A stretch of 64,000 nt of DNA from Marinobacter sp. S6332 (GTDB taxonomy: Bacteria; Pseudomonadota; Gammaproteobacteria; Pseudomonadales; Oleiphilaceae). The stretch is from assembly GCF_023016045.1 (NCBI RefSeq), contig NZ_JALKAP010000002.1, positions 186,001 through 250,000 on the forward strand, written 5' to 3'. The notes below the pieces were generated by a model. The model was given only the letters and a program-made list of their open reading frames with translations, was not told where the DNA came from and did not search any database. Below are positions 1-64,000 of the stretch, one piece after another (within the stretch, counting starts at the first letter, position 1; every line of letters starts with the position of its first letter). Made by a program: the position numbers and the translations under genes.

Positions 1-19
1 CAACAACAGTGTTGCTCAT
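1..19 (-). CDS. 5' end of an unidentified gene running off the window
   Basis: An ATG on the minus strand at 17-19 is preceded by AGGAG at a good distance (complement of about 26-30), so a gene starts here and continues beyond the window edge. Only six codons are visible (MSNTVV), which is too little to name a product. The 138 bases between it and the next gene must hold its promoter, but no confident -35/-10 pair was seen. Confidence 0.5.
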
Positions 20-157
20 GGGGGTCTCCTGCGGGCCGGACCGTAAATCCGGAGCATGGGTTTGTTTATCTGGAGGGTTTAAACCAGAGAGGGCGCAGAT
101 TCTAACCCACTCTGGCTCAGGTTCAAGTCAGTGCTGACCGAGGCCTTTAGCTAACGC

Positions 158-889
158 TTATTTTGTAGATTTAGAATGCTCCCGCTCCACAACAGCTGAT
201 AACTGGCCCCAACCCGGGCGGGTTAGGCGAATGTTGTCCACAAGCACGGTTGGGGTACTCGTCACCTGTAACTGCATAGCTACGCGACGGCTAGCTTCAA
301 CGGCTTCCCGGTGCAGCTCTGTTGTCATACAACGGCGGAAACGGCGCTCTTCCAAGCCCAGGTCATTTCCATAACGGGTAAAGGTTGCTACCGGGTCGTT
401 TGAACCGCTCCACTCAGTCTGCGAATCATACAGACGCTCGTGCATCTCCCAGTAAGCACCTTGATCGCCAGCGCAGCGGGCGGCCTGAGCAGCGGGAAAT
501 GCATTCTGATGTTGTTGCAAAGGCAAATCAAAATACACAAAGCGAACCTGCCCTGCTTCCACATACTCCTGCTTCAAGCGCTTACTCGCGCTCGCAAAAA
601 GGCCACAGGCCGGGCACTGGTAATCCGCAAACTCCCGCACAACAACCGGAGCATCTGCAGCGCCTACAGAAACACCATACTGATCCAACTGGGCAGGAAA
701 GGCTTCCGCATTTGGCCCGGCAACCGGTAATTCATCCGAAGTGGGTGTTGGCGCTGCCGTCAGGAAAAAAGCGCCAATCACAATAGCTGCGAGAACCAGC
801 ACACTCACCCCGATAACCAGAGGCTTTTTCGAACTTGTTTTCTTTTGCGGCGGCGCACCCGTTTGTTTGCGACGTTTTGCTTCACCCAT
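158..889 (-). CDS. Membrane-anchored DsbA-family thioredoxin-fold protein
   Basis: 243 aa. A basic N-terminus is followed by one membrane segment (about residues 23-44), a Thr/Pro-rich linker, and a DsbA-like thioredoxin domain with the redox motif CPAC at residues 92-95 and the cis-proline (T212-P213). This architecture belongs to the DsbA/Com1/ScsC-like group that faces the periplasm and oxidises, reduces or isomerises disulfides. The start is supported by AAAGGAG eight bases upstream. It is a single-gene unit divergent from the nitronate monooxygenase gene. Its specific substrate cannot be read from the sequence. Confidence 0.85.
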   Translation of the reverse strand: MGEAKRRKQTGAPPQKKTSSKKPLVIGVSVLVLAAIVIGAFFLTAAPTPTSDELPVAGPNAEAFPAQLDQYGVSVGAADAPVVVREFADYQCPACGLFASASKRLKQEYVEAGQVRFVYFDLPLQQHQNAFPAAQAARCAGDQGAYWEMHERLYDSQTEWSGSNDPVATFTRYGNDLGLEERRFRRCMTTELHREAVEASRRVAMQLQVTSTPTVLVDNIRLTRPGWGQLSAVVEREHSKSTK

Positions 890-1017
890 TCTTGACTCCT
901 TTCTGTTTTGCAGAGGTAACTCTGTGATTGTTAGCAGGCGAACATTCCCACATTCACTCAGGCAGGCTAAGATCCTTTATATCCTACATAAGTTCCAATA
1001 CAAATTAAGGAGATCAC

Positions 1018-1983
1018 ATGCCACGCCCTTCATTTAACAAAAACTCCCTCAGTTTACCCCTCGTCGCAGCTCCCATGTTTTTAATATCCGGGCCTGAATT
1101 GGCGCTGGCGTGCTGCCGGGAGGGTATCGTGGGTAGCTTCCCAGCCCTAAACCAACGCACGAGTGAAGGCTTCGAAGAGTGGCTGGTCCAGATGAACGAT
1201 GGGCTTGCCAAGTTGAAGGAAGAAAACCCGGAAGCCAACGTTGCGCCCTATGCGGTAAACCTCATCGTGCACCGCTCCAACCCGCGCTGGCAGGCGGATC
1301 TAGAACTGTGTGTAAAGCATCAGGTGCCCATTATCATTACGTCACTTGGTGCAGCAAGCCAAGTGGTTGAGGCCGTGCACAGCTATGGTGGCGCGGTATT
1401 CCACGATGTAACCAATCAAAAGCACGCACGCAAAGCGGCCGAAGCTGGTGTAGACGGCATTATTGCTGTTGCAGCTGGTGCTGGCGGGCATGCGGGCACT
1501 ATCAATCCCTTTGTGCTGGTGCACGAAATCCGCGAGGTGTTTGAGGGCATCATTTTGCTAGCTGGCGGACTCTCTCACGGTGAAGACGTACTGGCCGCAA
1601 AAGCCCTTGGTGCGGACTTGGCGTATATGGGAACTCGTTTTATTAACACCAACGAGTCCCGGGCAGAAGATGCCTATCGCACCATGATTATTGAGTCTGT
1701 TTCCAGCGACATTATCCACACACCCGCCGTTTCCGGAATACCAGCCAGCTTTATGCGGCAAAGCTTGGAAGCCGCTGGATTCCCAATGGATAAGCTAAAC
1801 CAGGCGGGTGAAATCAACTACGGCGAAAAGCTTAAACCGGTAGATGACGAAGCCAAGGCATGGAAAACCGTATGGTCGGCTGGTCAGGGTGTCAGCCAAA
1901 TCAATGATGTGGTCAGCGTTGAGGTTTTGGTCTCAAGGTTGAAGAAGGAATACGAGAGCGCCCTTGCGCAGCTTTGCAAATAA
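1018..1983 (+). CDS. NAD(P)H-dependent flavin oxidoreductase / nitronate monooxygenase family
   Basis: 321 aa TIM-barrel flavoprotein of the 2-nitropropane dioxygenase family. The GAGGHAG loop carries the His that acts as base in class I nitronate monooxygenases, and the later GGLSHGEDV and MGTRF segments form the FMN phosphate site. AAGGAG lies just upstream of the ATG. The family oxidises alkyl nitronates, but many members are only known as FMN reductases, so the physiological substrate is open. It converges on the chemoreceptor gene, with a shared hairpin between them. Confidence 0.85.
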   Translation: MPRPSFNKNSLSLPLVAAPMFLISGPELALACCREGIVGSFPALNQRTSEGFEEWLVQMNDGLAKLKEENPEANVAPYAVNLIVHRSNPRWQADLELCVKHQVPIIITSLGAASQVVEAVHSYGGAVFHDVTNQKHARKAAEAGVDGIIAVAAGAGGHAGTINPFVLVHEIREVFEGIILLAGGLSHGEDVLAAKALGADLAYMGTRFINTNESRAEDAYRTMIIESVSSDIIHTPAVSGIPASFMRQSLEAAGFPMDKLNQAGEINYGEKLKPVDDEAKAWKTVWSAGQGVSQINDVVSVEVLVSRLKKEYESALAQLCK

Positions 1984-2011
1984 GCAAACCTAACTCCGTA
2001 ATTAACAGGCA

Positions 2012-2038
2012 CCCAGTTCCGTCAGACTCGGAACTGGG
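2012..2038. terminator. Perfect hairpin between convergent genes
   Basis: CCCAGTTCCG at 2012-2021 and its exact complement at 2029-2038 form a 10-bp stem with a 7-nt loop. The right arm is the last codons of the chemoreceptor gene and its TGA stop lies in the loop. No strong T-run follows on either strand, so termination is inferred from position and stem strength. Confidence 0.5.
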
Positions 2039-3962
2039 ATGCCTTGCCTTGCAACGCCAAGAGTAGTTCACTAATTTCATGGCTAGCGGTATCGGAACGC
2101 TTGATCGCCTCAACCGTTGCCTCGGATGAGTGAGCAATGCCCTCAACGCTCACGCTTGCTTTTTCTGCCTGTCGGCCTTCCTGCTCGGCAACCGACGAAA
2201 TACCCAAAGCGCGTTCCTGCAGACTGCTCAGCAACTGATTGATCTGCTCAAAATGCTCATCAGCACGGCGGAACGCTGCAGACGATTCTGCAACCTGTTC
2301 TGATACCTCGCCAATCACCAATACGGCTTGCTTGCTGCCCTGTTGCAAGCCCGCAATGATCGCCTCGATCTCGGTGGTAGACGCCTGTGTTCGGCTGGCC
2401 AGTGTTCTCACCTCATCGGCAACAACCGCAAAACCTCGGCCCGATTCACCTGCTCTGGCCGCCTCTATGGCTGCGTTAAGCGCCAGCAAGTTAGTCTGCT
2501 CTGCAATGGCACCTATAACCGACAACACTGTGGTGATTTGTGTGCTTTGTTTATCGAGTGCACTTACAGCTTCTACGGCCTTTTGAACATTAAGCACAAC
2601 ATCATCGAGGCGCTTCAACACATCGCGGGATATGGCTGCTGTTGCATCACTCTCGGTGCTGACACTTCGCACCGCGCCAGCCATTTCCTCAATATTCTGG
2701 GCAACACCGGCAATGCTGTGGGACATAGCCGCCATGGTTTCGGACACTTCCACCACTTCCTGCTGCTGCGCGCCTACCGCTGCAACCGCATCATGGCTGA
2801 CCTCGCCTTGGGCCCGAGCCTGCCCTACCGCAGATTCCGCAGAGCTCTTAACATCGGTTACCAGCTCTTGAATGCGGGCAATAAACTTGTTCACCCCTCG
2901 GGCCATCTCTGTCAGTTCGTCATTGCCCTTGAGGTTTACACGGCGGGTCAAATCGGCCTCGCCATCAGCAATGCCGCGAATCGCGGAGTTCAAACGTAAA
3001 ACTCTAGGCAGCACGCTACCGCCGAGTACCGCTGCTATCAAAATCAGAAGCACAATCATGGAACTCACAGCAACCAATGTGAGGCTAGATGATAAACCCG
3101 ATGCCTCCGTGCGAAGCGCACCTACCGTCTCGCTGATACGGGATTGCGTATCTGCGCCGATATCGGTGAGTTGCTGCTGAAGCCGCTGATTCACTTGCTC
3201 GGTTTCAGTTTCAAGGGTTTGTCTTGCCGTGTTAATACTGCTCGCAAGCGCGGTACCGAACTCTTTTTCCAACTGTGCTAGATCGCGGTTGATGCCATCC
3301 AGCGCCAACCCGATCTTTAGCTGCCCAATTGCAGAACCTTTGGGCTTAATGTCTGCGGTGATAATCACTACGTTCGAATCACGAGTTGCAGCCTCCAGTA
3401 CGCGGTTTGCCGCCCCTCGACCCTCACCCTGCTCCATAAGAGCAAGTACGCGCTCATCAGTACGATCAACATAACGGGTCAGGCGCTTTCCATACTGGTC
3501 AAAATAGATCGCGAAAAGTACCGACTCTCTCGCATCTGCCAACTCCACAAGATTGGTAAGCCGCGGAACATCCCGATCCCATATCAGCGGCGCGGCAACA
3601 GCTGCCAAAACATCCGCCAGCCCTTGCGCCTCTGCCATAACAGCGTTTCGAACATTCTCTGCGACCTGTTCCTGCTGCTGGCGCTGCTTAAGCGTAAGTT
3701 CCGCAGCAAGCTCACTAACGCTTTCTTCGCGCATGGCCTGCAAGCGCAACCGAACATCATCGCGGGTGGTTTCAAAAGAGTCGCTGAGTTGATCACTGCT
3801 CTGCTCAAGGGCTGAACTAGCAGTGCCTATTAAGCGCTCAACTTGGTTCGTGATCAGCCATTGACTGATCACAACCTGCGCTACACCAGCGACAATAAGC
3901 GCAATAAAGACTGGCCGAATCAGCCGACTGGTGATTAAATTTTTGAAGAAAAGAGAGGCCAT
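2022..3962 (-). CDS. Methyl-accepting chemotaxis protein
   Basis: 646 aa from the ATG at 3960-3962, which has GGGAG seven bases upstream; a TTG two codons earlier is less likely. There is an N-terminal membrane segment (about 17-37), a sensor region of about 250 residues with coiled-coil stretches on both sides, a second membrane segment near 290-312, a HAMP domain, and a long cytoplasmic coiled coil. The signalling tip is at 488-522, beginning [18 protein letters not shown] and ending [10 protein letters not shown]. It would report an unknown periplasmic signal to CheA/CheW. No CheB/CheR-docking pentapeptide is seen at the C-terminus. Confidence 0.93.
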
Positions 3963-4097
3963 AAACAATCTCCCAACACGCTATTCCGGCATCCGGAGCA
4001 GTTGTTATTTTAATTATTGAGATGCATCTTATAGTAGTTGTAGCAAAGTAAATGACAAAGCGGGACCTCTTTATGTAGGGATTTGTTGCATATCTTT

Positions 4098-4117
4098 AAA
4101 AACAGCCCCAAGCGGCT
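4098..4117 (-). terminator. Likely intrinsic terminator of the DUF5666 cluster
   Basis: On the minus strand AGCC and GGCT enclose a 6-nt loop immediately at the stop codon of the last DUF5666 gene, followed by GTTTTT. The stem is short but the T-run is in the right place. Confidence 0.5.
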
Positions 4118-5598
4118 CATTCAAGCTCGACACTTGATGCTTCGTATTGATCCAAGAAATTGGACTTTCGCTTGTATTCAACTTCTATCACAACCTTCTC
4201 GTCACCCTTGAGCAGCGTTTCTAACTGACTGAGAGAAAAATCTTCAAACGCATCGTCTTCGATCCCGATAGACACTCCGAGAATCGTGATAGAAGAATAA
4301 GAAAGACCATCTTTTGCCAGCACACCCACAAGCTGGTACGCATCTTCGGGGCTGTCCTCAAGCTCACGCTCTACCTGAAGGGCTTCAAGATAAATCTTAC
4401 CGTCACCACCTTCTTTCTGCAGGCCAGACACCTCAACTTGAATCGACTCCGCCCCTGGTATCAGGTCACTGAGTAGCAGCGTTTCATCCGTATCATCATC
4501 TGTAATAATTGTTCTCGGAGTTACACTCACTCGAACGCCACCCACCAAAAAGCTATCGGTGCTCAGATCTACAGCGTCTATTGTGCCTGCGACCTCAGCA
4601 TTGCCATCTCTAATTTCAATTTCAGTAGCGTGTACGAAATGGCCGGATACAAATTCACCTTCAACCTGCACTAGCAAACCTTCTTTGAGGTCTTCCAGAG
4701 CTAGATCATCCCACTCTGTCTCTTGTGTTATCTGAATCACCAGCCCATTGAGACCAAACGTCTGGTCAACCTCGTTGTAGCTCGAAGAGACTGGGCCTGC
4801 GATTTCGATATCCTCACCGGCAGGGCGATACCGACGAAAATCATCAAGTTGTATCCGCTTGGCTATAAGCGTGTTGCTTTCCGAGTCTTCACTCCCTTCA
4901 ATCTCAAAATACACTCCGGGCTTCAAATCCTCAGCAGACAGCCCTTCTACAAAACTGCTGTCGTCAAATCTAATCACAACGCCATTCATCGTGAACTGGT
5001 TTGGTCCAACTGAACCCGCGTCAACAGGTCCCTCCAGCTCTACTCGGTTATCACCATAAAACGCAGGGTTAAAACCAATATAACTAGCTCGGTAGTCACC
5101 ATCCGACTGACGCCAAGCGCTGATTCGCACATAGTCACCTTCTGCGAGGGTTGCAAGTGTTCTGTTCTTAAGAACAGTTTGCCGACCGGCAAAAACTTTT
5201 TGCCCATATATTTCGAATGAGACCGACTCCCTACCCGCACCCATTTGCAAATTGGAAACCTTGCCTCGCAGGGTGTCGTCATACTCCATCGAATCTGCAT
5301 CACCCGTACCGTCGGGATGCCACTCGCCTTCAATTCTCAGAATCATTCCTTCGTTAAGGTCGTTTTCCGAGGCAATTCCATCATTGCTTTGCACTTCTCT
5401 GTCTCGGATACCATCCGTAAAAAATTCAACGCCATTCACAAATACGCTGCCAAAGCCCGATACCGGCCCCACACTTGAACCAGTACCACGGATGCCACCG
5501 TCTGCCACTTGATAGTCGCCACCACACGCAGAAAAAAGACCAAGTGTTAGCACGGTCGCTAATGCTACGAGCACACGTTTGCGGGCTATCAGAATCAT
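4117..5598 (-). CDS. DUF5666-domain lipoprotein (paralogue A)
   Basis: 493 aa from the ATG at 5596-5598, preceded by GGAG. A signal peptide ends in a lipobox-like FSAC (Cys25), followed by Gly-rich sequence, so it is a predicted lipoprotein. The mature protein is built of repeated beta-rich units of the DUF5666 type, each with a phrase like 'G.vdavd...F.vnGv.v' and 'l..G..VeVeG', resembling OB-like barrels. The first conserved block (SVGPVSGFGSVFVNG) is nearly the same as in the paralogue at 7007-8437. It is the last gene of a minus-strand cluster with two DUF6502-type genes. The function of this family is unknown. Confidence 0.85.
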   Translation of the reverse strand: MILIARKRVLVALATVLTLGLFSACGGDYQVADGGIRGTGSSVGPVSGFGSVFVNGVEFFTDGIRDREVQSNDGIASENDLNEGMILRIEGEWHPDGTGDADSMEYDDTLRGKVSNLQMGAGRESVSFEIYGQKVFAGRQTVLKNRTLATLAEGDYVRISAWRQSDGDYRASYIGFNPAFYGDNRVELEGPVDAGSVGPNQFTMNGVVIRFDDSSFVEGLSAEDLKPGVYFEIEGSEDSESNTLIAKRIQLDDFRRYRPAGEDIEIAGPVSSSYNEVDQTFGLNGLVIQITQETEWDDLALEDLKEGLLVQVEGEFVSGHFVHATEIEIRDGNAEVAGTIDAVDLSTDSFLVGGVRVSVTPRTIITDDDTDETLLLSDLIPGAESIQVEVSGLQKEGGDGKIYLEALQVERELEDSPEDAYQLVGVLAKDGLSYSSITILGVSIGIEDDAFEDFSLSQLETLLKGDEKVVIEVEYKRKSNFLDQYEASSVELE

Positions 5599-5652
5599 TG
5601 CTCTCTCCGCGCTGGACAAGTCGACTTTGTGTGGTTTTTTTGGTGGCTCGTA

Positions 5653-6054
5653 TCAGACATCGTCGTTATGCCGTCTACCTGCGTTTCTGCCGGGACTATA
5701 CACTTTCCGTCTTACTACTGGTGGGGACTCTAAGCTGGGAGCATCGTGTACATAGGTACTTCGTCTAAGGAGAAGTTGTCCGCTATCCAGTTGTTCAACC
5801 AAACCTTTGCGTAGAAGTTCATTGAGTACCACTACAGGCACAAAACTGGGATTAACTGCATGCACAAGCTGATTAAAGTTAGGCTCATTCTGCGTGTTGG
5901 TTGCGAGTAAGATGGGATGCTCATTCTCGTCAAGGAACGCGATTGCGCTGATCCAATGGCTCACTACTTCCCGGCCAGAAGGGGACAACAGTGTGCTGGC
6001 GAGTTCCGTTGGCTCCCAGCGGCATACAAGTTCTGATTGCTTATCAGGCCTCAT
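5653..6054 (-). CDS. Half-length DUF6502-like protein
   Basis: 133 aa. Its ATG overlaps the TGA of the upstream DUF6502 gene (ATGA), so translation is probably coupled. It aligns by eye with the middle of that neighbour: 'vvS.Wi....f.d....P..L' and 'vvLnELlRkgLVeqldsGqLlLrrstYV' correspond to 'VVSGWVNDAQFKD' and 'VLDELLRVNLVSVHKDTGELSLNQRAYV'. It lacks the N-terminal helix-turn-helix-like part. It may be a dimerisation or modulator subunit of the full-length protein, or a duplicated fragment kept in frame. A 54-nt gap separates it from the following lipoprotein gene. Confidence 0.7.
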   Translation of the reverse strand: MRPDKQSELVCRWEPTELASTLLSPSGREVVSHWISAIAFLDENEHPILLATNTQNEPNFNQLVHAVNPSFVPVVVLNELLRKGLVEQLDSGQLLLRRSTYVHDAPSLESPPVVRRKVYSPGRNAGRRHNDDV

Positions 6055-6929
6055 GACGCGTTCTCTTGGCGAGAACTGAGCAAGTGTGTTTCTTTACACT
6101 GTGGATCTTCAAAGTAAAACACGCTAACACCTGTTCTGATTGATTCCGACGACGAACCAGCAATCGGTTCCCCTGATACATCGCGATCTTTTGGCCCTAG
6201 CCATGAATCCAACTGCTCAAGCATTTTCTGGGATTGTTCCGCAGCGTGTATGCGCCAAGCGTCCATAACCTCTGAAGGTATGTTGTTATAGGTCAACGTG
6301 CGCTGAAAAAGTGGCTGTTGGCCGCTTTTGCCACAAGCTAAGTTATGATCCATTGTGGCTATAAGGTCTGACACATCCTCTCCAAAAATTTGAAGCATTT
6401 TTTGACTGTCGCCAGCAGGTACATAGGCTCTTTGGTTTAAAGATAGCTCACCAGTGTCTTTATGCACAGACACTAGATTAACCCGCAATAATTCATCCAA
6501 CACAGCACGCGGTGGCATATCCCCACTGTACTTTTTTGCCAGTTGACAAAAACTCACGGGACCCTCAAAAGGAAGTTCAGCGGGTTCGCCAGTGGCATCT
6601 TTAAACTGTGCATCGTTTACCCAGCCAGAGACAACGCGAGATGCCCGGTTCGTATTGAGCACTTCAAAGGTAGCAGTGTGACGCCCTGCTAGAATCTCGC
6701 GCTGGCGCTTAACTTCTTTTCGCGTTAGCCCTGTCATAACCGCCGCCGCAGAGTCGGTTGCTTTGCGTCGATCACCAGAGAAATCTTTCAGCGCTGCTTC
6801 CACATATGCGCGTTTAACCAATTCGGAAAACTCACCAAAAGGAATACCATTACGCAAAAGCAGCCTCGCAAGGGGCCGCAAAATGCGGAACAGAGCCTGA
6901 TGTAATGGGTTGGTGCGGGGATCAGTCAT
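6051..6929 (-). CDS. DUF6502 family protein with HTH-like N-terminus
   Basis: 292 aa. The N-terminal 80 residues (LLRNGIPFGEFSELVKRAYV, then AAVMTGLTRKEVKRQRE) look like a winged helix-turn-helix, which suggests a DNA-binding regulator. The middle has the DUF6502 core (SFCQLAKKYSGDMPPRAVLDELLR). The family is known to occur next to DUF5666 genes. No good ribosome-binding site precedes the ATG. Instead a TGGGA-N6-TCCCA palindrome lies 4-19 bases upstream, together with a tiny in-phase leader ORF whose stop overlaps this start. It follows the DUF5666 gene at 7007-8437 by 77 bases and may share its transcript. Confidence 0.75.
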   Translation of the reverse strand: MTDPRTNPLHQALFRILRPLARLLLRNGIPFGEFSELVKRAYVEAALKDFSGDRRKATDSAAAVMTGLTRKEVKRQREILAGRHTATFEVLNTNRASRVVSGWVNDAQFKDATGEPAELPFEGPVSFCQLAKKYSGDMPPRAVLDELLRVNLVSVHKDTGELSLNQRAYVPAGDSQKMLQIFGEDVSDLIATMDHNLACGKSGQQPLFQRTLTYNNIPSEVMDAWRIHAAEQSQKMLEQLDSWLGPKDRDVSGEPIAGSSSESIRTGVSVFYFEDPQCKETHLLSSRQENAS

Positions 6930-6932
6930 GTT

Positions 6933-6948
6933 TGGGATTGTATTCCCA
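6933..6948. promoter_or_regulatory. TGGGA-N6-TCCCA palindrome at the DUF6502 start
   Basis: TGGGA and TCCCA arms (6933-6937, 6944-6948) with a 6-nt spacer sit where the ribosome-binding site of the DUF6502 gene would be. Two sites of the same design lie upstream of the DUF5666 gene at 8497-8538. A shared operator, possibly bound by the DUF6502 protein itself, is an inference. Confidence 0.5.
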
Positions 6949-7006
6949 TGGCGCCACTAAAAGCCAGCAGTGCGGGCAAGATCAACTCACCCGCACCGCC
7001 AGCGCA

Positions 7007-8437
7007 TCACTGATCTGGACTATCAATCAACTCATACTCGCCAGCGCCCGTGGCACAATACTCAAGTTCCACCGCACTCTGGGGCTCCAAGTCGCCAAGG
7101 CTAAAGAGGCCGGGCAGTATCTCCAAGTTCATAACGCGGATTGAGCCTGAATCAGTCACTGTAATTCTGGCTTCCAGTTCTGCGCAATCATCATCGCTTT
7201 GGCCTTCGTACTTCACAACGGCAGCTTCTAGATAGCCACCATCGCTGTCACGCTGAAAACCTTCTACTTCCAGATAGTCACCGACGTTGAAGCTTTGGAT
7301 ATCGAGAACCCGTGTACGGCGCTCATCATCGTTGCCTTCGTCGATAAGCGTGCTGGCCGTTAACTGAACCTTAACGCCACCGACCATGAGTATTTCATTT
7401 ACTAAATCTATCGACTCAACAGCGCCTTCCAGTTCGACATTCGATTCCTGACCTTCGATGTCTTCAGCATACAAAACACCCTCACGAAACTCGCCTTCCA
7501 CCTGAACATGCATGCCGTTTTGCAGGCTCTCTTCGCGGATATCATCAAACTCTGAGTTATCTGTAACCCTCACCAGTACGCCGTTAATATAGAACTGGCG
7601 GTTAGCTTCGTCATAGTCATACAAGTCGCCGGATACTTCGACGTCATCACCTTCATCATCCAACCAATGGCTTTCCTTATCGATTTCTGCAGCCAGAAGC
7701 GTTTGTTTATCGGTAGACAACGTCCCTTCTACTTCCACCGTCATGCCATCAGCCAAACTGTCTAAAACAAACCCGCCTTCCGGCTGTGCGCTTGTATAGT
7801 CGATCGGGAAGTTTCTGATCGTGAAGGTTTGGGCCAGCTTGTCTAAGTTCTCAACGACGCCCTCGATCTCTACGTCGTTAGCGCCCTCAAAATCAAAGTC
7901 GATCCCTCTCACGCCCACGTAGCTTGCTCGGAACTTACCTTCCGCTGTTCGCCAGCCACTAATGCGAACCCGATAATCCGCGGCTCTACTTGCCAACTCA
8001 ATGGGTGCAACACCACGGAAAACAGTTTGGCCATCAACAATTACGGTCTGACCAAGCATATTGATCTCGCCCATACGACTGCTGGCATCCCAAGACATTG
8101 AGCTAACTGGACCACGTAAGGTGTCGTCATAGCTGACGACCCTCGCTTCGCCTTCTCCTTGTCGACCCCAATCGCCCTGAACTTTCAAGATCATGCCCTT
8201 GTCCAGCTGCGCTTCACGCACGACACCGTCATCACTAAGAACAGTGCCGTCTGTTCTAAACCTTGTGCCATTCACATACACACTGCCAAAACCAGAGATT
8301 GGGCCGACACTGGTACCCGACGAAGTTTGACTCGGGCTAGAGCTCTCGGAACCACTACCACCACAGGCAATGAGCGAGCTTGCAAGAGCGCCGGTTAAAG
8401 CGAACTTAACGGCTGAAGCTAAAAGGTTGTGTTTCAT
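7007..8437 (-). CDS. DUF5666-domain lipoprotein (paralogue B)
   Basis: 476 aa from the ATG at 8435-8437 with GGAG seven bases upstream. The signal peptide ends in SLIAC (Cys25), followed by GGSGSESSS, a typical lipoprotein start with a flexible tether. The mature part repeats DUF5666 units, including 'SVGPISGFGSVYVNG', 'VEIEGVVENLD', 'VEVSGDLYDYDE' and 'VELEGAVESIDL'. It is strongly acidic, as expected for an exported protein in a marine organism. It is the promoter-proximal gene of the cluster; two palindromes lie 60-101 bases upstream of its start. Its role is unknown. Confidence 0.85.
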   Translation of the reverse strand: MKHNLLASAVKFALTGALASSLIACGGSGSESSSPSQTSSGTSVGPISGFGSVYVNGTRFRTDGTVLSDDGVVREAQLDKGMILKVQGDWGRQGEGEARVVSYDDTLRGPVSSMSWDASSRMGEINMLGQTVIVDGQTVFRGVAPIELASRAADYRVRISGWRTAEGKFRASYVGVRGIDFDFEGANDVEIEGVVENLDKLAQTFTIRNFPIDYTSAQPEGGFVLDSLADGMTVEVEGTLSTDKQTLLAAEIDKESHWLDDEGDDVEVSGDLYDYDEANRQFYINGVLVRVTDNSEFDDIREESLQNGMHVQVEGEFREGVLYAEDIEGQESNVELEGAVESIDLVNEILMVGGVKVQLTASTLIDEGNDDERRTRVLDIQSFNVGDYLEVEGFQRDSDGGYLEAAVVKYEGQSDDDCAELEARITVTDSGSIRVMNLEILPGLFSLGDLEPQSAVELEYCATGAGEYELIDSPDQ

Positions 8438-8496
8438 CACGTATCTCCGGGCTACTGTACAAAGTTTAGGCAATCAAATTTGACGCCCCAGCGAAG

Positions 8497-8538
8497 TGGG
8501 ATTATTTTCCCAAATTCAATATTGGGAATTTATTCCCA
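8497..8538. promoter_or_regulatory. Two TGGGA-N6-TCCCA palindromes upstream of the DUF5666 cluster
   Basis: Sites at 8497-8512 and 8523-8538 each have TGGGA and TCCCA arms with a 6-nt A/T spacer, centres 26 bp apart. They match the site at 6933-6948. Their position before the first gene of the cluster suits an operator or activator site. Confidence 0.55.
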
Positions 8539-8635
8539 TTTAGCGCTTTTGTCCAGCGTCCTTTACTTTTAATTTATGAACTTTCAGACAGTCTGAGCGT
8601 AACCTTATGACCATCAACAGATTGCGAGATGAGAA

Positions 8636-8809
8636 ATGCTGGGATTTTTGAAGGGCGATCCAAGGAAAAAACTGCAGAAAGAGTACGAAAGCAAGCTTGA
8701 AAAAGCGCTTCATGCACAGAGAAACGGGGATTTAAGAAGCCACGGTACTTTGATGGAAGAGGCAGAAAAGATTTACGCCGAAATTAAAGCGTTCGACGCA
8801 AACCAGTAA
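8636..8809 (+). CDS. DUF6435 family small protein
   Basis: 57 aa, beginning MLGFLKGDPRKKLQ and ending EIKAFDANQ. The pattern 'GDPrkKLqkeYesklekAlhAQRnGdlrs...EAEkIyaeI' is that of the short, highly charged and helical DUF6435 family of marine gammaproteobacteria. It has no signal peptide or membrane segment. A GATGAG stretch lies shortly upstream of the ATG. It stands alone between the DUF5666 cluster and cbpM, on the opposite strand to both. No function is known. Confidence 0.75.
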   Translation: MLGFLKGDPRKKLQKEYESKLEKALHAQRNGDLRSHGTLMEEAEKIYAEIKAFDANQ

Positions 8810-8843
8810 AACGGATTTTAACAATGAGTGGTGCCGGGGGAGG

Positions 8844-9191
8844 CTACCACCCCCCTGTTAGTTGCTGTAGTTGCAGGTTGAGTCGCTCTACCTCTTTGCG
8901 CATTCCCTGAACTTCATCTAACAGCTCTAGGGACATGGCAAGGCCGGGCAGGTTCATCTTCAAGTCGCGCTGCAAACGTCTGGCCTTGTGCAGGCGAGCA
9001 AGCGCTGCAACATCAAACAGCCACTGGCGTGCTTCCTCTGCCGGCTCTACCGGAGCGATGATGCCGTAGCTTACCAGCTTGATCACGAACTCTGCGTGGC
9101 ACTCACCACGCTCGCACACCTCGTGAAGGGTAAAGGTGCTGCCATCTGAGTCCATTACTTCAACGGTCAGAATACTGTTTCTATCACTCAT
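8844..9191 (-). CDS. cbpM: Chaperone modulator CbpM
   Basis: 115 aa. A MerR-like N-terminal fold ('EFVIKLVSYGIIAPV', then 'WLFDVAALARLHKARRLQRDL') and a C-terminal coiled coil ('LDEVQGMRKEVERLNLQLQQL') identify the CbpM/YccW family. In E. coli CbpM binds the J domain of CbpA and blocks its DnaK co-chaperone and DNA-binding activities. It lies 15 bases downstream of cbpA in the same direction with GGGGAG before its ATG, which is the usual cbpA-cbpM operon. Confidence 0.88.
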   Translation of the reverse strand: MSDRNSILTVEVMDSDGSTFTLHEVCERGECHAEFVIKLVSYGIIAPVEPAEEARQWLFDVAALARLHKARRLQRDLKMNLPGLAMSLELLDEVQGMRKEVERLNLQLQQLTGGW

Positions 9192-9206
9192 GTTTTAAGC
9201 TCCCCT

Positions 9207-10166
9207 TCACAGGTGCAGTTTGCTGCGTGGGTTGAATGCTTTCTCAGCCTCGGCAAGCTGCTCGTAGAGCTTTTCTGCTTCCGCAGAATGCTGCTCCGGT
9301 ATGGCTATCTGTAGAATAACAATCTGATCGCCCGGATGCTTGCCCGGCAAGCCTTTGCCTTTTAAGCGGAGCTTGCGGCCGGAGGACGTTCCCTTGGGTA
9401 CTTTTACATTCACCTTTGAGCCCACGGTTGGCACGGTAACGGTCGCACCCAGCGCGGCCTCCCAAGGTGCCACCGGAACGGTCACAACAACATCATGCCC
9501 TTCTACACTAAACAGTGGATGCGGTGCCAATTCGATTTCTATAAGCAAGTCACCCGCTGCTGCGCCACCATAACCGGGAGACCCTTGGCCTTTCAGGCGC
9601 AAATGCTGCCCTTCGCGCATTCCAGCGGGGATTTTCACTTTCAGTGTTTTCTGCCGGGCAACAACACGGCCCTGTTCGTCGGCTTCGTGCACGGCAAAGG
9701 AAACCTGTTTCTCGGACCCGTTAAACACTTCCTCAAGGAACAGAGCCAACCGTGCATGAACGTCTTCACCGCGCATGCGCATGTTCTGCCGGAAATCACC
9801 AGCACCCGAACCTGCGCCTTGTCCGCCACCAAACATCTGCTCAAAAAAATCACTGAACTGTCGAGAATCCGCATCGGTGTACCCACCGCCGCCAAACCCG
9901 GAAGCACTTTGCCAACCGGGAGGTGGCTGGAAAGAGCCGTCAGACTGCGCGCCATATTTACGCAACTGATCGTATTCCGCGCGTTTTTCAGGGTCCTTCA
10001 GTACTTCGTAGGCCTCGCCAAGATCTTTGAATTTTTCGTCGGCATTGTCTTCTTTACTGACATCCGGATGATATTTCCGCGCAAGCTTCCGGTAGGATTT
10101 TTTGATTTCCTCGGGGGAGGCAGACTCGCTCACACCAAGTACGGCGTAATAGTCTTTGAAGTCCAT
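9207..10166 (-). CDS. cbpA: DnaJ-type co-chaperone / curved DNA-binding protein CbpA
   Basis: 319 aa. The J domain (residues 1-70) carries the HPD motif in '[15 protein letters not shown]'. A Gly/Phe-rich linker (about 90-125) follows, then two C-terminal beta-sandwich substrate-binding domains ('[19 protein letters not shown]', '[19 protein letters not shown]'). The cysteine-rich zinc domain of DnaJ is absent, as in CbpA. It stimulates DnaK and binds curved DNA in the nucleoid. GAGGAG precedes the ATG. The neighbouring cbpM gene would regulate its product by direct binding. Confidence 0.93.
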
Positions 10167-10328
10167 TGAACTCCTCGCATCTAATGAAAGATTGTTCTCT
10201 GGTTATATATGATTGGCGCAAACACCGGAAATGCAAGCTCACCCCAGCGCATTTAAATAGGGTGTAGTACCCTTCACAGTACCTTTGAGAACGACCTTAG
10301 CCTAAAACCAACACAGAGAAAGGGTGCC

Positions 10329-10838
10329 ATGCCTGAAAAATCGCCAAAACTCGTATCCGCTTCCGCCATTGAGAAACACGTTTATAAAGTTTTCCCTAAC
10401 GATATGAACTCTCATGAAACCGTTTTTGGCGGCATGATTATGGCGAAATGCGACCGTTTGGCTCTTGTGGTTGCTGAGCGCCACTCTGCCCATGTGTGTG
10501 TGACGGCTGCGGTGGATTCGATCCATTTTCGTGCCCCGGCGAAAGGCAATGACACTCTGCTATTCAGTTTATCCCTAAATCGTAGCTGGGGATCGTCTAT
10601 GGAAATCGGCGCTAAGGTTGTCGCGGAGAATAGTTACACCGGCGAAACACGGCACATCCTGTCTGCGTTCTTTACGTTTGTAGCCTTGGATGAAAACGAC
10701 AAGCCCATAGACGTTCCTGCAGTAATTCCGGAAACAAGCAAACAGAGGCAGCGCTTCGCGAATGCAGAGATTCGCCGTGAGGGGCGGCTGAAGACCCGGG
10801 CGCAACTGGCTAAAGTGAGCGATGACGATAAGGATTAA
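10329..10838 (+). CDS. Acyl-CoA thioesterase (hotdog fold, YciA/BACH type)
   Basis: 169 aa. The hotdog core shows 'VFPNDMNSHETVFGGMIMAKCDRLA', which holds the conserved Asn/His and Gly-Gly of YciA-type thioesterases, followed by 'AAVDSIHFRAPAKGNDTLLF' and 'GEVV-like' strands. The family hydrolyses acyl-CoA to CoA and free acid in the cytoplasm. Length and motif order fit; chain-length preference cannot be told. The C-terminal 35 residues are charged. It is a single gene, 80-odd bases before ytoQ on the same strand. Confidence 0.85.
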   Translation: MPEKSPKLVSASAIEKHVYKVFPNDMNSHETVFGGMIMAKCDRLALVVAERHSAHVCVTAAVDSIHFRAPAKGNDTLLFSLSLNRSWGSSMEIGAKVVAENSYTGETRHILSAFFTFVALDENDKPIDVPAVIPETSKQRQRFANAEIRREGRLKTRAQLAKVSDDDKD

Positions 10839-10924
10839 CCGGGCTGAGATTCTGTAAACTGCCGGGCTATGATAGGGTCTCGCAGGCTCAAACCTTCCTT
10901 ACCCATTTTACTTAGGAGAACCCC

Positions 10925-11368
10925 ATGATCTGGACTGTGTATCTCTCTGGCGAAATTCATACCGACTGGCGTGAACAGATTCAGGCTGGTGCAGAAGCCG
11001 CCGGATTGCCAGTGGAATTTACTGCGCCGGTGACCAACCACGAAGCCAGCGATGCGGCGGGCGACATGCTGGGCAAGCCAGACGTAGGTTTCTGGCGCGA
11101 CCACCAGTCATCCAAAGTAAACGGCATCCGCACCAAAACCCTGCTCGAGCAGTGCGACTTGGCAGTGATTCGTTTCGGGGACAAGTACAAACAGTGGAAC
11201 GCGGCTTTTGATGCCGGCTTCTGTGCGGCCATGGGCACACCCTACGTTACCCTGCACGCTGAAGATATTATCCACCCCCTGAAAGAAGTGGACGCATCCG
11301 CCATGGCATGGGCGCAAACACCCGAGCAGATTGTTGAGATTCTGAAGTACGTTACAACCGCTCAATAA
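10925..11368 (+). CDS. ytoQ: YtoQ family protein
   Basis: 147 aa. Start 'MIWTVYLSGEIHTDWREQI' with TAGGAG upstream. The conserved blocks 'NHEASDAAGD' and 'GIRTKTLLEQCDLAVIRFGDKYKQWNAAFDAG' are those of the YtoQ family, which has the Rossmann-like look of nucleoside 2-deoxyribosyltransferase relatives ('YLSG' at the start, Asp/Ala-rich 'KQWNAAFDAGFCAAMG'). No biochemical role is established. It converges with the DUF3010 gene across a perfect 11-bp stem. Confidence 0.85.
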   Translation: MIWTVYLSGEIHTDWREQIQAGAEAAGLPVEFTAPVTNHEASDAAGDMLGKPDVGFWRDHQSSKVNGIRTKTLLEQCDLAVIRFGDKYKQWNAAFDAGFCAAMGTPYVTLHAEDIIHPLKEVDASAMAWAQTPEQIVEILKYVTTAQ

Positions 11369-11379
11369 GGGTTTGTTTG

Positions 11380-11412
11380 ATCTGGCGAAGGGCACTGGCT
11401 ACTTCGCCAGAT
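11380..11412. terminator. 11-bp hairpin between convergent ytoQ and DUF3010 genes
   Basis: ATCTGGCGAAG at 11380-11390 pairs exactly with 11402-11412 around an 11-nt loop. The right arm encodes the last residues of the DUF3010 protein and the loop holds its stop codon. No T-run follows. Likely a bidirectional transcription end. Confidence 0.5.
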
Positions 11413-11830
11413 GCCCCACATAAGCCGCAACAAACGCCGTTTCCTGAAATACCTTCAAGCCTGTTTCTGCAAAAGGAATGGGCAGCGGCTTGGCAGACAG
11501 TGTCGCTTTGATGGTTGCTGACGAAAGCAATTCCACCTCAACATCCGACTCTGGCATCAACTGAAGAGCTGCTTCCATTTTGAAGCTGATGGCACCACCG
11601 GCAAACTTGCCTTTGGGCATACGCTCTTTGATGGCCACTTTTTTCACATCGTGCTCTGCCAGAAACGCTGAAAAAGACGCCTGGAATGCCTGAAGATCCT
11701 CACGGGTGTGATTCTTCTTCAAGGTGATTTTGCGAACCTTGGTATCCGGCAGGCTGAACTGCCCTGCGTCTAGGTTCAGCAAACACACCACCGCATCGCT
11801 TCCGCTCAATTCAACACCGCAAATACGCAT
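11399..11830 (-). CDS. DUF3010 family protein
   Basis: 143 aa from the ATG at 11828-11830, five bases after AAGGAG; a GTG two codons earlier would overlap that site. The sequence 'MRICGVELSGSDAVVCLL' opens like an RNase H-fold/actin-like nucleotidase strand, and 'VKKVAIKERMPKGKFAGGAISFKMEAALQL' is the DUF3010 signature. It is a cytoplasmic protein of unknown function in gammaproteobacteria. It lies in the same direction as the PPOX gene upstream but 70 bases away. Confidence 0.83.
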   Translation of the reverse strand: MRICGVELSGSDAVVCLLNLDAGQFSLPDTKVRKITLKKNHTREDLQAFQASFSAFLAEHDVKKVAIKERMPKGKFAGGAISFKMEAALQLMPESDVEVELLSSATIKATLSAKPLPIPFAETGLKVFQETAFVAAYVGHLAK

Positions 11831-11902
11831 GGGCACTCCTTTTTGGTCAATAAGGCTTCCGGTTCAGCATGCACAGTACATTTTAAACGACTCCACTGCA
11901 GC

Positions 11903-12502
11903 TTAAACCGCTTGCGTACCATGCCACACAGGCAGCGCCATATCCTCCGGCTCCTCATTAGGCCCGCCAGTCCGGCTTTTAAACGCACCTTCTTCAATGG
12001 GCACGCGGAACAGGGCCGTTGCTATACGCTCTTTGGCGCTGGGCGCACGAACCTGATCCCAACGCCCTGGTGAAAGCTGGTTGATAATTGCCTTGAATGC
12101 ATCGTCAAATGCACCGTCATCCACCACTCGCACGGCCTTTCCAAACAACACCAGCGATGAGTAGTTTGCGCTGTGGTGGTAGGCTGATTTACTCATCACC
12201 CACTCCTCAGTTACCGCAAACGAGATACACAGCTGCGCTCCGGATTCCAGCTGCTTGCACACACGACCGCCGCTCAAGCTATGCAGATAAAGATCATCCC
12301 CCAGACGCCAGGCCGTAAGTGGAATAATTCTGGGTTCTCCTTCCTCTACAAACCCAACGTGGGCCGTCTTTAACCGGTCGATCAGGGCATAGGCATCGGC
12401 GCGTTCATAGCTTGCGCGTTTAGCGGCCCGTTTCACCTGGCTGCGCGGGCAACAGGAAAGAGAAGACATTGCAACGGGGTCGATTTCCTTCAAAGACATC
12501 AT
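11903..12502 (-). CDS. Pyridoxamine 5'-phosphate oxidase-family (FMN-binding split barrel) protein
   Basis: 199 aa; two ATGs in a row follow AAAGGA, and the second (12497-12499) has the better spacing. The split-barrel motifs 'RADAYALIDRLKTAHVGFVEEGEPRIIPLTAW' and 'LYLHSLSGGRVCKQL' fit the PPOX-like flavoprotein group usually encoded beside MocR-type regulators. The N-terminal pair of cysteines (SSLSCCPR) is unusual. It is divergent from the MocR gene at 12593 with about 90 bases shared, so that regulator probably controls it. Whether it oxidises a B6 vitamer or another FMN/F420-type substrate is unknown. Confidence 0.8.
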   Translation of the reverse strand: MMSLKEIDPVAMSSLSCCPRSQVKRAAKRASYERADAYALIDRLKTAHVGFVEEGEPRIIPLTAWRLGDDLYLHSLSGGRVCKQLESGAQLCISFAVTEEWVMSKSAYHHSANYSSLVLFGKAVRVVDDGAFDDAFKAIINQLSPGRWDQVRAPSAKERIATALFRVPIEEGAFKSRTGGPNEEPEDMALPVWHGTQAV

Positions 12503-12592
12503 AGTTTCCTTTCGTTAAGTACCCCGCTATTAAAGAAAACATCTGATACCATCAAAAGATCCAGATTATGATTTTCAATAGGGCCAGACAAA

Positions 12593-14020
12593 GTGATTAA
12601 CGATATTCGTTTGGACTCCGCCACTCCGCTGCAACAACAACTGTACCGGCAGCTATCCCAGCGCATCATTAACCAGCGCTACCTGCCTGGCAGCCAACTG
12701 CCATCCAGCAGGCAACTGGCAACCGATCTTGGGGTGAGCAGAAATACCGTAAATGCAGTTTACGACCAGCTAAAAGCAGAAGGCTTTCTGCTAAGCCGTC
12801 CGGGCAAAGGCGTATTCGTCAACGAGGATATCCGCGCCAGCCTGAACAAACCGGACCAGACGCCCTCGCACGCGCCAAATAATGCTGAGCCACTGCCACC
12901 TTTGCCCACTGTGCCAAGACACAGCATGCGGCTAGGAGAAGACGCCAATCTGCCCTTTCAGCCCGGCCTGCCAGACCTGGATGCCTTCCCGATCCGCAGC
13001 TGGAACCGGATCCTGCATCATCAGGAAAGCCGCAGACTGCTCAGAGGGTATGACTGCATTCAAGGCTATCAACCCCTGAGAAAAGCCGTTGCGGAATATG
13101 CACGGGAGTCCCGTGGGGTGCGCTGCCACGAGCATCAAATCATCATTACCAACGGTGCACAGCAGGCATTGTCTCTGATTGCGGATGTACTGCTTAAAAC
13201 TGGTGACCAAGTGTTCTGCGAGAATCCGGGTTATCGCGGAGCCCGTTACGCGCTGGGGCGTTACGGCAACCCGTTATTGCCCGTGCCCTTGAAAGGCCAG
13301 GTGCTGGATGTGGATGCACTTGCGGATATGGGCCCTGCCAAACTGTTATTCTGCACGCCCACGCATCAATACCCCATGGGCGGAATTCTGGATATTGCAC
13401 AGCGTATGGCTCTGGTTCAATGGGCACAGCGTAATCAGACCTGGATTATCGAAGACGACTACGACAGCGAATTCCACTTTCACAACAAACCCTTCGCCGC
13501 TATTCAGGGGTTATTCGACAACGCACCCGTTCTTTACGTAGGAAGTTTCAGCAAAACTCTGCTTCCCGGCTTGCGAGTGGGCTATCTGGTTGTGCCCGAA
13601 CCCATGGTGGAGGCGTTCCTGTGGGCCAAGCGGGTTACCGGCGGTGAAACGCCACTGCTTACTCAGGCAACCATAGCGGAATTCATTGCAAGCGGGCAGT
13701 TCACCCGTCATCTGCGACGCATGCGGCAGCTCTACAAGGAGAAGTGGACATACTTCCAACAGCTTGTGCTATCGGAACTGGGCGGGCTGGTCACACCGGT
13801 GGCGGAGAGTGCCGGCATGCATCTGGTTCTGGAGGGCGAATTCGACGATGCCGACATGAGCCAAAAGCTAAGGACCAAGGGGTTTGGCAGCACACCCTTG
13901 AGCGTTCATTTTATCGGGGAGGACACGAGAAGCGGCCTGGTGATGGGTTTTGCCAGCGCCAGCGAGCGCGAGATCAAAGCGGCTGTATTGGCACTGAAGT
14001 CACTCCTGCAAGCACAGTGA
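12593..14020 (+). CDS. MocR/PdxR-type transcriptional regulator (GntR HTH plus aminotransferase domain)
   Basis: 475 aa with a GTG start. The GntR winged helix (about 10-75: 'LATDLGVSRNTVNAVYDQLKAEGFL') is fused to a fold-type I aminotransferase-like domain. The PLP-binding Lys lies in 'GSFSKTLLPGLRVGY' and the Asp/Tyr pair in 'IIEDDYDSEF'. MocR proteins bind PLP or an amino-acid aldimine and switch a nearby promoter. The divergent PPOX-fold gene at 11903-12502 is the obvious target. The name PdxR is possible but not proven, because no pdxS/pdxT genes are present. Confidence 0.88.
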   Translation: MINDIRLDSATPLQQQLYRQLSQRIINQRYLPGSQLPSSRQLATDLGVSRNTVNAVYDQLKAEGFLLSRPGKGVFVNEDIRASLNKPDQTPSHAPNNAEPLPPLPTVPRHSMRLGEDANLPFQPGLPDLDAFPIRSWNRILHHQESRRLLRGYDCIQGYQPLRKAVAEYARESRGVRCHEHQIIITNGAQQALSLIADVLLKTGDQVFCENPGYRGARYALGRYGNPLLPVPLKGQVLDVDALADMGPAKLLFCTPTHQYPMGGILDIAQRMALVQWAQRNQTWIIEDDYDSEFHFHNKPFAAIQGLFDNAPVLYVGSFSKTLLPGLRVGYLVVPEPMVEAFLWAKRVTGGETPLLTQATIAEFIASGQFTRHLRRMRQLYKEKWTYFQQLVLSELGGLVTPVAESAGMHLVLEGEFDDADMSQKLRTKGFGSTPLSVHFIGEDTRSGLVMGFASASEREIKAAVLALKSLLQAQ

Positions 14021-14156
14021 TAATTTTGCCGTGAGCTCACGCAGATCGCCGGCAATTAGCGCAACGCCTGACAGCTCTTGTCCTTTCGCATTTTTGATTC
14101 AAGCAATTGCGGGTATGCTGATCAGGCAAGCTATTGTTGATGGAAAAGGAGTCAAT

Positions 14157-15299
14157 ATGACAGACCACATGCCGGATGATTTATCCGCAGCTGGCCGTGA
14201 TTTGAGGGCCTACACTGATGAGTTGCGCCCCAAACATCCTGTCGTGCGAAACATCAAAGGTGAATGGGTGCTGCTTCGGCACGCCGACGTTTTGGCCGCT
14301 GCTCTGGATCACGAGCGGTTTTCCAGCCAGGTGTCTCGCTACTTGCAAGTGCCGAACGGGCTTGATGGAGAGGAGCACACCCTCTTCCGAAATGTGATCG
14401 AACGGTATCTTACCCGGGAAGCGGTGGAGCCATTCGTTCCCGTTTTCACACGCGTCGCTCGCCAGTTGGTCGCGGAGCTACCCAAGGGTGAAGTACTGGA
14501 TGCCGTTAATGACATAGGCGCCGTGTTCGCCGTTCGCGCCCAGTGCGCCTGGCTAGGATGGCCGGCAGATTTAGAACCAAAACTCCTGATCTGGATGAAG
14601 GAAAACCATGCCGCCACCCGCTCTGGCGACAACGCCCTGATGGCAGATGTTGCCGAGCAGTTTGATGAAATTATTCGTTCAGTTATCCAGCCACGGCGTG
14701 CTGCTGACGCAAGCGCTCCTGACGATTTGACGACAAAGCTATGCCGGGAGACGGTGAATGGCCGTGAACTGACAGAAGCAGAGTTGGTTTCAATTCTGCG
14801 CAACTGGACAGGTGGAGATTTGGGTTCGATCGCTCTCTGTGTCGGCGTGCTCATCGCACATCTGGCGCAACATCCTGACCTTATTGCGCGGATACGAAGT
14901 GCTTCCAACACAGAAGTAGAAGCGATCATTGATGAAATTCTTCGTCTCGACAATCCGTTTGTGTCCAACCGGCGTGTAACCACCTGCCCCGTTCATATCG
15001 GTGGCCGGGATATTCCCAGTGGCGCAAAAGTAAAGCTGAACTGGACATCTGCCAACCGCGATGAATCTGTCTTTGACAACAGCCGGTTTGACCCTGACGG
15101 CAATGCAGCGAATAACCTGCTCTACGGTGCAGGCAAGCACGTCTGCCCGGGCCGCCTGCTGGCCACATGGGAGCTCAGGATTGCATTACAAACTATGCTC
15201 ACTTCACTGCAGGCAATTGAACTGGCAGAGGACCAACCGCTAGAGCGGGAAGTAGCGCCGGTTGGCGGGTATCACCGAGTGCCGGTAGTGTTAAGGTGA
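14157..15299 (+). CDS. Cytochrome P450
   Basis: 380 aa from the ATG at 14157, which follows AAAAGGA; longer upstream readings have no ribosome-binding site. The heme ligand is Cys330 in 'YGAGKHVCPGR'. The K-helix ExxR is 260-263 (EILR), and the I-helix has 'WTGGDLGS' in place of the common AGxDT, so the oxygen-activating Thr is replaced. It is a soluble bacterial class I type P450 that needs a ferredoxin and reductase, neither of which is encoded nearby. Substrate unknown. Confidence 0.9.
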   Translation: MTDHMPDDLSAAGRDLRAYTDELRPKHPVVRNIKGEWVLLRHADVLAAALDHERFSSQVSRYLQVPNGLDGEEHTLFRNVIERYLTREAVEPFVPVFTRVARQLVAELPKGEVLDAVNDIGAVFAVRAQCAWLGWPADLEPKLLIWMKENHAATRSGDNALMADVAEQFDEIIRSVIQPRRAADASAPDDLTTKLCRETVNGRELTEAELVSILRNWTGGDLGSIALCVGVLIAHLAQHPDLIARIRSASNTEVEAIIDEILRLDNPFVSNRRVTTCPVHIGGRDIPSGAKVKLNWTSANRDESVFDNSRFDPDGNAANNLLYGAGKHVCPGRLLATWELRIALQTMLTSLQAIELAEDQPLEREVAPVGGYHRVPVVLR

Positions 15300-15305
15300 G
15301 GAGTG

Positions 15306-15683
15306 CTAAGATGATGGAGCCTGAACAAGGCAGTTAATCAACGTAATCGAAATATCCCGAAAAACCGCTTCTGAGGCCACAACGCTCGGGAAGCGGTCAT
15401 ACACACCCCGCCGGCAGGTTGAAGTGCGTGTCTGTGCTGACTCAACACAACTCACTTGAGCTTTTTCGCTCTGGTCGGAGGCCTGTTCACAGAATGAGGG
15501 GACTTGCGTGATCACCCAATCCACAGTTGTGCTGAGCTTTACCGGATTATTCTGAAGGTCGGTAAAGCGGCCTGCGTCAACCGGTTCGGGCCGCTCGCGG
15601 GTTTGATCCCAAATAACATAAAGCAACGCAGCCAATACGAGGGTGACAGTAACAACAGGGAACTTTATCCGGGTTTTAAACAC
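15306..15683 (-). CDS. Hypothetical single-pass or secreted protein
   Basis: 125 aa with a GTG start and a weak ribosome-binding site. One N-terminal hydrophobic segment (about 9-25, VVTVTLVLAALLYVIW) serves as a membrane anchor or signal, followed by about 100 residues outside with four cysteines that could form two disulfides. No family was recognised. It converges with the P450 gene, with seven bases between them. Confidence 0.5.
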   Translation of the reverse strand: MFKTRIKFPVVTVTLVLAALLYVIWDQTRERPEPVDAGRFTDLQNNPVKLSTTVDWVITQVPSFCEQASDQSEKAQVSCVESAQTRTSTCRRGVYDRFPSVVASEAVFRDISITLINCLVQAPSS

Positions 15684-15913
15684 GCTCTATCACCGCCGAG
15701 GCAGGTTTAATCAAGCTAATCATCAGGCCAGCCATGGGTTATCGCTAAGTTGCATTTTACCAAGTGGATACGCGTGCAAAGGTTACGCAAACATCTTCTG
15801 GGATAGTAGACTGAACGCAACAATCATAAAAGGCGTGATCATGATAAAAGCCTCCCTCATTTGCTGCGGCCTACACCACATCTGCCAAGTTGCATTCGCA
15901 ACTGTTAACGACA

Positions 15914-16717
15914 ATGGCTCCTGAACACCTGCTCACTCTGGTTGCACGCCTTGGCTATGCATCCAGAGGTATTGTCTACTTGTTGATCGGTGGGCTTGCT
16001 ACGCTGGCCGCTATTGATCAGGGCGGCAAAACCACTGGCAGCAAGGGAGCGCTAGCGCAATTACTAACGGCGCCCATGGGCCATGTGCTGCTTGGCATCT
16101 TAGCTCTGGGCCTCATAAGTTATGCGTTATGGCGGTGCGTGCAAGCATTCACAGATACCGACCACCACGGAAAAAGCCCGAAGGGCCTCACTATTCGAAC
16201 GAGTCTGGCAATAAGCGCGATAACCCACATGCTTCTTGCGGTATTCGCAATCAAGTTGGTTTTGACGTTGGGCGGCAACGACTCAAGCGGTGGCGGCTCC
16301 GCAAATACTGCGAGCTGGCTGATGACACAGCCGTATGGGCGGTGGTTGGTTGGCGCCGTTGGCCTAGTGATGATCTCCGCAGGTGTGGCTCACGGTGTCA
16401 AAGGCGCAAGAGCACAATTTGACCGCCACTTTGACATGCCACATAACACTCAACGCTGGGCCTACCCAATATGCCGATTCGGGCTAATGTCTCGCGGATT
16501 GGTGTTCATGGTCACTGGCACGTTTTTTCTTATGGCGGCTTATCACCTCAATCCTGAAGAAGCTGGCGGCATCGCAGAAGTATTCGATACATTCCGCCAG
16601 CAGCCCTTCGGTACGCCACTGATGGCATTGGTCGCCGTCGGACTGTTCGCATTTGGTACCTACAGCATATTGGAGGCGTTTTACCGTCGTGTGAACCCAG
16701 CATCCGAGCCTAATTAG
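15914..16717 (+). CDS. DUF1206 integral membrane protein
   Basis: 267 aa from the ATG at 15914; no clear ribosome-binding site was seen, and a TTG eight codons upstream is an alternative. It has about six membrane segments in three similar pairs, each pair opening with 'vaRlGyasRGivYlliG', 'YPICRFGLMSRGLVFMVTG' or a variant. This triplicated two-helix unit is the DUF1206 pattern. The protein sits in the inner membrane. No function is known. Confidence 0.8.
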   Translation: MAPEHLLTLVARLGYASRGIVYLLIGGLATLAAIDQGGKTTGSKGALAQLLTAPMGHVLLGILALGLISYALWRCVQAFTDTDHHGKSPKGLTIRTSLAISAITHMLLAVFAIKLVLTLGGNDSSGGGSANTASWLMTQPYGRWLVGAVGLVMISAGVAHGVKGARAQFDRHFDMPHNTQRWAYPICRFGLMSRGLVFMVTGTFFLMAAYHLNPEEAGGIAEVFDTFRQQPFGTPLMALVAVGLFAFGTYSILEAFYRRVNPASEPN

Positions 16718-16766
16718 CCAGTAATCACCAAAGCGTGCAACTACCGGCGCCTCACCAACCGGAACT

Positions 16767-18236
16767 TCACCAATAGCCCAGAAGCTTCCACCAAAGCCCG
16801 CCTACCACCACCCATACAGCCAGATTTACTAGGCTCATCACGAACCCAGCTTTCCACCATTCGCTCAAACTTACATAACCTGAGCCGAAGATAACTGGCG
16901 ATGTGCCGGTAGCGTAATGGGTCAGCGTCATCATTATGGACGAGGTGGCTGCCATCATCAGCACGAAAGCCATGGGTGGCGCGCCAAGGCCGAGACCAAC
17001 CACTAGGAAAGCACCCATCATCGCCGTGATATGGGCAGTGGTGCTGGCGAAGAAGTAGTGAGAATACAGAAATACCAAAACTAGAATAGCTGTTGAGGCT
17101 GGCCAAGCCAGACCAGTGCTGACTATTTGCTCTTGTATTTCATCAGAGAACCAAGCAATCACCCCCAGCTCATTCAACTGGGTGGCCATCATTACCAGCG
17201 CGCCGAACCAAACAAGCGTATCCCAAGCGCTTTTCTCGGAAAGTGCATCCTTCCAATTCAACACGCCCGTTACCAACAGAATCGATAGACCTACAAAAGC
17301 GGTTGTGGTTGCATTCAGCTTAAAAAAAGCTCCAAAAATCCACGCGGGTACGTCTGCCCACAGCAGCAGTAAAACAACAAAGACTCCCAACATTATAAGC
17401 TCATCTCGGGTTAATTTACCCAATCGCTCCAAACGTTCACGGGCGAAACTAACCGCATCGGGAGTGGCTTTGATCTCCGGCGGATACATCAGATAAATCA
17501 CCAGAGGCATAAGCGCAATAGCAACGAGGCCAGGCAACAGCATAGCGAGAGCCCAGGTCATCCAGCTCAAACTGATCGCAGCGCCAGTAGCGTCAGCAAT
17601 CAGTTTTACGGTTAGGGGATTCGGTGCAGTGGCGGTTATGAACATAGCCGATGTAATGGGGTTGGCATGGTAATTCACCAGTGCCAGATACTTGCCAATT
17701 TTTGGGGTGTTGTCGTTATCTGGTGTACTGCCATAACTTTGAGCTATAGACTGCATAATCGGATGAATAATAGCGCCACCACGAGCTGTATTGCTGGGCG
17801 TAACCGGCGCAATGACAAGTTCAGAAAGGGCCAGGCCATACCCAATACCTAGGGTTCTTTTGCCAAAAGTGGCGATAAAGTAATAGCCAATGCGCTCACC
17901 CAACCCGGTTTTTATCAGCCCTCGGGAAATCATGATCGCTATGGCTATCAACCAGATCAGAGAATTATTAAAACTCCCCAAGGCATTACGAATCGATGCG
18001 CCGGGATTGTCGCTGGTAACGCCGCTAACGGCCACTACCGTAATCGCAACAATCGAGATCGCACCAATCGGCATGGCCTTGCCAATGATGGCTGCAATTG
18101 TCGCTACAAATATGGCCAGCATCAGCCAGCCCTGACCAGAAACACCCTCCGGCGTTGGGATAAACCAGATCGCAACCCCGATGGCAATCGCCACAAGCGC
18201 GGGCACTAGATTGAAATCGGATGTGGAAGATGGCAT
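16767..18236 (-). CDS. DASS-family anion/dicarboxylate symporter
   Basis: 489 aa from the ATG at 18234-18236 behind AAAGGAA. It is a polytopic inner-membrane protein of the divalent anion:sodium symporter (SLC13/CitT) family. The two substrate/Na+ hairpin motifs are visible: 'APVTPSNTARGG' with the SNT signature, and 'ATSSIMMTLTHYATGTSP' near the C-terminus. Plant and bacterial relatives exchange 2-oxoglutarate, malate or related acids. The exact substrate and the coupling ion cannot be told. It is a single gene, convergent with DUF1206 and divergent from the flavin reductase gene. Confidence 0.88.
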   Translation of the reverse strand: MPSSTSDFNLVPALVAIAIGVAIWFIPTPEGVSGQGWLMLAIFVATIAAIIGKAMPIGAISIVAITVVAVSGVTSDNPGASIRNALGSFNNSLIWLIAIAIMISRGLIKTGLGERIGYYFIATFGKRTLGIGYGLALSELVIAPVTPSNTARGGAIIHPIMQSIAQSYGSTPDNDNTPKIGKYLALVNYHANPITSAMFITATAPNPLTVKLIADATGAAISLSWMTWALAMLLPGLVAIALMPLVIYLMYPPEIKATPDAVSFARERLERLGKLTRDELIMLGVFVVLLLLWADVPAWIFGAFFKLNATTTAFVGLSILLVTGVLNWKDALSEKSAWDTLVWFGALVMMATQLNELGVIAWFSDEIQEQIVSTGLAWPASTAILVLVFLYSHYFFASTTAHITAMMGAFLVVGLGLGAPPMAFVLMMAATSSIMMTLTHYATGTSPVIFGSGYVSLSEWWKAGFVMSLVNLAVWVVVGGLWWKLLGYW

Positions 18237-18430
18237 CACGAAGGTTCCTTTGGTGACGAGTATGGTCGGCGTTATTCCATTCAAATACATGGCTATTTGA
18301 GTTGGAACGCGGTGGCTACAGGCTATCCCTTGATGGCCATAACTGTAAACAATCCGTGTGTATTGTGAAGTTTCGCAAGCGTGCGGCAGTGAGCGTATAT
18401 TACCGGTATGCCTTTGTTCAGGAGCACCTT

Positions 18431-19051
18431 ATGCCCGATAACATTCACTTCTATGAACCTTCTAACGGGCATGGGCTTGCTCATGACCCATTCAACGCTT
18501 TGGTAGCGCCGCGCCCCATAGGCTGGATATCATCGAAGAGCCGGGATAACGTGCTTAATCTCGCACCCTATAGCTTCTTTAACGCCTTCAACTACCATCC
18601 GCCCCTCATCGGATTTTCCAGCATCGGCTACAAAGATTCTGTTCGTAATGCCGAGGATACGGGCGAGTTCTGCTGGAATCTGGTTACCCGCTCACTAAGC
18701 GAGGCAATGAACGAGACTTGTGCTGCTGTGGGTCCGGACGTGGATGAATTTGCACTCTCTGGCCTAACGCCAAAGCCTTCTCGGGTTATCTCCGTGCCCC
18801 ATGTGGCAGAAAGTCCGGCCTCTTTTGAATGCCGGGTCACTCAGATACTCCAGCTTGCTGGCGTCGATGGCGAGAAGGTCGAGACTTGGGTGGTATTCGG
18901 TGAAGTGGTCGGTGTGCATATCGCCCAGCACCTACTCAGGGATGGGGTTTTCGATACGGCTGCCGCCGAACCCGTCATGCGAGGCGGAGGGCCAGCCGAC
19001 TACTTCACCGTGGGTGCCAAAAACAAGTTTCAGATGCATCGGCCAAAATAG
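18431..19051 (+). CDS. Flavin reductase-like FMN-binding protein
   Basis: 206 aa from the ATG at 18431, behind GGAG. The flavin reductase-like split barrel shows 'DPFNALVAPRPIGWISS' and 'NLAPYSFFNAFNYHPPLIGFSS', the strand-loop that holds FMN. Such proteins reduce flavin with NAD(P)H for a partner monooxygenase or act as stand-alone FMN proteins. No partner oxygenase is adjacent. It converges with the antiporter gene across an 8-bp stem. Confidence 0.85.
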   Translation: MPDNIHFYEPSNGHGLAHDPFNALVAPRPIGWISSKSRDNVLNLAPYSFFNAFNYHPPLIGFSSIGYKDSVRNAEDTGEFCWNLVTRSLSEAMNETCAAVGPDVDEFALSGLTPKPSRVISVPHVAESPASFECRVTQILQLAGVDGEKVETWVVFGEVVGVHIAQHLLRDGVFDTAAAEPVMRGGGPADYFTVGAKNKFQMHRPK

Positions 19052-19057
19052 CTCCGA

Positions 19058-19093
19058 GCCGGAACTTCAAGCATTGATCAGTGATGTTCCGGC
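19058..19093. terminator. Hairpin between convergent flavin reductase and antiporter genes
   Basis: GCCGGAAC at 19058-19065 pairs with GTTCCGGC at 19086-19093. The antiporter stop codon lies inside the loop, which has its own small TGATCA-centred pairing. No T-run follows. Confidence 0.35.
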
Positions 19094-20964
19094 GGAACCC
19101 AAATTGGAACATCCTCTGGTTTGGGTTCATTCCACTCTCGGTGCATAGAACTGCTCAGCGCTTCTTCAAGCTTCATAAACAGCTCGCCATAGCGCGGGCT
19201 AAACTTAATGCCTTGCTCAATCTCCTTCCAAGCTTCGAATAACTCCTCCTCATGGGCCTTCTCATTTTGCACAAATGCCCAAGTCATTTGCTTCGCGCGC
19301 ATCGGGTGCACCCCCATAGCCGTCAGCACATGGCCTCCCAACTCGAGAGCGGAATGGTAGGTCTCGCTCATTACATCGTCAGCACCCGCCTCCCGAAGCT
19401 GGTAGCCGTGGCCACGGTCAAAGGCACGGGCCAGCACCCAAACACCCGGGAAAAACTTTTTCACATGCTCCACCATCTTTACCGAGCGGTCCCGGTCGTC
19501 AATCGCTACAACTAGCAAGCGAGCCTTTTCGATGCCTGCTTTTTCCAACAGGTCGGGGCGGCTGGCATCGCCAAAAAAGCTCTTGATGTTGATTTGGCGA
19601 ACATTTTCGATCTGTTCGAGTTCGTGGTCTAGCACAACAATAGGAATATTGTTCGCCCTTAGTAAGCGGCAAATTATCTGCCCAAACCGCCCTACCCCAG
19701 CCACAATAACTGGGCCCTGCTCATCAATGATGTCGGCGTCTCGCTCATCGTTCTTGGAGCGCCGATATCGGGGCAACACAACTCGGTCGTAAACAATAAA
19801 TAGTAGCGGCGTGAGGAACATGGAGAGGGCAACAACCAGCGAGAGAACTTGAGCGATGTCTTGCGAAATCACATGGCTTTGAACGCTGTAGGTAAGTAAC
19901 ACAAAACCGAATTCGCCTGCCTGCGCCAAACCCAGCGTAAATAGCCAGCCGTTGCTGCTACGAATACCAAACAGCCGGGCAAGAGCCAGCAGGATCAAAG
20001 CCTTTACTGCAATCACTGCGACACCCAGTGAAACAACAGTGACCCACTCAGCCACCAACACCTCGAAGTTGATACCGGCGCCCACGGTGATAAAAAATAG
20101 GCCAAGCAACAAACCCTTGAACGGTTCAATGTTGGCTTCTAGTTCATGCCTGAATTCACTGTTGGCCAAAACCACACCGGCCAAAAAAGCACCCAAAGCT
20201 GGGGACAGGTTCACCACACTCATCAGAGCAGCAATGCCGATTACCAGCATCAATGCCGTGGCCGTGAAAACCTCCCGCAGCCCCGACTTCACCACATAAC
20301 GGAACAGTGGTCGGCTTAGGAAATAGCCGCCAACAATAACCGCAGCGACTGCACCCACCACAACCAAGGCATGAGCCCAACCCGGTAAACCAGAAACAAG
20401 GCTAAGCCCTGCATCGGCGGGTGACTCAGCACTGCTACCACCCATTAAACCCGGCAACGCCAATAAAGGAATCAAGGCAAGCATGGGAATAACCGCGATG
20501 TCCTGGAACAGCAGGACAGAAAAGGCATTCCGCCCGCCTTCCGTTTTCGACAGGCCCTTTTCATCCAACGTTTGCAGCACAATAGCAGTGGATGACACAG
20601 CGAAAATAAGCCCAACGGTTAATGCCGTCTGCCATTGCAGTCCAAGCCACCAAGCTATCGACATTCCGGCCGCAGCCGTTAAGGTCACCTGAAGCCCACC
20701 AAGCCCCAAAAGCCGAACCCTCATCGCCCAAAGCGCCTTGGGGTCAATCTCCATACCGATCAGGAACAGCATCATGACAACACCGAATTCGGCGAAGTGC
20801 TGAATAGTGCTGGCTTCCTGTCCCACAAGCCCCATGACTGGCCCGATTACAACGCCGGCAACTAAGTAACCCAGCACGGAGCCCAAACCAAAGCGCTTCG
20901 CCAATGGCACTGCAATCACCGCAGCCACAAGATAAATGAAAGCCTGAATGAAATAGGTAGTCAT
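19078..20964 (-). CDS. CPA2-family cation:proton antiporter with RCK (TrkA-N) domain, KefB/KefC-like
   Basis: 628 aa. About twelve membrane helices cover residues 1-395, with the Asp-containing ion pathway 'VNLSPALGAFLAGVVLANSEFRHELE'. A cytoplasmic RCK/TrkA-N domain begins near residue 417 (VIVAGVGRFGQ, a Rossmann GxGxxG). Kef systems export K+ against protons and are gated by glutathione adducts in enterobacteria. No KefF/KefG-type ancillary subunit is next to it. The C-terminal tail is shorter than in KefC. Ion specificity is inferred only from family. Confidence 0.9.
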   Translation of the reverse strand: MTTYFIQAFIYLVAAVIAVPLAKRFGLGSVLGYLVAGVVIGPVMGLVGQEASTIQHFAEFGVVMMLFLIGMEIDPKALWAMRVRLLGLGGLQVTLTAAAGMSIAWWLGLQWQTALTVGLIFAVSSTAIVLQTLDEKGLSKTEGGRNAFSVLLFQDIAVIPMLALIPLLALPGLMGGSSAESPADAGLSLVSGLPGWAHALVVVGAVAAVIVGGYFLSRPLFRYVVKSGLREVFTATALMLVIGIAALMSVVNLSPALGAFLAGVVLANSEFRHELEANIEPFKGLLLGLFFITVGAGINFEVLVAEWVTVVSLGVAVIAVKALILLALARLFGIRSSNGWLFTLGLAQAGEFGFVLLTYSVQSHVISQDIAQVLSLVVALSMFLTPLLFIVYDRVVLPRYRRSKNDERDADIIDEQGPVIVAGVGRFGQIICRLLRANNIPIVVLDHELEQIENVRQINIKSFFGDASRPDLLEKAGIEKARLLVVAIDDRDRSVKMVEHVKKFFPGVWVLARAFDRGHGYQLREAGADDVMSETYHSALELGGHVLTAMGVHPMRAKQMTWAFVQNEKAHEEELFEAWKEIEQGIKFSPRYGELFMKLEEALSSSMHREWNEPKPEDVPIWVPPEHH

Positions 20965-21141
20965 AAAAACCGGAGCTCGATAAATTTGGGGAGGGGCATA
21001 AGTACATTATCTGCAGCCAAGAGCGCAAGCTACGTTTGTTGTCGGAACCGGTTCAGCAAAAACGTGATAATGTGGAGATCAAGGATTGCCAAAGGCTCAC
21101 TGGGACGACGCCACAACCCAGCACTAAAGTAGGATAAGCTC

Positions 21142-22359
21142 ATGATGTACTTTGCTTACGAGATCGGCCGCGCCGCGCTGAAACCAGTACGTATGCTAGC
21201 CAAGGCTCAAAGCAACCTGCTCCAACACCCACAAAACCCACTATCCCTAATGCCCGGAGCGCGCAGCGTTGCCTCCGCCTATGGGGTGTTTGGCGACCTG
21301 ACCCGTCGCTACTCGAAACCTGCTTTCAATCTGCCCACTACCCTGTGTGACGGCAAAGAAGTTGCCGTTCATGAAACCATTGTAAAGCGCAAACCGTTTG
21401 CGCAGCTCAAGCATTTCAAGCGTGATGTAGCACGACCCGATGACCCGAAACTGCTGATTATCGCGCCGTTGTCGGGCCACTTTGCGTCACTGCTGCGCGG
21501 CACCGTGGAGGCCATGCTGCCGGAGCACGACGTATACATCACCGATTGGCGCGATGCGTGTCTGGTTCCTTTATCGGAAGGCGATTTTGGTCTCGACGAT
21601 TACATTGATTACATCATAGATTTCATTAGCCATATCGGGCCAAACACCCATGTTCTGGCAGTGTGTCAGCCCGTAGTAGCAGCACTCGCAGCAACTGCCA
21701 TCATGGCCGAGGATGGCCACCCTTCGGCACCCCGTTCGCTAGCGCTGATGAGCGGCCCGATCGATGCCCGAATTGACCCCACCGCGCCTTGCAAACTGGC
21801 CACCAAGCACAAACTGTCCTGGTTCAAAACTAACCTCGTTCACCCGGTTCCCGCCCCCTACCCTGGCGCCTTACGCATGGTTTACCCGGGATTCCTACAG
21901 CTAGCCGGGTTTGTGAACATGAACCTCGACCGCCATGTTGATGCCTACCGCGGGCTGTTCAGATCCATCCGCGACAATGAGACTGACAAGGTAAATCGTC
22001 ACCGCGACTTCTATGACGAATATCTGGCAGTGATGGACCTTCCGGCACCCTATTATTTAGACACCATTCAGCGAGTTTTTCAGGAGTTTGCGCTAGCACG
22101 AGGCTGCTTCACATACCGTGGGCGCACAGTGAATCCTGCCGCAATACGAAGCACTGCACTGATGACGATTGAAGGCGAAAAAGACGACATCTCCAGCCCG
22201 GGCCAAACTCAGGCGGCCCACGATTTATGTATCAATGTGCCACAAATCCGCCGCTTGCATCACCTTCAGTCAGGTGTTGGCCATTATGGTGTTTTCAACG
22301 GCAGCCAATGGAGGGAATCCATTGCACCGAAACTACGGAGTTTCATTCGCGCCGCGTGA
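21142..22359 (+). CDS. phaZ: Intracellular polyhydroxyalkanoate depolymerase
   Basis: 405 aa, AGGA seven bases before the ATG. The alpha/beta-hydrolase has the cysteine nucleophile of intracellular PHB depolymerases in 'AVCQPVV' (Cys175) rather than a Ser lipase box, and a C-terminal 'GVGHYGVFNG' carrying the catalytic His. It degrades stored PHA on granules to monomers. The next gene, 148 bases on, encodes an acetoacetyl-CoA-type reductase, giving a small PHA-related set, though no PHA synthase or phasin is in the window. Confidence 0.9.
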   Translation: MMYFAYEIGRAALKPVRMLAKAQSNLLQHPQNPLSLMPGARSVASAYGVFGDLTRRYSKPAFNLPTTLCDGKEVAVHETIVKRKPFAQLKHFKRDVARPDDPKLLIIAPLSGHFASLLRGTVEAMLPEHDVYITDWRDACLVPLSEGDFGLDDYIDYIIDFISHIGPNTHVLAVCQPVVAALAATAIMAEDGHPSAPRSLALMSGPIDARIDPTAPCKLATKHKLSWFKTNLVHPVPAPYPGALRMVYPGFLQLAGFVNMNLDRHVDAYRGLFRSIRDNETDKVNRHRDFYDEYLAVMDLPAPYYLDTIQRVFQEFALARGCFTYRGRTVNPAAIRSTALMTIEGEKDDISSPGQTQAAHDLCINVPQIRRLHHLQSGVGHYGVFNGSQWRESIAPKLRSFIRAA

Positions 22360-22507
22360 CTCGTTTTTGACTTGGCACATAGCGAGTCAGATAGGTCTCT
22401 GCTAGCTTGAGATTAGGCCTTCCTCACAACAAGTCTTGTGTGGATGTGACCTATCTCAAACAACAATAGACAAGCGAGACAAGGGTTAATATCCCAAGGA
22501 GAGTGTC

Positions 22508-23251
22508 ATGCAAGACCTCAAAGGCAAGGTTGCCATCGTTACCGGTGGATCACGTGGCATCGGGCGACACATTGCACTTAAACTTGCCCAGCGCGGCGCC
22601 GATGTCGCAATCAACTATCGCTCACGCCAATCGGATGCAGAAGACGTTATCAAAGAACTTGAAGAGATCGGTGTCCGGGCAATGGCCATCCAAGCCAATT
22701 TGGCCAATAAGCCGGAGGCGCGCGGCGTCATCAGGGAGGTTAATAAACAATGGGGGCGCATCGACATTCTGGTGAACAACGCCGGTATCACCCGAGACAA
22801 GACGATGAAAAAGCTCACGGACGATGACTGGGACGATGTTCTGGATACCAATCTGGGAAGCGTATTCGCAACCTGCTCCGAAGTGCTAAACATCATGTTA
22901 GAGCAGAAATACGGGCGCATTATCAATATCAGTTCTTTTGTCGGCCAGTCCGGCAACTTCGGGCAGGCGAATTACGCAGCCAGCAAGGCTGGCGTAATTG
23001 CGTTTACCAAAACCTTGGCACTGGAAACGGCAAAGTACAACATTACAGTGAATGCCATAGCGCCCGGCTTCACCGATACAGAAATGGTCGCCCAGATACC
23101 CGAGAACATCCGCGAGAAGATCGTTGCAAGGGTGCCCATGGGTCGATTTGGACAGCCAGACGAAATTGCACGTGCTGTGGTATTCCTAGCGACGGAAGGG
23201 GACTACATTACCGGCCAGCAGATTAACGTAAACGGCGGCGTGTATATGTAA
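22508..23251 (+). CDS. SDR-family 3-oxoacyl-/acetoacetyl-CoA reductase (PhaB/FabG-like)
   Basis: 247 aa, AAGGAG upstream. The classical short-chain dehydrogenase shows the cofactor loop TGGSRGIG (12-19), NNAG (90-93), catalytic Ser142/143, Tyr156 and Lys160 (YAASK), and the C-terminal 'GQQINVNGGVYM', which is usual in PhaB-type acetoacetyl-CoA reductases. It would reduce acetoacetyl-CoA to (R)-3-hydroxybutyryl-CoA with NADPH. Position after phaZ supports PhaB over FabG, but the two cannot be told apart with certainty. Confidence 0.85.
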   Translation: MQDLKGKVAIVTGGSRGIGRHIALKLAQRGADVAINYRSRQSDAEDVIKELEEIGVRAMAIQANLANKPEARGVIREVNKQWGRIDILVNNAGITRDKTMKKLTDDDWDDVLDTNLGSVFATCSEVLNIMLEQKYGRIINISSFVGQSGNFGQANYAASKAGVIAFTKTLALETAKYNITVNAIAPGFTDTEMVAQIPENIREKIVARVPMGRFGQPDEIARAVVFLATEGDYITGQQINVNGGVYM

Positions 23252-23256
23252 ACCTA

Positions 23257-23287
23257 GCGCGCGACGCGCCAATAGTTCGTCGCGCGC
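23257..23287. terminator. GC-rich perfect hairpin after the reductase gene
   Basis: GCGCGCGACG at 23257-23266 pairs exactly with 23278-23287 around an 11-nt loop, six bases after the stop codon and 23 bases before the convergent diguanylate cyclase ends. A T-run is lacking, but the stem is very stable. Confidence 0.55.
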
Positions 23288-23309
23288 GGGTGAGTGGTTT
23301 TGGTTAGCA

Positions 23310-24602
23310 TTAATCAGCTGAGAAAAAGCGGATATTGTTCGTGCCTGAACTTTTGGCTGCATACATTGCTGTATCGGCATTTCTTATTAAATCAACAGAT
23401 GTGTCTCCTCCTGCAGGGTACATGGCAATGCCGATGGACACTCCCACCTGAAGCAGGTCGCCGAGAATCTCTACTGGCTCATTAATTGAGCTGACGATGC
23501 GGTCCGCCACTTGGGTGATTTCATCCTTTCCCTGCGGATTATTAAGGATGAAGATAAACTCGTCGCCACCCACGCGGGCCACAGTGTCCGATCTACGCAC
23601 CAGCGCCAGAAGCCGTTTCGCCACACTTTTTAATAGATCGTCCCCAACGTTATGCCCCAACTGATCATTAACCCGCTTAAACCCGTCAAGATCTAGAAAC
23701 ATCAGTGCAAAGTGAGTCTGGTCCCGTTTGGAATGAAGTAGCTGCTGGTCAATCCGGTCCATCAATAACGTGCGGTTCGGTAAGTCGGTCAAAGCATCGT
23801 GAAATGCCAGATGTTTAATGTGCTCATCTTTACGCCAAAGCGCCGTAATATCACTGAATACCGATACGTACCGCTCTGGTATGCCAGAGTCATCAGGCAC
23901 CATGCTGATCGTCATACGTTGTAAGTAGAGCTCTCCATCTTTACGACGATTCCAGATCTCGCCATGCCAACGGCCACAGGCTTCTATTTCTTCCCACATA
24001 GCGGCGTAAAATGGCTGATCGTGTTGTTGGGATTGCAGAATGCGAGGGGTTTGTCCGACAGCCTCATCAGCTGTGTAGCCCGTGATTTCAGTGAAGCCAG
24101 GGTTAACCGACAGAATCGTGCCGCAGGTATCGGTGATCAGAATACCATCAAGTGTATTCTCAAAGACGCGCGCAGCCAGTTTGAGTTTCGCCTCAATTTC
24201 CTTGAGGACGGTTACTTCATTGGCTTGTATTGAGAAGCCCCTGACCACCCCATCGGCGTCCACATCCGGAATGTAATGCCCGATGATGTGCCCAACGCTT
24301 CCATCAGCTTTGTTTAACGTGCGTTCAAAACGCTGCTGCTCTCCTGCCAAGGCACCGCGTATATGGGGCTCATTCAGTTTGAACAATTGCTCGCTTACCA
24401 AGTCTTGAAACCGCATCCCTATAATCTTTTCGGGCGGTATACCAAACCATTGGCTGTATGCAGCATTCGCAAAGCGACAGCGTAAATCTCTTCCCCAATA
24501 CCCCATCATATTTGGCGCATCATCTATGATGGTTCTAATGAGTTGGTCACTCCCTAGGCTGACCGCATGTTCCTTTTGCCCTTTATCTATTTTTATACTC
24601 AT
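23310..24602 (-). CDS. PAS-PAS-GGDEF diguanylate cyclase
   Basis: 430 aa, soluble. Two PAS domains (about 15-135 and 140-265; 'GYWGRDLRCRFANAAYSQWFG', 'DGILITDTCGTILSVNPGFTEITGY') precede a GGDEF domain. The active-site GGDEF (345-349) is intact and an RxxD inhibitory site (RRSD) stands five residues before it. It should make c-di-GMP from two GTP with product inhibition. The PAS signal is unknown. It is the first of four c-di-GMP proteins in the window. Confidence 0.93.
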   Translation of the reverse strand: MSIKIDKGQKEHAVSLGSDQLIRTIIDDAPNMMGYWGRDLRCRFANAAYSQWFGIPPEKIIGMRFQDLVSEQLFKLNEPHIRGALAGEQQRFERTLNKADGSVGHIIGHYIPDVDADGVVRGFSIQANEVTVLKEIEAKLKLAARVFENTLDGILITDTCGTILSVNPGFTEITGYTADEAVGQTPRILQSQQHDQPFYAAMWEEIEACGRWHGEIWNRRKDGELYLQRMTISMVPDDSGIPERYVSVFSDITALWRKDEHIKHLAFHDALTDLPNRTLLMDRIDQQLLHSKRDQTHFALMFLDLDGFKRVNDQLGHNVGDDLLKSVAKRLLALVRRSDTVARVGGDEFIFILNNPQGKDEITQVADRIVSSINEPVEILGDLLQVGVSIGIAMYPAGGDTSVDLIRNADTAMYAAKSSGTNNIRFFSAD

Positions 24603-24723
24603 GAGTTATTACTGGGCATAGTGTTCGAGCTCCGGGCTGGATCTTTGGCGATAATACGCTCGATGTCATCTACAAATTTAACACAGTCTCGCAAATTCTT
24701 AACGAAAATAGCATGCACCCAGA

Positions 24724-25857
24724 CTAGTGACCTGCCTGGCCAAATCGCTGCAACTGCATCTCCTGCAAGCGACTCAAAGTGCGGCGGAACGGAAAAGCCA
24801 GTGCGCCCACACTGTAGAGTTCACACAACGGCACCGCAGCGTCGAGATAAAGTGGAATGCCACGGTCGTAACATTCATCAACCAAAGCAATAAACCGGCG
24901 CGCGCCATCATCCAGATGGGTCAATGCTGGCAACTGGCGATCTCCAGCCTCAACTTGAGTCACGCCGTCTTCAGTGCCTCGAGCGATGGCTTTTTGCTGC
25001 CCACCTCCAGTAAGTTGTGGAACTTCACTCAAAAACACGTAGGCAAAACGATCACAAAGTTCTATAAAATCCTGCGCCGCAAGCTTCCGCTCACATAGGT
25101 CTTCATAGCGACACCAAAGCGCATGTTCGCTGCGTTGGACCACTCTGATATCGCTGTGGCCCAAGCGAAGGGGCTCACTGTTTACCTGCTCACCCTCGCA
25201 AAGCAACTCCGCAAATGCGGCTTCCAGAGCCTGCGGCTGGTCAACCCAATAACGCTGTTTACGCTCGCCAGGGTGAAGCCGGTGATCCTGGCCACCATCC
25301 ACGCTCACTACCTGCATATACTGTTTTAGAGCATCAATGGCAGGCAATAGTCGCTCACGATTAAAGCCGTCTTTGTACAAGTCATCCGGTGGCTGGTTAG
25401 ACGTGGCAACCAGAACCAAACCCTGAGCGAAAAGCTGCTGAAACAAGCCACCCAGCAACACGGCATCACCAATGTCACTGACGAACAACTCATCCAGACA
25501 CAGCACCCGCGCTTCAGCGGCCAACTCTCGCGCAAGAAGGCCAAGCGAGTCTTCTTGCCCGGTTAACTGAAACAGGCGCCGGTGCACCCAGCGCATAAAA
25601 TGATGAAAGTGCTGCCGACGCGCCGGCACGGTAAGCGACTGGTGAAAACGGTCCATAAGCCAGGTTTTTCCGCGCCCTACAGGCCCCCAAAGATAGACAC
25701 CCTGAATATCAGGATGCCCGACTTGAAGCTGCTCATAGCAGCGCTGCAAACATATAGCCGCATGTTGTTGGGCGGGGTCGTATTCAAAGCCGGAAACCAG
25801 CGCGGCTTGATAGGCTTCGTAGGGAGGAAGTGAGCTAGTCACAGAGTTGCTTTTCAT
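24724..25857 (-). CDS. zapE: Cell division protein ZapE (AFG1-like ATPase)
   Basis: 377 aa. Walker A is GPVGRGKT (58-65) and Walker B lies in 'VLCLDELFVSDI', followed by 'LVATSNQPPDDLYKDGFNRERLLP', the sensor I region typical of ZapE/AFG1. In E. coli ZapE associates with the Z ring and destabilises FtsZ bundles in an ATP-dependent way, mainly under low oxygen or high temperature. It is a single gene, followed on the same strand by the diguanylate cyclase after 121 bases. Confidence 0.9.
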   Translation of the reverse strand: MKSNSVTSSLPPYEAYQAALVSGFEYDPAQQHAAICLQRCYEQLQVGHPDIQGVYLWGPVGRGKTWLMDRFHQSLTVPARRQHFHHFMRWVHRRLFQLTGQEDSLGLLARELAAEARVLCLDELFVSDIGDAVLLGGLFQQLFAQGLVLVATSNQPPDDLYKDGFNRERLLPAIDALKQYMQVVSVDGGQDHRLHPGERKQRYWVDQPQALEAAFAELLCEGEQVNSEPLRLGHSDIRVVQRSEHALWCRYEDLCERKLAAQDFIELCDRFAYVFLSEVPQLTGGGQQKAIARGTEDGVTQVEAGDRQLPALTHLDDGARRFIALVDECYDRGIPLYLDAAVPLCELYSVGALAFPFRRTLSRLQEMQLQRFGQAGH

Positions 25858-25886
25858 ATTGACGAGCTCACAACTATCTCAGAGCG

Positions 25887-26010
25887 TTACTGCGCAGTTA
25901 AGCCGCCATCAGCCACATACTCAGAACCCGGAGAGTAACTGGATTCGCCCGATGCCAGATAGACCACAAGGGCGGAAACCTCTTCTGACTTCGCCAGAAG
26001 GCGCCAATAA
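25887..26010 (-). pseudogene. C-terminal remnant of a short-chain dehydrogenase
   Basis: Between zapE and the serine hydrolase gene the minus strand reads about 40 codons, 'WRLLAKSEEVSALVVYL' then 'SPGSEYVADGGLTAQ' and a stop. This is the standard last third of an SDR enzyme of the glucose/cyclopentanol dehydrogenase type ('R.a.peEVsalvvyLaSdessystGsefvvDGGlta'). The whole N-terminal part, including cofactor site and YxxxK, is missing: the upstream sequence is directly the end of the serine hydrolase gene. It is a deletion relic; translation is unlikely although a GTG precedes it. Confidence 0.75.
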
Positions 26011-26011
26011 G

Positions 26012-27226
26012 TCACACCAAGGCTCCATTAACGATAGCCCGCAACTCCTGCCGGATAGGGTAAGAGGACGAAGGAATCAGTTGCGTCATAAAGATCACGA
26101 CCAATTCCTCAACGGGATCAATGTAAAAGTTGGTACTTGCCAAGCCCCCCCAACCATACTCGCCCACAGACCCGTTAACCTGTGATTTGGCCACGTCTGT
26201 TTTTACAGAAAAGCCCAGACCAAAACCACTTCCGGCATAAGGTGTCTCGCTAAAGGCGCCCACTGAAAGGCCCGGCAAATCTTGATTGCCCGGCAGATGG
26301 TTATGGCGCATGAACTCGAAGGTTTTACGCCCTATGATCCGCTGTCCTTGGAACTCCCCGCCCTGACACAGGGCCTGAGCAAAATGGAAGTAGTCATCAA
26401 TGGTAGAAACCAACCCGCCACCGCCAGACAGGAATCGACCCTTATGCCGAAAAGGAGAAGTTACCGGATCATCCTGCAGTTTGAACTGATCGCCGGGCTG
26501 GTAAACATAACAGGCAGCGAATCTATCAAGCTGATCACCACGGACATAGAAACCAGTGTCTGCCATGTTTAGGGGGTCAAAGATATGCTCTCGCAGATAC
26601 TCGTCAAACGGCTGACCAGACAACAACTGCACCAGATACCCTAGCACATCGGTGCTGACGGAATAGTTCCAAGCCGTACCCGGCGAAAACTCCAAGGGCA
26701 GCTCCGCCAACTGATCAACCAGCGCCTCCATGGTCAGGTCCCTGCTACCATCAAGCCCTAACTCTCGATAAGCAGCGTCAACATTGGTCCGATTCATAAA
26801 CCCGTAGGTCAGGCCAGACATATGCGTGAACAGGTCGCGAATCGTCATGGGGCTGGCTGCGGGTGTCGTCAAAAACTCGGGATAGAGACCGCTTTTATAA
26901 ACCCGCAGATTTTTCCAAGCCGGAATGTACTTGTGTACCGGGTCGTCCAGTAAAAACCGGCCTTGCTCGTAGAGCTGCATCATGGCAATCGATGTGATCG
27001 GTTTTGTCATGGAGTATATGCGGAAAACAGTGTCCCGGCAGACAGGCTTGTTGCGCTCCACATCCATTAGCCCCTGAGCCTTCACATAAGCAATCTCTCC
27101 TCGCCGAGCAACCAGAGTCAGTGCACCCGGCAGTTTTTTAGGCTGGATGTAGCAACGCTCTAAGTGGCCTTCGATATTAAGAAGCTGGCTCGGCGCAAGG
27201 CCAGCAATTTGCTTGAGTTCCGTCAT
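26012..27226 (-). CDS. Serine hydrolase of the beta-lactamase class C / EstB family
   Basis: 404 aa. The active-site SxxK is S72-M-T-K75 and the YxN-like element is Y188-S-V; '[11 protein letters not shown]' and '[14 protein letters not shown]' near the C-terminus complete the fold. There is no signal peptide, so it is probably a cytoplasmic esterase or transesterase of the EstB/LovD type, not a resistance enzyme. Its stop codon abuts the SDR remnant at 25887-26010. The two may once have formed an operon. Confidence 0.85.
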
Positions 27227-27288
27227 ACAAGGCGACCTTAATTACGTGGTGTTAAAATCTCGCTTAGCAGATCTCTTTTCAGGCTTTT

Positions 27289-27933
27289 TTAATCAGACTC
27301 TGCCATCTCCTGCAACGCCTGCACCAGAGTATCGGGTTCCTGAGCGCCGGAAATAAGATACTTGCCGTTAACAATAAATGCTGGAACAGCTGAGACGCCC
27401 GCCTTCTGGTAAGTGGCTTCATCCTTGCGCACGGCAACCGCGTATTGGTCTGAGTTCAATACTTCCCGGGCTTTTTCCACCTCCAGCCCAAGGGCCTCAA
27501 CACACCCGAGTAGAACATCGTGATCGGCCACATTCTCGGCCCTGCCAAAATAGGCTTCAAACAATGCTTGCTTCAACTCGGTCTGACATTCCTGCTCACC
27601 CGCCCATTTAACCAACCGGTGGGCATCAAAGGTATTACAGACAAGTCGCTCCTGAATCTTTTCAAAATTCAGTCCCAGCCCTTTGGCGATAGCCATCATC
27701 TGATCTTGAGTTGCGCGCAACTCTTCCTCGCTCCGCCCATATTTGCGCGCCAAAGCCGGCAAAATAGGCTCACCATCACCGCTGTTATCCGGGTTCAGCT
27801 CAAATGCATGCCACTGAACTGTAAATTCATAATTTGCCGACAACTGCTCCATTGCGAGCTTTAAACGAGCGTAGCCAATAGCACACCAAGGGCAAGCAAT
27901 GTCAGAAACGATATCAATATGCATCTTATCCAT
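27289..27933 (-). CDS. DsbA-family oxidoreductase, FrnE-like
   Basis: 214 aa from the ATG at 27931-27933 with AGGG seven bases before it; an ATG five codons upstream lacks a site. The thioredoxin fold starts at once with the CPWC motif (Cys14, Cys17) and no signal peptide, then an all-helical insert ('ARKYGRSEEELRATQDQMMAIAKGLGLNF'), then the cis-Pro strand 'GVSAVPAFIVNGKYLISGAQ'. This is the cytoplasmic FrnE/2-hydroxychromene isomerase-like group linked to oxidative stress and polyketide steps. Substrate unknown. Confidence 0.88.
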   Translation of the reverse strand: MDKMHIDIVSDIACPWCAIGYARLKLAMEQLSANYEFTVQWHAFELNPDNSGDGEPILPALARKYGRSEEELRATQDQMMAIAKGLGLNFEKIQERLVCNTFDAHRLVKWAGEQECQTELKQALFEAYFGRAENVADHDVLLGCVEALGLEVEKAREVLNSDQYAVAVRKDEATYQKAGVSAVPAFIVNGKYLISGAQEPDTLVQALQEMAESD

Positions 27934-28077
27934 AGTAGACCCTGTCATCTATCAAACCGGTGCGAAACGCCTGAACTATAAACAGGCCTTCCCCGTAATT
28001 TACTTGTACTTTGCATAAAAAGATTTAACACTCTTAAGATAAACATCGATCAATTTCGGGCCACAGCGAGCAGCATT

Positions 28078-31059
28078 GTGACTTCATCTTCTAACAGCGA
28101 GGCCGATCAAGCAAAACCAAGCTCAGGTGCCGATGAAGATGCGCCTTCAGTTTCGCGCGCCCAAAGACTGGCCCTCGTATATCGTGCTCTGAACGAAATC
28201 AACCAAGCCATCATCCGAACACGTTATGAAGATGCGTTACTTCCTTTGGTGTGCAAAATTGCCAACGATGTCTGCGGTATCCAATTCAGCTGGATTGGAA
28301 TTGCCGACCTGAAAGATCACGCCCCCCTAGCGACTGCACAATTTCCCGTTAAACGGGGGGGCCAGCCTTTTGGTGTTTTGTCGGCTTTTCATGTGGATGG
28401 CGGTTTTTTCGACCGTGAGGTAACCGCCCTTCTCAATGAACTGGCTCTCAACATTACCTTCGCATTCGACAGTTTTGATCGAGAGAGCGAGCGCCGCAAC
28501 GCATTGGAAGCACTGCGCTCCAGCGAGCAACACTTCCGAGCCTATTTTGAGCGCTCCATGTTTGGTATGGCGGCCTCCAGTCCAGCGAAAGGCTGGATTG
28601 AAGTCAATCAAGCACTGTGTGACATGCTCGGTTATACAGCTAAAGAGCTGATGGCCACAACATGGGCGGATGTTATCCATCCCGATGATATAGAGTTCAG
28701 TCACGCTCGCTACATGCAACTGGTCGAAGGCAAGGCTGATGAGCTATCCGTTGAAAAGCGGTTTATCCACAAATCCGGTTATTTTCTCGATACTCATTTA
28801 GCTGTGCGCGCAGTTCGACATGCTGACGGCAGTTTCGATTATGCGGTAGCGCTGATTGAAGACGTTTCGTTCCGCAAAATGGCCGCACGGCGTGAACAAA
28901 TGCGACGGCAAACGCTGGAAAAAGTCGCGCGAGGCGGTTCATTAGAAGAAATCATGTCGCAGGTTATCGAGTCGGTCGAATCCATTTACTCAAACTCCAT
29001 GTGTTCCATTCTTCTTATGGACGATGAAGGAAAACACCTGTTCAATGGTGCAGCGCCCTCTTTACCCAGCTTTTTTACCGAAGCCATCAATGGCGTGAGC
29101 ATTGGCATAGGCGTTGGCTCCTGTGGCACCTCAGCCTTTACCGGAAAGCGCACGGTTGTCGAAGACATCGCGTCCCACCCTTACTGGGAGAACTTTAAAG
29201 GCCTTGCCGCCGAGGCGGGTCTCGGCTCTTGCTGGTCGGAACCGATACATGCGGCGTCTGGTAACGTCTTGGGCACCTTCGCGATCTACCGCAAGGAACC
29301 CTGCGCTCCAGACACGCAAGAAATCGCCTTGATTGAGAGCGCCGCCAATCTTGTTGGGATCGCTATTGAGCGGGCACACGCTCAGGAAGAACTTCATCTC
29401 GCGTCTTCCATCTACCGCAACAGCTCGGAAGCCGTGATGGTTACCGACACCCACAACCGTATTGTTGCAATCAACCCTGCCTTTACCAAAGTCACCGGTT
29501 ACACTCTTGAAGACACACGTGGCAAAGACCCCTCCATTCTCCACTCCGGCCGCCACAACGCCGAGTTTTTTCAGGCGATCTGGCAAGAAGTGGCCCAGCA
29601 GGGATTTTGGCAAGGCGAGGTGTGGAATCGCCGCAAAAATGGCGAGGCCTTTCCTTCGTGGCTCACCATTAACGTTATTCGAAATAAAAACGGTGATATC
29701 CAGAGGCACGTGGTGATAGGTTCGGACATCACTGGTAAGGTGCGCTCGGACGAACTGATTTGGCGCCAAGCAAACTACGACTTCCTGACCAACTTACCAA
29801 ACCGGTATATGTTTCAAGACCGCTTGGAGCAAGAAATTCGCAAGTCGCTACGCCAAGATTCATTGCTAGCGCTGTTGTTTATTGACCTCGACCACTTTAA
29901 AGATGTTAACGACACACTCGGACACCCAGTAGGCGACCAGTTGTTGGTGGAAGCAGCCGTTAGAATTAACAGTTGTGTGAGGGATTCAGATACGGTCGCT
30001 CGCATGAGTGGCGACGAATTCACCGTTATCCTCCCCCGGCTTGAAAATACGCTCGACGGTGAAAAGGTGGCCGAGCAGATCATTCGTGTGCTGGCAAAAC
30101 CTTACACTATTAATAATGAAACAATTTATGTTCAGGCCAGCGCTGGCATCACTTTCTGTCCAAACGACGCCGCAGAGGCATTTCAGTTAATCAGTAACGC
30201 CGATCAGGCTATGTACGCCGCGAAGACATCAGGGCGAAACCGCCTTGCTTACTTTACCCAATCACTACACGATGAAGCTCAGAACCGCCTTAAATTGCTG
30301 CATGATATGCGCTCAGCCGTTGAGAACCGGCAGTTCGAGCTCCACTTCCAGCCCATAATTGATCTTGCGAACGGGAATGTCTGCAAAGCTGAAGCCTTAA
30401 TACGCTGGAATCATCCAGAGCGCGGAATGATCAGCCCGGCCGAGTTTATTCCTCTGGCGGAAGAGTCTGGGTTAATTGTCAAAATCGGCGACTGGGTATT
30501 TAGAGAGGCTGCCGCTCAGGCAAAGCGCTGGTGTGAGTTATACGATATCGGGTTACAGATATCAGTGAATGTTTCGCCTGTGCAATTTCAAAGTGACGCA
30601 CTGAGTATTGCAGACTGGCTGCACCACCTGAGTGAAATTGGGTTGGATGCGAAGCATCTAAGTATCGAAATCACCGAGGGGCTGCTTCTGAATGCCAGCG
30701 ATGACGTTAAGGAAAAGCTACTTCGGTTCCGGGATGCAGGCATTCAGGTTGCTATTGACGACTTTGGCGTGGGCTATTCAGCGCTGTCTTATCTCAAGCG
30801 GTTCGATATTGACTACCTCAAAATTGACCAGTCTTTTATTCAGAATCTCGAAACAGACCAGAACGACCTGGTGCTTTCTGAAGCCATTGTGATGATGGCT
30901 CACAGGCTTGGCCTTCACGTTATCGCTGAGGGTGTAGAAACTCAGGCTCAGCGACACCTACTGTTGGAAATCGGCTGTGATCACGGCCAAGGGTACTTCT
31001 TCTCCCGCCCCCTGCCCGCTGCAGCATTTGAAGAGTTCTTGGCAAAACCGGTCGCCTAA
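28078..31059 (+). CDS. GAF-PAS-GAF-PAS-GGDEF-EAL c-di-GMP signalling protein
   Basis: 993 aa, soluble, GTG start. The order is a partial GAF-like start (30-145), PAS (about 150-270), GAF (280-435), PAS (440-560), GGDEF and EAL. The cyclase motif is degenerate (SGDEF, from residue 644) though an RxxD site (RDSD) precedes it. The phosphodiesterase part keeps EAL (772-774) and 'DDFGVGYSALSYLKRFDIDYLKID'. It is therefore more likely a c-di-GMP phosphodiesterase with a regulatory GGDEF domain than a cyclase. Two GAF and two PAS domains imply several input signals. Confidence 0.92.
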   Translation: MTSSSNSEADQAKPSSGADEDAPSVSRAQRLALVYRALNEINQAIIRTRYEDALLPLVCKIANDVCGIQFSWIGIADLKDHAPLATAQFPVKRGGQPFGVLSAFHVDGGFFDREVTALLNELALNITFAFDSFDRESERRNALEALRSSEQHFRAYFERSMFGMAASSPAKGWIEVNQALCDMLGYTAKELMATTWADVIHPDDIEFSHARYMQLVEGKADELSVEKRFIHKSGYFLDTHLAVRAVRHADGSFDYAVALIEDVSFRKMAARREQMRRQTLEKVARGGSLEEIMSQVIESVESIYSNSMCSILLMDDEGKHLFNGAAPSLPSFFTEAINGVSIGIGVGSCGTSAFTGKRTVVEDIASHPYWENFKGLAAEAGLGSCWSEPIHAASGNVLGTFAIYRKEPCAPDTQEIALIESAANLVGIAIERAHAQEELHLASSIYRNSSEAVMVTDTHNRIVAINPAFTKVTGYTLEDTRGKDPSILHSGRHNAEFFQAIWQEVAQQGFWQGEVWNRRKNGEAFPSWLTINVIRNKNGDIQRHVVIGSDITGKVRSDELIWRQANYDFLTNLPNRYMFQDRLEQEIRKSLRQDSLLALLFIDLDHFKDVNDTLGHPVGDQLLVEAAVRINSCVRDSDTVARMSGDEFTVILPRLENTLDGEKVAEQIIRVLAKPYTINNETIYVQASAGITFCPNDAAEAFQLISNADQAMYAAKTSGRNRLAYFTQSLHDEAQNRLKLLHDMRSAVENRQFELHFQPIIDLANGNVCKAEALIRWNHPERGMISPAEFIPLAEESGLIVKIGDWVFREAAAQAKRWCELYDIGLQISVNVSPVQFQSDALSIADWLHHLSEIGLDAKHLSIEITEGLLLNASDDVKEKLLRFRDAGIQVAIDDFGVGYSALSYLKRFDIDYLKIDQSFIQNLETDQNDLVLSEAIVMMAHRLGLHVIAEGVETQAQRHLLLEIGCDHGQGYFFSRPLPAAAFEEFLAKPVA

Positions 31060-31152
31060 AACTTCAAAATGCTGAACTGAGACCCCTGCCAAATCTGTTA
31101 GAATCGGCCCGAACTTTCCTCTCTGAACCGAAGTCCTAACAGGCCGTTATGC

Positions 31153-32046
31153 ATGAAGCTCAATCCCTTTAATACCCGTATTGGTCTAGCCCTTGGGGGC
31201 GGTGCAGCCAAAGGCATTGCTCACATAGGTGTTTTGAAGGCGTTTGAGGAAGAGCAGATACGGATTCACTGCATTTCGGGCACCAGCGTAGGGGCATTGG
31301 TCGCCAGTTATTACGCTTTCGGCCGCCCGGTGGACTCTATCCTTTCCATTGGTTCCGCTCTAAATCTATCCAAGATTCTCAACTTTACTTTGGAGCGTGG
31401 CGGCCTGTTCAGCACGCAGGCCATTCGGGACATGATTCACCGAGATCTGGGGGATTGCCGAATTGAAGATGCCAGCATTCCTCTGGCCATTTGCGCCACA
31501 GATATCGAAACCGGCGAGCAACTGATATTTAGGGAAGGGAATCTTGCAGACGCTGTGTGCGCATCCATGGCAGTACCCGGCTTGTTTGTACCGGTGGAGG
31601 TGGGTGGCCGGATTCTGGTAGATGGCGGACTGGTTGAAAATGTTCCAATTTCTCCATTGGCCCAAATGGGCGCGGGCATCACTGTAGCCGTTGATTTGAG
31701 CCATGTAAGCCGATACCAAAAACCAGAAGATACATTTGATGTCATCAGCAATGCCATCAACATCGCCATCGATTTTAATACCCGGAAGCAGCTAAAAAAC
31801 GCAGATATTGTAGTGCCGCTGGATTTAAGCCGGTATAGCCTCACTAACAACGCCAAATCTGTGAATGAGCTATACATGGAAGGCTATCACCCCATGATGA
31901 AGAAGATTCAACGTGTGCTCTGGTACAAACGGGCAAATGTTATTATGTATCTTTTCAAAGCCGCCAAAAAACTTCTGCCTCTGAAAGTGCCAGAGATTAT
32001 CAAAGACCTAAAAAGCCATGTTTTCGACCGCCGTCATCGCAGCTGA
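31153..32046 (+). CDS. Patatin-like phospholipase (RssA-type)
   Basis: 297 aa. The oxyanion loop GGGAAKG (15-21) is followed by the nucleophile elbow GTSVG (Ser45) and the DGG motif (Asp157) of the Ser-Asp dyad. Compact proteins of this kind (E. coli RssA/YchK) lack a signal peptide and act on lipids or acyl esters in the cytoplasm or at the membrane. The C-terminal 60 residues are basic. It lies 93 bases after the GGDEF-EAL gene and 90 before the GST gene, all on the plus strand. Confidence 0.9.
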   Translation: MKLNPFNTRIGLALGGGAAKGIAHIGVLKAFEEEQIRIHCISGTSVGALVASYYAFGRPVDSILSIGSALNLSKILNFTLERGGLFSTQAIRDMIHRDLGDCRIEDASIPLAICATDIETGEQLIFREGNLADAVCASMAVPGLFVPVEVGGRILVDGGLVENVPISPLAQMGAGITVAVDLSHVSRYQKPEDTFDVISNAINIAIDFNTRKQLKNADIVVPLDLSRYSLTNNAKSVNELYMEGYHPMMKKIQRVLWYKRANVIMYLFKAAKKLLPLKVPEIIKDLKSHVFDRRHRS

Positions 32047-32136
32047 CGACTTAAATCACAATCGCAGTGAACCAAAAAGCGATTTGCGGACTACTCTATA
32101 ACCCTACTCATTTTTGAATGCGAACGGAGCTTCTGC

Positions 32137-32805
32137 ATGATTACAGTTCATCACCTCAACAACTCTCGCTCACAACGTGTTCTCTGGATGCTGGAAGAGT
32201 TGGGAGTGCCCTACGAGATCCAGCATTACGAGCGCGACACCAAAACCATGCTCGCACCTGCAAGCCTTAAAAAAATACACCCATTGGGCAAATCACCGGT
32301 GATCACGGATGGTGATCTGGTGGTGGCAGAGTCTGGCGCTATTATCGAGTATCTTGCCCACACCTACGGTAAAGACACTATGCTGCCAGAGGCTGGCAGT
32401 CAGGCGTGGCTGGATTACACCTACTGGTTGCACTACGCAGAAGGTTCTTTGATGCCACCGCTGGTAATGCGGTTAGTGTTTGAAAAGGTGAAAACCAGCC
32501 CGATGCCGTTTTTTATCAAGCCCGTGGCGAAAGGCATTGCCGATAAAACCAATGAAGTGTTTATCGGCCCCATGATCAAAACACACTTAGATTTTGTTGA
32601 GTCCCATCTGGCAAAAAACACCTGGTTTCTTGGAGACAAACTCAGCGCTGCGGATATACAGATGAGCTTTCCGCTGGAAGCCTCAGTGGCTCGCGGTATC
32701 GTAGGCAAGAACCGGCCTAGCATCACAGAGTGGGTAAAGCGGGTTCACGCTAGGCCTACATACCAACAAGCGCTTGAAAAGGGCGGAGAATACGATTTCG
32801 CGTGA
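32137..32805 (+). CDS. Glutathione S-transferase
   Basis: 222 aa. The N-terminal thioredoxin-like domain runs 'MITVHHLNNSRSQRVLWMLEELGVPYEI', with the glutathione-binding 'HPLGKSPVITDGDLVVAESGAIIEYL' (cis-Pro and the ES pair). The all-helical C-terminal domain holds 'FLGDKLSAADIQMSFPL', the N-capping box of GSTs. It is a cytosolic detoxification-type enzyme; the beta/nu-like class and its substrate cannot be assigned. A strong hairpin with a T-run follows. Confidence 0.9.
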   Translation: MITVHHLNNSRSQRVLWMLEELGVPYEIQHYERDTKTMLAPASLKKIHPLGKSPVITDGDLVVAESGAIIEYLAHTYGKDTMLPEAGSQAWLDYTYWLHYAEGSLMPPLVMRLVFEKVKTSPMPFFIKPVAKGIADKTNEVFIGPMIKTHLDFVESHLAKNTWFLGDKLSAADIQMSFPLEASVARGIVGKNRPSITEWVKRVHARPTYQQALEKGGEYDFA

Positions 32806-32832
32806 GAGCTTAATGTCTATTTAGAATGGACA

Positions 32833-32862
32833 AAGGGAGGCAGGTGCCTCCCTTCAATTTTT
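32833..32862 (+). terminator. Rho-independent terminator after the GST gene
   Basis: AAGGGAGGCA at 32833-32842 pairs with TGCCTCCCTT at 32845-32854, giving an 8-10 bp stem, followed by CAATTTTT. It lies 28 bases after the GST stop and can also serve the convergent PEP-CTERM gene. Confidence 0.8.
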
Positions 32863-32872
32863 CTATGCGATG

Positions 32873-33454
32873 TTAGGACGCAGATTTGCGACGAGCAAAT
32901 CCTAGACCAGCTAGGCCAAGACCCAACAGTGCCAAGGTGCCCGGCTCAGATACCGATGCCGTTGTATTACCTTTCCAGATAACACCTGTGGCGTGGTCTG
33001 CACTGTTCGTTACCCAAAAGTTCAATCGGCCATTGCCCGCTATCAGAAATGGCGCCGCCACATAATCAAAGACATTTATAACCTGCTTCCAAGGCTGGCT
33101 GATGGAGTGATCCGCAGAATCAAAAAGAGTGACGCCTTGACTTTTAATCTTCAAAGTATCGTCATAAGACACGAACAATGAGTCAATAATTGTGTCAATG
33201 CCCGTCTGGTTCAGATCTTCTTCCCAAACGCGGTACCCTGCGTTATTAACGTTCCAGCTTGAAGTGTCTTGTATCCAAACCGCACCATCTAGAGCGGTAT
33301 GATGCGTCGGGTCGATATAGTGAGGATCGATCTGATCTGACAGAGAGCAACCAACGCAATTGTCGCCCATACTGGACATAAACGGCACAGCTTGTGCCGC
33401 GGCTGAGGCCAAGGTCAGTGCGACCACTCCTAAGGCTAGACTTAATGTTTTCAT
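32873..33454 (-). CDS. PEP-CTERM sorting domain protein
   Basis: 193 aa. A Sec signal peptide (residues 1-22, ending AAAQA) is followed by a beta-rich secreted domain with a CVGC pair, then the C-terminal sorting signal: SEPGT, a hydrophobic helix (LALLGLGLAGLGFA) and the basic RRKSAS tail. Such proteins are cut and anchored or released by exosortase EpsH/XrtA-type enzymes linked with exopolysaccharide. No exosortase gene lies in the window. The central domain was not recognised. A large inverted repeat lies upstream of its start. Confidence 0.85.
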   Translation of the reverse strand: MKTLSLALGVVALTLASAAAQAVPFMSSMGDNCVGCSLSDQIDPHYIDPTHHTALDGAVWIQDTSSWNVNNAGYRVWEEDLNQTGIDTIIDSLFVSYDDTLKIKSQGVTLFDSADHSISQPWKQVINVFDYVAAPFLIAGNGRLNFWVTNSADHATGVIWKGNTTASVSEPGTLALLGLGLAGLGFARRKSAS

Positions 33455-33502
33455 GTGCTTATTCCTTGTGTACGACGTTATGCTTTAAAACAAATGGGGC
33501 TC

Positions 33503-33573
33503 TATGCCATTGACATAGTTTTATTAGCAATATCCGAACCAAAAAAAATTATTGGATATAAAACAATGGCATA
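33503..33573. repeat. Long imperfect palindrome upstream of the PEP-CTERM gene
   Basis: TATGCCATTG (33503-33512) pairs with CAATGGCATA (33564-33573), with further inner pairing of GTTTTAT (33518-33524) to ATAAAAC (33558-33564) and TATCC to GGATA. It forms a long A/T-rich cruciform-like or hairpin structure about 50 bases before the start codon, possibly a regulatory site or a miniature element. Confidence 0.45.
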
Positions 33574-33652
33574 AACCAAATCGCTCTAAACAGCAGCGTC
33601 GCACAGACCTCACACGTGTATAAAAATCCGACACTAGTCGCTTGATAATCTA

Positions 33653-34108
33653 TTAACCGGCCAACGCAGCACGCACTTTCTTGCTCAGATGCCCCATATC
33701 CACCCGGCCTAGCACTTGAGGGCGCAGCTCATTCATCACATTGCCCATGTCCTGCATTCCCTTGGCGTCGGTGGAACTTATCGCCATACGAATCAGGCCA
33801 TCCAGGTCGTCTTCAGAAAGGGCGGCAGGCATGAACTCTTCAATGATCACCATTTCTGCTCGTTCTTTGTCGCCCAATTCTTCACGACCGGCATCATCAT
33901 ATTGAGTGGCAGCATCTCGACGCTGTTTGAGCATTTTATCCAACACTTTCAGGACATCCTCATCACTCAGCTCGCGGCGCTCGTCAATCTCGATCTGCTT
34001 AATGGCCGCCTGAGCCATGCGCAAAGTGACAAGACGGAGTTTATCCTTACTGCGCATCGCGTCTTTTACCGCGCTGGTCAGTTGCTCTTTGAGTGTTAGT
34101 TCAGACAT
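33653..34108 (-). CDS. yqeY: GatB/YqeY domain protein
   Basis: 151 aa, with AGGAAACAG before the ATG. It is the complete YqeY fold: 'KDAMRSKDKLRLVTLRMAQAAIKQIEIDERRELSDEDVLKVLDKMLKQRRDA' then the small helical C-terminal part ending 'VDMGHLSKKVRAALAG'. It is the free-standing relative of the tRNA-binding tail of GatB. It is often encoded near rpsU-dnaG, but not here. A role in tRNA or aminoacylation quality control is assumed from the fold only. Confidence 0.92.
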   Translation of the reverse strand: MSELTLKEQLTSAVKDAMRSKDKLRLVTLRMAQAAIKQIEIDERRELSDEDVLKVLDKMLKQRRDAATQYDDAGREELGDKERAEMVIIEEFMPAALSEDDLDGLIRMAISSTDAKGMQDMGNVMNELRPQVLGRVDMGHLSKKVRAALAG

Positions 34109-34316
34109 TATCTGTTTCCTACTCTATGGGTTAAGGGCGGTAAGTTTGCATGAAGCACAAGGGTAGATCTAGCGGATGTCGATAAGTTACGAGCACTTTA
34201 TCTGGGTGAAAGGCCAGCCACAAAAAAATTAGCCTGTCTAAGAGTGCGGCACTTTTATTTTGCCTCACGCCCCCAATATATAGAAAGATATCAGCCCCAC
34301 ACCGCAGGACATGACA

Positions 34317-34814
34317 ATGAACGAGATTCTCAAGAAGTTCCTTTTTGTCTCAAGCATTTACCTTCTAGCCCCTACCGCTGGGGCGTTTAATCTTGATGAA
34401 GCCATCGCCAGTGGTACACAAGCGCTCTCTTCCGCTACAGAGGTCAGTGGCGAAGCCCAGCAACTTCTAGGTCAGCTTGAGAACGACCTCGGCGTAACTG
34501 AAACTCAGGCAGCGGGCGGTACCGGTGCACTGTTGCAACTGGCAAAGAGCCAGCTGGGCGCAGATACAATGAACACGGTGAAATCCAAAGCTCCTGGCCT
34601 TTCTGGCTTGCTGGGTGCCGATAACAGCATGGGGTCAAGCCTGCTATCCAATATCTCATCCATGGATAGCGTGCAGTCCGCATTCTCAGCATTGGGAATG
34701 GATAGCGCCATGATCCAACAGTTTGTGCCGATTGTGATGGGCTTTTTGGGCGATCAAGGGGTTGGATCCGGACTGCTAGGTCAGCTTCAGGGCCTTTGGG
34801 CGCCTGCTAGCTGA
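34317..34814 (+). CDS. DUF2780 exported protein
   Basis: 165 aa from the second ATG (34317), which has AGGA seven bases before it. A signal peptide (about 1-23, ending TAGA) precedes a mature domain rich in Ser, Gly and Leu. The pattern 'GgtGALLqLAKsqLg...l...vPGlsgLLG' and the C-terminal 'MIQQFVPIVMGFLGDQGVGSGLLGQLQGLW' is DUF2780. It is a periplasmic or secreted helical-repeat protein of unknown role, found in many gammaproteobacteria. Confidence 0.8.
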   Translation: MNEILKKFLFVSSIYLLAPTAGAFNLDEAIASGTQALSSATEVSGEAQQLLGQLENDLGVTETQAAGGTGALLQLAKSQLGADTMNTVKSKAPGLSGLLGADNSMGSSLLSNISSMDSVQSAFSALGMDSAMIQQFVPIVMGFLGDQGVGSGLLGQLQGLWAPAS

Positions 34815-34825
34815 ATGGATAAACC

Positions 34826-35443
34826 TTGATTCGCTTGAAGGCACTCAGGAGCGGAAAGAGTCGTGGGCAAGCTAACCGAAAATCGCTGACGATCCGCCCC
34901 AAAAAACTCCCTTTCCGGCGGCGCCTTGCTCGTGCCTCTGTGGCATTGATCTATCGAGAAAGTGAAAGCAACGGAGTGGAGCTGCTGTTCATTCAGCGAG
35001 CTCACCGAGAGGGGGACCCTTGGTCTGGTGACATGGCCTTCCCAGGCGGGCGTATGCAACCAGAGGATGCCACACCGCGCGCTGCCGCAGTTAGAGAAAC
35101 CCTTGAAGAAACCGGCGTCGACCTGATGAGCCATGGCCGCTTCCAGCTCAGGCTGTCAGACCTTATTACCCGCCAACACAGCCGCTGGCGACCGATGGTA
35201 GTAACCCCCTATGTTTACGAGTGGCAAGGGCCGGAAACAGTATTGCCAAACCACGAAGTACAACAGATGGTGTGGATTTCTCTCGACTACCTTGCAGCCA
35301 AAGAGAATCAAGGCAAAATTCCATGGCGCACGCCCCTTGGAACATTAACGCTTCCATGCTGCCGGTATCAGGGCTACTGCATTTGGGGGCTGAGCTATAG
35401 CATGCTGCAAGAGCTGCTGGCGCTGGACTTAGACGAGCCTTGA
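34826..35443 (+). CDS. Nudix hydrolase, CoA pyrophosphatase-like
   Basis: Up to 205 aa with a TTG start; the true start may lie some codons downstream because the first 30 residues are basic and unconserved in look. The Nudix box is 'GGRMQPEDATPRAAAVRETLEETG', preceded by 'GDPWSGDMAFPGG', which resembles NudL-type CoA/NADH pyrophosphatases more than the classic MutT spacing. These enzymes cut CoA or its derivatives to phosphopantetheine and 3',5'-ADP. It follows the DUF2780 gene after 11 bases. Confidence 0.8.
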   Translation: MIRLKALRSGKSRGQANRKSLTIRPKKLPFRRRLARASVALIYRESESNGVELLFIQRAHREGDPWSGDMAFPGGRMQPEDATPRAAAVRETLEETGVDLMSHGRFQLRLSDLITRQHSRWRPMVVTPYVYEWQGPETVLPNHEVQQMVWISLDYLAAKENQGKIPWRTPLGTLTLPCCRYQGYCIWGLSYSMLQELLALDLDEP

Positions 35444-35463
35444 GCGCCGCCCCCTTGGAGACT

Positions 35464-35919
35464 TCAAAAAACAAACATCAAACCCGCAGTAACAACCCCC
35501 AAAAAGATGGATAGCCCGATTAGAACCTTCCACGGAAAGGGTGGCGGGGGTGGTTCATCGGCGAGCTGCTCTTCCAAGTAGTTTCTCAGTAACCTCGTAT
35601 TGCGAATATTGGCCTTAAAAACGGCATCAAAAGCGTCCCCCACTACGGGAATCAGGCCACCGAAAAAATCGACGCCCATGTTGCGCAACATGCGCAGCTT
35701 TACCTTCTTGCTGGCTCCCGCGCGCTGAGCTTCAATCAACACATAACTCGCCAGTACCAGCCCTACAGCGTCGCCTACAACCGGCAACAGACCGATTACG
35801 GCCTCTGCACCAATTTTAAATGGCGTGAAAGGGATATTAATGCTGTTGTCGGTAAACCGGCTGAACTTATCCAGCCGCTTAAGTATCGCCCTTTGCCGGG
35901 CCTCAGTTGGTTTATTCAT
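35464..35919 (-). CDS. DUF4112 membrane protein
   Basis: 151 aa. The DUF4112 core has two amphipathic glycine hairpins, 'AVIGLLPVVGDAVGLVLASYVLIEAQRAG' and 'VDFFGGLIPVVGDAFDAVFKANIRN', then a Pro-rich linker (EPPPPPFP) and a C-terminal membrane helix (about 129-151). Likely inner-membrane, unknown function. It is followed at 20 bases by the convergent Nudix gene and preceded by the alcohol dehydrogenase gene on the same strand. Confidence 0.85.
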   Translation of the reverse strand: MNKPTEARQRAILKRLDKFSRFTDNSINIPFTPFKIGAEAVIGLLPVVGDAVGLVLASYVLIEAQRAGASKKVKLRMLRNMGVDFFGGLIPVVGDAFDAVFKANIRNTRLLRNYLEEQLADEPPPPPFPWKVLIGLSIFLGVVTAGLMFVF

Positions 35920-35947
35920 TGCAAGCCTCTGGCGCGGCGACGTTGAA

Positions 35948-37102
35948 TTAATACGACTGGCGCATAATGTTTTCTATGGTTGCTGTCGACAAGGCAACCG
36001 GATTTGCCTTCATGGAAGATGAGCTAGCAGCTGCCTGTGAGGCTGAAAGAATGTGATCTTCCGTGACCCCAATCGAAGCAAGCCCGGGTAGGCCATTTTG
36101 CGCAATCCATTCACGGAACCGCAGCAGAGCCTGATCTGAGGACGTTTCAAATACCTCTGCAATCCAGCTAATCACCTGATCAATACGGGCCTTTTGCTCG
36201 GCGTCGACCACATTATCACGGTTTGCAGCTATGCCCGCCGGCAACAAAGCACCGCATATTGCTCCGTGGGGCGCACCACACAACCCGCCCAACGGCCCAG
36301 CAATGCCATGCACAACACCCAGTCCCGAGTTCGCAAGCGCGAGCCCACCAAATAGGCTCACCTGAGATAGAGCGTCACGCGCTTCTGTGGATTCTTCTTC
36401 CATCAATTGCTTTAACGCATGGAGGCCTTTGGGAATAGCTTCTTTACACAACATGTCCGTGAACAGGTTTGAGCGTAACGAGAGGTAAGGCTCTATAACC
36501 TGAGTTACGGCATCCAGCCCAGAATGCAAGCTGACCTCTCGGGGACAGTTATCAGTCAGTGCTGGATCTACCAAGGCTAAATCAGGAAGTAATTGGTAAT
36601 CTCGGAGGCTGACCTTGCGCTGGGCTTCCACAACATCGATAACCGCATTTCGAGTCACTTCCGCCCCTGTGCCCGAAGTGGTTGGCACCAGAATTAGCGG
36701 CAAGCGCCTCGCCGATAATGGCAACCCGCTACCGACAACCTCCAAATGACTCATCAAATCCGTCTGGCTTGGCAGCATGGCTGCAAGCACCTTAGCTGAA
36801 TCCATTACAGAGCCACCGCCAATACCAATCACTAGATCTATACCCAATGATTTGCCCTGATCAATAGCCGCCACTAGCGCTTTGAGATCTGGTTCCTTCT
36901 CAACGGACAAGGTCTGGGCAATATCAACTCCCTTGAGTGACTCGAATACCCCGGTAAGTCGGTCTGGATTTTTACCATGCACGATTAATGCGCGCCTACC
37001 CAGCTTTGCTGCCCGTTCGTTCAGTTGAGCTATCACCCCCCGCCCGAACAGGATCTCAGTCGGGGTTACCAAGCTAAATGTGCTTAACATAAACAGGGTC
37101 AT
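35948..37102 (-). CDS. Iron-containing alcohol dehydrogenase
   Basis: Up to 384 aa; an ATG four codons in (37088-37090) may be the real start because the first ATG abuts its AGG. The Rossmann-like N-terminal domain has 'GIGGGSVMDSAKVLAA' (NAD pocket) and 'TTSGTGAEVTRNAVI'. The C-terminal helical domain has the metal ligands (Asp/His) in 'LHSGLDAVTQVIEPYLS' and 'GVVHGIAGPLGGLCGAPHG'. It oxidises or reduces primary alcohols or aldehydes with NAD(P). It is similar to members annotated as lactaldehyde or maleylacetate reductases. Confidence 0.9.
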   Translation of the reverse strand: MTLFMLSTFSLVTPTEILFGRGVIAQLNERAAKLGRRALIVHGKNPDRLTGVFESLKGVDIAQTLSVEKEPDLKALVAAIDQGKSLGIDLVIGIGGGSVMDSAKVLAAMLPSQTDLMSHLEVVGSGLPLSARRLPLILVPTTSGTGAEVTRNAVIDVVEAQRKVSLRDYQLLPDLALVDPALTDNCPREVSLHSGLDAVTQVIEPYLSLRSNLFTDMLCKEAIPKGLHALKQLMEEESTEARDALSQVSLFGGLALANSGLGVVHGIAGPLGGLCGAPHGAICGALLPAGIAANRDNVVDAEQKARIDQVISWIAEVFETSSDQALLRFREWIAQNGLPGLASIGVTEDHILSASQAAASSSSMKANPVALSTATIENIMRQSY

Positions 37103-37183
37103 CCTGAGGATTTAAAGATGTTTCCACTCAACGCCACCGCTGCAAACCCATGCGCATTCAGAGCTAATAGGGTAACAGCCAGA

Positions 37184-38131
37184 CTACAGCCGAATGCTCT
37201 CCTCACCTTGGCCATGCAACCAGCGCCCCCAGTTCAGATTCAACATGGATACACCACCAATATAATTATTATCAACGAGGTAATACGCCAGCGTGCGATC
37301 GCCCCGATTAAAATTGTGCATTAACCGCACCAAGAAGTTGCGGCTAGTCGGTTTGGAGAGCAAGAAGTAAATGAACTGACCAGCCTGAGCCCTTAGACTC
37401 CCCTTCCCTGAAGCATCTGAATGCAGCCATTTATCGCTGGGTAATTTCAAAAACTGATCGATTCCGTTCAATCGGCCCAGTTCACGGGCTTGAGCGACCA
37501 CCCATTGATTTTCCCGATGTCGTTTGAAATACAGGCCCGAGCCGTCGCGCTCAAGCATCTCCATTTGTTCGGCGAGACCTTCGTTTAACCAAGCTGGCGC
37601 GTAAGGAACAATGGTATCGATGATTGCGTGACTCACCTCATGCTTAATCGTTTTAAAGGTGAGCCTTCTGTTCTTCTGCATATAGACGACGATCTGATTT
37701 TCGGAAGGTATGTACAAGCCATAAGACGCAACCGCCTTACCTCGATTATTGCGGATCAGGTAACTCCGATATTCTGCCCTACCCTTAAAAATCATGATAT
37801 TGACGGGCACCGTCCGGTACATATCAAAAGACATCACACGATCAAAAAACTCGTAGACATTGTTCGTGCCGTCAACAATTTGCTGGTTTTCCTCATCGGT
37901 CAGCTCCACGTCAACAGCTGTAATATCGATTTTAAACCGCGACCATTTAGATACGCCGGGCTTCACGTTAACAATCTGTTGTTCAACCTTGTGGTCTTTA
38001 CGGTCGCTGAAATGAACTTTTCCGTCACCATCTACCCATTTATAAATTTCTGCATCAACGGTACTTGCAGCCATCATAAACAGCGAAAAAACAAAAATTG
38101 AATGTATGGCCTTCCTTAACCTTCTAATCAC
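37184..38131 (-). CDS. DUF4124 domain fused to a gluzincin-type metallopeptidase
   Basis: 315 aa. A signal peptide (1-27) is followed by DUF4124 (EIYKWVDGDGKVHFSDR, about 28-60) and a peptidase MA-like domain. The zinc motif is HEVSH (His164, Glu165, His168) and the third ligand is probably Glu184 in 'WLNEGLAE', 15 residues on. It is thus a predicted periplasmic zinc peptidase attached to a small wall- or glycan-binding-type module. The downstream HExxH-like family is often called peptidase M1-like. Substrate unknown; it stands alone. Confidence 0.8.
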   Translation of the reverse strand: MIRRLRKAIHSIFVFSLFMMAASTVDAEIYKWVDGDGKVHFSDRKDHKVEQQIVNVKPGVSKWSRFKIDITAVDVELTDEENQQIVDGTNNVYEFFDRVMSFDMYRTVPVNIMIFKGRAEYRSYLIRNNRGKAVASYGLYIPSENQIVVYMQKNRRLTFKTIKHEVSHAIIDTIVPYAPAWLNEGLAEQMEMLERDGSGLYFKRHRENQWVVAQARELGRLNGIDQFLKLPSDKWLHSDASGKGSLRAQAGQFIYFLLSKPTSRNFLVRLMHNFNRGDRTLAYYLVDNNYIGGVSMLNLNWGRWLHGQGEESIRL

Positions 38132-38353
38132 TCGATTTTACCTTTTGGCAGGGCCAGAAATTCGGACACAACGAGACCGTCAACACGCACAGCCTACCTA
38201 TCTGCGCACCTAAAGATGCGCGGAACATTGCACGAATTCAACCCCAAAAACCGATATACTTCTCGCTCAATACTGCAACAAAGGCTCTGGCTGTTCTGGC
38301 TGCAAAACCTCAAGAATGCTAATAGAGCCTCTGGTTAACGTTAGGGTGTAAAT

Positions 38354-38833
38354 ATGGTCGACGAAAACGATATGAAGCACTTGAACCGCTGCGTTGAGCT
38401 GGCCGCCCAAGCGCTGAAAACCGGCAACCCGCCATTCGGCTCAGTGTTGGTAGACGAACAAGGCACTGTGAGATTCGAAGACCACAACCAGACGGCTGAC
38501 GGCGACAACACTCAACACCCGGAGTTCGCTATTGCTCGCTGGGCGGCCGCCAATATGACGGAAGATGAACGCGCAGCATGCACGGTATACACCTCTGGCG
38601 AGCATTGCCCTATGTGCTCAGCCGCCCACGCTTGGGCTGGCCTTGGCAGAATTGTCTACGCCAGCTCCTCTGAACAGCTGGTGGCCTGGCTGCAAGACAT
38701 GCAAGCACCACTTCCGCCTGTAACAACTCTTCCCATTAACAGCGTTGCACCAGACGTACCAGTTGAAGGCCCATTCGCAGAACAGGCCGCAGCCATTCAT
38801 CAACTGCACAAAGAATTTCAGGGTAGACGGTAA
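38354..38833 (+). CDS. Nucleoside deaminase (cytidine/deoxycytidylate deaminase superfamily)
   Basis: 159 aa. The zinc site is H55-P-E57 and CPMC (Cys85, Cys88) in 'SGEHCPMCSAAHAWAG', as in guanine/tRNA-adenosine deaminase relatives with HPE instead of HAE. It would deaminate a free base or nucleoside in the cytoplasm; guanine, cytosine and adenine types cannot be separated here. 'FGSVLVDEQG' is the usual strand before the motif. It is convergent with ygjV across a perfect hairpin. Confidence 0.85.
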   Translation: MVDENDMKHLNRCVELAAQALKTGNPPFGSVLVDEQGTVRFEDHNQTADGDNTQHPEFAIARWAAANMTEDERAACTVYTSGEHCPMCSAAHAWAGLGRIVYASSSEQLVAWLQDMQAPLPPVTTLPINSVAPDVPVEGPFAEQAAAIHQLHKEFQGRR

Positions 38834-38848
38834 CTAAACGCCGAACAG

Positions 38849-38869
38849 GCTACCCCAATCCGGGGTAGC
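38849..38869. terminator. Hairpin between convergent deaminase and ygjV genes
   Basis: GCTACCCC (38849-38856) pairs with GGGGTAGC (38862-38869) around AATCC. The ygjV stop codon (38850-38852) lies in the left arm. No T-run. Confidence 0.45.
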
Positions 38870-39386
38870 GTCGCTTCATCTTCACCAGCCGGTGTATGGT
38901 GATGAAGTTGGTAACCAGCACCATGGCTTCCGCCAAAGTGCCGCCGATTGAATCGATGGCAATATTGTTCAGCATCCAGGCAGTCGCCCCTGCAGCAAGC
39001 ATTAGCCGCAGGGGAATGCCTCTGAGCATAAACATTCCCACGGTTCCGAAAACAGCTGCCGCAAGAGCGAAAATGTCGACAGGGCTACTCCAAGTTAATA
39101 GCGCGGCAACAAAATTTACAGCCAACACAGCCAACATCACCTTCCAGTTGCCCAAATATCGCTGGGCCAACATGATCCGAGCGATCACCAACAAGCTCAG
39201 AACCGCAGCAGTCCAACTTCCAAACAGAGCAAACTGCAGCGCGAAGGCCACATTCGCAGAAATCAGCAACCCCATCAGCCGGTCGTCGCGCTTACTGGCA
39301 AAGCCAGCAATGCAGAAACCCAAAGCAATCAGGCTAGCAATCTGGCCCGCCAACTGCGTGTATGTCATCTGATCAAGTAAAAACAT
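38850..39386 (-). CDS. YgjV-family inner-membrane protein
   Basis: 178 aa with about six membrane helices and the conserved 'GFAsKrddrLmgLLIsaNvaFAlqFaLfGswTAA'. The tail after the last helix is short and basic (KMKRRYPGLG). The family sits in the inner membrane and has no assigned transport function. The first ATG has no good ribosome-binding site; an ATG six codons later is possible. Confidence 0.8.
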   Translation of the reverse strand: MFLLDQMTYTQLAGQIASLIALGFCIAGFASKRDDRLMGLLISANVAFALQFALFGSWTAAVLSLLVIARIMLAQRYLGNWKVMLAVLAVNFVAALLTWSSPVDIFALAAAVFGTVGMFMLRGIPLRLMLAAGATAWMLNNIAIDSIGGTLAEAMVLVTNFITIHRLVKMKRRYPGLG

Positions 39387-39453
39387 GAGGGGAGCCTACG
39401 ACAAACAGGCCATACTTGGAACTCAGGGGCTGAAGATCTGCCAGACGCTGACT

Positions 39454-41226
39454 TTAATAGGCTTTGCGATAGCCACCCTGATAATCAAAAATCCTATCCT
39501 GCACCTGCCAGTAGTGTTTCTGCTTTCGAGCAATCACAAAATCCGGTGCTGACAACAAGGCCTGAACCTCTAGCACCTCTCCAATTCGGCTGAACTCTTG
39601 CGGATCTTGGCTATTGGCCAAACGTCGCCCAAACAGTCTGTTGAACACCTTGCGTTGCCCCGGCTTGCTGAAATCAAACGACTCGTTGAGCTCTTCGCCG
39701 TCTTCGCTGTGATAAGTAATCTTCAGTTTTTGGCTACTGGCGCCCACTGTAATACCTGCACAACGGATTACCATGGCATCCTTCAATTTCAGGGCATCCC
39801 TTAGCTGATCATCCGGATCGATAATGGCCTTGCTACACTGGTGACAGTTGCGGGCGGCAATATCATTCTCTGCATTGCAGTGGGGGCATTCTTTGAAACG
39901 AAAGCGGTAATCGCAATGCTCCGGGCGCCCGGCCTGCTCAGCCAGCTCACCCCCTTCTGCAGGCTCCAAAAGTCCCTGACAACGGCGACCGTAGTGTTCA
40001 ACTATCAGACCTTCGTCATCAGTTTTTCCCCAAAAGATATTGGCAAATCCACAGGCTGGACAAAATACCTGCACCGGCTCGCTATCCGGGTTTGGTTTCT
40101 TCTCCCCCACCTCAGGGTGATGCAGGTTCACGTTATTTCCCGCATAATCAATCACCAGACAATTCTGTTTACCTTCATCCAAGCGAAGGCCTCGCCCCAC
40201 AATTTGCTGATACAGGCTCACCGACTGGGTTGGGCGGAGAATGGCAATAAAATCCACATGAGGTGCATCAAAGCCCGTGGTCAGCACAGAGATATTCACC
40301 AGATACTTTAATTCTCGCTGTTTAAAGCGCTGGATCAGCAAATCCCGTTCTCTCAATTCAGTAGCGCCGGTAATCAAAGCGGTTTGGTGAGCCGGCAAAT
40401 AACCGGTGATCTCCTTAGCATGGTCCACCGTTGCCGCAAAGATCATCACCGCGTTGCGCTCAACTGCAAGCTCCACTACTTGCTCAATAATGGCCCGGGT
40501 TACACGCGGATGCTTGCCCAACAGTTGGTTCACATCCTTTTCCGCGTATTCACCAAACTGATTCCGGGGTAGCGCGGAGAAATCGTATTGCGTGACAGCT
40601 GCATCGACCAACTCAGGCTTGCTGAGGTACCCCCGGTTGATCATATAACTCAACGGCAGCTCGTAGATGCAATGCACAAAGGGCTTAACCTGAGCGTCAT
40701 CAGTGCCGCGAACAAAGCCCCGATAGTGATAGCGATAAATCCAGCCCATGGCCAAACGATAGGGTGTTGCGGTTAGCCCGAGTACTTTTAGCGAGCCATT
40801 ATGTTGCCGCAGGAGTTCAATAATTCTTTGATACTGACTGGTCTCTTCACCGCTGACCCGGTGGCACTCATCGATGACGATCAGTGAGTATTCGTCTTTA
40901 AACTGATCTAAATTAGCCGATACGGACTGCACACTGGCGAAGGTTACCTGATGCTTGCTTTCCTTACGCTTTAACCCTGCGGAGAAAACACCCCCAGCTA
41001 ACCCATAGCTTTGGTATTTCGCGTGATTCTGTTCAACTAGCTCTTTAACGTGGGTTAGCACCAGAATCTTGCGCCGGGCAAGGCGAGCCAGTTCGGCAAT
41101 GACCAAGCTTTTACCTGCACCTGTCGGCAAGACAATCACGGCAGACTCATCCGACTTTCGAAAGTGCCTCAATGTGGCATCGACGGCTTCTTGCTGGTAT
41201 GGGCGCAGCTTGAAAGGAATATCCAT
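39454..41226 (-). CDS. radD: DNA-dependent ATPase/helicase RadD (YejH)
   Basis: 590 aa SF2 enzyme. Walker A is LPTGAGKS (33-40), motif II is IDECHR, motif III is TATPYR, and motif VI is QIVGRGLR. Two zinc clusters follow the helicase core: CPAC...C and CPHC-N10-CHQC, as in RadD. In E. coli RadD interacts with SSB and helps with double-strand break repair and recombination. It is a single gene, 176 bases upstream of the PAS-GGDEF-EAL gene with divergent orientation. Confidence 0.92.
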   Translation of the reverse strand: MDIPFKLRPYQQEAVDATLRHFRKSDESAVIVLPTGAGKSLVIAELARLARRKILVLTHVKELVEQNHAKYQSYGLAGGVFSAGLKRKESKHQVTFASVQSVSANLDQFKDEYSLIVIDECHRVSGEETSQYQRIIELLRQHNGSLKVLGLTATPYRLAMGWIYRYHYRGFVRGTDDAQVKPFVHCIYELPLSYMINRGYLSKPELVDAAVTQYDFSALPRNQFGEYAEKDVNQLLGKHPRVTRAIIEQVVELAVERNAVMIFAATVDHAKEITGYLPAHQTALITGATELRERDLLIQRFKQRELKYLVNISVLTTGFDAPHVDFIAILRPTQSVSLYQQIVGRGLRLDEGKQNCLVIDYAGNNVNLHHPEVGEKKPNPDSEPVQVFCPACGFANIFWGKTDDEGLIVEHYGRRCQGLLEPAEGGELAEQAGRPEHCDYRFRFKECPHCNAENDIAARNCHQCSKAIIDPDDQLRDALKLKDAMVIRCAGITVGASSQKLKITYHSEDGEELNESFDFSKPGQRKVFNRLFGRRLANSQDPQEFSRIGEVLEVQALLSAPDFVIARKQKHYWQVQDRIFDYQGGYRKAY

Positions 41227-41402
41227 AGTGCAGTATTTAACCGGTATCGGTTTTTGGTGTAGAGCGCGATCATACTAAAGGTTGCAAGCTAATACTTGGT
41301 CTTGCTGGGCGATCATGAAAATACCTTCTACACTGACATGTACACTCCAAGCATAGGCTCCCTACTCTATTAGTTTGCGGCGAGGTGTTCAGGGGATAAG
41401 GC

Positions 41403-43094
41403 ATGTCATCTGGTATTGAAAACAGTGAACAGAAGTTCCACGAGCTGATTGAAAGCCTGCCAATGGTTGCGGTTCAGGGATATAACAAGGATCGACAGGT
41501 TATATATTGGAACGAAGCCAGCAGACGTCTTTACGGATATACCCGGGAGGAGGCGTATGGCCAATTGCTGGAAGACCTAATTATTCCCGACAATATGCGC
41601 GACAGCCTGATCGCAGCACACCAAAACTGGTTGACGAACAATGTCAGCATCCCTGCTGACGAAATTGAGCTAAAGCACAAGCAAGGCCATCTCATTCCCG
41701 TTTACTCTAGCCACGTAATGATCAAACAGAGCACTGGCGAATGCGAAATGTTCTGTATTGATATCAGTTTGGAGGAACAGAAAAAGGCGAATGAACAACT
41801 CAGCCAGATGGCTAATTTTGACGATTTAACCCAATTGCCCAACCGACGAATGCTCGAAAGCGAGCTATTTACGAGAATTGCAAAAGCAGAACGAGGGTCT
41901 CAAAGCGATTTGGCGGTCGTATTTATTGATCTGGACAACTTCAAACTGATCAACGACACCCTCGGACATCACCATGGCGATGATTTACTGCAACTAGTTG
42001 CAGAAGGCTTGCAAAAAGAAATCCGAGTCTGTGATTTTTTAAGCAGATTTGGGGGTGATGAGTTTGTTTTGTTGCTCACCAACTTCAATGATTTTGCAGG
42101 CATAAACGAACTTCTTCAGCGGCTAATTTGCGTACTTGATCAAGGTTTTGTACTGAACGGTGTTTGTTACCCTGTAACAGCAAGCTTTGGTATCAGCCTA
42201 TTCCCGGACAATGGAACCACCGTAACCGAACTGATGGGGAACGCAGATGCCGCAATGTATCAGGCGAAAGACAACGGCAGAAACAGCATCTGTTTTTACA
42301 CCTCGGACATCAATGACCAATTATTCCATTACCAAGAGGTCACAACACTGCTACGCAACGCGTTAGCAACCAATGGCCTGCAACTTTATTATCAGCCGCA
42401 GATTGACCTAAAATCCCGTAAAGTGCGTTCCTGTGAGGCACTATTAAGATGCTTCGACAAGAATTTCGGCCCCATATCCCCGGCTGAATTTATCCCTGTA
42501 GCAGAAAAATCAGGGCTGATTAACGATATCGGAGACTGGGTCATTGAAGAAGCTTGTAGGCAGCTAAAGGCCTGGCAAGGCACCAAACTCGAAACCCTTC
42601 GGGTCGACATTAATTTGTCGGGCAAACAGTTGGCCAAACCGCATCTGGCAGAACATATTCTCAGCACCCTTAAAAAATACCGCCTGCACCCCTCTCAGCT
42701 TGGTATAGAGCTTACTGAGAATGAAGTAATTGGCGGAGACGATGGACAAATTAGGCAACTGGAAACACTAAAGCAGGCGGGCGTGCATATTTCCATTGAC
42801 GATTTCGGCACCGGCTATTCGTCTCTGGTATACCTTCGCAAACTCCCAATTTGCAGCCTTAAAATTGACAGAGCATTTCTGCACCATGCTATGGAGAATG
42901 ACTGCGATATGGCCATCATGGAGGCCATAATCACAGTTGGCCACCGCCTTGGGTTGGCAGTGCTTGTTGAGGGTGTAGAAACGTTGGAACAAGATCGCAT
43001 AGTGAGCGAACGGGGGTGCGACTTGGCTCAGGGATTTTTCTACGCGAGGCCAATGCCCGCAGCTGATATGCCAGCTTTTAAGGTTGAGGTTTGA
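41403..43094 (+). CDS. PAS-GGDEF-EAL c-di-GMP signalling protein
   Basis: 563 aa, soluble. The PAS domain (about 10-130) senses an unknown signal. GGDEF (217-221) is intact with an RxxD site (RVCD), and EAL (345-347) is intact with '[13 protein letters not shown]', so both synthesis and breakdown are possible. The net direction cannot be told. It is convergent with the thioredoxin-like gene after 41 bases. Confidence 0.93.
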   Translation: MSSGIENSEQKFHELIESLPMVAVQGYNKDRQVIYWNEASRRLYGYTREEAYGQLLEDLIIPDNMRDSLIAAHQNWLTNNVSIPADEIELKHKQGHLIPVYSSHVMIKQSTGECEMFCIDISLEEQKKANEQLSQMANFDDLTQLPNRRMLESELFTRIAKAERGSQSDLAVVFIDLDNFKLINDTLGHHHGDDLLQLVAEGLQKEIRVCDFLSRFGGDEFVLLLTNFNDFAGINELLQRLICVLDQGFVLNGVCYPVTASFGISLFPDNGTTVTELMGNADAAMYQAKDNGRNSICFYTSDINDQLFHYQEVTTLLRNALATNGLQLYYQPQIDLKSRKVRSCEALLRCFDKNFGPISPAEFIPVAEKSGLINDIGDWVIEEACRQLKAWQGTKLETLRVDINLSGKQLAKPHLAEHILSTLKKYRLHPSQLGIELTENEVIGGDDGQIRQLETLKQAGVHISIDDFGTGYSSLVYLRKLPICSLKIDRAFLHHAMENDCDMAIMEAIITVGHRLGLAVLVEGVETLEQDRIVSERGCDLAQGFFYARPMPAADMPAFKVEV

Positions 43095-43135
43095 GTCCAG
43101 TCATTGATTGGGAGAAAATGTTCTCAGCTTAGTCT

Positions 43136-43465
43136 TCACTCCAAAAGCCGATAAGGCCGCTCCAGCGCAGCGCGCACGTCGCTGATGGAGAAGACTCTAG
43201 CGAACTCTGTGAATCGTTGCCCACCAAACCACAGCTGAACAACCGGCAGAGAAAATATACCGCGAGCCGCGCATAGTGGGGCGGCGGCTTTCTGGCAATC
43301 AATGTAAGCTGTTACCAATCTCGGATACTCCTCACTGGCTAGCTTTTCAAGTTGGGGCTTGATGGCCTGACAGACGCCGCAGTGGGCTCCGCCGAAGAGG
43401 AGAAGCACTGCAGCGCTGGACTCTAGCAGTTCGGATAAAGCTTCTTCAGAGCAGACGTTTTTCAA
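43136..43465 (-). CDS. Thioredoxin-family protein with CGVC motif
   Basis: 109 aa. The fold is that of a free thioredoxin: 'AAVLLLFGGAHCGVCQAIKPQLEKLA' with redox pair Cys29-Cys32, then 'GIFSLPVVQLWFGGQRF' with the cis-Pro. No signal peptide, so it is cytoplasmic. CGVC replaces CGPC, which should shift the redox potential. It lies 12 bases after a small membrane-protein gene and may be co-transcribed with it. Confidence 0.85.
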   Translation of the reverse strand: MKNVCSEEALSELLESSAAVLLLFGGAHCGVCQAIKPQLEKLASEEYPRLVTAYIDCQKAAAPLCAARGIFSLPVVQLWFGGQRFTEFARVFSISDVRAALERPYRLLE

Positions 43466-43477
43466 AGCTCACTACCC

Positions 43478-43783
43478 TTAGGTTTCCCGTTCGATAAACA
43501 GCTTTATGTATAACAAATAGCCAGAAAACAACAAAATCGGTGCCACATACCAAAGGTACGCAAGCTTGCCCGCACCCGCGCGATACAGCCCAATTACAAC
43601 AACAGCACTCACAATACAGCTTGCCGGTAATGAGTAAAAAGCCGAGTCGAGCACCGAAGAATCAAACGGTGTAGGGCGGTGAGAGGCCCCAACAGCACTA
43701 AACCCGAACACCGCCAATAGAAACAGCATATAAGCTAGAAGGAACTGACCAATACTGCCTGCAACTACCCAACCTAGAGTCAT
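43478..43783 (-). CDS. Hypothetical small membrane protein
   Basis: 101 aa with three membrane helices (about 5-29, 53-69, 74-96) and a short cytoplasmic tail. It is unrecognised; only the reading frame, plausible composition and tight spacing (12 bases) to the thioredoxin gene support it. Confidence 0.55.
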   Translation of the reverse strand: MTLGWVVAGSIGQFLLAYMLFLLAVFGFSAVGASHRPTPFDSSVLDSAFYSLPASCIVSAVVVIGLYRAGAGKLAYLWYVAPILLFSGYLLYIKLFIERET

Positions 43784-43958
43784 CCGTATTTCCCTTTACT
43801 GATAGATTAATTACCTTTCGGCCGATAGGCACCTCAACAAGCACTGTAAGTGCATGCACCTGTCAGGCGCCATGGCTCGTGCCGCCAAAGACGACATTGA
43901 AGAGCAGACAGGGATTGCTTACTCTCCAAAGCGATTTCTATACACAAAGGACTGAACA

Positions 43959-44498
43959 ATGGCACAAGGAACCCGTGTCGCCAAATCGGCGCAAACTTCC
44001 CTCACTCAGAACCTGACATTTAGCGTCCGCGGTCGCTCCATGCTCAAACGTCTTGAGGACGTTCGTCTCAAGCCCTACGACGATCAAACTGGCGTTGTTA
44101 TTACACAATGGTGTGCAGGTGCCACAATTGGCGTCGGACATCTGATTGACCAAGGTGACTGGCAAAGGTTTTCAACAGGTATTACACACCAAGAGGCAGA
44201 AACACTTTTGGCCCAAGACGTCGCACCTTATGTGCGGGAAATCCGCAAAGCCGTAACGCGCCGCCTTTCTCAAAGCGAATTCGATGCGCTGGTGATCTTC
44301 GCCTTCAATATCGGGAGAAGGGCTTTCACGGGGTCATCCGTCGTGCGGTTATTAAATAACCCGAAAGCCAGCACAGGCTATACTTCGTTAGAAAGTGCGT
44401 GGAAAGCGTGGAATCAATCGCAAGGTAAGGTGATGCAAGGGCTGAACAACCGCCGAGCGACGGAATGGAAGCTGTTTAACCAAGGAGTCTACCAATAA
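43959..44498 (+). CDS. GH24 (T4-type) lysozyme, possible secreted effector
   Basis: 179 aa. The catalytic arrangement of phage T4 lysozyme can be placed: Glu33 in 'KRLEDVRLKPYDD', Asp42, and Thr57 in 'ATIGVGH'. The C-terminal helical domain follows ('LSQSEFDALVIFAFNIGRRAFTGSSVVRLLNN'). There is a 28-residue N-terminal extension but no signal peptide. No holin, Rz or other phage gene is adjacent. Its stop overlaps the start of an LprI-like lipoprotein gene by one base (TAATG), suggesting an enzyme-inhibitor pair. It would cut the peptidoglycan glycan chain if delivered to the periplasm. Confidence 0.85.
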   Translation: MAQGTRVAKSAQTSLTQNLTFSVRGRSMLKRLEDVRLKPYDDQTGVVITQWCAGATIGVGHLIDQGDWQRFSTGITHQEAETLLAQDVAPYVREIRKAVTRRLSQSEFDALVIFAFNIGRRAFTGSSVVRLLNNPKASTGYTSLESAWKAWNQSQGKVMQGLNNRRATEWKLFNQGVYQ

Positions 44499-44947
44499 TG
44501 ATTGTGGCCGGAGTTCTTCGCTCCCTCGCGCTTTTGAGCATCGCGCTGACATCACTAGGGTGTCACGCCATCGATAACCCGGATGCACCAAATTATCTCG
44601 AGGACTTTCTGTTCGAGTCATCCTCCTACGAACAGGCGATTTATGAGGAAGCGAAGACCACCTCGGATTCGATAGAGAAGTACCGCGATTACCTCAGCTT
44701 CCTTGAAGCTAAACTGGCCAAAGTTTCAGCTGCACTGAACAGCAAGCTTTCTGGTTCTGAGCAAGAGGCGTTCAACAAATCCCAAAGTGCATGGAAAGCC
44801 TACCAGCAGGCAGAGAAAGCCTTTGTTTCATCTGTCTGGAAGCCACAGAACTTTGGTAGCTCCTCTGCTATGTCTCGACTGGCTTTTTACGCAGAAACTC
44901 TCCGTTCACGCACAGAACTACTGCTCAAATACAAGCTGCAGCTCTAA
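44498..44947 (+). CDS. LprI/DUF1311-like lipoprotein, putative lysozyme inhibitor
   Basis: 149 aa. A signal peptide ends SLGC, a passable lipobox. The mature protein is helical and matches the LprI/DUF1311 pattern: 'NKSQSAWKAYQQAEKAF...' then 'GSSSAMSRLAFYAETLRSRTELL'. The usual cysteines of the family are missing. LprI of Mycobacterium inhibits lysozyme, so translational coupling (TAATG) to a GH24 lysozyme gene suggests an immunity role in the periplasm. Confidence 0.75.
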   Translation: MIVAGVLRSLALLSIALTSLGCHAIDNPDAPNYLEDFLFESSSYEQAIYEEAKTTSDSIEKYRDYLSFLEAKLAKVSAALNSKLSGSEQEAFNKSQSAWKAYQQAEKAFVSSVWKPQNFGSSSAMSRLAFYAETLRSRTELLLKYKLQL

Positions 44948-44954
44948 CCTTTCT

Positions 44955-45434
44955 TCAATGGTGCCCACCGGGTCCATGCGCGTGGCCGTGCGAGATCTCT
45001 TCTGGGTCGGCAGCGCGTACTTTGATGATTTCGACATCAAAGGTTAAGGTTTTACCGGCCATCGGGTGATTGGTATCAACATCCGCAAACTTTAAGCCAA
45101 CCTTAACCACACTCACATGGCGCGGCCCCTGCTCGGTTTTTACCTGCGCAATCATGCCCGGCTTCCAGCGTTTAGCACCCATTAAATGTTTAACTGGCAC
45201 GCGCTGCACTGCGTCAGCCTTGCGTGGGCCGTAAGCTTTATCTGGAGTAACGGTAACGCTGAACGTATCGCCAGCCTCTCGGCCGTCCAGAGCCTCTTCC
45301 AAACCTCGGATGATGCCTCCATGGCCATGCAGGTAAGCATTCGGTTCGCCGCCGCGGGAACTTTCAACAACGTTGCCCTGTTCATCGCTGACACTGTAGT
45401 GAAACAAAACGACTTGACTCTTTTCGATTGGCAT
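44955..45434 (-). CDS. FKBP-type peptidyl-prolyl isomerase, SlyD-like
   Basis: 159 aa from the ATG at 45432-45434. The FKBP core runs 'MPIEKSQVVLFHYSVSDEQGNVVESS' and 'GIIRGLEEALDGREAGDTFSVTVTPDKAYG', the flap insert follows, and the tail is His-rich (SHGHAHGPGGHH), which would bind nickel or other metals as in SlyD. It is a cytoplasmic chaperone with prolyl isomerase activity. It is convergent with the LprI-like gene; only seven bases separate them. Confidence 0.9.
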   Translation of the reverse strand: MPIEKSQVVLFHYSVSDEQGNVVESSRGGEPNAYLHGHGGIIRGLEEALDGREAGDTFSVTVTPDKAYGPRKADAVQRVPVKHLMGAKRWKPGMIAQVKTEQGPRHVSVVKVGLKFADVDTNHPMAGKTLTFDVEIIKVRAADPEEISHGHAHGPGGHH

Positions 45435-45608
45435 AGGGTTCTCTGGGGTGATTTGGGATGCGTCATTATAACGAGGCACAGCGTCAACTCCAGCCGCTAC
45501 TTCGGACAGCTGTCGGTATTGGTAGTGACCAGCGGCAGGTGTTACAGCGTCAGAGTTGATCAGTGACTATGCTCTTTGACTCCGGTGATGCAAAACCCAT
45601 GAGAATCT

Positions 45609-45770
45609 TTAGCGTGCTTTCAAACTAATCTGCTTTGTACCAGTAGAGGCAAGTTGGCCACTCTTACCCTTGCCAACGTACTCAACAGCTCCGCCTGACT
45701 TTAAAAAAGCAGCTGTCTGTTCCTCAATCATGGCGGTAGTTAATGTCGCTTTTGTGGGGCTCTTGCTCAT
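45609..45770 (-). CDS. Small conserved hypothetical protein
   Basis: 53 aa from the ATG at 45768-45770, six bases after GGAG. It reads 'MIEEQTAAFLKSGGAVEYVGKG' in its centre and ends basic (TGTKQISLKAR). The pattern of a short helix followed by 'GG.ve.i..G.sG' is seen in small uncharacterised proteins of Pseudomonas and relatives. No signal or membrane segment. The longer GTG-start reading is not supported by a ribosome-binding site. Confidence 0.5.
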   Translation of the reverse strand: MSKSPTKATLTTAMIEEQTAAFLKSGGAVEYVGKGKSGQLASTGTKQISLKAR

Positions 45771-45956
45771 TTTATTCTCCAAGTTATCGGTTGGCTTTAT
45801 CATCAGCCTCAAACGTTCATGGTATTCCAAATAGAAAATAATTGTTTGGAATGAGCGACGTTCTTTGCTAGGAGCACGCCCGTAGAGACTCAATTGCTGC
45901 CGTGTAAGCACTCACTTCTGGAGCAACAATTAACCAACACAGGCCTCTGAGGCAAC

Positions 45957-46571
45957 CTACCGCGCTAACTTGATGCGATGTAAAACCTGATAAGGCCCTT
46001 GTATTTCACGGGTTCTGTATTGAGCAAATACTATTTCATCAACCGTAAACTCGATATCTTGCGATTGTATGCCCGATAATTCTTCAGCTATGCGTGAAGT
46101 GTCATGGGCTTGGTTGTAAAAACCCAGAGTGACATGTGGCGTGTATGCGTTGGGGTTCTGCTCGTGTTCATCGCGATTCAAACAGCTACGAATAGTATTC
46201 AAATAACCTTTTGGGTCAGTCACTTCCAAATAAGGGCAGGTTGCAAAACTGTTGCAACTGGCCAGCTGTAAAGGGAAAGCAGATAGCTTGGAAGCTTCCA
46301 ACTGCTGAATACTATTCCGAATCGAAGGCTTCAGCGAAGGGGGATCTTTCAGCAACCCCTCCAAAGCCAGAGTAATGTGAGGCTGGCGCAAGTAGCCGGA
46401 ATGCAACCACTCGGAAAGATAATCTTGATGGAATCGTATTTTTCTCTGGCAATCAGAGCCAGATATCTCAATCGCCCAAAACCCAAAATACTCAACGCCC
46501 TTATGCCATTCATAAAAATCCCGCAATTCGGTAGCGTAGGTCGTTTTACTGCCTAAGAAATCGGAAAACAT
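45957..46571 (-). CDS. 2H phosphoesterase (2'-5' RNA ligase-like)
   Basis: 204 aa. Two HxTx motifs are present: H65-I-T-L and H146-V-T-L, 81 residues apart, which mark the two-histidine phosphoesterase superfamily (LigT, CPDase, AKAP7). It is soluble. Members cut cyclic phosphates or 2',5' linkages on RNA or nucleotides; the substrate of this branch is unknown. It lies downstream of cysK on the same strand, with a strong hairpin between them. Confidence 0.85.
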   Translation of the reverse strand: MFSDFLGSKTTYATELRDFYEWHKGVEYFGFWAIEISGSDCQRKIRFHQDYLSEWLHSGYLRQPHITLALEGLLKDPPSLKPSIRNSIQQLEASKLSAFPLQLASCNSFATCPYLEVTDPKGYLNTIRSCLNRDEHEQNPNAYTPHVTLGFYNQAHDTSRIAEELSGIQSQDIEFTVDEIVFAQYRTREIQGPYQVLHRIKLAR

Positions 46572-46607
46572 AATTACACAACTGGGCTTTGATCTGCGGG
46601 AGCAACC

Positions 46608-46635
46608 TGACGCCCCAACAGGAGCTGGGGCGTCA
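46608..46635 (-). terminator. Perfect 10-bp hairpin after cysK
   Basis: TGACGCCCCA (46608-46617) pairs exactly with TGGGGCGTCA (46626-46635) around 8 nt. It stands 19 bases after the cysK stop and before the 2H gene. No T-run follows. Confidence 0.6.
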
Positions 46636-46653
46636 TCAATGAGCTAGCAGCTT

Positions 46654-47625
46654 TTACTGCACGTTCTCCGCATCGCCAAACTGCTCGGCAAACAGGGCAC
46701 TGGAGAGATAGCGCTCAGCAGAATCCGGCAGGATGACCACAATGTTCTTGCCCTTGTGTTCTGGCTGCTGGCTAACGCGAACCGCCGCTACAACGGCTGC
46801 ACCACAGGAAATGCCACACAGAATGCCTTCTTCCTGCATCAACCTATGCGCCATCGCCATGGCGTCTTCATTGGTAACCGTTTCCACCTGATCAACCATG
46901 CTCAGGTCGAGATTTTCTGGCACAAATCCAGCGCCTAGGCCTTGGATTTTGTGGGGCGCGGGCTTGAGGGCTTCTCCGTTTCGCACCTGAGTGATAATGG
47001 GTGAGTCGGAAGGCTCAACGGCAACGGTGGTAATGGCTTTGCCCTGCGTGTTTTTGATGTAGCGTGATACGCCTGTAAGCGTGCCACCCGTTCCTACACC
47101 GGCAACAAAAATATCCACAGCGCCATCGGTGTCGTTCCAGATTTCAGGACCAGTGGTGTCTTCGTGAATCTGCGGGTTAGCCGGGTTCTTGAACTGCTGT
47201 GGCAAAAAGTACTTTTCGGGCTCGGCAGCAGCCAATTCTTCTGCTTTTGCGATCGCGCCGGGCATGCCTTCGGCGGGCTCTGTGAGTAGCAAATCGGCAC
47301 CCAGCGCTTTCAACACCTTACGGCGCTCCAGACTCATTGAAGCGGGCATGGTAAGAACTATTTTGTAGCCTCTGGCCGCAGCCACAAAAGCCAGAGCTAT
47401 GCCCGTGTTACCGCTGGTGGGCTCAATAATAGTCATACCCGGCTTAAGCACGCCCCGCTTCTCGGCATCCAGTACCATGGCAGTGCCAATCCGGCACTTT
47501 ACCGAGTAGGCCGGGTTGCGACCTTCAATCTTGGCCCAAATAGTAGCGCCATCACTAACACGATTAAGCTTGACCAACGGCGTGTTGCCAATGGACTGAG
47601 AGTTGTCTTCATATATGCGGGGCAT
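46654..47625 (-). CDS. cysK: Cysteine synthase A
   Basis: 323 aa. PLP Lys43 in '[11 protein letters not shown]', the phosphate-binding '[14 protein letters not shown]' loop, '[16 protein letters not shown]' and the C-terminal '[15 protein letters not shown]' mark O-acetylserine sulfhydrylase A. It makes cysteine from O-acetylserine and sulfide. The start is standard; it has GAGG near the ATG. The gene is alone. Length and the Asn/Ser at key places favour CysK over CysM. Confidence 0.92.
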
Positions 47626-47709
47626 CGATTATCTCCTCAAAAGTTCTGAAGTATTTAACCACAAGCCCGCGATATCACCGAAAAACCCAGACAGTTTTTT
47701 CTGCAGCGT

Positions 47710-48090
47710 TCAATGCTTTGCTTTAGTCACCATTTTGGGCGTAGCCGTATTGCCTGGATTACCCGCGAGAATCCGGTCAGCATTCAGTGAAGCGATCGAC
47801 ACTCGGGTATCCCTTGGAACATCGCCGTCTAATTGCAGCTCAAGATAGCGGAGCGCACAAACCCGCAGGAAGGACGTGAAATTGCCCAGATCGTGGCCAG
47901 CGTCAATGGATTCGTGGTAAAGCCGGGTGATCATCTGCGGGAGGTTCATGCCGTCCCGTTCGGCCAGTTCTGCCAGTACATGCCAAAAAGCGTTTTCCAT
48001 GCGCACACTAGTGACCATACCATCAATACGCAGAGAGTGGGTCCGGCTTACCCAAAGCTCCGGGTCGGCGTTGATAAAGAGCTTACACAT
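47710..48090 (-). CDS. Ribbon-helix-helix domain protein (RHH_4 type)
   Basis: 126 aa. The core 'HSLRIDGMVTSVRMENAFWHVLAELAERDGMNLPQMITRLYHE' has the strand-helix-helix of an RHH_4 repressor-like domain, followed by 'GNFTSFLRVCALRYLE'. The C-terminal tail is disordered-looking. Such proteins may bind DNA or protein as dimers; their target is unknown. It is preceded by the DJ-1 gene at 50 bases on the same strand. Confidence 0.8.
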   Translation of the reverse strand: MCKLFINADPELWVSRTHSLRIDGMVTSVRMENAFWHVLAELAERDGMNLPQMITRLYHESIDAGHDLGNFTSFLRVCALRYLELQLDGDVPRDTRVSIASLNADRILAGNPGNTATPKMVTKAKH

Positions 48091-48141
48091 TACAGCCTCC
48101 CGGGAAGCGCTGAGGGGCCGGTGTGGCCAGCCCCTGTTGTT

Positions 48142-48711
48142 TTATTGATCCAGCAATTTGAAGAACTGCGCAAGCCACGCCGGATGAGCGGGCCACGCGG
48201 GCGCTGTTACAAGATTAGCATCGGTTACAGCCTGATCAACCTCAATACTGGCGAAGGTACCGCCAGCCAATTCCACTTCCGGCTGGCAAGCCGGATAGGC
48301 TGAACACTTGCGGCCATCCAGAACTCCCGCAGCCGCCAACAATTGAGCACCATGGCAAATCGCCGCTACCGGTTTGTTGGTTTCGAAAAAATGGCGAACC
48401 AGATTCTTCACGTCTTCGTTAAGACGCAGGTATTCAGGTGCGCGGCCACCAGGCACCACCAGTGCGTCATAATTCGCCGGGTCCAACCCATCAAAATCCG
48501 CATTCAGGGCAAATCGATGGCCCGGCTTTTCTGTGTAAGTTTGGTCGCCCTCAAAATCATGGATAGCCGTGGCAACGGTATCGCCCGCTTTTTTGTCCGG
48601 GCAAACAGCATGAACCGTGTGGCCGACGGCCATCAGTGCCTGAAACGGCACCATGGTTTCGTAATCTTCGGTGAAATCACCGGTAATCATCAGAATCTTC
48701 TTCCCGCTCAT
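48142..48711 (-). CDS. DJ-1/PfpI-family protein
   Basis: 189 aa. The nucleophile elbow is '[12 protein letters not shown]' (Cys119, His120), with Glu16 near the start ('TEDYETM') as in the DJ-1 superfamily. Members act as deglycases, proteases or stress sensors. The sequence is nearest to PfpI/YhbO-like bacterial proteins. It has no signal peptide. It shares direction with the RHH gene downstream. Confidence 0.88.
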
Positions 48712-48815
48712 GGCTATCTCCTTATGCTTGTTTTGATGAGTTTGGAAACAGTAGCAGTGGAAATGATGAAGTGGGTATTAAGAGACTACTACAAGCCTTC
48801 CAGAGTGGGCGCTTG

Positions 48816-48843
48816 GAAAAAAGACCTGCCCCGGTTTTCCAAA
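48816..48843 (+). repeat. REP-like intergenic repeat, copy 1
   Basis: A-rich sequence then ACCTGCCCCGGTTTTCC. It matches the other copies listed here in 'CTG(T/C)CCCGGTTTTC'. It lies between the DJ-1 and DUF3750 genes. Confidence 0.5.
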
Positions 48844-48950
48844 CAACAACGATTGGTAATGCTTCGCATTGATACTTGAGGCTATATGAGCCGTATACTG
48901 ATTCGGTCTTGACCATCAACCAATGCATGCAGCTCGAGGTACCCTCTGGC

Positions 48951-49757
48951 ATGGTAAAATCCCTTCAATGGCTCATCAGAACCACAATATTTTTACTGGT
49001 TCTGCTGGCGGGCCCTGCACTGATTGCGGCCTGTAGCAGTCAGTCTAGTCAGAGCTGGCGTGACACCGATCGCTCCAGCGCAGGCATTGCGCCACTGCCC
49101 GATCAGGCTGAGGAAGCCATTGTGCAAGTTTACGGTGCCCGAGCTTATAATTGGCGCGGCAACTTTGCGATCCACACTTGGATTGCGACCAAAGTGCGCG
49201 GGGCATCATCCTACGAGGTTCACGATGTAACTGGCTGGGGTTATAACGCGGTGCGATCCCGCCCCGGTGAGCCCGATACGGCCTGGTATGGCAACCCGCC
49301 GATGTTGCTCGCCGACCTCCGTGGTGAGAAAGCGGAGGCCGCTATCATCAATATCCGGACAGCGATCGGCGCCTACCCTTTCCAGAACAAATACAAAGCT
49401 TGGCCCGGACCCAACAGCAACACTTTTGTAGCCTGGGTAATCCGGCAGGTGCCCGAACTAGATGTTGCACTGCCCAACATTGCCATCGGAAAAGACTATC
49501 TCGCCGACGGCATTGTTGCGAAAGCCCCCAGCGGTTCAGGCTACCAATTCTCCCTCAAAGGTTATTTCGGCCTTATGGCGAGTATCCGGGAAGGTGTCGA
49601 GCTGAACATTCTAGGCCTTAACATTGGAATTGACCCTCTGGCTTTGGCTGTCAAATTGCCCGGGATCGGGCACATTGGCCTGCGCGACCCTTGGATGGAC
49701 CGCTCAACGTGGCACCAACCCCCTTCAGAGGAGCAGTTTTCAAAAACCAGCCCATAA
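48951..49757 (+). CDS. DUF3750 lipoprotein-like protein
   Basis: 268 aa from the ATG at 48951 (GAGG upstream). The hydrophobic start (about 10-30) ends LIAAC, which reads as a lipobox. The mature domain carries 'EEAIVQVYGARAYNWRGNFAIHTWIATK' and 'WPGPNSNTFVAWVIRQVPEL', the two DUF3750 blocks, with 'NTF' and a conserved His suggesting an NlpC/P60-like papain fold. Membrane-attached periplasmic location is inferred. Function unknown. Confidence 0.8.
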   Translation: MVKSLQWLIRTTIFLLVLLAGPALIAACSSQSSQSWRDTDRSSAGIAPLPDQAEEAIVQVYGARAYNWRGNFAIHTWIATKVRGASSYEVHDVTGWGYNAVRSRPGEPDTAWYGNPPMLLADLRGEKAEAAIINIRTAIGAYPFQNKYKAWPGPNSNTFVAWVIRQVPELDVALPNIAIGKDYLADGIVAKAPSGSGYQFSLKGYFGLMASIREGVELNILGLNIGIDPLALAVKLPGIGHIGLRDPWMDRSTWHQPPSEEQFSKTSP

Positions 49758-49767
49758 ATCAATCTGG

Positions 49768-49795
49768 AGAAATAGGCCCGCACCGGTTTTCTTAC
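49768..49795 (+). repeat. REP-like intergenic repeat, copy 2
   Basis: AAATAGGCCCGCACCGGTTT, then TCTTAC. Diverged in the middle but keeps the A-rich start and CCGGTTTTC. It lies just after the DUF3750 stop, between convergent genes. Confidence 0.4.
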
Positions 49796-49805
49796 AGAGC
49801 AGGCC

Positions 49806-51068
49806 CTACGACAACACCTTCTCCGGCACCGAAGAACTTTCCATCACCACCTCATCGCCCTGCTCAGAACGGGCAATCACAGAGGTACACGCCAGATCCC
49901 CGGTTACATTCATGGCGGTAGCCCCCATACCTACAAGGGCATCAATGGACACCAACAAAGCCACAGTTTCAATGGGCAAGCCCACCTGAGCAAACACAGT
50001 GGCAATCATCACGATACCCGCACCCGGCACACCAGCCGTGCCTATGGAAGCCAAGGTGCCGATCAGAACAATTTCTAGCATGGTGACGACGTCCAGAGGC
50101 ACCCCCACCACATTGGCTGCAAAGGCAGCAGAAATAGCAATACGGATACCCGCCCCATCCATGTTGATGGTGGCGCCCAAAGGCAGACTGAAACCGTAGA
50201 TGCTCTGGGGAATGCCTAAACGCCGAGCAGCGTTGAGCGTTAGGGGCAGAGTGCCTGAACTGCTCTGGGTGGCAAAGGCGGTGGCAACCGGAGCCCGGGC
50301 CTCACGAATAAAGTCCCTCAGCCTCACACCATTGAGGCGCATAAGAACGCCGTAGACCAGCAGTTGCACCCCCAAGGCCAGATACAACACCATAACCATA
50401 TCGCCCAGAGCCAGTATCGTGGCTATGCCCTGCTCACCTGCGGTACTGGCCACAATCGCAAACACGCCAATCGGCACATACTGCAGAACCCCGGCCATCA
50501 CTTTCATCGTGACTTCGTTCAAGCCAGAAACTACCTCATACACTCTGGTTCCGGCTTCCCCGTGAGTATCTGACTCACGTAATTTCAGCAGTGCAACGCC
50601 AAACACAATTGCCGTAAAAATAATCCCGAGCAGATTCGGCTTGGCAAATGCCTCGACAATATTGGCGGGAACAATATTCAGAAGCACCTGAACAAAGCCC
50701 GGGTTCTCCGGCACCTCAACACTGGCCGAAGGCGACAACTCCAGACCGCTACCGGGTTCGAATACGGAAGCCACAACCAGCCCCACCGCAATGGCCAGAG
50801 CCGAGGTCAGCACATAGAAGCCCAGCAGTTTTCGGCCCACGCGGCCCATACTGGAAAGATTGGCCTGATTGATCCCCACCATCAGAGTAAACAGGACAAT
50901 CGGCACGATCAGAAACTTGAGCAACCTGAGCAGCAACTCCCCTAACGGGTTAAGCCATTCGGCCACTACCGGCCCGCCTACCAGGCCTACAACCAAGCCA
51001 AGAACAAGTGCAATACCAATGCGCAGCACCAGAGAAGACTTCAGATAACCATCAAGTACAGCTTTCAT
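49806..51068 (-). CDS. Dicarboxylate/amino acid:cation symporter (DAACS, GltP/DctA-like)
   Basis: 420 aa from the ATG at 51066-51068, behind GGGAG. It has eight or so membrane helices plus the two re-entrant hairpins of the family: the serine-rich 'ATQSSSGTLPLT' and the 'GATINMDGAG' motif (NMDGxx), with 'GTAGVPGAG' near the end. It couples Na+ or H+ to uptake of glutamate, aspartate or C4 acids. Substrate cannot be decided. The promoter region upstream is a 392-base gap that also holds a repeat and a palindrome. Confidence 0.92.
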   Translation of the reverse strand: MKAVLDGYLKSSLVLRIGIALVLGLVVGLVGGPVVAEWLNPLGELLLRLLKFLIVPIVLFTLMVGINQANLSSMGRVGRKLLGFYVLTSALAIAVGLVVASVFEPGSGLELSPSASVEVPENPGFVQVLLNIVPANIVEAFAKPNLLGIIFTAIVFGVALLKLRESDTHGEAGTRVYEVVSGLNEVTMKVMAGVLQYVPIGVFAIVASTAGEQGIATILALGDMVMVLYLALGVQLLVYGVLMRLNGVRLRDFIREARAPVATAFATQSSSGTLPLTLNAARRLGIPQSIYGFSLPLGATINMDGAGIRIAISAAFAANVVGVPLDVVTMLEIVLIGTLASIGTAGVPGAGIVMIATVFAQVGLPIETVALLVSIDALVGMGATAMNVTGDLACTSVIARSEQGDEVVMESSSVPEKVLS

Positions 51069-51366
51069 GGGGGCTCCCGTTTCACGCGAACTCGTTAATG
51101 AGCGAGCGTTCAAATACGTCAGGGGCGAGGATTCTGGTCAGCACCGGCCTATGGGTAAACCGGTATTCCCACGTATGTTACTCACAAAAGCTGTGGATAA
51201 AGTTGTTGGCGACCGGGGGTTAAACAGTCGGAAGCCATGTGCCCCATGGCCTTTGGGAAACTGATGCAAAAATGGCCTATACAGTGAGGCTATATGAATA
51301 TAGAAAATCCGTCTCAGCAGAGCTGTTCCATCGCTGTGTTCAGGCGCTTACTCATGTCCAGCCGGG

Positions 51367-51393
51367 ACAAATAAACCTGCCCCTATTTCCTTC
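51367..51393 (+). repeat. REP-like intergenic repeat, copy 3
   Basis: ACAAATAAACCTGCCCCTAT, then TTCC. It keeps the AAATAAACCTG start and loses the CGG part. Between the symporter and the HEPN gene. Confidence 0.35.
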
Positions 51394-51413
51394 CAATCCC
51401 GGCCCCGAAACAA

Positions 51414-51451
51414 TTACCCATATTGGGCACAAATTTACCCAATATGGGTAA
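51414..51451. promoter_or_regulatory. Perfect palindrome downstream of the HEPN/MNT operon
   Basis: TTACCCATATTGGG (51414-51427) and its exact complement (51438-51451) frame a 10-nt spacer. Each arm holds CCCA-N3-TGGG (51417-51427 and 51438-51448), exactly 21 bp apart, as in the palindrome upstream of the operon. It lies nine bases after the HEPN stop. Confidence 0.6.
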
Positions 51452-51460
51452 AGACAAGAT

Positions 51461-51880
51461 TTACCCTGCGGTGAGTGCAGCCATGGCTAGCATGATTTCT
51501 TCTGTTATTTCCACAAGGCTTGTCACCAACGCTTCATCAACGTCGATATCACCTTCATATTCCGCAAGATTTCGCTTGCGATGGGCCTGATCAAGAACAC
51601 GCCATTTGGCTGGCGACAAGTCGAGCGTATGCTGCAAACATTGAAACACCAGATATCGATTGTCGGACCGATAACCAAAGTAACGAAGTGCAGCCAAAGA
51701 AAGCGCATGCGCTGCGTTATAAGATAAATCGAAGCGACTCTGCAGGCTAAGCGCTTCCAAACCAGCGTCCTTTAATCGTACGTTACCGGATTGGATAAGC
51801 CCTTCAACCTCGTTCGCGTCTACCGCCTCATGGTGGAGCTTGTGTATCCGAACCAGGTTCTCCAGTGCGTCTTCATTCAT
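51461..51880 (-). CDS. HEPN-like protein, putative toxin of a HEPN/MNT pair
   Basis: 139 aa, all-helical. 'RFDLSYNAAHALSLAALRYFGYRS' and 'DQAHRKRNLAEYEGD' resemble HEPN helices. The RNase motif Rx4-6H is changed: R103-N-L-A-E-Y108, a Tyr in place of His. It starts eight bases inside the upstream nucleotidyltransferase gene, an overlap typical of HEPN/MNT toxin-antitoxin operons. In characterised pairs the HEPN protein is an RNase held inactive by AMPylation; here that is inference from family and context. Confidence 0.65.
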   Translation of the reverse strand: MNEDALENLVRIHKLHHEAVDANEVEGLIQSGNVRLKDAGLEALSLQSRFDLSYNAAHALSLAALRYFGYRSDNRYLVFQCLQHTLDLSPAKWRVLDQAHRKRNLAEYEGDIDVDEALVTSLVEITEEIMLAMAALTAG

Positions 51881-52475
51881 TGATGCTTCCTTTCAATAAT
51901 ATGTACTGTCCTTCCAGGACTTTCCTCAAAAAGGGGTTATTGTTGGCTCGACGTTTCTTAAACTCTTCTTGCTTGTAGAGGGTTGGATTGATGGTACGGG
52001 TAAGCTTGGCCTCTGCAGACCCCAACGCTTCAAAAACCTCTTCTAGGGTGAGGGAATCCGATACCAACATGAGGTCGATATCGCTATTGGCATGATCGGT
52101 CCTCTTAGCCACCGAACCATAGATCAGAGCAAGGTCAATTTTATCACTAATCGAATTGAGAGCATCTTCAACCTGATATTCTGGACCAAGTAGTTTGGAG
52201 ACAAGAGAAGACAGCTCCGGGAAAATGGGTGAGTCCGGATTGGCTCTATATCGTTTCTGGCGCCCCTGCAGCTTCACTTGCACTAGACCGCTATCCACCA
52301 GACGCGCCAGTTCCCGCTGCACAGCCCCCGAACCGGCTTCCGCCTTCCCGATGAGCTCTTTGACCGAAAAGTCCCTTTCCTGATGTGCAAAGAACAGTCG
52401 CAATACCTTTTGGCGGGTTTGTGAAAATAAGGCGTCTGCCAATCCAGTGCGGTTAGATGTTGTTACTGCTGGCAT
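51873..52475 (-). CDS. ArsR-like winged helix fused to a minimal nucleotidyltransferase (MNT)
   Basis: 200 aa from the ATG at 52473-52475 (GGAG eleven bases before); a longer ATG start would begin inside the upstream palindrome. Residues 20-75 form a winged helix-turn-helix ('GAVQRELARLVDSGLVQV'), followed by an MNT domain with the GSx10DxD motif (Gly120-Ser121, Asp132, Asp134). The combination suggests one protein that both AMPylates the HEPN partner (antitoxin) and represses its own promoter through the HTH. The operator candidate is the palindrome at 52495-52526. Confidence 0.8.
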   Translation of the reverse strand: MPAVTTSNRTGLADALFSQTRQKVLRLFFAHQERDFSVKELIGKAEAGSGAVQRELARLVDSGLVQVKLQGRQKRYRANPDSPIFPELSSLVSKLLGPEYQVEDALNSISDKIDLALIYGSVAKRTDHANSDIDLMLVSDSLTLEEVFEALGSAEAKLTRTINPTLYKQEEFKKRRANNNPFLRKVLEGQYILLKGSINE

Positions 52476-52494
52476 GTAAGTTACGTCTCCAAAA

Positions 52495-52526
52495 CCCATT
52501 TTGGGTAATTATATACCCAAAATGGG
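52495..52526. promoter_or_regulatory. Perfect palindrome upstream of the HEPN/MNT operon
   Basis: CCCATTTTGGGTA (52495-52507) and its exact complement (52514-52526) flank ATTATA. Each arm contains CCCA-N3-TGGG, 21 bp apart, the same design as at 51414-51451. It is placed 20 bases before the start codon, which suits an autorepressor operator. Confidence 0.65.
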
Positions 52527-52717
52527 CATCTCAAAACTATAAAACCGAGTTGCTTAAACCCAAGGCGGCGAGCCAACTCATCACCGGGCTCGACGCTGAT
52601 CAAAAAACCGGTCTAATTGGACGTGGAATTACTGATGTGCCATTTTTAGATTAATAGAGCAATGCCATGGATCGTTCTTACACACCTTAACCCCTCTCAC
52701 CCGAGGAACTTGCGGAA

Positions 52718-53407
52718 ATGCTCAAGCGAACGCTTTTTACACTGGCCATTTCCATGGTTTTACTTTCCACCAGTGCTCTGGCAAGACCTTTCACGCTCTC
52801 CCATGCCCCGCATCCGGCCATTACATCCATCTACATCCCGATTCTCAAAGAGGTCTACTCTGAGCTGCAAATAGACGTAGAATTTCAGGAGATGTCGACC
52901 CACCGAGGATTGGTAGAAGCGAACGCCCGCCACGTGAACGGCGACGTCGCTCGCTTCTCAGAAGGCCTGCAGGACTACCCCAACTTGATGGCGGTGCCAA
53001 CCGCGCTGGACCAAGCAGAAATTATTCTGCTGTGCGTCCGCGAGGCAGACTGTTCGGGCAATGCGCTCAAAGAGCCAAAAAACCGGATCCTAATTCCCAC
53101 CGAAACGGCCGTCATGCGCCGTTTCATTGCCACCTACCCGGCCAATTTCATACCTGTCAGCTATAGCCTGTCGAAATCACAGGAGATGCTTTCAATGGGC
53201 CGATTCAAATACGCGTTGTATGTATCTTCAGAACTGCACCCGCACCAAGCCAAGACCGAGGAATACAACCTGAACTGGGCGGTACTGGAAAGTTTCCCGA
53301 TTTACCACGTGCTGCATAAAGATCACAAAGCACTGGCAGACGCCATTGCCCCTGTTTTATCTCGAGTACTTGAACGCTATCGGCGGGAACAGCAACTTAG
53401 GCAGTAG
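52718..53407 (+). CDS. Periplasmic substrate-binding-like protein
   Basis: 229 aa. A signal peptide (1-22, ending ALA) precedes a small solute-binding fold of the amino-acid type: 'IYIPILKEVYSELQIDVEFQEMSTHRGLVEANARHVNGDVARFSEG'. No transporter permease or ATPase is adjacent. Such orphan SBP_bac_3-like proteins in marine bacteria may feed a sensor or a distant transporter. GAGGAAC precedes the ATG. Confidence 0.75.
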   Translation: MLKRTLFTLAISMVLLSTSALARPFTLSHAPHPAITSIYIPILKEVYSELQIDVEFQEMSTHRGLVEANARHVNGDVARFSEGLQDYPNLMAVPTALDQAEIILLCVREADCSGNALKEPKNRILIPTETAVMRRFIATYPANFIPVSYSLSKSQEMLSMGRFKYALYVSSELHPHQAKTEEYNLNWAVLESFPIYHVLHKDHKALADAIAPVLSRVLERYRREQQLRQ

Positions 53408-53650
53408 CCTGCATTCTCCGCACTGACAATAGATTTTCCCCGATATTGAGAGCTCACGCCTTGCCAGCCAAAAACCATAACAACAAGCCAGCAACCCCGA
53501 AAAGAAACACCGCAAAATGGACAGCCAGACTCTTTCGAATAGTTGGGGTTGGATGCGTTGTGTGGGATTATTGACCGAGTGTAAGCAAACTAGGGTATTG
53601 TTCCAAAGACCGCGTCAAAAGGCTCAGAGAGCGTTCAGGTGTCATCAGCG

Positions 53651-54331
53651 ATGAATGAAACAAACGAGGATAAAACAGCATCAGCACCGCCACCCAAAAA
53701 GAAGGGCTTCAGTGGCTTGCATGTATTTGGCATTGTGCTGCTCACCATCGTCGCCACCTTAGGCGCTGGTTACTGGTGGTTCAGCCACTATGTGTTCCCT
53801 GAGAACTTCGACCCCGTAACCCTGACTGCCAGTGAACAGGATTCACTCAACTCCAAACTCAATACTCTGGGCATTGACACTCAGGGCTTCGAATCCGGCC
53901 GCCCGTTGCAGCCGGTACCCTACAGTGAAGAAGGCGCCAGCCGGGAGGTACGTTTCAGCGAGCGGGAACTTAACGGCATGCTGGCCAATAACACCGATCT
54001 GGCTCAGAGACTCGCAGTGGACCTTTCGGACGATCTGGTGAGCGCCGTGCTTCTGGTGCCTCTTGACGAAGGTTTCCCTGTGCTCGGCGGCAGAACTCTA
54101 CGAGTAAATGCTGGCGTAGAGCTCTCCTTTGCCAACGGTCGTCCCCTGGTCAAATTAAGGGGCGTCAGCCTCATGGGCGTACCCATTCCAAATGCCTGGC
54201 TGGGTAACCTCAAGAATGTGGACCTGGTTAACGAATTCGGTGCCAACGAGGGATTCTGGCAATCTTTTGCAGCGGGTGTGGATTATATTCAGGTTGAGGA
54301 TGGCCGGTTGCTTGTCCGGCTAAAGGAATAG
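53651..54331 (+). CDS. Hypothetical membrane-anchored protein
   Basis: About 226 aa from the ATG at 53651; a GTG at 53639 is also possible. A charged N-terminus, one membrane helix (about residues 20-42, LHVFGIVLLTIVATLGAGYW) and a large beta-rich outer domain are seen, with 'EVRFSERELNGMLANNTDLAQRLAVDL' and 'NVDLVNEFGANEGFWQSFAAGVDYI'. Similar single-pass proteins occur in marine gammaproteobacteria, but no function was recognised. Confidence 0.6.
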   Translation: MNETNEDKTASAPPPKKKGFSGLHVFGIVLLTIVATLGAGYWWFSHYVFPENFDPVTLTASEQDSLNSKLNTLGIDTQGFESGRPLQPVPYSEEGASREVRFSERELNGMLANNTDLAQRLAVDLSDDLVSAVLLVPLDEGFPVLGGRTLRVNAGVELSFANGRPLVKLRGVSLMGVPIPNAWLGNLKNVDLVNEFGANEGFWQSFAAGVDYIQVEDGRLLVRLKE

Positions 54332-54391
54332 AAAACCGAGGAAAATCTCTTTATCAAACGCGAAAACAAATCTGTCCCGGTTTTCTCACAA
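54331..54391 (+). repeat. REP-like intergenic repeat, copy 4, with inverted partner
   Basis: ACAAATCTGTCCCGGTTTTC (core 54366-54385) is the best copy with copy 5. GAAAACCG at 54331-54338 pairs exactly with CGGTTTTC at 54378-54385, so the copy can fold back. Between convergent genes. Confidence 0.5.
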
Positions 54392-54468
54392 CAACGAACC
54401 CCGCTTTTGCAGCTAACGCAGTGCCGCCGATAACTGAAGTGGACCCCGAAAAGCCGGCCTTTTTCTAC

Positions 54469-64000: not shown

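Follow-up and report, generated by a model that had tools for sequence, protein, structure and literature searches.

A putative autorepressor of the DUF6502 family, its palindromic operator and its exported DUF5666 partners in Marinobacter

The DUF6502 protein encoded within a lipoprotein gene cluster of Marinobacter sp. S6332 is likely an operator-binding autorepressor of a small surface-protein regulon, most likely informed by a short tag on the exported protein encoded next to it; we assign this reading a probability of about 0.78. The palindromic sites, their geometry, their co-occurrence with DUF6502 and their presence at unlinked genes are well supported by comparison of genome sequences. 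Under this scenario, DUF6502 would be a one-component regulator, probably dimeric, that binds TTGGGA-N6-TCCCAA or clade variants of it, leading to negative autoregulation at its own promoter and to repression of exported-protein genes at other promoters. The tag, or a peptide cleaved from it, would report the state or abundance of the partner to DUF6502. A family without known function, together with its exported partners, gains in this way a function that can be tested, along with a DNA motif and a candidate regulon. To our knowledge no function is known for DUF5666 (PF18914), the family of those partners. In literature searches whose reach excluded most subscription journals, DUF6502 (PF20112) was not mentioned, no Marinobacter surface-lipoprotein operon with a repressor was found, and DUF5666 received a passing mention with nothing on its function in the portions of the sources available. 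Beyond the sequence-only reading of this DNA, the analysis adds a promoter logic, sites at unlinked genes, the tag and a resemblance to HetR.

The window, the whole stretch of DNA analysed, comprises 64,000 nt of contig NZ_JALKAP010000002.1 (assembly GCF_023016045.1; positions 186,001-250,000, forward strand). The cluster (4117-8538) had been described as lying on a single strand with two exported DUF5666 lipoproteins at its flanks, and that arrangement stands: every gene is on the (-) strand, and both flanking proteins have a signal peptide and, by eye, a lipobox (LIAC and FSAC), as had been claimed. The first lipoprotein (476 aa, 7007-8437, Pfam E 5e-35) and the second, downstream of DUF6502 (493 aa, 4117-5598, Pfam E 6e-39), belong to the exported OB-fold-repeat proteins of DUF5666, with four stretches each and scores of 119.9 and 132.6 bits against a cut-off of 27. 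The model of the first (pLDDT 84.5) has tandem OB-fold-like domains that match such folds as CusF, PriB and SSB. Two DUF6502-type proteins had been proposed between them. The full-length one (292 aa, 6051-6929) is a clear member of the family at 203 bits against the Pfam gathering cut-off of 27 (E 5e-60). The other (133 aa, 5653-6054) is a partial copy below that cut-off, covering only profile positions 91-164 at 19.8 bits (E 4e-4), and is possibly an accessory protein or modulator; of 31 Marinobacter loci, the window among them, 18 have a similarly short additional DUF6502 ORF. NCBIfam (E 0.01) and PADLOC returned no family for those window proteins tested.

Three sites of the form TGGGA-N6-TCCCA had been claimed, and all three are exact palindromes, here given on the (-) strand. 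Site 1 (TGGGAATAAATTCCCA, 8523-8538) holds the predicted -10 element TAAATT (8532-8527) of P1, the promoter of the first DUF5666 gene, whose predicted -35 element TGGACA (8550-8555) lies upstream across a 17-nt spacer. Site 2 (TGGGAAAATAATCCCA, 8497-8512) is centred 26 bp from site 1, just beyond the predicted transcription start. Site 3 (TGGGAATACAATCCCA, 6933-6948) holds the predicted -10 element TACAAT (6942-6937) of P2, 7 nt before the DUF6502 ATG. Since a predicted terminator-like hairpin (6963-7003, (-) strand; an 18-pair stem, then a T-rich tail) separates the first DUF5666 gene from the DUF6502 promoter, the cluster probably forms two transcription units with a common operator type. 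The P1 unit would consist of the first lipoprotein gene with two operators, and the P2 unit of DUF6502, the 133-aa fragment and the second lipoprotein gene with one operator.

A DNA-binding fold had been suspected at the N-terminus of DUF6502, and the predicted structure agrees at medium confidence (pLDDT 72, pTM 0.47): it has a helix-turn-helix formed by helices 59-66 and 70-80, followed by a second winged-helix-like module at 127-164. Sequence searches gave no significant match between DUF6502 and a solved structure.

The second lipoprotein of the window carries a tag, GGIRGTG, after its lipobox (encoded at 5480-5499, (-) strand; contig 191480-191499), which is the sole match of the genome to the GGIxGTG pattern; the first lacks it. 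Written as G[IVLMTPE]x[GR][TS]G after the signal peptide, the tag occurs in 74 of 79 DUF5666 proteins encoded just downstream of DUF6502 and in 0 of 58 encoded upstream or unlinked. All 30 readable downstream copies from Marinobacter have it, these being close relatives and not independent, and none of the 42 readable upstream copies from Marinobacter and distant loci together does; in the distant and remote loci alone the counts are 44/49 downstream against 0/30 for the others. The five misses are at L136, L078, L077 (two) and L168. Unreadable N-termini were dropped (Marinobacter, one downstream and two upstream; distant loci, six downstream and two upstream; remote loci, 5 of 21), and one tagged gene that overlaps DUF6502 was excluded from the 74/79. 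The pattern was tightened post hoc, as an initial G..[GR][TS]G picked up poly-glycine (e.g. GGGGSG) behind the lipobox Cys too and so matched 13 of 28 Marinobacter and 1 of 14 distant upstream genes; an alternative, G..[GR]TG, gives 70/79 against 1/58, the one being a remote gene.

The tag is also found on downstream partners of other kinds. With the initial pattern, 54 of 59 lipobox-type downstream genes scored against 0 of 152 controls, although at L082 and L142 the match was to a glycine run that the genuine tag follows. The lipobox rule is loose, so that the L173 protein may not be lipidated, and it recognised only 13 of the 31 Marinobacter downstream genes, all 13 tagged. Lipobox-type downstream genes outside DUF5666 were tagged in 10 of 10 cases (control 0/152), some encoding tiny proteins and some tandem arrays. 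At the DNA level, GIGGTG-type sites within 2 kb of DUF6502 numbered 46/136; away from DUF6502 they occurred at 0.28 per genome with DUF6502 and 0.23 per genome in others, a level taken as chance. By these comparisons the tag is restricted to the downstream partner and independent of the partner's domains. Such a tie between a regulator and a short exported tag is uncommon and suggests a sensing step, in which the tag may be the signal or ligand sensed by DUF6502.

A less probable but substantial alternative is that the tag serves as a signal for sorting, processing or surface display, without any regulatory role, with DUF6502 merely encoded alongside. The tag lies within 40 residues past the lipobox-like site, the usual place of export and processing signals, the tandem arrays could represent a processed or modified stretch, and at L163 the next same-strand gene encodes an S49 (SppA-type) peptidase. 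However, the 58 untagged upstream and unlinked DUF5666 lipoproteins mostly share the operator and are expected to take the same export route, and a Pfam scan of a few neighbours turned up no processing enzyme other than the one at L163.

A more speculative extension, which we consider rather unlikely, would make DUF6502 a non-cyanobacterial receptor-repressor akin to HetR, with the GIxGTG tag of the exported partner as a PatX-like ligand. A peptide, sometimes encoded in tandem, would be freed from the surface protein, enter cells and set surface-protein expression; alternatively, an unexported precursor would remain inside the cell. We know of no multicellular development in the hosts of the DUF6502 system. 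HetR, the cyanobacterial heterocyst regulator, acts as a dimer, bears a helix-turn-helix at its N-terminus, requires a GGG...CCC palindrome and binds its own promoter (PMC4649674); its inhibitor peptides R-G-S/T-G-R derive from small proteins, and PatX is exported and cut to HRGTGR (PMC7761841, PMC12756182). The DUF6502 partners are likewise exported; they bear G-I-x-G-T-G, in some cases as arrays (DRGIGGTG or ERGLGGTG, for example). In contrast to the GGG-N5-CCC of HetR, the predicted DUF6502 operator is mostly GGG-N8-CCC (N7 or N9 in some clades), its sites overlap -10 elements, suggesting repression, and the tag is without the final R. The Marinobacter GGIRGTG does contain RGTG, and RG[ST]G is present in 30 of the 101 readable DUF5666 N-termini (of 137 ORFs), but RG[ST]G[RK] is present in none of the 101, and a literal PatS/PatX peptide is therefore rejected.

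The structural match of DUF6502 to HetR is weak, and the match in sequence is not significant, being marginal in a test with our own profiles. With the DUF6502 model as query (pTM 0.47) and the three-domain HetR fold (DNA-binding, flap, hood) as the point of comparison, Foldseek placed HetR at ranks 1-3 (probability 0.95-0.98, E 0.004-0.017, none below 0.001), followed by a probability of 0.23 at rank 4 and of 0.63 for the best further row among the matches listed. VIA likewise ranked HetR 1-5 (Z 7.2-8.1 over 219-234 residues, rmsd 10-11 Å), the tool warning that Z values of this order may stem from a widespread arrangement, especially in helical models. HMMER at full sensitivity listed Fischerella HetR first of 673 yet at E 0.85, with Anabaena HetR eighth; hhalign gave a probability of 0.5%, and a further comparison ranked HetR 42-59 of 496. 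With lax gaps, our profile aligner scored HetR at Z 3.8-4.9, where the highest of 150 background ORFs reached 3.5 and 4.3; with strict gaps HetR scored -0.8 to 2.7, against background maxima of 4.7 and 4.5. The sequence tests included background, shuffled and reversed controls. The Pfam HetR model matched nothing in the S6332 genome or in 14 control genomes and is uninformative either way, no HetR relatives were found in plasmids and viral contigs, and no report of HetR homologues outside cyanobacteria was recognised among the titles listed, most subscription journals being out of reach. Were the resemblance real, a cyanobacterial pattern-formation regulator would have relatives in single-celled bacteria and its origin would be open to study; were the PatX-like reading true as well, a widespread peptide-sensing circuit would exist in Gram-negative bacteria.

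Returning to autorepression by DUF6502, the promoter geometry seen in the window recurs elsewhere. The palindrome lies within 26 nt of the DUF6502 start in 54 genes (31/31 in Marinobacter, 23/71 in distant genomes), with a -10-like hexamer inside it in 52 and the ATG 6-9 nt later in 52, so that leaderless transcripts are predicted; a Shine-Dalgarno-like run precedes 1 of the 54. This arrangement suggests that the start-adjoining DUF6502 transcripts are leaderless and autorepressed. The design is not family-wide, as the palindrome lies away from the start in 48 of the 71 distant genes. The lambda cI gene is likewise that of a leaderless, autorepressed regulator, with its start codon at or near the first transcribed base, as predicted here, and its operator over the promoter; the proteins are unrelated, and the DUF6502 geometry is repeated in 52 genes of one family, mostly from Marinobacter. 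As the operator overlaps the -10 element, bound DUF6502 should block RNA polymerase.

That DUF6502 instead activates, recruiting polymerase to promoters with a poor -35 element, appears unlikely. The -35 of Marinobacter P2 is weak, reaching 4 of 6 positions in 1 of 31 loci, and HetR, the top structural match, is described in PMC4649674 as exerting positive feedback on its own gene. However, the palindrome covers the -10 element, where a bound dimer should exclude sigma. Moreover, P1, whose TGGACA is found no more than 20 nt ahead of site 1 in 28 of the 29 Marinobacter loci that have the site pair, and 18 of the 23 distant start-adjoining DUF6502 promoters have a fair -35-like hexamer and no obvious need of help.

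The sites are conserved at orthologous clusters, which the sequence-only reading had left to be checked. Among 30 fetched Marinobacter loci, the site at the DUF6502 start is kept in all (19-20 nt from the start) and the upstream pair in 28, the pair being spaced 25-27 bp in the 29 loci with both sites, window included. AT-spaced sites occur at the cluster in 17/17 Marinobacter genomes with full-length DUF6502 and in 0/8 without. Across 369 genomes of the class, 99 of which (about a quarter) encode DUF6502, such sites are present in 47/99 with and 10/270 without it (Fisher 4e-22), as against an unbiased 3/99 and 13/270 for a reversed-pattern control (p 0.57). The 52 of 99 genomes without an exact AT-spaced site are explained in part by clades that use other spacers or half-sites, the variants including TTGGGG-N7-CCCCAA and GTGGGA-N5-TCCCAC. 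Among distant DUF6502 genes, 36/71 have a palindrome at -100 to +12 (shuffles: mean 0.86, maximum 5 in 200 rounds; other windows of these loci: 71/4566), rising to 46/71 under a looser rule that counts the promoter of an upstream DUF5666 gene and leaving 25/71 with none. DUF6502 also occurs in six sampled genomes from other classes of the phylum. The regulator-operator link, previously a conjecture, is thus backed on comparative grounds by genome-level co-occurrence with a control, and the autoregulation reading extends far beyond Marinobacter; in the Gammaproteobacteria, DUF6502 appears to serve as a common DNA-binding switch.

Since DUF5666 genes away from DUF6502 often carry the operator (14 of 20 loci), action of DUF6502 in trans is suggested. 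Remote sites were examined at 33 loci drawn from the matches listed. Those not at DUF5666 genes precede a lipoprotein gene in 7 of 22 cases (background 47/900), with no recognisable lipoprotein after the other 15; L288, where the site precedes DUF6502, was not counted here, and two further sites in incomplete DUF5666 genomes without DUF6502 gave 0/2. Sites at unlinked DUF5666 and other exported-protein genes, and those in the 10 of 270 genomes without detected DUF6502, would also fit another conserved regulator that binds the palindrome, with DUF6502 a passenger within its regulon. This is highly improbable, as the sites track DUF6502 genome by genome in genus and class alike and adjoin the DUF6502 start also at loci with no detected DUF5666 gene (L154, L157, L150), and as a helix-turn-helix is predicted for the DUF6502 protein.

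Three matches per 64 kb are unremarkable when one mismatch is tolerated (shuffle mean 2.13; 38 of 100 shuffles reach three), and it is exactness and conservation that carry the case; resemblance by chance or local repeat is refuted by the retention of the sites in place across the fetched Marinobacter loci and by their near uniqueness, three of the five exact matches in the 4,143,526-base genome lying in the cluster. The remaining two are G+C-rich and lie 78 bp apart on a different contig.

In the window, the cluster lies on the minus strand and consists of a first DUF5666 lipoprotein gene (8437-7007), the DUF6502 gene (6929-6051), a partial DUF6502 copy of 133 aa with the middle module only (6054-5653), and, beyond this copy, a second DUF5666 lipoprotein gene (5598-4117). 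The DUF6502 protein is closest, among the records fetched, to that of M. salexigens D2M19 (97% identity across DUF6502). The three putative operators of the cluster, sites 1 (8523-8538), 2 (8497-8512) and 3 (6933-6948), all match TGGGA-N6-TCCCA exactly. The whole genome has five exact matches; the two outside the window are G+C-rich and lie 78 bp apart on another contig. A short second DUF6502 ORF comparable to the 133-aa copy is found in 18/31 Marinobacter loci, and one genome (G008) encodes a short DUF6502-family fragment without any full-length DUF6502. The partial copy is possibly a modulator. The neighbouring genes (2022-3968 and 8844-10166) encode a methyl-accepting chemotaxis protein and a CbpM/CbpA-like MerR_2/DnaJ pair.

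The sequence-only reading had proposed that this cluster may be an autoregulated surface-lipoprotein system, a claim that genome comparison supports and extends, as the sites track DUF6502. Among 38 relatives searched, including the genome itself (25 within Marinobacter, 13 outside), full-length DUF6502 is encoded in 17 of the 25 Marinobacter genomes and TGGGAW6TCCCA, the AT-spaced site, is present in exactly those 17, located at the cluster; the remaining eight, G008 with its short fragment among them, have neither. Outside Marinobacter, one relative (G030) has both DUF6502 and the site; in another (G035) DUF6502 occurs but no exact copy of the site does. The palindrome is also retained upstream of orthologous clusters: site 3 precedes DUF6502 in 30/30 named Marinobacter loci and the upstream pair is kept in 28/30. 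Class-wide, DUF6502 was found in 99 of 369 genomes, and by hand tallies the AT-spaced site is present in 47/99 genomes with DUF6502 versus 10/270 without (p 4e-22), while the reversed-pattern control gave 3/99 versus 13/270 (p 0.57). Two of the ten site-bearing genomes without DUF6502 (G085, G223) are incomplete genomes in which DUF5666 is present. In a DUF6502-free genome (L279, near 2497) the same pattern stands 44 nt upstream of a gene that by eye resembles MraZ. Because MraZ binds TGGG repeats, this is probably the site of another regulator.

The operators overlap predicted promoters. For the first DUF5666 gene, the predicted promoter comprises TGGACA (conserved in 28/29 loci), a 17-nt spacer and TAAATT, with the -10 within site 1 and site 2 positioned after the predicted transcription start. 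For the DUF6502 unit, separated from the first by a predicted terminator-like hairpin (7003-6963), the predicted -10 (TACAAT or TATAAT) lies within site 3, with the ATG 7 nt downstream. A palindrome at most 26 nt from the DUF6502 start was found in 54 genes (31/31 Marinobacter, 23/71 distant); 52 of these have a -10-like hexamer inside the palindrome, 52 have the start codon 6-9 nt past the hexamer, and a single gene shows an SD-like run. Of the distant start-proximal genes, 18/23 have a -35-like hexamer, versus only 1/31 in Marinobacter. Given this geometry of -10, start codon and SD, the sequences point to a leaderless DUF6502 mRNA and to repression via occlusion of the -10 in the start-proximal genes.

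A palindrome (GGG...CCC, at least 5/6 arm positions complementary, within -100 to +12 of the start) was found at 36/71 distant DUF6502 genes. Shuffled controls gave a mean of 0.86 and a maximum of 5 in 200 rounds, and the background in other windows of the same loci was 71/4566. Including the promoter of a directly upstream DUF5666 gene raises the count to 46/71, of which a few G+C-rich cases (e.g. L134) may be chance matches, and leaves 25/71 without a palindrome. Variants include TTGGGG-N7-CCCCAA in Woeseiaceae-type loci and CGGGA-N6-TCCCG in L150. A phylum-wide search added eight loci (L289-L296), six from other classes; seven have an upstream palindrome, with N5 spacers (e.g. GTGGGA-N5-TCCCAC). 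Judged from this distribution, the operator-DUF6502 design appears to be old.

By rule, 15/71 distant DUF6502 genes lack a DUF5666 neighbour, although L134 has one on closer reading. The non-DUF5666 proteins at these loci have fn3/Ig, Calx-beta or PPC domains or are unknowns, and share a short motif, G-I-x-G-T-G, shortly past the signal peptide. The downstream ORF was readable at 68/71 distant loci, and 59 of the 68 have a lipobox-like N-terminus; a loose form of this tag is present in 54 of those 59, including 10/10 without DUF5666, and in 0/152 lipobox-like ORFs elsewhere within the distant loci. Two loci encode tiny tagged proteins of 56 and 60 aa (L148, GIVGSG; L152, GITGTG). Within DUF5666 proteins, 74/79 readable downstream partners have the tag versus 0/58 upstream or unlinked ones (44/49 versus 0/30 excluding Marinobacter). 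Six of the loci L289-L296 show a clear tag; L296 has a loose form (GSGGTG), and in L290 it is unreadable. The tag is thus linked to DUF6502 adjacency, not to DUF5666 structure or export alone. That tie favours a putative sensing role, the main rival being that the tag is a processing or sorting signal. Tandem arrays (DRGIGGTG, ERGMGGTG, RGLGGTG) precede the first DUF5666 domain in L289 (2298+; GMGGTG x5), L293 (2288+; GIGGTG x4), L175 (six copies) and L174 (GLGGTG x5), and look like multi-copy peptide precursors. At one locus only (L163, 4922-6787, plus strand), an S49 (SppA-type) peptidase gene is next after DUF6502 on the same strand. The comparisons support a widespread module of operator, regulator and tagged partner, in which DUF6502 would bind the operator, probably as a repressor, and may sense the tag.

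Of the 369 genomes, 94 encode DUF5666, and 83 of these belong to the 99 that encode DUF6502 (p 3e-53). At 20 fetched loci whose DUF5666 genes stand apart from DUF6502, 14 have the operator; two of the 20, L255 (with operator) and L254 (without), come from genomes without detected DUF6502. Among 22 other remote AT-spaced sites fetched from DUF6502 genomes, seven sit before a lipoprotein gene, compared with 0/8 in DUF6502-free genomes and 47/900 random positions. Candidate targets include a further DUF5666 protein (L256) and three lipoproteins, one with a beta-propeller, one Ig-like and one an MtrC-like multihaem cytochrome. The common theme of the remote targets would be exported proteins, with 15/22 sites outside it. 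In L259 and L276, a ferredoxin/oxidoreductase gene lies on one side of the site and, in divergent orientation, a membrane-protein gene on the other; L272 has only the former at the site and L282 only the latter. DUF6502 was not detected in the incomplete genomes of L276 and L282.

The DUF6502 model (35 sequences; pLDDT 72, pTM 0.47) contains the N-terminal helix-turn-helix previously suspected, as helices 59-66 and 70-80, with R70 invariant across 69 aligned members, plus a winged-helix-like second module (127-164) and two long helices. In Foldseek the three top-ranked matches are HetR (probability 0.95-0.98, E 0.004-0.017); the fourth scores a probability of 0.23, and the best among the further rows listed 0.63. 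VIA-align ranks 1-5 are also HetR (219-234 residues, rmsd 10-11 A) at Z 7.2-8.1, values of this size being frequent for models without a clear match according to the tool's note; mostly sigma-factor helix-turn-helix domains follow (Z about 7, about 55 residues). HetR requires GGG-N5-CCC, which it contacts through Arg62, Glu71 and Lys73 (PMC4649674; PMC4192349); RGSGR/RGTGR peptides act as its inhibitors (PMC7761841; PMC12756182; PMC7476756). Kinship by sequence is not proven: one HetR ranked first of 673 in HMMER (E 0.85), hhalign gave a probability of 0.5%, HetR ranked 42-59 of 496 among controls, and our own-profile aligner gave Z 3.8-4.9 at lax gaps and -0.8 to 2.7 at strict gaps. An added alignment, illustrative only, has 54 identities with the DUF6502 consensus over 236 columns. 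DUF6502 may work like HetR, which is not assigned as its family. The DUF5666 model (pLDDT 84.5, pTM 0.79) is a row of small beta domains that match OB-folds such as those of CusF, PriB and SSB (Z 8-9, 60-85 residues).
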